Virus record (IMG/VR): IMGVR_UViG_3300007516_000112
Coordinates: 1 to 27,177 of that record
Reading direction: 5' to 3' (one strand)
Source of the DNA: a virus
Length of the DNA stretch: 27,177 nt
Shown: piece after piece, positions 1 through 27,177 of the stretch
How the letters are laid out: each line of letters starts with the position of its first letter
Numbering within the stretch: the first letter of the stretch is position 1
Position numbers and translations under genes: made by a program
The notes under the pieces: model-generated
Seen by the model: only the letters and a program-made list of their open reading frames with translations
What the model was told of the DNA's origin: nothing
The model's database searches: none

Positions 1-2
1 AT

Positions 3-620
3 CAAGAAGCGATAGATTTTCTACTCCCTAGACACTATTCAGGTAGAAAGCCACCGATTTCTTGGGCTTTTGGTTGGGTAATAGATGAAGAATTAAAGGC
101 AGTAGTGACTTATGGTAAACCCGTTAACAGTTCTTTGTGTGATGGGATTTGTGGTAAAGAAAACTCAACAAATGTTTACGAACTCAATCGCTTATGCCGA
201 GAAGATGATTTGACGGAGCCATTATCTAGTTTTATAGCCGCTACACTTCGTAGATTATCTTGGGACAAAGATTTGATAGTCGTTTCTTACGCTGACTCGG
301 GTGCCAACCACAATGGCTACATCTATCAGGCAACTAATTTTGTTTATACAGGCAAAACAAAAGAGCGTTTAGAGTTTCATAATCCAGGTGGGCACTCAAG
401 ACACGGAAATAAAGAATCAGACCTAAGGCAAATCCGTACTGCAAAACATCGCTATGTCTACTTTGCTACTCGTAACAAAAAACTCAAGAAAAAGTGGAGT
501 CTTGCGTTGAATTATCCAGTATGTGATTATCCAAAAGAAGAAAGTCTGAATTATCAATTGGGAACCTACTTAAAACCAACCGTTGTGCATTATCCAGCAA
601 AGACCGAGGTGGGGGAATGA
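3..620 (+). CDS. mom: Mom-like DNA adenine modification protein, 5' truncated by window edge
   Basis: The reading frame is open to the left edge, so the N-terminus lies outside the window; a GTG at 105 is internal to the homology and is not the likely start. About 205 residues are visible. The visible pattern is that of the Mom family (GNAT-like fold): a basic stretch with HYSGRKPP, then VVTYGKP, ELNRLCR, a helix with SSFIAATLRRL, then IVVSYADSG, GYIYQATNFVYTG and HSRHG. Phage Mu Mom converts adenine in DNA to N6-methylcarbamoyladenine, which shields phage DNA from host restriction; family membership is a motif-level judgement. It is followed by a 47-residue protein and a dNMP kinase. The stop codon overlaps an out-of-frame ATG, and the bases after it form a small inverted repeat (627-632 with 638-643). 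Confidence 0.72.
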   Translation, partial: QEAIDFLLPRHYSGRKPPISWAFGWVIDEELKAVVTYGKPVNSSLCDGICGKENSTNVYELNRLCREDDLTEPLSSFIAATLRRLSWDKDLIVVSYADSGANHNGYIYQATNFVYTGKTKERLEFHNPGGHSRHGNKESDLRQIRTAKHRYVYFATRNKKLKKKWSLALNYPVCDYPKEESLNYQLGTYLKPTVVHYPAKTEVGE

Positions 621-680
621 AAAACCTAACACAAGGAGTGTTAAGTTTTCGGAACCTTAGCGCACTAAAGGAGGTGGGGA

Positions 681-824
681 ATGATTGACATCGAAATCAT
701 ACAATTTGAGAAAGAGTTGCGCGAGGAGATAGCCAAAGATATAGAGGCTTATGCAAAGACTCAAGAGAAAACTATGCAAAAGGCAGCGTATGAATGTGCA
801 GAAATTGCTAGGGGGAATAAATGA
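681..824 (+). CDS. Small charged helical protein, 47 aa
   Basis: A 47-codon frame begins at ATG 681 behind a near-perfect ribosome binding site (AAAGGAGGT, ending 7 bases before the ATG) and ends in a TGA that overlaps the ATG of the dNMP kinase (ATGA). The strong ribosome site plus the four-base overlap make it very likely translated and coupled to the kinase. The product is rich in Glu, Lys and Ala and looks like one long amphipathic helix. No known family was recognised and no function is proposed. Confidence 0.65.
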   Translation: MIDIEIIQFEKELREEIAKDIEAYAKTQEKTMQKAAYECAEIARGNK

Positions 825-1372
825 TTATTGGATTAAGTGGGTACGCCCAATCTGGAAAAGACACTGTTGCCAATATTCTTGTTGAAAAACACGGCTACAA
901 AAGAGTTGCTTTTGCTGACCCTATTAAAAATCTTTTGTACGAAACCGACCCATTAATTTCAAAAGGTTATGGGACCAGCGTTATTAACTACCGTTTACAA
1001 GACATTGTAGATTCTTATGGTTGGGACAAAGCAAAAGTTGATTACCCAGAAATACGAAGACTACTTCAAGACCTTGGTATTGGAGCAAGAAAGATTTTTG
1101 GAGATTCGTTTTGGATCTACGAATCCCTTTCTGATGTAGCCCCACAAGATAAAGTTGTTGTTTCAGATGTTAGGTTTGAAAACGAAGCTGAGTGGATTCA
1201 AACTTTTAAAGGTCAAATTTGGCGTATTAAACGTCTTGGGAATACCGCTGTAAACGAACATGTTTCAGAAACAGAACTTGATGGGTACAAAGTTGATCAA
1301 ATATTTGTTAATAACGGAAGTGTAGAAGATTTAGAAGTACTAATTAATACAAGAATGAGAGCCTACAAGTGA
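821..1372 (+). CDS. Deoxynucleoside monophosphate kinase
   Basis: A 183-residue P-loop kinase. The Walker A loop GYAQSGKDT is at residues 7-15, directly after the first beta strand, followed by RVAFADPIKNLLY, the arrangement typical of phage dNMP kinases that phosphorylate deoxynucleoside monophosphates to diphosphates for replication. A later strand VVVSDVRFENEAEWI (about residues 111-125) fits the conserved D-x-R-F-x-N-E element of this family. The start overlaps the preceding stop, and the end overlaps the next small membrane protein, so it sits in an operon. Together with the ribonucleotide reductase at 21224 it forms the visible nucleotide-supply set. Substrate preference cannot be read from the sequence. 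Confidence 0.85.
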   Translation: MIIGLSGYAQSGKDTVANILVEKHGYKRVAFADPIKNLLYETDPLISKGYGTSVINYRLQDIVDSYGWDKAKVDYPEIRRLLQDLGIGARKIFGDSFWIYESLSDVAPQDKVVVSDVRFENEAEWIQTFKGQIWRIKRLGNTAVNEHVSETELDGYKVDQIFVNNGSVEDLEVLINTRMRAYK

Positions 1373-1605
1373 TGCAGTATTGGTCGTGGCTACTAGCCGT
1401 AATCGGTGTAGCCGGAATTTACTTTGTTGGTCGCAAAACTATTTGGGGTTGGCACGTTCTTTTATTTAACGAAATTCTTTGGATAACCTACGCTTTGACT
1501 ACCCGTCAATACGGATTTATATTTAGCGCTCTAGCGTATGCCGTTGTGTATGTTAGGTCTTATATCCATTGGTCTAAAGATAAGGTGAACGACATACCAC
1601 TATGA
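1369..1605 (+). CDS. Small membrane protein with a PnuC-like repeat, 78 aa
   Basis: Three hydrophobic segments (about residues 4-20, 27-43 and 50-66) separated by short polar turns predict a three-helix inner-membrane protein. The middle, with GRKTIWGWHVLLFNEILW followed by an aromatic segment with QYGFIF, resembles one half of PnuC or SemiSWEET-type transporters. The similarity is weak and the transport role is only a possibility. The start can be GTG 1369 (GTGA overlap with the kinase stop) or ATG 1372; both are coupled to the kinase. The stop overlaps the helicase start. Confidence 0.65.
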   Translation: MMQYWSWLLAVIGVAGIYFVGRKTIWGWHVLLFNEILWITYALTTRQYGFIFSALAYAVVYVRSYIHWSKDKVNDIPL

Positions 1606-3194
1606 CGTTTAAAGGGACGCTACTACCGTATCAACCAGAGGCTGTTGAAAAAATGATTGACCGCCATAAGGTTTTAGTGGCATATGATTTGGGGCTCGGA
1701 AAAACAGTATTAACAATTGCAGCGCTCGAACAGCTAATGGATAGCGGTTCAATCCTGGAGCCTGGGATGGTTATCTGTCTTTCTAGCCTTAAGTACCAAT
1801 GGGCTAACCAGATTGACAAGTTTACTGAAGGAACCTCAAAGTCTTTAGTAATAGATGGCACACCAAAACAACGTCTTAAGCAATATCAAGAAGCCTACGA
1901 TTGGCGCAAGTCAGGCGTTGACTACGTAATTATGAACTACGAGCAAATTGTTAATGACTGGGATTTAGTAAAAAAACTACCCAGAGGTTTTATTGTTTGC
2001 GATGAAGCCACGGCTATTAAATCGTTTAAATCCAAACGATCTAAAGCCGTTAAACGTATGGCTAACGCTCCGTTTAAATTTGCTTTAACAGGAACTCCCA
2101 TAGAAAATGGAAAACCAGAAGAGTTGTTTAGCATTATGCAGTTTGTAGATGACTCCGTACTAGGAAGGTTTGATATTTTTGACTCAGCATTTATTGTTCG
2201 TAATAATTGGGGTGGAGTTCAGCGTTATCGCAATTTGCCTACTTTACATGAGCGCCTTAAAGAATCAAGTGTTAGAAAGTCGCAAAAAGATCCTGATGTT
2301 GCGCCGCACTTACCAGATTCCATACATAATGAGCCGTTATTTATCACGCTCGATCGGCGAAGCGCTAGACTTTACGAAAGAATTAGAAAAGACTTATTAA
2401 ACGATTTAGCGGAAGCAGCTGTGTTGTTTGGCGCTAACTTCAACGTGTTTGCTCACTACGGAGTTCAAAACGGCACGGGTAGTTATGAAGAAAACGAATG
2501 GCGCGGAAAAATTATGTCTAAAGTTGGATGTTTAAAGATGCTTTGTTCTCACCCAGACTTACTACGCACCAGCGCATTAAAATACAAAACCGTTGTAGGA
2601 GAAGGATCTGCATACGCTAACGAGTTAGTTGAGGCTGGTTATTTAGATGGAGTAGATAACTCCGCTAAACTAACCGCGTTGTTGCAGTACGTAAAAGAAT
2701 TCTTAGATCAAGACGAAGCAAACAAAGTTGTTATATTTGCTACATACGTAGATATGACAGATAAGTTAGCCGAAGCGCTGGCACAGTATGGATGCAGAAC
2801 TTATACTGGGAGATTAGATGCTAAAACCAAAGAACGAAATAAGATTGCGCTTAACACTGACCCTGCTGTGCGTGTCCTCGTTAGCTCTGATGCTGGTGGA
2901 TACGGAGTCGACCTTCCTGCGGCTAACCTTCTTGTTAATTACGATTTGCCTTGGAGTAGCGGTGGGGCTACTCAACGCAACGGAAGAATCATGCGAGCCT
3001 CCTCAAAATGGCCTTCTATAGTCATCCAAGACTTTTTAATTGAAGGGTCTATTGAAATTCGACAACACGAAATGCTTCAGCATAAAAACGCCGTAGCAAG
3101 CGCCGTAATCGACGGTGAGGGCATAAATGAGGCTGGCGGTATAGATTTCAGCCTAAAGAGCCTAAACCAGTTCTTGATGCTTAAATCCGTGTAA
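1602..3194 (+). CDS. SNF2-family DEAD/DEAH-like helicase
   Basis: A 530-residue superfamily 2 ATPase with both RecA-like lobes. Lobe 1 holds a Q-motif-like LLPYQPEAV, Walker A DLGLGKT (29-35), motif II DEAT (134-137) and motif III LTGTPIEN (162-169). Lobe 2 holds VVIFATY, a YTGRLDAKTKERN segment, motif V with SSDAGGYGVDLPAA and motif VI QRNGRIMR. This matches phage SNF2-like helicases that act in replication or recombination as ATP-driven DNA translocases. Middle residues 190-320 lack a recognised extra domain. Its ATG overlaps the preceding stop. Its own TAA stop is also the start of a hexamer that looks like a -10 box for the next gene. Confidence 0.88.
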   Translation: MTFKGTLLPYQPEAVEKMIDRHKVLVAYDLGLGKTVLTIAALEQLMDSGSILEPGMVICLSSLKYQWANQIDKFTEGTSKSLVIDGTPKQRLKQYQEAYDWRKSGVDYVIMNYEQIVNDWDLVKKLPRGFIVCDEATAIKSFKSKRSKAVKRMANAPFKFALTGTPIENGKPEELFSIMQFVDDSVLGRFDIFDSAFIVRNNWGGVQRYRNLPTLHERLKESSVRKSQKDPDVAPHLPDSIHNEPLFITLDRRSARLYERIRKDLLNDLAEAAVLFGANFNVFAHYGVQNGTGSYEENEWRGKIMSKVGCLKMLCSHPDLLRTSALKYKTVVGEGSAYANELVEAGYLDGVDNSAKLTALLQYVKEFLDQDEANKVVIFATYVDMTDKLAEALAQYGCRTYTGRLDAKTKERNKIALNTDPAVRVLVSSDAGGYGVDLPAANLLVNYDLPWSSGGATQRNGRIMRASSKWPSIVIQDFLIEGSIEIRQHEMLQHKNAVASAVIDGEGINEAGGIDFSLKSLNQFLMLKSV

Positions 3195-3203
3195 ACTAGA
3201 TGG
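3192..3203 (+). promoter_or_regulatory. Candidate leaderless -10 box of the RHH gene
   Basis: TAAACT (3192-3197), preceded directly by TG, lies exactly six bases before ATG 3204. No Shine-Dalgarno sequence precedes that ATG. With the usual 6-7 base distance from -10 box to transcription start, the mRNA would begin at the A of ATG, that is, leaderless. The same hexamer-to-ATG distance occurs at 14215, 16745 and 18201. No clear -35 box was seen. Confidence 0.4.
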
Positions 3204-3350
3204 ATGCCTAACGCACCGAAGACCCCAACACGCACGATCCGAGTACCTGATGACCTCTGGTTACCCGTTCAAAAGCGTGCTGCCTCTCAAGGGGTCACCG
3301 TTACCAGCATCATTATCGCTGCTCTTGAGGATTATTTAAAACCCGAGTAA
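3204..3350 (+). CDS. Ribbon-helix-helix DNA-binding protein, 48 aa
   Basis: A 48-codon frame in the gap after the helicase. The N-terminal strand TRTIRVPDDLW (9-19) is followed by helix PVQKRAASQG, the turn VTVTS, and a second helix IIIAALEDYLK. That strand-helix-helix layout with a polar strand facing DNA is that of Arc/CopG/MetJ-type dimeric repressors, and actinophages commonly carry such proteins. The start has no ribosome binding site; a TAAACT hexamer six bases upstream suggests a leaderless transcript. Just downstream is a promoter-like sequence that overlaps an inverted repeat (3392-3408), a natural candidate operator for this protein, though that link is inference. Confidence 0.72.
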   Translation: MPNAPKTPTRTIRVPDDLWLPVQKRAASQGVTVTSIIIAALEDYLKPE

Positions 3351-3369
3351 TCGGCGCGTCTTCCTCGAT

Positions 3370-3408
3370 TTGTCAGTGCCCCCCTGTAAGGTGTAGTTTC
3401 TCACTACA
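3370..3408 (+). promoter_or_regulatory. Candidate promoter with overlapping inverted-repeat operator
   Basis: TTGTCA (3370-3375) and TAGTTT (3394-3399) are separated by 18 bases and resemble -35 and -10 boxes. A perfect inverted repeat, TGTAGT (3392-3397), 5-base loop, ACTACA (3403-3408), overlaps the -10 box. A good ribosome site (AAGGGGAC) and ATG 3424 follow. A repressor bound to the repeat would block this promoter, and the small RHH protein encoded immediately upstream is the obvious candidate. A related half-site pair occurs at 12039-12057. Confidence 0.4.
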
Positions 3409-3423
3409 AACTAAGGGGACTAA

Positions 3424-3813
3424 ATGTCAGACAAAAAAAGCCTTACCAATGAGGCAAAACAATATATTGATCTTAAAGATCAAATTAAGTTTTTAACCGA
3501 CCGCCAATCCGAAATTAAAAAGCGTCTTAACGAAGCCGTACAAGAGCTTGGTGAAGTAGACGGTCGCGGGCACATCACACTAGAACTTGACGAAAATATT
3601 ACTGTTACAAACCAACGTCGAGTTTCTAAATCACTTAACATGGAAACAGCAGATAAATTGCTGGAAGAGCGTGGTATTAAAGACGATTGCATTGTTATGG
3701 TTCCAACCGTTAGCGAAGATGCAATTATGGCTGCGTTTTACAAAGGTCAATTATCAGAAGAAGATATTGATGCAATGTTCCCAGCAAAGGTATCTTACGC
3801 GTTCCTACTATGA
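3424..3813 (+). CDS. Phage protein of unknown function with N-terminal coiled coil, 129 aa
   Basis: The start is well defined by ribosome site AAGGGGAC ahead of ATG 3424. Residues 10-45 (with KQYIDLKDQIKFLTDRQSE) form a probable coiled coil. The middle has a GRGHITLELDENITVTNQRR beta hairpin, followed by a helix and an acidic tail segment with LSEEDIDAMFP. The stop overlaps the start of the MerR-like gene (ATGA), so the two are co-translated. The family was not recognised. Its place at the head of the replication block suggests an early role, which is inference only. Confidence 0.7.
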   Translation: MSDKKSLTNEAKQYIDLKDQIKFLTDRQSEIKKRLNEAVQELGEVDGRGHITLELDENITVTNQRRVSKSLNMETADKLLEERGIKDDCIVMVPTVSEDAIMAAFYKGQLSEEDIDAMFPAKVSYAFLL

Positions 3814-4262
3814 CAGAAGATTTTATTGAGCAAACTTTTGCAGATATTACTTATCCAGGTAGTAAACGCAAACGTCGTGAAGAAAAAGTAAAAGAAGTTA
3901 AGCAAGTTGAGTGGGATTCACATCCTCGACCAACTGTTATGCCTAACGGAAAAGAACTAGATTTGTTCACTATAGGTGCAATAGCAAAAGCGTTAGGTCG
4001 CCCAGTTATTACTTTAAAACTATGGATGAGCGAAGGGCACTTGCCAACATCTCCTTACCGTTTGCCAACTACGGTTGACAAAAACGGTGAGGAACGACAA
4101 GGTAGGCGCTTGTACAGCAAATCAATGATCGAATCAGCGGTAGCAATATTTACTAAGTTTGGCGTTTTACACGTGAAGCGTATAAACTGGGAGAAGTACC
4201 GCAAGGTCACTGACGAAATAGCCGAAGCTTGGGAGAAATCTTTAGCCGAGGAAACTGCTTAA
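3810..4262 (+). CDS. MerR/excisionase-like winged HTH DNA-binding protein
   Basis: A 150-residue protein. Residues 53-82 (FTIGAIAKALGRPVITLKLW followed by MSEGHLP) are the classic MerR/Xis-type helix-turn-helix and wing entry, and GRRLYSKSMIESAV (98-111) matches the strand-helix that closes this fold. Residues 18-35 are very basic (SKRKRREEKVKEVKQ) and could add DNA contacts. No effector-binding domain or Cys cluster follows, so it is more like a phage DNA-binding or excisionase-type factor than a metal-sensing MerR regulator. It overlaps the preceding gene by four bases. Confidence 0.7.
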   Translation: MTEDFIEQTFADITYPGSKRKRREEKVKEVKQVEWDSHPRPTVMPNGKELDLFTIGAIAKALGRPVITLKLWMSEGHLPTSPYRLPTTVDKNGEERQGRRLYSKSMIESAVAIFTKFGVLHVKRINWEKYRKVTDEIAEAWEKSLAEETA

Positions 4263-4299
4263 CAAACTGCAAACAACTGCGAAAAGGAGAATACCGCCC

Positions 4300-4974
4300 A
4301 TGGGCGTAAACACATCAACACCGGATGCATCGACATACGGACAAGCAATCGACGAGTCTTTCTCAGTGGAAGATCGTCCAACTCAAACAACAACATCAAC
4401 TGCCGTCCAATCAGGATGGGATGCTGCTGAACAACTCGTTACAACTCCAACAGAATTTCCAACGGAGTACAAGCACTCTGAATCATTCCAGCTAATTCGT
4501 TTTATCGATACTGCTGGTCCATTTGCTAATTACCGTCAGCATTTTCTTAAGGAAAAGACTGAAGGTCGACGCTCTTACATTTGGGACGGTAGCGGTCCAG
4601 AAGACCCGCTAGCTTCACTACTAGGTAGCAAGCCTGAAGTTAAGCGTGCTTTTTCTATTGTGAGCCTGACTGTTAAGCCGTACCAACGACAAATTCTTAT
4701 CGCGACTCCACGTCTTTACAAGACACTGCACGCTGCTGAATTTTCACCACAAGGTCCTCTTACCAAGAGTTATTGGGCATTGAGCCGTACTGGTATTAAA
4801 CAGCAAACTGTATATAACTTAATGGCAGTTAAGGCACGCGATCTTCAAGAAGACTGGGGTTTAAACCCTGAAGAGGTAGAGGCAGCAATTGCTGACTTTA
4901 AACCGTTCGAACGTGATGCTATTCGTGAGGATAGCTACGCCGCACTACTTGAAGTTGCAAAGGGCCTTATTTAA
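4300..4974 (+). CDS. Possible single-stranded DNA-binding protein
   Basis: A 224-residue protein with a disordered, Thr/Ser-rich N-terminus (1-60) followed by a compact domain: FQLIRFIDTAGPFANYRQHF, GRRSYIWDG, a loop GSGPEDPLASLLG (97-109), then strands with AFSIVSL and ILIATPRLY, and SYWALSRTG leading to KARDLQEDWGL. This layout recalls gp32-like phage ssDNA-binding proteins, where a short zinc-binding CPLC loop sits where this protein has DPLA. The assignment rests on overall pattern and on location directly before the DNA polymerase, so it is tentative. The start follows ribosome site AAGGAG. A strong hairpin (4986-5023) follows the stop. Confidence 0.6.
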   Translation: MGVNTSTPDASTYGQAIDESFSVEDRPTQTTTSTAVQSGWDAAEQLVTTPTEFPTEYKHSESFQLIRFIDTAGPFANYRQHFLKEKTEGRRSYIWDGSGPEDPLASLLGSKPEVKRAFSIVSLTVKPYQRQILIATPRLYKTLHAAEFSPQGPLTKSYWALSRTGIKQQTVYNLMAVKARDLQEDWGLNPEEVEAAIADFKPFERDAIREDSYAALLEVAKGLI

Positions 4975-4985
4975 CTAACAGATGT

Positions 4986-5030
4986 CTAGGAGGCGCTGGA
5001 TGATCCCCCCCAGCGCTTTCTAGCTTTTAG
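4986..5030 (+). terminator. Long GC-rich hairpin upstream of polA, terminator-like
   Basis: The arms 4986-4999 and 5010-5023 can form a 14-base stem (core GCGCTGG/CCAGCGC, two G-T wobbles) around a 10-base C-rich loop, followed by CTTTTAGGGG. The U tract is short, so this may be a weak or partial terminator. The polymerase ribosome site AGGGGAC starts about seven bases after the stem, so the hairpin could instead tune polymerase translation. Confidence 0.5.
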
Positions 5031-5038
5031 GGGACGCT

Positions 5039-6994
5039 ATGAATATTATTGTTACTAACGATCAACTAGATGAAATGGTTGCCTACTACCTTGAACAAGA
5101 TTCGTTTGCTTTTGACGTTGAGACGGTCGGAGACCGTAGAGGTGATACTCCTGTTAATGAAGTTCTCTGGATTACTTTTGCTACTCATGGTCGTTGCGAT
5201 GTTATTCCCATGGGTCATCCTAATGGTGAGTTAGTAGACGTTTTATACCCACTTACCGGGCAAGGAGAAAAACGCGTAGAGCAAGGGTTACCCGCTAGAC
5301 CAAGTGACTACTCACGTGATGCTAAAAAATCTACTAAAATTTTTACTGATGCGCCCTTACAATTATTTCCAGCAGAGGTTTTTTCTTCCCTTAAACCTCT
5401 TATGTTTAGTGAAACAATTTTAAAAATTGGTCACAATTTAGTTTTTGATCTCACCTCCGTTGCTAAGTACTACGGCAACAACTACCCAATAGGTCCGTAT
5501 TTTGACACTATGGTTGCTTCTTTTTTGTACGACAACCGAAACAAGAATAAGTGTGGTTTAGCCGATTGTCTTAAACGAGAGATTGGGTTTGTAATGGAAA
5601 AGGGCGTAGGCGCTCAAGTTGAGGTTTATTCGTTTAATGAGGTGGCTAAGTACGCTTATCTAGACGCTAAATACACTTTTCTTTTATGGAAGATCCTTGT
5701 TAAAAAACTTGAAGATAGTCAAGTAACAGGGGTTATGAAATTAGAGATGGATGTTCTTAAAGTTCTTTGCGATATGAAATTAACTGGAGCACCCATTGAT
5801 ATGGTTGCTTTAGAGGCGTTAGATGCCCGACTAAAAGAAGATATTGAAACAGCAAAGGCAGAGATATTTAAAGTTGCTGGGCAACAGTTTAATATCAACT
5901 CAAACTCCGATAAACAAAATATTTTGTATGGCTCTAAATCACAAGGCGGTCGCGGTCTTAAGCCTAAGATTATTACGGCAAAAGGCGGAGACTCTGTATC
6001 AGCTGAGGCTCTTGAGGCGTATAGAGGTCAAGACCCTTTAGTTGACGCGTTGTTAACATACACAGACTTAAACAAACTTCATACTACTTACGTAGTTCCT
6101 TACCTAGGCGGAGAAGTAACTCGAACAAATGCTGGAAAAGTACGGGTAGAGCACAAGGATAGTCTGTTAATTTCTGGTCGTATTCACTGTGATTTTATTC
6201 AACACGGCGCCGAAACTGGTCGTTTTTCTAGTCGTAACCCTAATTTGCAAAACGTTCCCGCGACACACACCGCTCACGGCAAGGCTATTCGTAATTTGTT
6301 TAGGGCTCCCGAAGGTCATAAATTTGTAGTTGCTGACTATTCACAGATTGAGCCAAGAGTTATTGCGTCTTTTTCCAAAGATCCTATTATGCTTGAAAAC
6401 TACACGAACAATGGAGATATATATACAACCGTAGGAAACGAGATGGGCGTAGACCGCAAGGCTGGAAAAGTTCTTGTTCTTGCTATGTCTTATGGTGTTG
6501 GGCCCGAAAAGATTGCTCGTTCCATTGGTTGTACTAAACAAGAGGCTAAAGACCTGTTAGAACGTTTTTCCGACAGATTTCCTTCCATTAACTCTTATAA
6601 GTTTAAAGTCTTAGTTTCGACTAAAAAATTAGGAAACAAAGAAAAGCCTATTCCTTATGTGACAACTATTTTAGGAAGGCGCCGGTATTTACCAAAGATG
6701 AACTCCTCTGATAAATCTGACAGGGCTGGCGCAGAACGCCAAGCCTTTAACACCAAGATCCAGGGCTCTGCTGCTGACATCATTAAGCTAGCTATGGTTC
6801 GAGCACACGCACTTATTCCAAAAGAGGCTAAACTAATCCTTACAGTTCACGATGAATTGGTGACCCTTACTCCAGACCATTTGGTTGAGGAAACACAGTT
6901 TGCAATTAGAACCGCAATGGAAGATATTCATTTATTAGACATTCCTTTAATTGCTGACATTACAGTTGTAGAACGTTGGGGAGAGGCAAAATAA
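5039..6994 (+). CDS. polA: DNA polymerase I, family A, with 3'-5' exonuclease
   Basis: 651 residues. The N-terminal proofreading exonuclease shows Exo I FDVET (D26, E28), Exo II with IGHNLVFD (130-137) and Exo III YAYLDAKYT (205-213). The polymerase domain has GRFSSRNPNLQNVP (394-407), motif A VADYSQIEPR (D433), motif B from R473 through K477 to Y485, and motif C VHDE (603-606). There is no 5' nuclease domain, as usual for phage enzymes. In the O helix, the position of E. coli Phe762 is Leu481, since R473, K477 and Y485 align with R754, K758 and Y766. Ribosome site AGGGGAC supports ATG 5039. The stop overlaps the next ATG (TAATG). It is the replicative polymerase of this phage. Confidence 0.95.
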   Translation: MNIIVTNDQLDEMVAYYLEQDSFAFDVETVGDRRGDTPVNEVLWITFATHGRCDVIPMGHPNGELVDVLYPLTGQGEKRVEQGLPARPSDYSRDAKKSTKIFTDAPLQLFPAEVFSSLKPLMFSETILKIGHNLVFDLTSVAKYYGNNYPIGPYFDTMVASFLYDNRNKNKCGLADCLKREIGFVMEKGVGAQVEVYSFNEVAKYAYLDAKYTFLLWKILVKKLEDSQVTGVMKLEMDVLKVLCDMKLTGAPIDMVALEALDARLKEDIETAKAEIFKVAGQQFNINSNSDKQNILYGSKSQGGRGLKPKIITAKGGDSVSAEALEAYRGQDPLVDALLTYTDLNKLHTTYVVPYLGGEVTRTNAGKVRVEHKDSLLISGRIHCDFIQHGAETGRFSSRNPNLQNVPATHTAHGKAIRNLFRAPEGHKFVVADYSQIEPRVIASFSKDPIMLENYTNNGDIYTTVGNEMGVDRKAGKVLVLAMSYGVGPEKIARSIGCTKQEAKDLLERFSDRFPSINSYKFKVLVSTKKLGNKEKPIPYVTTILGRRRYLPKMNSSDKSDRAGAERQAFNTKIQGSAADIIKLAMVRAHALIPKEAKLILTVHDELVTLTPDHLVEETQFAIRTAMEDIHLLDIPLIADITVVERWGEAK

Positions 6995-7443
6995 TGCGTA
7001 AGTTTTGGAAAAAGAAAGAGCCTGTATCAGGGCAGTTTCCTGTTGATATCCCAATGGCTGTAATTGCTCGCTGGTACTTTTATGACGCTGGTTTAGAAGA
7101 CCCCAATAAATTATCTACATTAATTGGAATGCTTCCAGTTAGCGTTGAAGGGGACGAAAAAGAAGAAGAAGACAGCGACCAACGTTTACTTAAAGTTATG
7201 CCTTTAATGCCTTTTATAGAAACTATTACAGAGATTAATGCAAGAAGTATTGCTGCTTTACAATTTGATCACTACATAACTAGCAATCAATTGGAAGCAG
7301 ACGACTTAAGCGTTGAAAGAACCCATATTGAAGAGCTATACAGACAAGTAAGTCATTCGGCCCTTTTATCCGCTTTTGCATCTGGCTTAGAATTGGGTAT
7401 TATCAGCACAGACACAACAGAAGGAGACATATCGTATGAGTAG
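6994..7443 (+). CDS. Conserved-looking phage protein of unknown function, 149 aa
   Basis: ATG 6994 is chosen because it overlaps the polymerase stop (TAATG) and has GGGGAGAGG just upstream; a TTG 18 bases earlier is less likely. The protein starts with a basic tail MRKFWKKKE, then a helix IPMAVIARWYFYDAGL, an acidic linker DEKEEEDSDQ (about 54-63), and two long helices rich in Leu and Ile. It looks like a soluble helical protein. No family was recognised. It sits between the polymerase and a zinc ribbon protein and overlaps the latter by eight bases, so a replication-related accessory role is possible but unproven. Confidence 0.7.
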   Translation: MRKFWKKKEPVSGQFPVDIPMAVIARWYFYDAGLEDPNKLSTLIGMLPVSVEGDEKEEEDSDQRLLKVMPLMPFIETITEINARSIAALQFDHYITSNQLEADDLSVERTHIEELYRQVSHSALLSAFASGLELGIISTDTTEGDISYE

Positions 7444-7813
7444 CAATTGGTGGGCAAACAAAATAGGTCAACCGCAAACCCCAAGTACGCGTCAAGAAAT
7501 GCCAATCGCACCTTCGCAAATTCCGATGTCTTCGGCTCCACCAAGCGTTGCACCATCGTTTCAACGACAAGGTGTTAGACCTACAGCATCAGCAAACGCA
7601 TCACGTTGTCCAGGTTGCGGTAGCGGAAACTACGGATCAATTGAAGGAACAAGAGCACGTTGTTATGACTGCGGTTACCCAATTGTTCAAAGTGGTAGCG
7701 GTATGGGTAAAGGTATTTCTGGTGGTCCACAAGCTTCAGGTCCACCTCAAGCCGCAATTCAAGTTGCAACTGGCGGATGGAACCCAACAACAATTATTGG
7801 AAAGTTAGGGTAA
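7436..7813 (+). CDS. Zinc ribbon protein with Pro/Gln-rich N-terminus
   Basis: 125 residues. A Pro/Gln/Ser-rich, probably disordered stretch (12-55) precedes one zinc ribbon: CPGC (58-61) and CYDC (76-79), with a Gly-rich C-terminal tail containing SGSGMGKGISGG. Four Cys as CxxC-x14-CxxC is a standard zinc ribbon spacing. AAGGAG ends seven bases before ATG 7436, and the gene is translationally linked to both neighbours (8-base overlap upstream, TAATG downstream into recA). Such ribbons bind nucleic acid or partner proteins; the exact role is unknown. Confidence 0.7.
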   Translation: MSSNWWANKIGQPQTPSTRQEMPIAPSQIPMSSAPPSVAPSFQRQGVRPTASANASRCPGCGSGNYGSIEGTRARCYDCGYPIVQSGSGMGKGISGGPQASGPPQAAIQVATGGWNPTTIIGKLG

Positions 7814-8898
7814 TGATTAAAGTGGCACTCAATTCGGATCTGTTAAAAGTTGTAGCAAAACTAAATAAAAAGTTTGGTCAAGACACTATTGTTATTGGCT
7901 CTGACATCAGAGATTTATCTGAACGTTTTACAACAGGGTCATTAGCACTTGATGTTGCCCTTGGCGGTGGGTGGCCTATTAACCAATGGCATGAAATTGT
8001 TGGAGAAGAATCTAACGGTAAGACTGCTATTGCTTTTAAAACCATTTCTGCTAATCAACAAAAAAACCCAGATTGGACGGCTGTGTGGGTTGCTGCTGAA
8101 CAATGGGTACCTTCATACGCAGAACTTTGCGGAGTAGATGTGTCACGTTTGTTTATTATTGAGTCAAATATTATGGAGGAAGTGTATGAAGCGGTTATTC
8201 AAATCATTGAAAGCAAGGCTGTCGATTGCATTGTTATTGACTCCCTTCCTGCTCTCGTACCTAGTGCAGAAGACCAAAAAGAAATGGAAGAATTCACAGT
8301 AGGTCGTGGAGCGCTTATGACCAACAAGTTTTTTCGTAAGGTTGGCAAAGCATCTAAGAGAAGTCTTATTGAAGAAGAGCGCCCATTTATTGGTCTTATG
8401 ATTAATCAGTGGCGTGACAAAGTAGGAGTTATGTATGGCGATCCTCGTACAACGCCCGGTGGAAAAGGCAAGAACTACGCTTTCTTTACCCGAGTTGAGA
8501 TTAAACGCGATGACTGGATTGAAGTAGGCACAGGTGAGTCTAAGCGTCGTGTAGGACAGACTATCAAAGCCAGAACCCTTAAGAACAAGTCTGCCCCACC
8601 CTCACAGGTTGCTTACTTAGACTTTTACTTTTCTGATGGAGGCACTGTCCCAGCTGGAGAGTTTGATTTTGCTAAAGAAATTGTTGCTTTAGGCATTATT
8701 AACAAGGTTATTATTCGAGCCGGTGCCTATTACCGTTACACGTTTAACGGAGAGCAAAGGCAATGGCAAGGCGCAGATGCTATGGTTACTTCTATTAAAG
8801 AAGAGATCGACTTGCGTGAAACCTTGGAGAAGGATGTTCTCGAAACCGTTAAGGCTGGCTCTAAGTACGTTGTAGAACCAGAAGATGACGAAGAGTAA
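7813..8898 (+). CDS. recA: RecA-like recombinase
   Basis: 361 residues from ATG 7813, which overlaps the preceding stop (TAATG). Visible RecA features: Walker A GEESNGKT (64-71), catalytic Glu96 in WVAAEQ, Walker B DCIVIDS (138-144), MINQWRDKVGVMYGDPRTTP (197-215) covering the sensor Gln and start of loop L2, and TRVEIKR. The C-terminus is acidic (EPEDDEE), as in bacterial RecA. The short N-terminal helix region and the phage-like loop L2 (GGKGKNYAFF) fit a phage enzyme rather than a captured host recA. It should form filaments on ssDNA and drive strand exchange during phage recombination and replication. The next gene overlaps its 3' end by 14 bases. Confidence 0.9.
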   Translation: MIKVALNSDLLKVVAKLNKKFGQDTIVIGSDIRDLSERFTTGSLALDVALGGGWPINQWHEIVGEESNGKTAIAFKTISANQQKNPDWTAVWVAAEQWVPSYAELCGVDVSRLFIIESNIMEEVYEAVIQIIESKAVDCIVIDSLPALVPSAEDQKEMEEFTVGRGALMTNKFFRKVGKASKRSLIEEERPFIGLMINQWRDKVGVMYGDPRTTPGGKGKNYAFFTRVEIKRDDWIEVGTGESKRRVGQTIKARTLKNKSAPPSQVAYLDFYFSDGGTVPAGEFDFAKEIVALGIINKVIIRAGAYYRYTFNGEQRQWQGADAMVTSIKEEIDLRETLEKDVLETVKAGSKYVVEPEDDEE

Positions 8899-9226
8899 AG
8901 GACAAAAAGAGTCAAGGAAGCATGAGGATAGACTTGCAAAAGCTATTGATGGTCAGCGCACTGCTGCCAGCGGAGCATTTTGGAGTCGCAAAGGCGATGT
9001 TAGATCCAAAGATTTGCTTGTAGAGCATAAGTGGACTGGCAAAGCATCCGTGACCATCAAGGCCGCGGTTCTAGAAAAGATTGTCACAGAAGCAATTCTT
9101 GACGGTCGTATGCCTGTCCTCGGCTTTCATCTTAATGGTGAAGATTACATAATGCAGTTAGAGGACGATTTTCTAGAGCAGCGCCAAAAACTTCAGGAGT
9201 GCTCTTGTACGAAGACGAAGGTGTAG
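8885..9226 (+). CDS. PD-(D/E)XK nuclease, Holliday-junction-resolvase-like
   Basis: 113 residues. The pattern KHEDRLAKAIDGQRTAASGA (12-31), then WSRKGDVRSKDLLVEHKWTG (33-52), shows an early Glu (E14), Asp43 and the E-x-K pair E47/K49, which is the PD-(D/E)XK active site of small resolvase-like or VRR-type nucleases. A following helix with AAVLEKIVTEAI and strand RMPVLGFHL complete the fold. Start ATG 8885 lies inside the recA 3' end. Its place between RecA and a Cas4-like nuclease supports a role in recombination intermediates. The exact substrate (junctions, flaps) is not evident. Confidence 0.7.
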   Translation: MTKSKGQKESRKHEDRLAKAIDGQRTAASGAFWSRKGDVRSKDLLVEHKWTGKASVTIKAAVLEKIVTEAILDGRMPVLGFHLNGEDYIMQLEDDFLEQRQKLQECSCTKTKV

Positions 9227-9525
9227 AGAAGTGGCGATACCAAGCAAAATGCCGAGGTATGTGCGACAGTCCAGCGACCGATTATTGGTTCCCGCCTAGA
9301 GACAAAAACAAATACAAAACAATTGCCGACCAAGCAAAGTCAGTTTGCTTTGGCAAAGATGGTAAGGCAGAATGTCCCGTGAGGTTAGAGTGTTTGCTCT
9401 ACTCTGAACAAAACGATGAACAACATGGAATATGGGGCGGTCTATCGCATCGTGAGCGAAATGCTCTAAAGCGTAAAGCGGCTAAACACGGAAAAACATT
9501 AGAGGAATGGGTACGCAAAAAGTGA
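9205..9525 (+). CDS. whiB: WhiB-like protein with a widened Cys motif
   Basis: TTG 9205 is preferred as start: AGGAG at 9195-9199 is then five bases away, whereas a GTG at 9199 would overlap that site. From TTG the product has 106 residues. WhiB hallmarks are the first Cys in AKCRGM (C16), then C48, C57 and C63, and the turn motif GIWGG followed by a basic tail RERNALKRKAAK. WhiB proteins carry a 4Fe-4S cluster and regulate transcription through the host sigma factor. Here the second and third Cys are separated by eight residues (FGKDGKAE) rather than the usual two, and an extra Cys (C20) is present. Cluster binding may therefore differ. It overlaps both neighbours. Confidence 0.78.
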   Translation: MYEDEGVEKWRYQAKCRGMCDSPATDYWFPPRDKNKYKTIADQAKSVCFGKDGKAECPVRLECLLYSEQNDEQHGIWGGLSHRERNALKRKAAKHGKTLEEWVRKK

Positions 9526-10388
9526 AACCAACTGGTGCATTGAAAGCATTTTTAAAAACTGACAAGAGCACCAGAGTTATTGGGGCGGTAGAGCGACACA
9601 TTATTTCTAAACCAAAAGACAATAGATCAACAACCGTTATTCACCCATCGGAAATGGCTTCATCAAGCTGGTGCCATAGAGCCCAGTACTTTTGGTTAAA
9701 AGGAGAACTCCCAAAACCAGAAGTTATGAGTCTTCGTAAAGCGTTAATATTTGGAACTGGTCACGCTGCGCATGATTTGTGGCAGTCTTGGTTTAAAGAG
9801 ATGGATCAGATTAAAGGTCTTTGGTACTGCCACACCCATAACTTAGAATGGTTTGGGTTAAACAGCGACCACGCACAAGACGATTGCCATACTAAATATA
9901 ACGAAGTTCCAGTTATGCATGAGCCCTTGCGTATTTCAGGCAAAGCGGATGGGTGGCTTGTGGGTTTTGATGGGCCGATGCTCCTTGAAATTAAAACTAT
10001 TGGAGAGGGCAGCATTCGTTGGTACGCCCCAGAACTTGCTTACGATAACGATAATGATTTTAAAAAAATGTGGGAAAGCATAAAAGCGCCTTTTCTTGAG
10101 CATATTATGCAAGCTCAAATTTATATGAAATTAATGGAATTTATGCAGTTACCGGATCATCCCCAAGAAGCCATTCTTATTTACGAGGCTAAGGGGCTTC
10201 ACGAAATTAAAGAGTTTGTAGTTAGAAAAAGTGATTTTGGAGTATCAGATTTGTTTGAGGCTGCCGCTAATATAATTGCAGCAGTTGACAAGGGTACCCC
10301 ACCCATCTGTAATATTAATGGTGTGGCAGGGTGTAAAAAATGCAGCCATTACATAGAGGAGAACAACGGTGAGCCAACTAGCAATTAA
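9507..10388 (+). CDS. Cas4/RecB-like Fe-S exonuclease
   Basis: 293 residues. The nuclease core has GTGHAAHD (83-90), GKADGW (145-150, D148), LLEIKT (159-164, E161 and K163) and QAQIY (202-206), the RecB-family H-D-ExK-QxxxY series. One Cys near the start (C56 in SSWCHR) and three at the end (C268, C276, C279) match the split four-Cys site of Cas4/AddB-type Fe-S nucleases. It probably resects DNA ends for RecA. No cas genes or repeat array lie nearby, so this is a phage recombination enzyme. ATG 9507 is given; GTG 9522, which overlaps the WhiB stop as GTGA, is equally plausible and neither has a well-spaced ribosome site. Confidence 0.85.
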   Translation: MGTQKVKPTGALKAFLKTDKSTRVIGAVERHIISKPKDNRSTTVIHPSEMASSSWCHRAQYFWLKGELPKPEVMSLRKALIFGTGHAAHDLWQSWFKEMDQIKGLWYCHTHNLEWFGLNSDHAQDDCHTKYNEVPVMHEPLRISGKADGWLVGFDGPMLLEIKTIGEGSIRWYAPELAYDNDNDFKKMWESIKAPFLEHIMQAQIYMKLMEFMQLPDHPQEAILIYEAKGLHEIKEFVVRKSDFGVSDLFEAAANIIAAVDKGTPPICNINGVAGCKKCSHYIEENNGEPTSN

Positions 10389-10869
10389 TGCTGGTACCAG
10401 TCAAACGGTAATTGAGTCTTTACAAACGCAGGGGTTTCAATTTCAAACAAAAATGGAATTAAAGCTACCTGAAGTACCAGAAGATATTACTGAATTAGAC
10501 GATGAAGGTTTAATGCAGTTGTTTAGTAAGTTAACTGCTTACGCAAACTTTTTATCCGCTCAATACGCATGCTCTGTAATAGACGAAAAAAATGCAGAAC
10601 AAGACTTAGATTTAGCCGAAAGCAAGAAATACATACTTTCGTATGAAGAAAACAAAAAAGATACCGTCACCCTCATTAAAGCACGAATGGCTTCAGACCC
10701 AGACATCACATACCTTCGTGAAGGTTTATCTGCAAAATACGCTTACCGCAAATTAATTGAAGTACTGGTTAACAACATTGATAGAAGCACTCAGTTAGTA
10801 AGCCGAGAGTTAACAAGACGTACATCAGGATCAAACCAAGCTACTCGTGGCAATCGGATGTTTACATGA
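10369..10869 (+). CDS. Helical protein of unknown function, possible recombination mediator
   Basis: 166 residues, GTG start 10369 supported by ribosome site GAGGAG eight bases upstream and by overlap with the Cas4-like gene. The protein is almost entirely helical: LMQLFSKLTAYANFLSAQYA, a charged segment AEQDLDLAESKKYILSYEEN, KDTVTLIKARMASDPD, then AYRKLIEVLVNNIDRSTQLV and SRELTRR. The layout of two helical blocks joined by a variable linker, ending in a basic helix, recalls phage T4 UvsY, which loads the recombinase on ssDNA. That resemblance is structural impression only. Genes before and after act in recombination. The stop overlaps the RuvC-like start. Confidence 0.65.
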   Translation: MSQLAINAGTSQTVIESLQTQGFQFQTKMELKLPEVPEDITELDDEGLMQLFSKLTAYANFLSAQYACSVIDEKNAEQDLDLAESKKYILSYEENKKDTVTLIKARMASDPDITYLREGLSAKYAYRKLIEVLVNNIDRSTQLVSRELTRRTSGSNQATRGNRMFT

Positions 10870-11435
10870 GACTTAAAACTTTTGGTGAAGGCGTAACTTA
10901 CAAAACTAACTGTTGGGTAGGAATAGACCAGTCGTATAGTGGATTTGCTATAACCGTTCTTGGAGAAGATGGCTCGTACGAAACAACTGTTGCAAAGTTT
11001 GATTCCGCTGGTGGGCAACGTTTAGAAGAGGTTCAGGCTCACTTACAAGAAACTCTGTACAAAGCAACAGAGTGTTGTTTTGTTCAAGACGTTGCTATGG
11101 AGGGTTACGCTTACGGATCTATTATGGCTAACAAGTTAGGCGAATTAGGTGGTGTTGTAAAACTAACTTTGCACAGCATCGCAAAAATAGGCAACGGAAA
11201 AGACCCTATGCTCGTACCCCCAACAAGTTTAAAAAAATACGTAACTGGTCGCGGTAACGGTGTTCAAAAAAATCAAATGTTACTTCAGGTGTATAAAAAA
11301 TGGGGAGTTGAGTTTCCAGACGATAACGCAGCAGACTCATACGGTTTAGCGCACATTGTTTCAGGAAAAGGTAACATGGCGTATGAAAAAGAAATATATA
11401 AAAAACTGCAAACCGCAGAAAATCGAGAAAAATAA
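10866..11435 (+). CDS. RuvC-like Holliday junction resolvase
   Basis: 189 residues with the RuvC RNase H-like fold: first strand WVGIDQSYSGFAI (D21), second acidic residue in VAMEGYAYG (E79), a Lys-rich element SLKKYVTGRGNGVQKNQM (121-138), and the final acidic pair in DDNAADSYGLAHI (D153, D157). These four acidic positions bind two Mg2+ ions and cut DNA junctions. It would resolve branched replication intermediates before packaging. ATG 10866 overlaps the previous stop (ATGA), and the stop overlaps the next ATG (TAATG), so it is in the middle of a co-translated set. Confidence 0.85.
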   Translation: MRLKTFGEGVTYKTNCWVGIDQSYSGFAITVLGEDGSYETTVAKFDSAGGQRLEEVQAHLQETLYKATECCFVQDVAMEGYAYGSIMANKLGELGGVVKLTLHSIAKIGNGKDPMLVPPTSLKKYVTGRGNGVQKNQMLLQVYKKWGVEFPDDNAADSYGLAHIVSGKGNMAYEKEIYKKLQTAENREK

Positions 11436-11593
11436 TGCCTACTTATGAGTATAAGTGCCCTCATTGTAAAGAGGACTCAGAGCACTTCTTTCCAATTGCT
11501 GACTGTCCGGAACGAGCAGTGCTTTGTTCTTGCGGCAAAGAGTCTGTACGTAAGTTTTCAAACTTTTCTATTCAGCTTAAAGGTGGAAGGTAG
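11435..11593 (+). CDS. FmdB-like zinc ribbon protein, 52 aa
   Basis: This 52-codon frame starts at ATG 11435, overlapping the RuvC-like stop, and ends with TAG 11591-11593. The start MPTYEYKCPHC is the signature of the FmdB family putative regulatory zinc ribbon, completed by CSC at residues 31-33 followed by GKES and a basic RKFSNFS. C24 is an extra cysteine. FmdB-type proteins are small and their function is unknown, though they were first linked to regulation of formamidase genes. Next to recombination genes it may be a DNA or protein adaptor. Confidence 0.7.
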   Translation: MPTYEYKCPHCKEDSEHFFPIADCPERAVLCSCGKESVRKFSNFSIQLKGGR

Positions 11594-11601
11594 GGCGGTC
11601 A

Positions 11602-11829
11602 ATGAGTAAAACACAGGATAAAAGAGCAGCACGCAAAGCCGAAGCAGAAGAGTTTGTTAAACAACGCAGGAATGCTCAAATAACCATGTTTGAAAAAAAC
11701 TTTCGAGTAGGTTTAGAGTTTTACGAAAAAAACAAAAGCCAAATGTCTGAAGAAGAACAACTTTTAATTGAACAAGAAATAGAGAAAAACCGCAAACTTA
11801 TAGATGATTTTAAGGATAAGTGGTTTTAA
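11602..11829 (+). CDS. Small coiled-coil protein, 75 aa
   Basis: Starts at ATG 11602, eight bases after the previous stop, with a weak site GGGCGG. The product is highly charged (many Lys, Glu and Gln) and is predicted to be two long helices: KRAARKAEAEEFVKQRRNAQ and EEQLLIEQEIEKNRKLIDDF. No Cys or catalytic pattern is visible. The stop overlaps the next ATG (TAATG), which supports translation as part of the operon. No family was recognised. Confidence 0.6.
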   Translation: MSKTQDKRAARKAEAEEFVKQRRNAQITMFEKNFRVGLEFYEKNKSQMSEEEQLLIEQEIEKNRKLIDDFKDKWF

Positions 11830-12005
11830 TGTTTGATTTAAGAGATAAAGACAGGCCTTTAGAAGTCTGTGTTTGCGGATCTACTTTGTGGAATGTAAAG
11901 GCAATGTTTGAAGATGGGGAGATATCGCTGTACATGCTTGATATGGAGTGCTATCTATGTGGCACAAAGGCTACGGCTCCCACCCCAATAGACAACCAGA
12001 TTTAG
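11829..12005 (+). CDS. Zinc ribbon protein, 58 aa
   Basis: ATG 11829 overlaps the stop of the previous gene (TAATG) and is preferred to a GTG nine bases upstream. The 58-residue product has CVCGS (residues 13-17) and CYLCGT (40-45), that is CxC and CxxC pairs separated by about 25 residues, a compact zinc ribbon. Between them lie alternating hydrophobic residues that would form the ribbon strands. It closes the replication block: a promoter-like sequence follows directly. Function is unknown. Confidence 0.62.
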   Translation: MFDLRDKDRPLEVCVCGSTLWNVKAMFEDGEISLYMLDMECYLCGTKATAPTPIDNQI

Positions 12006-12007
12006 CC

Positions 12008-12057
12008 TTACACCTGACCTATTTAGCCTCATAATTTATGTAGGGAGAGCCACTACA
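12008..12057 (+). promoter_or_regulatory. Candidate promoter and inverted repeat upstream of spoVS
   Basis: TTACAC (12008-12013) and CATAAT (12030-12035), 16 bases apart, resemble -35 and -10 boxes. Directly after the -10 box is the inverted repeat TGTAG (12039-12043), 9 bases, CTACA (12053-12057). The right arm in context, CACTACA, is identical to that of the repeat at 3392-3408, while the arm spacing differs (9 versus 7). The gene start 12079 has its own ribosome site (GAGGTG), so this transcript would have a leader. Confidence 0.38.
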
Positions 12058-12078
12058 CGTAACCCCGAGGTGCACTAA

Positions 12079-12351
12079 ATGACTACAGAAGAACATATCC
12101 TTCGCGTAAGCGCTGGATCCAACCCGCAATCAGTAGCATCTGCTATTGCCCACAGTGTTTATGAAACACGTGGTTGCAAGATCAGAGCTATTGGCGCAGG
12201 AGCAGTAAACCAAGCAGTAAAGGCAATTGCTATCGCTAGAGGCTACACAGCCCCACGAGGCATTGATTTAATCTGCGTCCCTGGGTTTTCAACTATTGAA
12301 AGCCACGATGGACAGATTTCTGCCATCGTATTCGAAGTAAAAACCAATTAA
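12079..12351 (+). CDS. spoVS: Stage V sporulation protein S-like protein
   Basis: 90 residues that match SpoVS along its whole length: LRVSAGSNPQSVASAIAH (8-25), a central IRAIGAGAVNQAVKAIAIAR (35-54) and GIDLICVPGFSTI (61-73). SpoVS has an Alba-like fold that suggests binding to nucleic acid. In Bacillus it affects septation and coat assembly during sporulation, yet homologues occur in many non-sporulating lineages, and in phages the role is not defined. The start has ribosome site GAGGTG. A promoter-like sequence with an inverted repeat lies upstream, so it may be independently controlled. Function in the phage is unknown. Confidence 0.85.
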   Translation: MTTEEHILRVSAGSNPQSVASAIAHSVYETRGCKIRAIGAGAVNQAVKAIAIARGYTAPRGIDLICVPGFSTIESHDGQISAIVFEVKTN

Positions 12352-12396
12352 TACTGATACATTTAATTTTTCCAACCTTTGGCCGAAGGACATACA

Positions 12397-12738
12397 ATGA
12401 AACCAGATTCAACAAAGAACTCAAACCCAATTGCCCCATCATCAACTGATGGTGGAAACCACACTGGAGCACATCCACGTGTTACTACACCTAAAGTGGG
12501 CAAGTTAATGAAGAAGGTAGGTAACGCTAAAGGCGGAACCGATCCTTACGTACAGGCAAAGCCTTCCCGTAAATTTGTAACCGCCACTGGCGCTGCAACA
12601 TACGGTGGTATTAAGGCACACATGCCTGCGTACAAGTCAGCAGAAGCCGGAGAAACGCAAGGAAATGGTCGCTTGTTCCAAGCCGCTGTTAAGCGTACGG
12701 CTCCAAACTTCAGAGCTGGTATAGACACTCAATCCTAA
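12397..12738 (+). CDS. Basic low-complexity protein of unknown function, 113 aa
   Basis: ATG 12397 is preferred: AAGGA at 12386-12390 is six bases upstream, and an in-frame TTG at 12379 lies before that site. The product is rich in Gly, Ala, Thr, Lys and Pro, has no Cys or Trp, and shows little hydrophobic core (PRVTTPKVGKLMKKVGNAKG). It is probably disordered and nucleic-acid friendly, with net positive charge. The style resembles the group of short proteins at 14227-16742. A Rho-independent terminator follows 19 bases after the stop. Family not recognised. Confidence 0.62.
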   Translation: MKPDSTKNSNPIAPSSTDGGNHTGAHPRVTTPKVGKLMKKVGNAKGGTDPYVQAKPSRKFVTATGAATYGGIKAHMPAYKSAEAGETQGNGRLFQAAVKRTAPNFRAGIDTQS

Positions 12739-12756
12739 TTATAAATTAGGCGGTTT

Positions 12757-12784
12757 GCCCTCTACCGCAAAAGGGGGGCTTTTT
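12757..12784 (+). terminator. Rho-independent terminator
   Basis: GCCCTCT (12757-12763) can pair with GGGGGGC (12773-12779) through seven pairs including two G-T wobbles, with a nine-base loop, and is followed by five T (12780-12784). It ends the transcript of the basic 113-residue protein and separates it from the promoter-like sequence at 12797. Confidence 0.65.
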
Positions 12785-12796
12785 CATCTCATCGTT

Positions 12797-12831
12797 TTGT
12801 GTTAATTACACGAGTGTGATTAAATATGGGT
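12797..12831 (+). promoter_or_regulatory. Candidate promoter for the 12826 gene
   Basis: TTGTGT (12797-12802) and TTAAAT (12820-12825) are 17 bases apart, directly after a terminator, so a new transcript is expected here. Six bases after TTAAAT is ATG 12832, and there is no ribosome site. Translation may therefore begin leaderless at 12832 rather than at ATG 12826. Confidence 0.4.
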
Positions 12832-13056
12832 ATGGAAAAAACCCCACCAAACGCTAGGGGGTACTGTTCTGTTGCTAAGTTTTTATCAACAAAAGACGAA
12901 GCATTTTTACAAGATTTTAATGAGTTGTTACTAAACGATAACGCGTCAACAGCAAGTTTACATAGGTTTTTATCAGCAAATGCTGATATGTTTCCTGGCC
13001 TAACTTCATTTAAACATCACAGAAATAAATGGTGCTCATGTGGCTCTAAAAGATGA
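12826..13056 (+). CDS. Small protein of unknown function, 76 aa
   Basis: The frame starts at ATG 12826 or, if the transcript is leaderless as its promoter suggests, at ATG 12832 (74 residues). The product contains a helix FLSTKDEAFLQDFNELLLN, a short second helix TASLHRFLSANADMF, and a C-terminal FKHHRNKWCSCGSK with a CxC and two His that might bind metal. It overlaps the metallophosphoesterase by 17 bases, so the two are likely co-expressed. It could be a small helical DNA-binding or partner protein of that enzyme. No family was recognised. Confidence 0.62.
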   Translation: MGMEKTPPNARGYCSVAKFLSTKDEAFLQDFNELLLNDNASTASLHRFLSANADMFPGLTSFKHHRNKWCSCGSKR

Positions 13057-14212
13057 ATTTAACGAATTTGTAAAAGCAGGTATTGAAGGCTCTGACAACA
13101 TTACGAAAGACATCCCAGACGCATGGCGACCACGTTCTGAAATTGGAACCGACGGCGGATTTGTAGTATCAACACCAAGACCTGATGGCAACACACCAGG
13201 CGCAGAAGAAATTTTAAGAGAAGCAAACTTAGATCCAGCAGAGTGGGCGGTTATTTCCCACCGCCGTTCACGTTGGCAACGCTACGACGGAGAATGGTTA
13301 GAATCATTTCGTGTAAACGTGGTACCAGTTAGGTCAAGTTTAGAAAAAGATTATGATGCAGAAAAACTTATTGCATCAATAACCAATTGGAAACCAAAAA
13401 GTTCTATTGATTTTGAGGGCGACTTGACTGCTGTGTACAGCATAGGCGACACTCAGTATGGTAAAGATGACACTCCAGCTATCGTTGATCGAGTACTTCG
13501 TTCATTTAACGAAGCGGTTGATCAACATAAGTTTTTGCAAAAAAAATATAAAATTAGCCAAATTGCATTGCCACAGTTAGGTGACTGCATTGAAGGTATG
13601 ACTAGCCAAAAAGGTAAAGTAATGGGTCGCCACGATATTGGCGTTGCTCAGCAAGTGCAGGTTGGTCGTCGCATTTTGATGGCTCAAATTAAAGCAATGT
13701 CACCTTACGCTACAAAGATTATTGTTCCAGTAGTGCCCGGAAACCACGATGAAGTACAGCGGTTCCTTGTAAGTCGCCCAGAAGATTCATGGCAGATTGA
13801 GATTGTTCGTGCAGTTGAAGACGCTTGTTTAGAAAATGATTTTCTTAAAGATCGTGTTGAGTTTCGTTACCCAGCCAAAGATGACAGCACCTTAGCCGTT
13901 AACTTAAGTGGAACGCTTTACGGAATGGCACACGGTCACCAAGGGCGAGATATGGTCAAATGGTGGTCTGGTCAAGTAATGGGTCGTTGTTCGGTAGCAA
14001 ACGCCGATATTCTTAACGTAGGACACCTGCACCACTACGATGTACGAAGCGTTGGAAAGCGTTTATTCATCCAAAACCCTGCTATGGATAACGGCTCAGG
14101 TTGGTTTAGAGATAAGTCAGGACTTGAATCCTACCCAGGAATTACTTCATTGGTTGTTGGAGAAGGTTTTGATGCACGACGCGAGTTAGTAGTACTTGGC
14201 GGGTTTCGCTAG
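13040..14212 (+). CDS. Calcineurin-like metallophosphoesterase
   Basis: 390 residues, GTG start. Residues 1-125 form an extra N-terminal region with DPAEWAVISHRRSRWQRYDG. The catalytic domain starts with GDTQYGK (136-142), then LGDCIEG (180-186), PGNHDE (233-238), MAHGHQ (296-301) and VGHLHHYDV (327-335), the ordered metal-binding motifs of the calcineurin-like/Mre11/SbcD superfamily. In the first motif the usual second residue His is Gln139. Such phage enzymes may act on DNA ends or nucleotides; the substrate is not evident. It is co-transcribed with the preceding small protein. No SbcC-like partner ATPase is visible in the window. Confidence 0.85.
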   Translation: MALKDEFNEFVKAGIEGSDNITKDIPDAWRPRSEIGTDGGFVVSTPRPDGNTPGAEEILREANLDPAEWAVISHRRSRWQRYDGEWLESFRVNVVPVRSSLEKDYDAEKLIASITNWKPKSSIDFEGDLTAVYSIGDTQYGKDDTPAIVDRVLRSFNEAVDQHKFLQKKYKISQIALPQLGDCIEGMTSQKGKVMGRHDIGVAQQVQVGRRILMAQIKAMSPYATKIIVPVVPGNHDEVQRFLVSRPEDSWQIEIVRAVEDACLENDFLKDRVEFRYPAKDDSTLAVNLSGTLYGMAHGHQGRDMVKWWSGQVMGRCSVANADILNVGHLHHYDVRSVGKRLFIQNPAMDNGSGWFRDKSGLESYPGITSLVVGEGFDARRELVVLGGFR

Positions 14213-14214
14213 CC

Positions 14215-14226
14215 TATAATGTAGTC
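14215..14226 (+). promoter_or_regulatory. Leaderless promoter candidate with perfect TATAAT
   Basis: Two bases after the TAG stop of the metallophosphoesterase is a perfect TATAAT (14215-14220), and exactly six bases later is ATG 14227. There is no ribosome site. The transcript would begin at the A of ATG. The same layout, TAG then 2 bases then hexamer then 6 bases then ATG, occurs at 16742-16757 and 18198-18213. No good -35 box was found. Confidence 0.55.
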
Positions 14227-14766
14227 ATGCCTAATCTGCATCAGAACATACAAAATCTTGGCGCTGGCGGTATGTATGGCACCAACACCACATATGGTGG
14301 AGGTGGCGTCCCCGTTGCTCGTTCTGAGATGGATGAGTCACGTATGGGTACTGGACGTCAACCGTCCGCAGAATATCCAGATGGTTACTTAGGAACAATT
14401 CGTTCACGACGCGATGATCGCGGTCGCCCATCTAGTACATCAGACAAAGTTTTAAACGGAATTAAAAACCGTATTGGACAACGGTCTTACCAACGCGGTG
14501 TTCACCGTGGAGAACGTATTGATCCAAGCGATTATTACTATCCATCTGGACTAGAAGCAGATCGTGGGATTAAAAGACAAATGCGCGGCGTTAAAGTAGG
14601 TAGCACAACGCTTACTAAAAAAAACGCAGATAATATTCAACTAGTTCCAGCTCCACATCTACCTAATGATGGTAAAGCAGGTCCTACAGTTAAAAGTGAT
14701 TCACCCGGTCAGATTAACAAACGCCGTGCAGAACAATGGGCACCTATGAAACCAAGGTATCGATAA
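14227..14766 (+). CDS. Gly/Arg-rich protein of unknown function, 179 aa
   Basis: First gene of an island of short polar proteins. The N-terminus is Gly-rich (LGAGGMYGTNTTYGGGG), followed by a basic middle with RSRRDDRGRP and YQRGVHRGERIDP, and a Lys/Arg tail ending MKPRYR. It lacks Cys and any recognisable domain and is probably disordered with strong positive charge. Expression is probably from the leaderless TATAAT promoter directly upstream. The stop overlaps the next ATG (TAATG). A DNA-binding or virion-internal role would fit the composition but is speculation. Confidence 0.65.
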   Translation: MPNLHQNIQNLGAGGMYGTNTTYGGGGVPVARSEMDESRMGTGRQPSAEYPDGYLGTIRSRRDDRGRPSSTSDKVLNGIKNRIGQRSYQRGVHRGERIDPSDYYYPSGLEADRGIKRQMRGVKVGSTTLTKKNADNIQLVPAPHLPNDGKAGPTVKSDSPGQINKRRAEQWAPMKPRYR

Positions 14767-15098
14767 TGGCAGGACGTTTTGGAGACGGCGTATACAGCCG
14801 TAAACCGTGGAATGACCAACCACCACAGGATTACATTGGGCCTTTTGGTAGCAACCGCGAGCGTTTAATTAAGCAGGCTATGGCAGCCTACACAATGACT
14901 TCAGAAGAGATTCAATTGTACGTTCGCCCAAGTTTGCCTCAGATTGAGATGTTTCCAGATAAGTATGGTTACACCCGAAAAGAATACGGAATCGAAGATA
15001 TTATTGAGCTAACTGGTCGAAGCGCCACTAGAACAGACTTTTCTGGTGAGGCTACTACTACTGAGTCAACCAGCAGAAATACGTTAGGAGCCGTGTAA
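14766..15098 (+). CDS. Protein of unknown function, 110 aa
   Basis: ATG 14766 overlaps the previous stop (TAATG), so it is preferred to in-frame starts upstream. The product has a basic, aromatic N-terminus (FGDGVYSRKPWNDQPPQDYI), a helix RERLIKQAMAAYTMTSEEIQ, a middle element PQIEMFPDKYGYTRKEYG and a Thr/Ser-rich tail. It appears more folded than its neighbours, with a helix and aromatic core. No family was recognised. Stop and next ATG overlap again, which supports polycistronic translation. Confidence 0.63.
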   Translation: MAGRFGDGVYSRKPWNDQPPQDYIGPFGSNRERLIKQAMAAYTMTSEEIQLYVRPSLPQIEMFPDKYGYTRKEYGIEDIIELTGRSATRTDFSGEATTTESTSRNTLGAV

Positions 15099-15274
15099 TG
15101 GGACGCAATAAAAAAGATTTTGATGAAGGTCAAGATTACAGTGATGACCCAGTTGTTAACCGACTTGCCGCTAGAGGTATAGTAAAAAATACACACGGGT
15201 CTAAAAAGCCCGGGTTTAGGGAAGATGGCGGCGAAATTGAGTACATGCAAGAGCCAGATTCAGATAGATACTAA
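15098..15274 (+). CDS. Small acidic protein, 58 aa
   Basis: A 58-codon frame with ribosome site AGGAG eight bases before ATG 15098 and a start that overlaps the preceding stop (TAATG). The product is polar and acidic: it starts MGRNKKDFDEGQDYSDDP, has a short helix VVNRLAARGIV and ends EPDSDRY. No domain is recognised. The overlap and the ribosome site give good support that it is a real gene. Confidence 0.6.
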   Translation: MGRNKKDFDEGQDYSDDPVVNRLAARGIVKNTHGSKKPGFREDGGEIEYMQEPDSDRY

Positions 15275-15279
15275 AAAAC

Positions 15280-15513
15280 ATGGTTAAAGACCCAGGATTA
15301 TTGACAGATTCCACAGGTGACGGCATGGCTGGTGCTATAGACTTGTCGTTGGAAACACAACAAAATTTAAAAAAGACTTATTACAACGGCTCTAAGCCAT
15401 GTACTGAGTGTGGTTTAGCAATGAACCCAGTAGAAGCAATGCATTCAACCGGACTATGCCCTAACTGCAAACGTCGGAAGAGTACCAAACTAGTGAAAGG
15501 CCGAATGATATGA
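15280..15513 (+). CDS. Zinc ribbon protein, 77 aa
   Basis: Starts at ATG 15280, five bases after the previous stop and without a clear ribosome site. A single zinc ribbon is formed by CTEC (41-44) and CPNC (60-63), followed by a very basic tail KRRKSTKLVKGR. The N-terminal 35 residues contain a DSTGDG turn and a helix. The basic tail suggests nucleic acid binding. The stop overlaps the next ATG (ATGA). Function is unknown. Confidence 0.6.
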   Translation: MVKDPGLLTDSTGDGMAGAIDLSLETQQNLKKTYYNGSKPCTECGLAMNPVEAMHSTGLCPNCKRRKSTKLVKGRMI

Positions 15514-15716
15514 CAGTACGAGTAGCGCGTTCACAGAACGCTGAAATGAACGAGGGCGCAACAGACGGTAAATACCGCAAGCGCCGTCCAAACACAACAG
15601 TCGCAGCAGGTATGGGCGATCAGGAAGTTGTTAAGAACCGTTCAGGTCTACACCCATATATGAACTATGGTTTTATTAACTCTGAAGAAGCCAACAAAGT
15701 TAACCCACTGGGCTAA
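15510..15716 (+). CDS. Small basic protein, 68 aa
   Basis: ATG 15510 overlaps the zinc ribbon gene by four bases, with GAAAGG upstream. The product has a basic patch DGKYRKRRPNTT and a region with SGLHPYMNYGFINSEEANKV. It lacks Cys and hydrophobic segments. No family was recognised; it belongs to the island of short polar proteins and, like them, is probably poorly ordered. Confidence 0.57.
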   Translation: MTVRVARSQNAEMNEGATDGKYRKRRPNTTVAAGMGDQEVVKNRSGLHPYMNYGFINSEEANKVNPLG

Positions 15717-15718
15717 TA

Positions 15719-15883
15719 ATGCTTCCTAAAAGCCCTCAGTTTACCCACACCGCTAAAGCAAAAGATGGAAGTTGGTCTGGCTCAGTTACACCTATGGGCG
15801 CCAAAAGTGCGGCTCACGCAAAAGGTATTATTGAACAAGACGGTAAGTATGAAGTTACTACAGATAAAGATGGAGGCCGTTAA
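15719..15883 (+). CDS. Small polar protein, 54 aa
   Basis: A 54-codon frame that starts two bases after the previous stop (TAA TAATG) and ends at TAA 15881-15883. The product is Lys, Gly and Ser rich (FTHTAKAKDGSWSGSVTPMG, GKYEVTTDKDGGR) and may form a small beta-type fold. There is only weak ribosome site support, so translation probably depends on coupling. Function is unknown. Confidence 0.5.
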   Translation: MLPKSPQFTHTAKAKDGSWSGSVTPMGAKSAAHAKGIIEQDGKYEVTTDKDGGR

Positions 15884-15885
15884 TT

Positions 15886-16305
15886 ATGGAACCAAATAAA
15901 AGACAGTTTCCACTTAGCCACGTTAAGACTCTTCGTAACATAGGTGAAGATAACTTCCAATACCAAGGTGATAACGAAGGTAAAGTAAAAGGCGGAAGTT
16001 ACGAAATAAAAGACCGTGGCTACAACGACAAGTACGAAGCCTCTGCTAGTTTTGAAATTCCAGGATCAAAGACGCAAAAAAATTATGGCTTAAGCCCTGC
16101 ACGCACTAGTGGTTATTCCGATCCTGAGAACATGCAGGATACTTTTGACACCCCTAATGCTGCTCGCCAAGCAGCAGTTAACAACGCTTCAACAGAACAC
16201 GCTAAAAACATTAAAAGTGGCGCGTTTGTAAAAGAACCTCAAACAATCAAAAAGGGTGGCGTAGTTAAGATTGACTCCAACCCTGTAAAGAAAAAGGGTA
16301 AGTAA
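15886..16305 (+). CDS. Polar repeat-poor protein of unknown function, 139 aa
   Basis: ATG 15886 is two bases after the previous stop, with GGAGG about ten bases upstream. The product is strongly hydrophilic: N-terminal RQFPLSHVKTLRNIGEDNFQ, a Gly/Lys/Tyr-rich middle (KGGSYEIKDRGYNDKYEA), an Asn/Ala-rich helix AARQAAVNNASTEHAKNI, and a Lys-rich end VKKKGK. There are no Cys. Its stop overlaps the next gene's ATG by one base (TAATG). No family was recognised. Confidence 0.6.
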   Translation: MEPNKRQFPLSHVKTLRNIGEDNFQYQGDNEGKVKGGSYEIKDRGYNDKYEASASFEIPGSKTQKNYGLSPARTSGYSDPENMQDTFDTPNAARQAAVNNASTEHAKNIKSGAFVKEPQTIKKGGVVKIDSNPVKKKGK

Positions 16306-16742
16306 TGTCAGAGATGAAAGATTCCGCAGATTCAGCGGCAGATAAAGACGTTTCTGCAAGAGCTAGCCGTGCTAACAAAAACCGTGTTATTTATAACGAG
16401 TCTGACGATTTAATGAGGAAACAAGTTCCAGGCGGGCGCAAAGAAGTAGAAGGCATGCCAACCCCAGGAATGGACTCAAACGTTCCTCACGAGCGTGCAA
16501 TGGCTCAGCATTCATCAGATTTTATTTCAGCATCCGCTACAAATAACCGCGGAAAAATGGAAGCCTCACGTGCTGCTTTTCACGCAGTAAAGTCGGCTTC
16601 TGGACGTGGAACACCTCGTGGCGTAGAGACTCCTTGCACTGGCTCTGGTTGCGTCAAAACTGCCCCAACCAACAAAGACACCTGCGGTGAAAGTGGTTGC
16701 GGTAAATCCCTAAACAAGGATGTAAGCCGCCCTAAAGAGTAG
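16305..16742 (+). CDS. Polar protein with paired CxxSGC motifs, 145 aa
   Basis: Residues 1-105 are hydrophilic and probably disordered, with a helical segment around KMEASRAAFHAVKSAS. Near the C-terminus two similar short elements appear: CTGSGCVKT and CGESGCGKS, about 12 residues apart. Together they supply four Cys in CxxxxC pairs, which could hold one metal ion or form disulfides. The gene is the last of the short-protein island. Its TAG stop begins the TAG-NN-hexamer-6-ATG layout of the next gene. No family was recognised. Confidence 0.6.
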   Translation: MSEMKDSADSAADKDVSARASRANKNRVIYNESDDLMRKQVPGGRKEVEGMPTPGMDSNVPHERAMAQHSSDFISASATNNRGKMEASRAAFHAVKSASGRGTPRGVETPCTGSGCVKTAPTNKDTCGESGCGKSLNKDVSRPKE

Positions 16743-16744
16743 TG

Positions 16745-16756
16745 TAGTATTCGGTC
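16745..16756 (+). promoter_or_regulatory. Leaderless promoter candidate TAGTAT
   Basis: TAGTAT (16745-16750) follows the TAG stop by two bases and precedes ATG 16757 by exactly six bases. There is no ribosome site before this ATG. Spacing to the stop and to the ATG is identical to the sites at 14215 and 18201. Confidence 0.45.
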
Positions 16757-17299
16757 ATGGTACTTGACCTTTCTACGTTAGCAAACAAAAAAGATGAACA
16801 TCGTATCCTTGTTTTGGCATGTAAAGACTGCTCCACAATGGAAGAAATTCCAGTTGATGAGCGCTACCCAATTAAAAACCAAGGTGATAACCCATACCTT
16901 GCTTTAGCTTTAGATAAACACCAACGCCCCCAACCACACTTAGGTGTGCTTTTTGACGTTGACTTTGCTGTGTGGATAAGCGACACAGGTCGCAAAAAGA
17001 TCCATGCTCAGGTACTTGAAGGTCTTGGCGGTAAGGGTCTTGGCGAAGACGTGTACGCAGCAAAAGATAATTACTCAGCAGATGCTATGACCTGTTTTCA
17101 AGCCCACAACAAGCCTGAAGGCCAATGCCCTGATTACAAATCAGGCGCTAAATTAATTAAAATTGATGTGATGAAACAAGAACGTCGTGATGCTGGGCTA
17201 TCGCAAGAAAAACTTCCGTCATTTTATTTGTGCGATTTCTGCCCGGTTAAAAGTTTTAACATGATGAAGAGCAACGAATTAAGAGGACTATACAAATGA
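16757..17299 (+). CDS. Cys-rich phage protein of unknown function, 180 aa
   Basis: Three Cys groups are visible: ACKDCST (21-27), CFQAHNKPEGQCPDYKSG (about 112-129) and CDFCPVKSF (157-165). With the His in QAHN these could form one or two zinc or Fe-S sites. Between the first two groups lies a folded region with PHLGVLFDVDFAVWIS and KIHAQVLEGLGGKGLGED. Similar C-x-x-HN-x-P-x-x-x-C-x-DY patterns are, from memory, known in actinophage proteins of unknown function. The gene likely starts leaderless and its stop overlaps the next ATG (ATGA), placing it at the head of the module with the proteasome-like protein. Confidence 0.68.
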   Translation: MVLDLSTLANKKDEHRILVLACKDCSTMEEIPVDERYPIKNQGDNPYLALALDKHQRPQPHLGVLFDVDFAVWISDTGRKKIHAQVLEGLGGKGLGEDVYAAKDNYSADAMTCFQAHNKPEGQCPDYKSGAKLIKIDVMKQERRDAGLSQEKLPSFYLCDFCPVKSFNMMKSNELRGLYK

Positions 17300-17613
17300 C
17301 AGAAGAAACAACTCCAGAGGTTGAAGTTGATACTTTAGAAAAAGTAAAAGCAGACGCTGAAACTGCGTTTATAATTATTAAAAGCAAAGACGGCACTTGG
17401 AAAGCCACCGTCGATGTTTCCGCGGCGTTTTTGATTGAGCGCCCAGCTACGCGTACTGACGTAAAGACTGGATCACGCGAAATTTATGATTTTTTGTCAG
17501 AAGATGACGTTGCTCGCTTTACTGCCGCAAAAATTTCAGCCCAAAATCAGACAGACACCGAGCGAGCAACCGCTGGTGTGAGGCATGCTTTATCCAATAG
17601 AGACATTCTGTAA
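17296..17613 (+). CDS. Small acidic protein of unknown function, 105 aa
   Basis: Starts in an ATGA overlap with the Cys-rich gene. The N-terminus is acidic (TEETTPEVEVDTLEKVKADA), followed by a strand-rich part AFIIIKSKDGTWKATVDVSA, an ERPATRTDVKTGSREIYDFL stretch and a C-terminal helix. It resembles a small alpha/beta domain. No known family was recognised. It is followed 18 bases later by the proteasome-like gene and may be functionally linked with it. Confidence 0.62.
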   Translation: MTEETTPEVEVDTLEKVKADAETAFIIIKSKDGTWKATVDVSAAFLIERPATRTDVKTGSREIYDFLSEDDVARFTAAKISAQNQTDTERATAGVRHALSNRDIL

Positions 17614-17631
17614 CTACATTAGGGAATCCTT

Positions 17632-18198
17632 ATGACAACGCTTGTTGCGGTTCAGGGTGACGGGTGGACGGTAATTGGATGCGACAGTCGTGCATCTGAT
17701 GAAGACGGCCGCTTTATGGAACTTGCTACCTCTAAAATTGTAGACAACAACGGTGTTTTACTTGCAGTCTCTGGCGCTTCACGTGGTGGAAACATTACAC
17801 AGTTTGGTTGGAAACCTCCTAAGCCACGTGTCAATGAAGACCTTGATGTATTTATGACTAAAAAATTTATTCCGTCAATGCGTAAAGCTTTTATTGCAGC
17901 TGGTTACGACGCAAAAGATGATGGGGACGCAGCTTGGCAAGACTCTAATTTAATAGTTTCAATACGCGGAGTTATTTACCCAGTGTTCAACGACTACTCG
18001 TGGGATCGAGAAGAGCGGGGCATTTATTACTCTGGTAGCGGAGGAGACGTTGCCTTGGGAGCACTGGAAGCGCTCGACTACAGAAAAGCCAAGTCCCCAG
18101 AAGGCGTAGAAAAATTAATACGCAAAGCAATAGAAATTGCTTGCAAACATGATATTTATTCTGGTGGAGAGATACACACCCATATTCAATACGAATAG
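17632..18198 (+). CDS. 20S proteasome beta / HslV-like Ntn hydrolase
   Basis: 188 residues. After removal of Met1, Thr2 becomes the N-terminal nucleophile (TTLVAV). The other active-site residues are present: Asp18 in IGCDSRAS (D17 of the family), Lys35 in ATSKIV (near K33, one residue off), the GSGG turn at 135-138 and D174/S177 in DIYSGG. The sheet elements GVLLAVSG and SNLIVSIRG fit the Ntn fold. There is no propeptide, as in HslV. Family members are threonine proteases working in ring complexes with an ATPase. No alpha subunit, ATPase or pupylation gene lies in the window, so it might use host partners or work alone. Ribosome site AGGGA precedes it. Confidence 0.8.
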   Translation: MTTLVAVQGDGWTVIGCDSRASDEDGRFMELATSKIVDNNGVLLAVSGASRGGNITQFGWKPPKPRVNEDLDVFMTKKFIPSMRKAFIAAGYDAKDDGDAAWQDSNLIVSIRGVIYPVFNDYSWDREERGIYYSGSGGDVALGALEALDYRKAKSPEGVEKLIRKAIEIACKHDIYSGGEIHTHIQYE

Positions 18199-18200
18199 TT

Positions 18201-18212
18201 TAGACTGTACTT
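18201..18212 (+). promoter_or_regulatory. Leaderless promoter candidate TAGACT
   Basis: TAGACT (18201-18206) starts two bases after the TAG stop of the proteasome-like gene and ends exactly six bases before ATG 18213, which has no ribosome site. It is the third junction with this layout. Confidence 0.45.
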
Positions 18213-19145
18213 ATGGACTTTTACGAGGCATTATCTGCGCGAGCAGTTCCCGTAAACATAGAGCCGTCCAATACATCTTATTTTAGCAAGCCAGAGATTG
18301 GTCTTGACCCCCGATTATTTCGTAACAACAAGTTAATCCCAGCCGTACGTAGTTCCGTACTTACTGTTTTATTTAATTATTTAGATTCCCTTTACAAAAG
18401 CTCAAACGCTTGGACGTTTGCTTGGCTAGCCGGTTCTGGAGTGTCGCATCAATGGGCAGCAAAACGGCTTCCAGGAGATTTAGATTGTTTGGTAGGAATT
18501 AACTACGAAGTGTTTCGTAGTTCTAACTTACAATTTACAGGTCTTAGCAACCAAGAGATTGCAAGCATGTTAAACGAAGGCTTTCGAACAGATTTGTGGC
18601 CTTTGACTGACAAGTTTATGGACGCGTTTGAGTTAACTTTTTACGTTAACGTACAGACCGATTTGTCAAAGATAAAGCCATACGCCGCTTATTCGTTAAT
18701 TGCAGACGACTGGCTAGTACAACCAACAATGGAGGAAGCACCAACAGATCCATCTTGGAATAAAAAAATTGAAAAAGATAAAAGCCAAGCAGCAGACATA
18801 ATTGCACGTTACGCAACCGCTTTAACTCATATTACAAATGCTCCCAACACGGCAATGCGCATAAACGCAGAACGAGCACTTCGTATGTCTGTTAAACAAG
18901 CATTAGAACTTTACGAAGAAATACACAAAGGAAGAAAATACGCGTTTAGCGAAGATGGTTCTGGGTACTTAGACTTTGCTAATTACCGTTGGCAAGCCGG
19001 TAAAGAATCCGGAATAGTCCAAGCATTGGGCAAATTAAAAGAAATTGCAGACTTATCCGACAAAGACTTTGCCGCCTCTACCTATGGGGTAGAGTTACCT
19101 GATGTATCAACTTTGATTCGTCGGGCTGCTACACGCAATAACTAA
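18213..19145 (+). CDS. Nucleotidyltransferase-fold protein
   Basis: 310 residues. The segment AWLAGSGVSHQW (71-81, G74-S75) followed by RLPGDLDCLVGINY (85-98, with D89 and D91) is the GS...DxD core of the polymerase-beta-type nucleotidyltransferase superfamily. A later acidic residue in the FELTFYVNV strand region would be the third metal ligand. The C-terminal 150 residues are helical (IARYATALTHITNAPNTAMR). The substrate, whether tRNA, protein, small molecule or modified nucleotide, is not clear. It probably has its own leaderless start. It precedes a HAD-like and a TGT-like gene. Confidence 0.75.
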   Translation: MDFYEALSARAVPVNIEPSNTSYFSKPEIGLDPRLFRNNKLIPAVRSSVLTVLFNYLDSLYKSSNAWTFAWLAGSGVSHQWAAKRLPGDLDCLVGINYEVFRSSNLQFTGLSNQEIASMLNEGFRTDLWPLTDKFMDAFELTFYVNVQTDLSKIKPYAAYSLIADDWLVQPTMEEAPTDPSWNKKIEKDKSQAADIIARYATALTHITNAPNTAMRINAERALRMSVKQALELYEEIHKGRKYAFSEDGSGYLDFANYRWQAGKESGIVQALGKLKEIADLSDKDFAASTYGVELPDVSTLIRRAATRNN

Positions 19146-19169
19146 AACAACGAAAACGGAGCATTAACT

Positions 19170-19622
19170 GTGGCGGTTTTGATTTACGTAGAGGGCGTAT
19201 TGTCTAGAAAAAATACCCCGATTAAAGATGGTCTTGGTCTTGTAAGAACCATTCAAGAAAAGCATGCAGTTATCTTGCTGTGCGAAGACAAAGCAAAAAC
19301 AGAGCATTGGCTACGAGAAAACAGACTTGCCCGAATTGATAACATAGTTGATTACGACATTCCAGCGCCCGGTGATGACGTAGAACTACGTCAGGCTGAG
19401 TACTGCCGTTCGCTTGGCCCAATTGATTACGCAATAACTTCTAATACGGATTTAGCCTCTAAACTATTAGAACAAGGGTTCAGGGTACTTTTATTCCTAG
19501 ATCCAATCTATTTAGACCACAGATATCGCCCAGACACAGTGGACGGTCGACGCAGTTGGTCAGACATTAAAACAGAATTGAATAAGCAAGCTGACATGTA
19601 TTTAGATGACCCCCGTAAATGA
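19170..19622 (+). CDS. HAD-like protein lacking the catalytic Asp pair
   Basis: 150 residues, GTG start with GGAG eight bases upstream. The N-terminal strand VLIYVEGVL sits where HAD phosphatases have DxDG; the nucleophile position is Tyr and the second is Glu. The rest fits the fold: a helix DGLGLVRTIQ, strand HAVILLC with following helix (motif II region), AITSNTDLASKLLEQGFRVL (motif III/IV region) and LFLDPIY. Phosphatase chemistry seems impossible, so it may serve as a binding or scaffold protein. The family call is from pattern only. Its stop overlaps the next start (ATGA), so it is co-translated with the TGT-like protein. Confidence 0.62.
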   Translation: MAVLIYVEGVLSRKNTPIKDGLGLVRTIQEKHAVILLCEDKAKTEHWLRENRLARIDNIVDYDIPAPGDDVELRQAEYCRSLGPIDYAITSNTDLASKLLEQGFRVLLFLDPIYLDHRYRPDTVDGRRSWSDIKTELNKQADMYLDDPRK

Positions 19623-21085
19623 AGATTATCTATTTAGGGGCAGAAGTCCCAAGTAACAGGCTACTTTTAGGGTCTGCTGGAGCACGAGCTGTGGGCGTTA
19701 GTTACTGGAGATTGATGAAGCGCGGTCTACCAAAGACCAAGATTTACCTTTTAAAGAACTACTTTCCAGAAAACATGGAGATTTTAGTTCACCCAGGAAT
19801 ACCTAAAACTCAAGACTTAGGCAGGACTGAACTAGAAGAATTTGCCGCGGACTACGAAGAGTTCATCATAGACAACTTAGATAGAATTACCTACTTCACA
19901 GAATTAACCCACTTTCAGGTGGGTCCAGATTTCATACAAGATCAAAGAGATACCGTTTGGTCTGAAGTGCCTCCCTCTAAATTTCTGCCTGTTTGGAGCC
20001 CTGAGAGTGGGCACAGAGGGCTTGAAGAGATGGCGAGAAAGTACTTAGATATTGCGCTACCGGGCGAGGCTATAGAGGACGCTGTATGGCTGTCTAACAC
20101 GGCTAGGAAGCTCACCACCAACGAAGGAACCCGATTCCATGCTTTGGGTACAGCCCGACCAGACAACCTGCGTCAGGTGTCTGTAGAGACCGCTTCAACG
20201 TTGTCTTGGCTATCACCTATGACTAGGGGTGAGACGATAGTTTGGGACGGTACACGGCTTGTCCGATACCCCAAGAGCATGAAAGAGCAAGCCCGCCCAC
20301 GCCACAAGGCTGTGTACGAAAAGGCTGGTTTAGATTTTGACAAGATCGTTTCAGATGATGCGCAAGAACTTTGCAAATTAGCAGTATGGTCATTTGACCA
20401 ATTAGAGATGAGGTTGACTGTGGGAAATAACTCGAACATATACGATAGTTTCGAGGATCCAGCTGGTGACGATTACGCGGAAACTAACCCCGCAATATCG
20501 GATAGGTTGGGGGTTGAGATGCGGAAACTTCAACCGCGAGATCCGCGGGATATGGGCAATTTACCCGTCTTTGGATTCGATGTTAAGACTGTTATTGAGA
20601 AGGATGACGCAGGTAACGATGTACTTAAAGATGTGCCCGTAGTACAGTCACGAGACACCAGTTTAAGACAATGCGATACGTGTTTTGTTGCGTCAAATTG
20701 TCCCGCTTTTAAACCACAATCAGTGTGCGCATTTAAATTACCAGTAGAGGTAAAGACTAAAGATCAACTTAAGAGTTTAATTAACGCAATCATTGAAATG
20801 CAGGGTCAAAGAGTTGCTTTTATGCGATTTGCGGAAGAACTGAACGGCGGATACGCTGACCCAAATGTCAGCCAAGAGATTGATCGGTTGTTTAAATTGA
20901 TTAAAACTACCAAGGAATTGGATGACTCAAGAGAGTTCATTAGAATGACCGTTGAACGCCAAGGATCAGCCGGAGTACTGTCCCAAATCTTTGGAGAGAA
21001 GGCTAATATTTTGAAAGAAATACCTAATGGAGGGCTTGATGAAGACACCACTACACAGATTATTAAAGACGCAATAGAGGGTTAG
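19619..21085 (+). CDS. TGT/DpdA-like TIM-barrel protein with C-terminal Cys cluster
   Basis: 488 residues. Residues 1-260 follow the order seen in tRNA-guanine transglycosylase-like barrels: strand KIIYLGAE, FIIDNLDRITYFTELT (82-97), FLPVWSPESGHRGLEEMARK (122-141), YLDIALPG, FHALGTARPDNLRQ (173-186), ETASTLSWL (190-198) and ETIVWDG. The strand-then-SxW element resembles the SVDSTSW site of DpdA-type enzymes that place 7-deazaguanine bases in DNA, but the usual Asp nucleophile is not obvious (Glu190 is near). Residues 352-370 hold CDTC, CPAF and C370, a likely zinc or Fe-S site, followed by a helical domain. No preQ0 synthesis genes are visible. Start overlaps the previous stop. Fold call moderate, activity unproven. 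Confidence 0.6.
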   Translation: MKIIYLGAEVPSNRLLLGSAGARAVGVSYWRLMKRGLPKTKIYLLKNYFPENMEILVHPGIPKTQDLGRTELEEFAADYEEFIIDNLDRITYFTELTHFQVGPDFIQDQRDTVWSEVPPSKFLPVWSPESGHRGLEEMARKYLDIALPGEAIEDAVWLSNTARKLTTNEGTRFHALGTARPDNLRQVSVETASTLSWLSPMTRGETIVWDGTRLVRYPKSMKEQARPRHKAVYEKAGLDFDKIVSDDAQELCKLAVWSFDQLEMRLTVGNNSNIYDSFEDPAGDDYAETNPAISDRLGVEMRKLQPRDPRDMGNLPVFGFDVKTVIEKDDAGNDVLKDVPVVQSRDTSLRQCDTCFVASNCPAFKPQSVCAFKLPVEVKTKDQLKSLINAIIEMQGQRVAFMRFAEELNGGYADPNVSQEIDRLFKLIKTTKELDDSREFIRMTVERQGSAGVLSQIFGEKANILKEIPNGGLDEDTTTQIIKDAIEG

Positions 21086-21223
21086 ACATATCGTATATGT
21101 TCGTGTTTAATGCGCGAATCTGTACAGACGCTTTACAAGCATAAAAATTGCTTTAACACTCTGTGAAATGTAGGGTGCGGTTTAGTAAAATTACGTTTCC
21201 AACCAATCGAAAGAGGATTAATA

Positions 21224-23260
21224 ATGAATTTGAGTTTTCGTTTAGCAGATGAATTTGTAGCTGGTTACAAGGATAAGAAAGTTCCTTGGGGTTATACAGA
21301 CGCTGCGGGAAACTCGGTAGGAGAGATCACTTTTCTTCGCACTTACTCCCGGTTAAAAGAGGACGGTACTAAGGAGACTTGGGTAGATGTTTGCGAACGT
21401 GTAATTAACGGGATGTACTCGCTACAAAAAGATCATTGCAAAACTAACCGATTGCCATGGAATGACTCGCGAGCCCAAGCCTCAGCTAAAGAAGGCTTTG
21501 ACCGTTTGTTTAATCTAAAGTGGACACCGCCCGGTCGCGGACTATGGGTTATGGGAACCCCAATCGTTAATGAGCAGAAGAACTCTGCCGCACTACAAAA
21601 TTGTGCTTTTGTTAGCACACTATCAATGACCAAGAACGATCCAGCAAAACCATTCGCATTCTTAATGGAAGCCTCCATGCTTGGCGTGGGCGTTGGCTTC
21701 GATGACAAGGGAGCAGACAAGGAATTTACAATCTATGAGCCAAAAGAACCAGAAACCCTTACCGTCATTCCAGACACTAGAGAAGGCTGGGTTGAGTCTG
21801 TCACAGCAGTCATCAATTCTTACCTCCGACCAGATCAGAAGATTGCAGGCTTTGATTACGGCCAGATCCGTCCACTTGGAACCCCAATCAAAACCTTCGG
21901 AGGAACAGCCGCAGGACACAAACCACTCTTAAAATTACATAACCACATTCACTCATTGTTTAAGGGTCGCGCAGGTCAGACGTTAACTCGTCGTGACATT
22001 GCAGACATTGGCAACATGATTGGCGTGTGCGTAGTTTCAGGTAACGTTCGCCGTTCCGCAGAGTTGTTGATTGGTCGCATTGATGACAAGGATTTCCTAA
22101 ACTTAAAGAACGCTGCTGTGTTTCCAGAGCGCAACTCATATGACCCAGCTAGCCCAGGTTGGGCTTGGATGTCAAACAACTCTATTGAAGCAACTGTAGG
22201 CGCTGATCTATCAAGAATTGTTGAAGGCATCGCTAACAACGGCGAGCCCGGTGTTGTGTGGATGGATGTAAGCCGTAAATATGGTCGTTTAATTGATCCA
22301 CCTAACGATAAAGACTGGCGTGTAACTGGGTACAACCCATGCGCAGAGCAATCACTGGAATCATTTGAAATGTGTACTTTGGTTGAAACTTACTTAAACC
22401 GTCACGATTCAATTGAAGATTACAAGCGCACACTTAAGTTTGCCTATCTTTACGCTAAGACTGTAACGCTACTCCCAACACACTGGGAAGAGACAAACGC
22501 AATAATGCAGCGCAACCGTCGCATTGGAACATCAATGTCAGGCGTAGCTAACTTTGCAGATATCAATGGCTTACCAGTTTTGCGCAACTGGATGGACAAC
22601 GGATACGAAACAGTTAAGAATTACGATCGTATCTACTCAGAGTGGCTTGGTATTCGTGAGTCAATCAAGATGACAACAGTTAAACCTTCGGGAACTGTGT
22701 CAATCCTAGCCGGTGAAAGCCCAGGAGTTCACTGGACGCCCGGTGGAAAGTATTTCGACCGCGCCATTCGTTTTAGTAATGATGACCCTATGCTTCCACT
22801 ATTTAAACTGGCTAACTACCGTGTTGAAAAAGCAAGCGAGTCGCCTAAAACAACATCTGTTGTGTTCTTTCCTATCAAGTCTGTTGCTAAGCGCTCTGAA
22901 AAGGACGTATCAATTTATGAGAAGGCATCATTGGCTGCCACAGCTCAACGACATTGGTCAGACAACTCAGTATCCGTAACAGTATCCTTTGACGTAGAGA
23001 CTGAAAAGGATGCTGTAGGAACAGTCCTACATATGTTTGACGGACAACTCAAAACCGTTTCCTTCTTACCGATGGGGAACGAGACTTATCCGCAGATGCC
23101 TTACACTCAAATTACTGCGAAAAAATATGAAGACGCGACTATGAAACTGATGCCGATTGATTTTGCTGGAGTGTATGCAGGTATGGCTGCCGATGCAATT
23201 GGTGAGGCGTACTGCACAACTGATGCATGTGAAGTTAGACTAATTAAGGAGAACCAATGA
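21224..23260 (+). CDS. nrdJ: Class II adenosylcobalamin-dependent ribonucleotide reductase
   Basis: 678 residues, colinear with the monomeric B12-dependent ribonucleoside triphosphate reductase (Lactobacillus leichmannii type). Visible: C127 in NCAFVSTL, the thiyl site NPCAEQ (371-376, C373, E375), its partner C384 in FEMCTL eleven residues on as in the model enzyme, PSGTVSILAG (488-497), and the C-terminal redox pair C664/C669 in YCTTDACEV. It makes dNTPs without oxygen dependence but needs host cobalamin. Ribosome site AGAGGA supports ATG 21224. The 138-base gap before it holds weak promoter-like TTTACA (21132) and a small AAGCA/TGCTT repeat, and no recognisable riboswitch. The stop overlaps a Cys-rich peptide gene. 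Confidence 0.93.
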   Translation: MNLSFRLADEFVAGYKDKKVPWGYTDAAGNSVGEITFLRTYSRLKEDGTKETWVDVCERVINGMYSLQKDHCKTNRLPWNDSRAQASAKEGFDRLFNLKWTPPGRGLWVMGTPIVNEQKNSAALQNCAFVSTLSMTKNDPAKPFAFLMEASMLGVGVGFDDKGADKEFTIYEPKEPETLTVIPDTREGWVESVTAVINSYLRPDQKIAGFDYGQIRPLGTPIKTFGGTAAGHKPLLKLHNHIHSLFKGRAGQTLTRRDIADIGNMIGVCVVSGNVRRSAELLIGRIDDKDFLNLKNAAVFPERNSYDPASPGWAWMSNNSIEATVGADLSRIVEGIANNGEPGVVWMDVSRKYGRLIDPPNDKDWRVTGYNPCAEQSLESFEMCTLVETYLNRHDSIEDYKRTLKFAYLYAKTVTLLPTHWEETNAIMQRNRRIGTSMSGVANFADINGLPVLRNWMDNGYETVKNYDRIYSEWLGIRESIKMTTVKPSGTVSILAGESPGVHWTPGGKYFDRAIRFSNDDPMLPLFKLANYRVEKASESPKTTSVVFFPIKSVAKRSEKDVSIYEKASLAATAQRHWSDNSVSVTVSFDVETEKDAVGTVLHMFDGQLKTVSFLPMGNETYPQMPYTQITAKKYEDATMKLMPIDFAGVYAGMAADAIGEAYCTTDACEVRLIKENQ

Positions 23261-23370
23261 AAGAGAACCCTGATCTACAACTTGATAACACCTGCGGGTG
23301 TGGTGGGTGCACTTGTAAAGAAGCGCCTGACACCCGTGAAAGCCTGTACGAAATGTTAATTGAACTATAA
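23257..23370 (+). CDS. Cys-rich peptide, 37 aa, coupled to ribonucleotide reductase
   Basis: A 37-codon frame begins at ATG 23257, which overlaps the reductase stop (ATGA) and has AAGGAG seven bases upstream. Its centre is TCGCGGCTCK (12-21): four Cys in the pattern CxCxxCxC. The rest is acidic and helical (TRESLYEMLIEL). Such a cluster can bind metal or serve in thiol exchange. Since the reductase needs an outside reductant for its C-terminal Cys pair, a redox or metal role beside it is attractive but unproven. A terminator follows 15 bases after the stop. Confidence 0.65.
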   Translation: MKENPDLQLDNTCGCGGCTCKEAPDTRESLYEMLIEL

Positions 23371-23385
23371 AAAAACATAAAAAAG

Positions 23386-23437
23386 CCCTCAGCATTACTG
23401 ATCACAATCAGTTATTAATGCTGGGGGTTATTTTTTA
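23386..23437. terminator. Bidirectional terminator between convergent operons
   Basis: A 12-base stem, CCCTCAGCATTA (23386-23397) with TAATGCTGGGGG (23416-23427, one G-T wobble), encloses a second five-base hairpin CTGAT/ATCAG (23398-23402, 23407-23411). An A-rich run precedes it and TTATTTTTTATTT follows, so it can stop transcription from both sides. It lies just between the + strand reductase operon and the - strand operon. Confidence 0.82.
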
Positions 23438-23728
23438 TTTAAATGCGTCTGCTTTATAAATAAGTTTACCAGTAAAACTAACTGGCTTATCTTTTTCATC
23501 GCGCTCAGTTCCTTCTACAAATTTTACGGATTTGCGTGGCGTGTATGTAGCAACAAGGGTTTTAGCCCATCGTTTTGCAGCTGAAGCGTTAGAGAACGCA
23601 TCAATGTCATCCATAACGAGCACGTCTTGATCTGGTCGCGCAATCTGCGCTCGACCTAACCATGCTCCACCTTTTTCAGTGTTCTTAACAATACTTACAG
23701 TAAATTTTACATCTACTTTTTTAGCCAT
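23435..23728 (-). CDS. Small basic protein of unknown function, 97 aa
   Basis: Last gene of the - strand operon; ribosome site GGAGGAAG precedes its ATG. The product starts with alternating residues KKVDVKFTVSIVKN, then GGAWLGRAQIARPDQD, a helix NASAAKRWAKTLVATY and a strand SFTGKLIYK. This would form a small alpha/beta domain with net positive charge. No family was recognised. It overlaps the preceding gene by eight bases. The terminator T-run on the opposite strand overlaps its stop codon. Confidence 0.65.
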   Translation of the reverse strand: MAKKVDVKFTVSIVKNTEKGGAWLGRAQIARPDQDVLVMDDIDAFSNASAAKRWAKTLVATYTPRKSVKFVEGTERDEKDKPVSFTGKLIYKADAFK

Positions 23729-24113
23729 TTACTTCCTCCAATTGGGTTACGGGAATATGGTACACCCCGTAGTCGTTTAGTTCCATTTCGTGCACCAAGT
23801 TTGCGTGACCTGCGTACGCCAACTCAATCTTTGCATAACGGCAAGACTTTACAATCTCGCTGTCCTCGTTCCATGCGTAAGAAACAAAAATCTTAGGCAC
23901 TGAACTAGGCTTCCAGTCTTTCATATTGAACTGACGAGCAGACAGCCACAAATACTCAGGCATATCCACCCCAGCCCATTTAGTTAAGACACGGATTCCG
24001 TTTACTGTTGTTTCTTTTCTAAAAGCATGAGGGTTACTGGATTCCTCACACCATTTAGACATGGAGATACGCTCACCGTGTTTATTATAAAACTCGTAAT
24101 TATTTTTGCTCAT
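23721..24113 (-). CDS. Protein of unknown function, 130 aa
   Basis: ATG at 24113 with ribosome site AAAGGAAA about six bases upstream. The product has aromatic-rich, mixed alpha/beta character: FYNKHGERISMSKWCEES, then VLTKWAGVDMPEYLWLSAR, a strand PKIFVSYAW and VYHIPVTQLEEV near the end. It contains two isolated Cys. No catalytic motif or known domain was seen. It overlaps both neighbours, so it is part of the - strand operon. Confidence 0.63.
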   Translation of the reverse strand: MSKNNYEFYNKHGERISMSKWCEESSNPHAFRKETTVNGIRVLTKWAGVDMPEYLWLSARQFNMKDWKPSSVPKIFVSYAWNEDSEIVKSCRYAKIELAYAGHANLVHEMELNDYGVYHIPVTQLEEVNG

Positions 24114-24300
24114 GAATTTCCTTTGTAAAAAAACACTTTAAACTAAAAGGATCCCTTGGGGTAACTTTGTCACAGTCATAACACATCTCCCAAGGTATGA
24201 GCCGATGGTGAGTATCCAAGTAATGATCTACGGCTTCTATACCTTCAGCGTTGTGCAATTCAATACATTTATCCTTTAGACTCTGCATCAAGTCCTGCAT
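24100..24300 (-). CDS. Small Cys-containing protein, 66 aa
   Basis: ATG at 24300 has the strong ribosome site GGAGGT seven bases upstream. The product is a helix QDLMQSLKDKCIELHNAEG, then DHYLDTHHRLIPWEMCYDCD with a CxxC pair and nearby His residues, and a further Cys in SLKCFF. Cys40, Cys43 and a downstream Cys could hold zinc. It overlaps the 3' end of the methyltransferase frame by 32 bases. Function unknown. Confidence 0.6.
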   Translation of the reverse strand: MQDLMQSLKDKCIELHNAEGIEAVDHYLDTHHRLIPWEMCYDCDKVTPRDPFSLKCFFTKEIHEQK

Positions 24301-24925
24301 TGTTTACCTCCACTATACGATTAATGATCCATTGAACTACTGGTACAGCAACAGCGTTTCCCATCTGCTTGTAACGTTGAGAGTCCGATTGACTATCCGT
24401 CCAACCATCAGGAAATCCTTGTAAGCGCTCGCATTCTAGCGGAGTAAGGCGACGAACAACGGCATCTTCATACGCCAGCGTGTCCTTAGCACGCTTTGCG
24501 TTAAGCGTTGGTGCTATTTCTTCTTTAGGAAAATCGTACAACTCAAAGTTTCCAATGTGTGCCACGCCGTGACCCCCAACAGTATCGATAGTAAACATAG
24601 GATCTTCGGGATTTCCGTAACCCTTTCCTTGTGGTCCAGCCGTGTCACTACGCCCTATTACCGTTCCTTGTATTGGATACGCTAGCATAGGCATATTGTT
24701 ACCACCAGTTCCCATCCGTGTTTGCAAAGTGTTAATCACCCCTCCTTGAATACGAATATCATCTACTCGATTTCCGTAAAAGATTAATACTGTGGCACGA
24801 GTGTCACCGTTATTATCAAATGCATTAAGGGTTGGCGTAACTTCACCATCTACCCATGTCTCAAAATCATCCACTGTCTGAGCTCTCCTACTCTTACTGA
24901 ACCACAAGGTGACCACTGTCCACAT
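24269..24925 (-). CDS. dcm: Cytosine-5 DNA methyltransferase, C-terminal part (frameshifted)
   Basis: This frame holds the final motifs of a C5 methyltransferase: a variable target-recognition region (with TPTLNAFDNNGDTRA and TLQTRMGTGGNNMPML), motif IX RRLTPLECERLQGFPDGW and motif X with RYKQMGNAVAVPVVQWI. The N-terminal motifs I-VIII lie upstream in another frame that stops at 24894. An ATG at 24925 begins this frame but has no ribosome site, so separate translation is doubtful. One base removed near 24899 would join the two parts smoothly (GHLVV then SKSRRAQ). It is thus best seen as the 3' half of one gene, broken or read with a +1 shift. Confidence 0.75.
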   Translation of the reverse strand: MWTVVTLWFSKSRRAQTVDDFETWVDGEVTPTLNAFDNNGDTRATVLIFYGNRVDDIRIQGGVINTLQTRMGTGGNNMPMLAYPIQGTVIGRSDTAGPQGKGYGNPEDPMFTIDTVGGHGVAHIGNFELYDFPKEEIAPTLNAKRAKDTLAYEDAVVRRLTPLECERLQGFPDGWTDSQSDSQRYKQMGNAVAVPVVQWIINRIVEVNNAGLDAESKG

Positions 24926-25622
24926 CTTGGTTAACTACTGATGACTTATGATAAATTTCCGCAGGAATAGTGTTTGCTACTTCTCTTCCATTCCCCGCTC
25001 TAGTGCTAAGTGGAGTAGCACTGGCAATGACTTTCCTCTTTTTGTCGCCCGCCTTAATATGCCCTCGCATGCCCTCGATGAGAGCAAGTACTTCTGAAGG
25101 TGCGCTCCCGTCGTCTCCAAGACATCCAACAATGAAGACACGACGCCTTCTTTGGGCGACTCCAAAGTACTGAGCGTCAAGAACCCTGTATGCGATCCCA
25201 TACCCGCGCTCAGCCAACGCTTGGATGACGGTTCCCATATCTCTTCCGTCGTTAGATGACAATAAACCGGGGACGTTTTCAAGGACGAACCACTTCGCTT
25301 TGGTTTCGTCGAGGATACGACAGATTTCCCAGAAGAGTCCAGAGCGAGATCCAGCGAGCCCTGCGCGTTTTCCTGCAACGCTAAGGTCTTGGCATGGGAA
25401 GCCTCCGACAATAATTCCTTCACTACCATTGAATCCGAGTTCTCTAAGTTGATCACCTGTTACATCCTTTACATCGTTAATTAGCGTTGAGTTTGGAAAT
25501 TGTTTTGCGAGCACCGCTCGTGCGTGTTTATCGATTTCACATGAAGCAACCACTGGTACACCAGCAGTCTCCAACGCTAAATCAAATCCACCTACACCAG
25601 CAAATAATGATACGGCTTTCAT
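24894..25622 (-). CDS. dcm: Cytosine-5 DNA methyltransferase, N-terminal part (frameshifted)
   Basis: 242 residues that begin with motif I LFAGVGGFDLAL (6-17), then motif IV GGFPCQDLSVAGKR (73-86, catalytic Cys77), motif VI ENVPGLL (115-121) and motif VIII QRRRRVFIVG (157-166). These suffice for AdoMet binding and catalysis, but motifs IX and X follow only in the next frame. The enzyme methylates cytosine at C5, protecting DNA against host restriction; specificity is not readable. The weak ribosome site AAAGGAT precedes ATG 25622, which overlaps the stop of the preceding gene. Frame loss lies in the variable region, where phage genes tolerate change, or may be a sequencing error. Confidence 0.85.
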   Translation of the reverse strand: MKAVSLFAGVGGFDLALETAGVPVVASCEIDKHARAVLAKQFPNSTLINDVKDVTGDQLRELGFNGSEGIIVGGFPCQDLSVAGKRAGLAGSRSGLFWEICRILDETKAKWFVLENVPGLLSSNDGRDMGTVIQALAERGYGIAYRVLDAQYFGVAQRRRRVFIVGCLGDDGSAPSEVLALIEGMRGHIKAGDKKRKVIASATPLSTRAGNGREVANTIPAEIYHKSSVVNQDVDSGHLVVQ

Positions 25623-25843
25623 TCGTCCACATCCTTTAAGTATTCAAGCGTGGTTTCCGCTTCCGTAATAAACGCAATAACACTATCTATATCTTCTTGT
25701 GTTAATGGTTTAGGTAACTCTTGAAGAGCGCATCTTGCCGCAATTAGGTTTGCTCCAACTAAACCTTTAACAGTTAGCGTTGTATCTTCAAACGCACCTG
25801 TTTTAAGCATATGGATCATAATTGCATCTTGGGTTGAAATCAC
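25619..25843 (-). CDS. Small helical protein, 74 aa
   Basis: GTG start at 25843 with GGAGGT upstream and a four-base GTGA overlap with the preceding 45-residue gene. The product is helical (AIMIHMLKTGAF, LVGANLIAARCALQEL, DIDSVIAFITEAETTLEYLK), and its stop overlaps the methyltransferase ATG. No family was recognised. Tight coupling suggests co-expression with the methyltransferase. Confidence 0.65.
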   Translation of the reverse strand: MISTQDAIMIHMLKTGAFEDTTLTVKGLVGANLIAARCALQELPKPLTQEDIDSVIAFITEAETTLEYLKDVDE

Positions 25844-25977
25844 GCATCCACCTCCCCCACATAGATAATATGTAAGCGTCCTTCTTCTTGTAAAGCTTTT
25901 AGTAGTGCTTCTTTCTTCGAAATTTTTGAATACACCTCGGGTTTAGACTTAATCTCAATAACTGTTTCAAAGTCCAT
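25840..25977 (-). CDS. Small protein, 45 aa
   Basis: A 45-codon frame on the - strand with ribosome site AGAGGAG six to eight bases before ATG 25977 and a GTGA overlap with the next gene; both strongly support it. The product has a strand ETVIEIKSKPEVY, a helix SKKEALLKALQEEG and a strand RLHIIYVGEV, a small beta-alpha-beta unit. No family was recognised. Confidence 0.65.
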   Translation of the reverse strand: MDFETVIEIKSKPEVYSKISKKEALLKALQEEGRLHIIYVGEVDA

Positions 25978-25979
25978 TC

Positions 25980-26249
25980 TTATCTCCTCTTAAGTTTGAG
26001 TACTTGTTCGCGTTCATCAGCGCTAAGTCCGCCCCACACACCGTATGTTTCAGGAACATTTAGTGCGTGTTTTAGACAATCGTTAATTACTGGACAGCCT
26101 TTACACATAGCCTTTGCTTGTTGCTCATGTTTTGTTTTTGTTCCTAGACGCATTCCTTCTTCAAGATAGAACAATTCAGGATCAGCGCCTACACACGCAC
26201 CTCTTGATTGCCACTCCCAAAGATCGGCAATTGGTTTAAGCGCATTCAT
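25980..26249 (-). CDS. whiB: WhiB-family transcriptional regulator
   Basis: 89 residues with the canonical WhiB pattern: C19 in GACVG, then C49-x2-C52-x5-C58 (CKGCPVINDC), the turn YGVWGGL (69-75) and a basic tail EREQVLKLKRR. It should bind a 4Fe-4S cluster and act on transcription with the host major sigma factor; phage WhiB proteins can override host regulators. The start ATG 26249 lies nine bases after the upstream stop and lacks a ribosome site, although TAAACA lies six bases before it. This is the second WhiB of the window and the regular one, unlike that at 9205. Confidence 0.9.
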   Translation of the reverse strand: MNALKPIADLWEWQSRGACVGADPELFYLEEGMRLGTKTKHEQQAKAMCKGCPVINDCLKHALNVPETYGVWGGLSADEREQVLKLKRR

Positions 26250-26258
26250 AAGTATTGT

Positions 26259-26501
26259 TTAGCCATGGTTAGCCAATTTTTCTAGTTCTAACTCATCTTG
26301 CCAAGCGCCTAGCCCGTATAACATTTCGTCGAATGAAAGGTTCAGGGTGTCGTGCACATTTGCACGGTTGAACACCTCATTTAGTAGTTCGTCGTCCTCG
26401 GTATTGCATTGGTTGTAAGTTTCAGTCATTAAAGCGCATGCTTTGCGGAATAGGGCAACGCTTTCGCTTGCCTGTTCTAATACTTCTTCACGAGTCATCA
26501 T
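26259..26501 (-). CDS. Small acidic helical protein, 80 aa
   Basis: ATG 26501, or ATG 26498 directly after it, lies in the overlap with the preceding stop. The product is acidic and helical: REEVLEQASESVALFRKACA, then LMTETYNQCNTEDDELLNEV and FDEMLYGLGAWQDELELEKL. Two Cys are isolated. No known family. It could be an acidic DNA-mimic type or an adaptor, but nothing in the sequence shows this. Confidence 0.62.
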   Translation of the reverse strand: MMTREEVLEQASESVALFRKACALMTETYNQCNTEDDELLNEVFNRANVHDTLNLSFDEMLYGLGAWQDELELEKLANHG

Positions 26502-26704
26502 TTAACTATCACGACCTCTCCATTACGATAAAAAGTTTTTGTATACATTTTGCCAGTTGGTGTTGATAAATTAACTGTGCGGTATTCGTCAGAAAAACCC
26601 CAGTCAATGAAACTAAAAAAAGATTTCCACGCTTCGTATTCGCTTTCAAATTCTTTGCTCCAAGATGGAGCAAATCCGTCATTTGCTGAAGTTACCTTAT
26701 ACAT
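26498..26704 (-). CDS. Small aromatic-rich protein, 68 aa
   Basis: ATG 26704 is chosen because AAAGG lies eight bases upstream; the frame stays open to a GTG at 26821 (107 residues), but that start has no ribosome site and the added part contains an odd CRDCYC stretch. The 68-residue form starts MYKVTSANDGFAPSWSKEFE and continues with EAWKSFFSFIDWGFSDEYRT and a strand-rich end KTFYRNGEVVIVK. It has the look of a small alpha/beta domain. First gene of the - strand operon; function unknown. Confidence 0.55.
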   Translation of the reverse strand: MYKVTSANDGFAPSWSKEFESEYEAWKSFFSFIDWGFSDEYRTVNLSTPTGKMYTKTFYRNGEVVIVK

Positions 26705-26952
26705 AATTTGCCTTTCGATAGTGATCATAGTGGTATGTAGAGCGCAATAGCAATCTCTACATTTCATATTTTCTATTACAAAGCCCTTAGCGCTAACAGG
26801 CAATGCTGTGACCTGCATCACGTCCGGGAAAAGGCGCTTAATAGATTACCTTCCTTGTTTTATACATAAGAAACCTATAAGAGAGAGAGAGGAGCAAGGT
26901 TAAAGTAAACGCCTAATTAAAGTGTTTATAGCATCTTAAAGGGGTGCGTAGA

Positions 26953-26972
26953 TAAGAGTCTATAACCTCTTA
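26953..26972. repeat. Inverted repeat TAAGAG/CTCTTA
   Basis: TAAGAG (26953-26958) and CTCTTA (26967-26972) are perfect complements with an eight-base centre. It sits 37 bases before the 19-base tandem repeats and could be a protein site or hairpin. There is no U tract. Confidence 0.4.
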
Positions 26973-27008
26973 CGATCTCTGCTCATTAGTCTCCCATCAG
27001 GTGAGAAC

Positions 27009-27083
27009 AGCCATATATATGCCTATAAGCCATACATATGCATATAAGCCATATATATGCATATAAGCCATATATGCACATAG
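27009..27083. repeat. Four tandem 19-base AT-rich repeats, iteron-like
   Basis: Units start at 27009, 27028, 27047 and 27066, each beginning AGCCATA. The third unit is AGCCATATATATGCATATA; unit 1 and unit 2 differ from it at one base each and unit 4 is degenerate at its end. Each unit contains palindromic cores such as CATATATATG and TATATGCATATA. Tandem repeats of this size and composition recall iterons of replication origins or partition sites, or repeated repressor sites. Confidence 0.75.
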
Positions 27084-27133
27084 GTTCGGGACGAAGCGGC
27101 TGTAGATCTGGTGTTAGCCCTGCTGAGTCGCTA

Positions 27134-27173
27134 TGTCGACAATGCAGTAGCCTAAATGAGCAACTTGTCGACA
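27134..27173. promoter_or_regulatory. Pair of TGTCGACA palindromes 32 bases apart
   Basis: The perfect palindrome TGTCGACA occurs at 27134-27141 and 27166-27173. The 32-base offset is about three helical turns, so two bound proteins would lie on one face of the DNA. The sites lie 50 bases beyond the tandem repeats at the right edge of the window. Confidence 0.4.
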
Positions 27174-27177
27174 TTTA

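Follow-up and report, generated by a model that had tools for sequence, protein, structure and literature searches.

A DpdA-like protein, predicted to have lost catalysis, in a gene block kept together in a large lineage of actinophages

Described relatives and the locus

The 7-deazaguanine DNA transglycosylase DpdA is known from phages 9g, Sonali, Knocker and Megan (Hutinet et al. 2019, PMC6884629), while a subunit of the same fold devoid of catalytic activity has been described in the eukaryotic TGT, where the noncatalytic QTRT2 pairs with QTRT1 (PMC6165067). Some phage protein families and one genomic island are also close to the locus considered here: the peptidase HslV family phrog_1040; the families phrog_6902 and phrog_16015, with members in Tsukamurella phage TIN2, Gordonia phages Woes, GMA7 and GordTnk2 and Rhodococcus phage Mbo2; and an island found in BS162P1, MT835482 and IMG/VR contig L333 (Bacteroides/gut phages), which combines DpdA with genes for QueC, QueE and a Cys protein.

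The window, that is, the whole stretch of viral DNA analysed (27,177 nucleotides, IMG/VR record IMGVR_UViG_3300007516_000112), carries at positions 16757-21085 six adjacent open reading frames, all of which were confirmed on the + strand and at the coordinates given in a preliminary description. The features of the locus are the following:

16745..16750, +, -10-like hexamer TAGTAT, spaced 6 nt from the start codon of the Cys-rich gene in a leaderless layout
16757..17299, +, Cys-rich protein of 180 aa, whose gene opens the block and is present in 109/109 blocks
17296..17613, +, small acidic protein, 105 aa, overlapping the Cys-rich gene by 4 nt
17632..18198, +, HslV/proteasome-like Ntn hydrolase, 188 aa, an optional insertion in the window's clade, outside the core block
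18201..18206, +, -10-like hexamer TAGACT, spaced 6 nt from the nucleotidyltransferase start codon (putative leaderless promoter)
18213..19145, +, Polβ-type nucleotidyltransferase-like protein (NT), 310 aa, with GSG...DLD and E140
19170..19622, +, HAD-like protein, 150 aa, predicted pseudoenzyme, Tyr6 at the motif-I nucleophile position
19619..21085, +, TGT/DpdA-like protein of 488 aa with a fused Cys4 domain, predicted pseudoenzyme
19619..20422, +, DpdA-like barrel of the latter (residues 1-268), with H58 at the general-base position and S193 at the nucleophile position (Asp in active DpdAs)
20654..21082, +, C-terminal Cys4/helical domain of the same protein, Cys codons 20672-20728 (CDTC-x5-CP-x7-C)

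Gene content, order and promoters of the block

The core block is composed of five genes kept together, coding for the Cys-rich, acidic, NT, HAD-like and TGT-like proteins; its carriers are a large lineage of phages of ~95-112 kb, comprising freshwater contigs, Streptomyces phages BRock and GiJojo and soil contigs, and represent a large family of actinobacteria-infecting viruses (actinophages). The order of the genes is Cys-rich, acidic, a variable slot, NT, HAD-like and TGT-like. Among 109 distinct TGT-like loci, each with at least 4.5 kb of upstream sequence, the Cys-rich and the HAD-like genes are found in all 109, NT in 107 and the acidic gene in 81 (as detected by HMM); this set reaches Streptomyces-type phages at ~33% identity, and overall identities fall to ~30%. 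For five of the six genes the link between them goes beyond their order in a single window, the protease being the exception; the proposal that the proteasome-like, NT, HAD-like and TGT-like genes might stay together across distant phages was borne out for the last three and failed for the first. A pattern scan of genome contigs returned 115 matches, none of them a confirmed relative, and a literature search of incomplete coverage found no paper dealing with a phage DpdA devoid of catalysis or with the five-gene block.

In the window the HAD-like and TGT-like genes overlap by 4 nt (ATGA), in agreement with the translational coupling initially suggested for them; an overlap is present in 68 of the 109 relatives, being the same 4-nt one in 48 and another one in 20. 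Adjacency alone is no proof of a shared pathway, because the long-range order PolA, Cas4, RuvC, SpoVS, block is also conserved in the lineage (in BRock as PolA, WhiB, Cas4, RuvC, SpoVS, block), and a portion of it (PolA, RecA, SpoVS, DpdA/Cys) is present in BS162P1 as well. It is therefore conceivable, with a chance that is appreciable though clearly below even, that the five genes are functionally unrelated and stand together merely through the generally conserved gene order of the lineage; the endolysin, peptidase and glycosyltransferase genes inserted within the block in some members are in keeping with this explanation. Against it speak the constant presence of the Cys-rich and HAD-like genes near TGT at such low identities and the frequent HAD-TGT overlap, whereas the RNR and HslV-like genes nearby are present in some members of the lineage and absent from others. 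The explanation that we favour, fairly probable as a whole, is that of a core block kept vertically within a large actinophage lineage, with the pseudoenzymes and the NT described below.

The two genes to which a leaderless layout had been ascribed, those of the Cys-rich protein and of NT, do have a TANNNT hexamer 6 nt before their ATG. Upstream of NT this hexamer recurs at 6 or 7 nt from the start in 107 of 123 distinct loci (~5% in shuffled sequences), and an SD-like signal precedes NT in merely 14%; upstream of the Cys-rich gene the -10-like hexamer is found in 59/120 relatives, versus 7% in shuffles. These figures point to a conserved leaderless promoter in front of NT-HAD-TGT, located between the HslV-like gene and these three genes.

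The HslV-like protein is homologous to phrog_1040 (1.3e-23) and matches Pfam Proteasome (3.4e-07), and its M-T-T start, D18, K35 and S136, corresponding to the Thr/Asp/Lys/Ser active-site residues of the family, are invariant or nearly so; the complete active site of an Ntn hydrolase recognized in the preliminary description is thus confirmed, the fold being assigned from sequence-level matches and conserved active-site residues, with scores of 20-25 bits that lie far below the NCBIfam equivalog cut-offs for HslV and proteasome beta (137-224). Unlike the family as described, it is a single-gene phage homologue, optional and unlinked to the block: it occurs within the block in 8/109 loci, all confined to the window's own clade, lies ~15 kb away from the block in other genomes, and is present anywhere in the contig in only 3/20 large block-bearing contigs. 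That contigs with close HslV relatives might form a separate phage family without the block was considered and rejected; indeed, a whole-contig search found the TGT-like gene in 14 of 15 of them, and HslV therefore belongs, as an optional gene, to the block-bearing lineage itself. Being optional cargo, the proteasome-like protease does not form part of the proposed module, so that the idea of a built-in protease, also contradicted by the NT promoter lying in between, has to be abandoned.

As to the first two genes, the Cys-rich protein, with two CxxC pairs plus C113/H117/C124, is probably metal-binding, its Cys and His positions being conserved in 117 relatives (one position in 115); the small acidic protein is fast-evolving (dN/dS 0.17-0.28).

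Loss of catalytic residues in the DpdA-like and HAD-like proteins

The barrel with a Cys cluster expected at the end of the block is supported by the AF2 model (pLDDT ~90 over residues 1-268), by matches to DpdAs and by an invariant Cys4 motif. By hhalign the family aligns with DpdAs at 98.9% (E 3e-17), and Foldseek has the Megan and Sonali DpdAs among its matches (~1e-6); the PDB fold search yielded generic TIM barrels, none of them a TGT by name, and sequence searches of the PDB were of no use with the NT, TGT and HAD profiles and returned only spurious matches with the DpdA profile. The sequence comparisons show that the TGT-like protein descends from a phage DpdA, with which it shares a homologous barrel and, in 117/121 members, the HG-motif His. 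It differs from DpdA in the fusion to Cys4, in the lack of detectable que genes and, above all, at the nucleophile: the Asp of the DSSSW motif, present in 7/7 DpdAs aligned with the TGT-like members, is found in none of the 121 distinct members, which carry Ser (85), Ala (23), His (9) or other residues (4). The assignment of this Asp as the nucleophile, which we take from motif invariance and knowledge of TGT, was compared with a direct profile alignment of DpdA and E. coli TGT; this alignment is weak, its register fitting at DSG and being one residue off at the nucleophile. The general acid/base Asp (DSGxF), replaced by H58 in the window, is retained in 31/121, mainly basal members, which still have LDSGA[YF], and is gone in most freshwater members. 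The barrel is nonetheless under strong purifying selection (dN/dS 0.02-0.07).

In the records of BRock and GiJojo these proteins are named queuine tRNA-ribosyltransferase or DpdA-like transglycosylase; because the catalytic residue is lost, such an enzyme annotation is almost certainly wrong. Since chemistry by the known mechanism would, on the evidence of the sequence, be impossible, the presence of these proteins should not be taken as a sign of DNA modification. QueC was found in 0/24 block-bearing virus contigs of the lineage, a supply of preQ0 by the host being possible, and que probes had no match among the ORFs of three near-complete contigs; que genes were either lost or never present in the block lineage. 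The original reading of the locus, in which a protease is built into a pathway active in base modification or anti-defence, could draw on the DpdA homology and on the intact Ntn hydrolase active site in the window; it is highly improbable in view of the nucleophile missing throughout the family, of the que genes not found, of a protease optional and unlinked in most relatives, and of PADLOC, which gave no match (an absence that does not exclude anti-defence, in favour of which nothing speaks).

The origin of the protein is illuminated by its sister group. In the barrel tree the nucleophile-less members form one clade (98/94), sister to the DpdAs of BS162P1 and L333 (96/84); most simply, the nucleophile Asp would have been lost once, before the lineage radiated. 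BS162P1, MT835482 and L333 have the same Cys4 domain as the block protein, encoded there by a separate gene, and in them DpdA keeps DSGAF and an Asp-containing nucleophile motif, with the que genes present. BS162P1 shares with the block lineage its neighbourhood order, PolA, RecA and SpoVS, and related TerL, portal and MCP; unlike in that lineage, the NT, HAD, cys and acid genes are not found in the island, and they are not detectable in BS162P1. The existence of this sister group, with an intact DpdA, a separate Cys protein, QueC and QueE, leads to the conclusion that the pseudoenzyme arose from an enzyme of base modification.

The HAD-like protein appears to have met a similar fate. The absence of its nucleophile, already noticed in the window, extends to 112/114 relatives, the motif-I Asp being present in only 2/114, and the protein is best described as a predicted pseudoenzyme in nearly all members; its gene is under purifying selection. 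Its AF2 model (pLDDT 86) has among its best fold matches T4 PNKP (HAD domain, TMq ~0.6); the HAD-domain matches reach TMq ~0.5-0.6, their E values stay at or above 1.6e-3, and Rossmann-like folds other than HAD obtain similar scores. In NT, the DxD-type active site first recognized in the window is preserved throughout (G, S, D89 and D91 in 122/122 relatives, E/D at position 140 in 122/122), and among the proteins of the core block NT alone seems to be an intact enzyme; no known family was matched above threshold (DUF6932, E=0.0013, is a weak match below cut-off), and there was no PDB sequence match.

Possible roles of the block

We infer for the TGT-like protein a nucleic-acid-binding, non-catalytic role. 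Derived from a phage DpdA, which puts 7-deazaguanines into DNA, the protein is fused to the Cys4 domain and has lost the nucleophile Asp; the dead barrel and the Cys4 domain, together with the pseudo-HAD, would form a nucleic-acid-binding scaffold having NT as its catalytic partner, NT-HAD-TGT being transcribed from the leaderless promoter and the protease remaining optional cargo. Tentatively, and with less than even confidence, it is proposed that a base-modification enzyme was converted once, via the Cys4 fusion, into an essential non-catalytic DNA-binding protein, which in hundreds of actinophages may partner the pseudo-HAD and the active NT in an undescribed nucleic-acid-recognition machine (e.g., for packaging or end recognition).

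The Cys4 domain, for which AF2 confidence is low, is invariant in the TGT-like family, in the separate Bacteroides-phage Cys protein and in terminase-adjacent proteins of Gordonia and Tsukamurella phages, an observation that raises the alternative of a small-terminase-like role in packaging recognition, with Cys4 touching the packaging machinery and the dead barrel binding phage DNA. Indeed, the proteins of phrog_6902 and phrog_16015, whose genes immediately precede that of the large terminase in Tsukamurella, Gordonia and Rhodococcus phages and which carry the annotation terminase small subunit, have the same Cys4/helical C-terminal domain (hhalign 89%, E 2e-6); another Foldseek match is the small terminase of Gordonia phage Jumbo (6.6e-6), and no small terminase is annotated within the BRock stretches examined. 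The label is, however, probably positional, and unlike the block protein these proteins have another N-terminal domain and lie beside TerL, whereas tens of kb separate the TGT-like gene from TerL in BRock and in contigs G001, G002 and G004 and the Bacteroides/gut-phage Cys protein resides in the que/DpdA island. We consider this alternative unlikely, because conserved small genes, possibly including a true small terminase, adjoin TerL just upstream in BRock and the freshwater contigs, and the terminase-like N-termini do not align to the barrel (hhalign 1%).

A further alternative is an RNA-directed module, in which NT would modify the ends of tRNA or other RNA and the dead TGT barrel would serve as an RNA-binding subunit, as QTRT2 does beside QTRT1. 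Retention of a TGT-fold protein after loss of its catalytic residues is a known solution in QTRT2 (PMC6165067), a likeness of principle only, given that QTRT2 pairs with an active TGT and the block shows no active TGT or DpdA partner. The residues of NT are intact, the HAD-like model resembles, among other HADs, the phosphatase domain of T4 PNKP, and BRock has many tRNAs and RNA ligases; but the window, where the block is complete, is without a tRNA gene, NT is without a confident known family, and the nearest active relatives of the barrel are DNA-type DpdAs and not tRNA TGTs, so that we hold an RNA-directed function to be improbable.

As to the origin of the block protein, the relatives mark out a stepwise path, from the Bacteroides/gut phages, where the enzyme is intact and the Cys protein separate, to a fused, nucleophile-less and strongly conserved protein in actinophages. 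The case allows one to ask what a DNA-modifying barrel does once its catalysis is gone, a question open to direct test in the Streptomyces relatives, which can be cultured.

The TGT-like protein and its nucleophile

Taken from a virus record as a fragment of 27,177 bases, the window encodes a DNA polymerase, RecA-like, WhiB-like and Cas4-like proteins and a class II ribonucleotide reductase; the six ORFs named in the preliminary description were all found where it had placed them. The features considered are:

16757-21085, + strand: six ORFs, for Cys-rich, acidic, HslV/proteasome-like, nucleotidyltransferase (NT), HAD-like and TGT-like proteins
14227-14766: an ORF with TATAAT 6 nt upstream of its start codon (leaderless layout), alone in this among the remaining window ORFs of 150 aa or longer
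24269-24925 and 24894-25622, - strand: a C5-cytosine methyltransferase seemingly in two ORFs (32-base overlap, different frames)

The methyltransferase halves, N-terminal with PCQ and C-terminal with a DNA_methylase match, may reflect a natural split, a programmed frameshift or a sequence error. Among the six proteins, the TGT-like one matches phrog_887 (1.2e-50) and the proteasome-like one phrog_1040 (1.3e-23), the sole family match of the nucleotidyltransferase is a weak one to DUF6932 (0.0013), and Pfam, PHROGs and NCBIfam offer no family match of note for the Cys-rich, acidic and HAD-like proteins.

In the model of the TGT-like protein, residues 1-268 form a confident barrel, the linker and C-terminus being uncertain; its viral-model matches (Foldseek) include the DpdAs of phages Megan and Sonali, and its family profile matches that of DpdA (98.9%, E 3e-17), the transglycosylase putting 7-deazaguanines into DNA. 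Known DpdAs adjoin queC, queD, queE or folE, and carry DSGAF and the nucleophile motif S-x-D-S-S-S-W. In TGTs, the Asp residues of these two motifs act as general acid/base and nucleophile. Their counterparts in human QTRT1 are Asp105 and Asp279 (PMC6165067).

The nucleophile column, D in 7/7 DpdAs aligned with the family, is S in 85, A in 23, H in 9, L in 2, and G and T in one each of the 121 distinct members, and never D; at the general-base column, 31 have D and most of the rest H or Y. Basal members retain VFLDSGAYT with the nucleophile alone altered (SVASTSW), and therefore the nucleophile was probably lost before the other motif residues. QueC was looked for and not found in 24 virus contigs of the lineage, and the ORFs of three contigs that are near-complete gave no que match; together with these results, the loss speaks against the base-modification pathway proposed earlier. 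Selection is strong on the dead barrel (dN/dS 0.02-0.07), the Cys domain (0.07) and the HAD-like protein (0.03-0.1), and looser on the linker and the acidic protein.

The block and its lineage

Relatives of the TGT-like protein, from 93% to about 30% identity, come from freshwater contigs, soil contigs and Streptomyces phages, BRock and GiJojo among them (tblastn, IMG/VR scans); in all fetched loci, profile searches recover a constant order: Cys-rich, acidic, a variable slot, NT, HAD-like, TGT-like. Of the distinct TGT-like genes, 109 have 4.5 kb or more of upstream sequence; the Cys-rich and HAD-like genes were found near all 109, NT near 107 and the acidic gene near 81. To the question raised in the preliminary description, whether the genes stay together across distant phages, the answer is yes for the NT, HAD-like and TGT-like genes and no for the proteasome-like one, found in the block in 8/109. 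The latter occurs in 3/20 large block-bearing contigs; large contigs fetched by it carry a TGT-like gene in 14/15 cases, some 15 kb away where positions were compared. Because of these counts and its optional presence elsewhere, the protease lies outside a five-gene core block, and is not the built-in component first suggested.

The TerL, portal, major capsid, sheath and tube proteins of the three near-complete freshwater contigs match those of BRock; these are one deep lineage of phages of roughly 95-112 kb. BRock has PolA, Cas4, RuvC, SpoVS and the block in identical order, so that vertical inheritance alone accounts for part of the synteny, and the evidence favours, without proving, a functional link among the five genes. 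The block is also an insertion spot: two Streptomyces phage loci (L133/L134) have an endolysin gene between the acidic gene and NT, and L040 an M15-like peptidase and a glycosyltransferase-like gene between NT and HAD, a gap equalled in size in L044 and L053. In a divergent group (L222, L217, L219) the block is reduced to Cys-rich, HAD-like and TGT-like genes, the nucleotidyltransferase not being detectable.

A TANNNT hexamer, most often TATAAT or TAGAAT, stands 6 or 7 nt before the NT ATG in 107/123 distinct loci, SD-like sequences preceding 14% of NT starts; judged by sequence, this spacing is a putative leaderless promoter layout conserved throughout the lineage. In the window, the hexamer stands between the HslV-like gene and NT-HAD-TGT.

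Origin of the fusion and the Cys4 domain

In the Bacteroides phage BS162P1, in MT835482 and in contig L333, one cluster contains QueC, an intact-motif DpdA, a Cys-domain protein encoded by its own gene, and QueE, whereas in the block lineage barrel and Cys domain are fused and the nucleophile is gone. BS162P1 and the lineage have TerL (3e-68), portal, MCP, PolA, RecA and SpoVS in common. A tree of the barrel groups the dead proteins into a single clade (98/94), whose sister is the BS162P1/L333 pair (96/84). The simplest history would have the barrel fuse once with the Cys protein next to it and lose catalysis once. Inteins often sit at active sites, and the DpdA gene of MT835482, a human gut phage (L160, 6518-8716), has an apparent one within the catalytic motif (SSDS / TTW). 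In BS162P1 (L138, 1149-4379) and DSL-LC01 (L132, 1222-4184), an AAA ATPase gene is followed by a CobT-VWA / cobalamin-biosynthesis-like gene.

The four Cys of the Cys4 domain are invariant in the fused family, in the Bacteroides-phage protein and in terminase-adjacent proteins of Tsukamurella, Gordonia and Rhodococcus phages (L136, L161-L166), several annotated as small terminase, which suggests a DNA-related task. On a less likely rival reading, the fused protein would, on account of these shared Cys, be terminase-related; the block, however, is far from TerL, where other conserved small genes are located, and the N-terminal domains of the terminase-adjacent proteins are unlike that of the TGT-like protein.

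Partner proteins and probable role

The nucleotidyltransferase is likely active, since G, S, D89 and D91 are kept in 122/122 relatives and position 140 is E or D. The HAD-like protein gives a good-quality model, whose TM-score matches include the T4 PNKP phosphatase domain; a HAD fold is likely rather than proven, because no match falls below E 1.6e-3, and the motif-I Asp is gone in 112/114. In the Cys-rich protein, six Cys and one His are conserved across nearly all of 117 relatives.

The six-gene observation is borne out, the pathway reading is not. The fold assignment, nucleophile loss, monophyly, synteny and promoter motif were obtained by computation; the binding role and the joint function of the five block proteins are inferred. 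The best-supported reading puts at the heart of a core actinophage block a nucleophile-less DpdA that was retained for a non-catalytic role, probably nucleic-acid binding.
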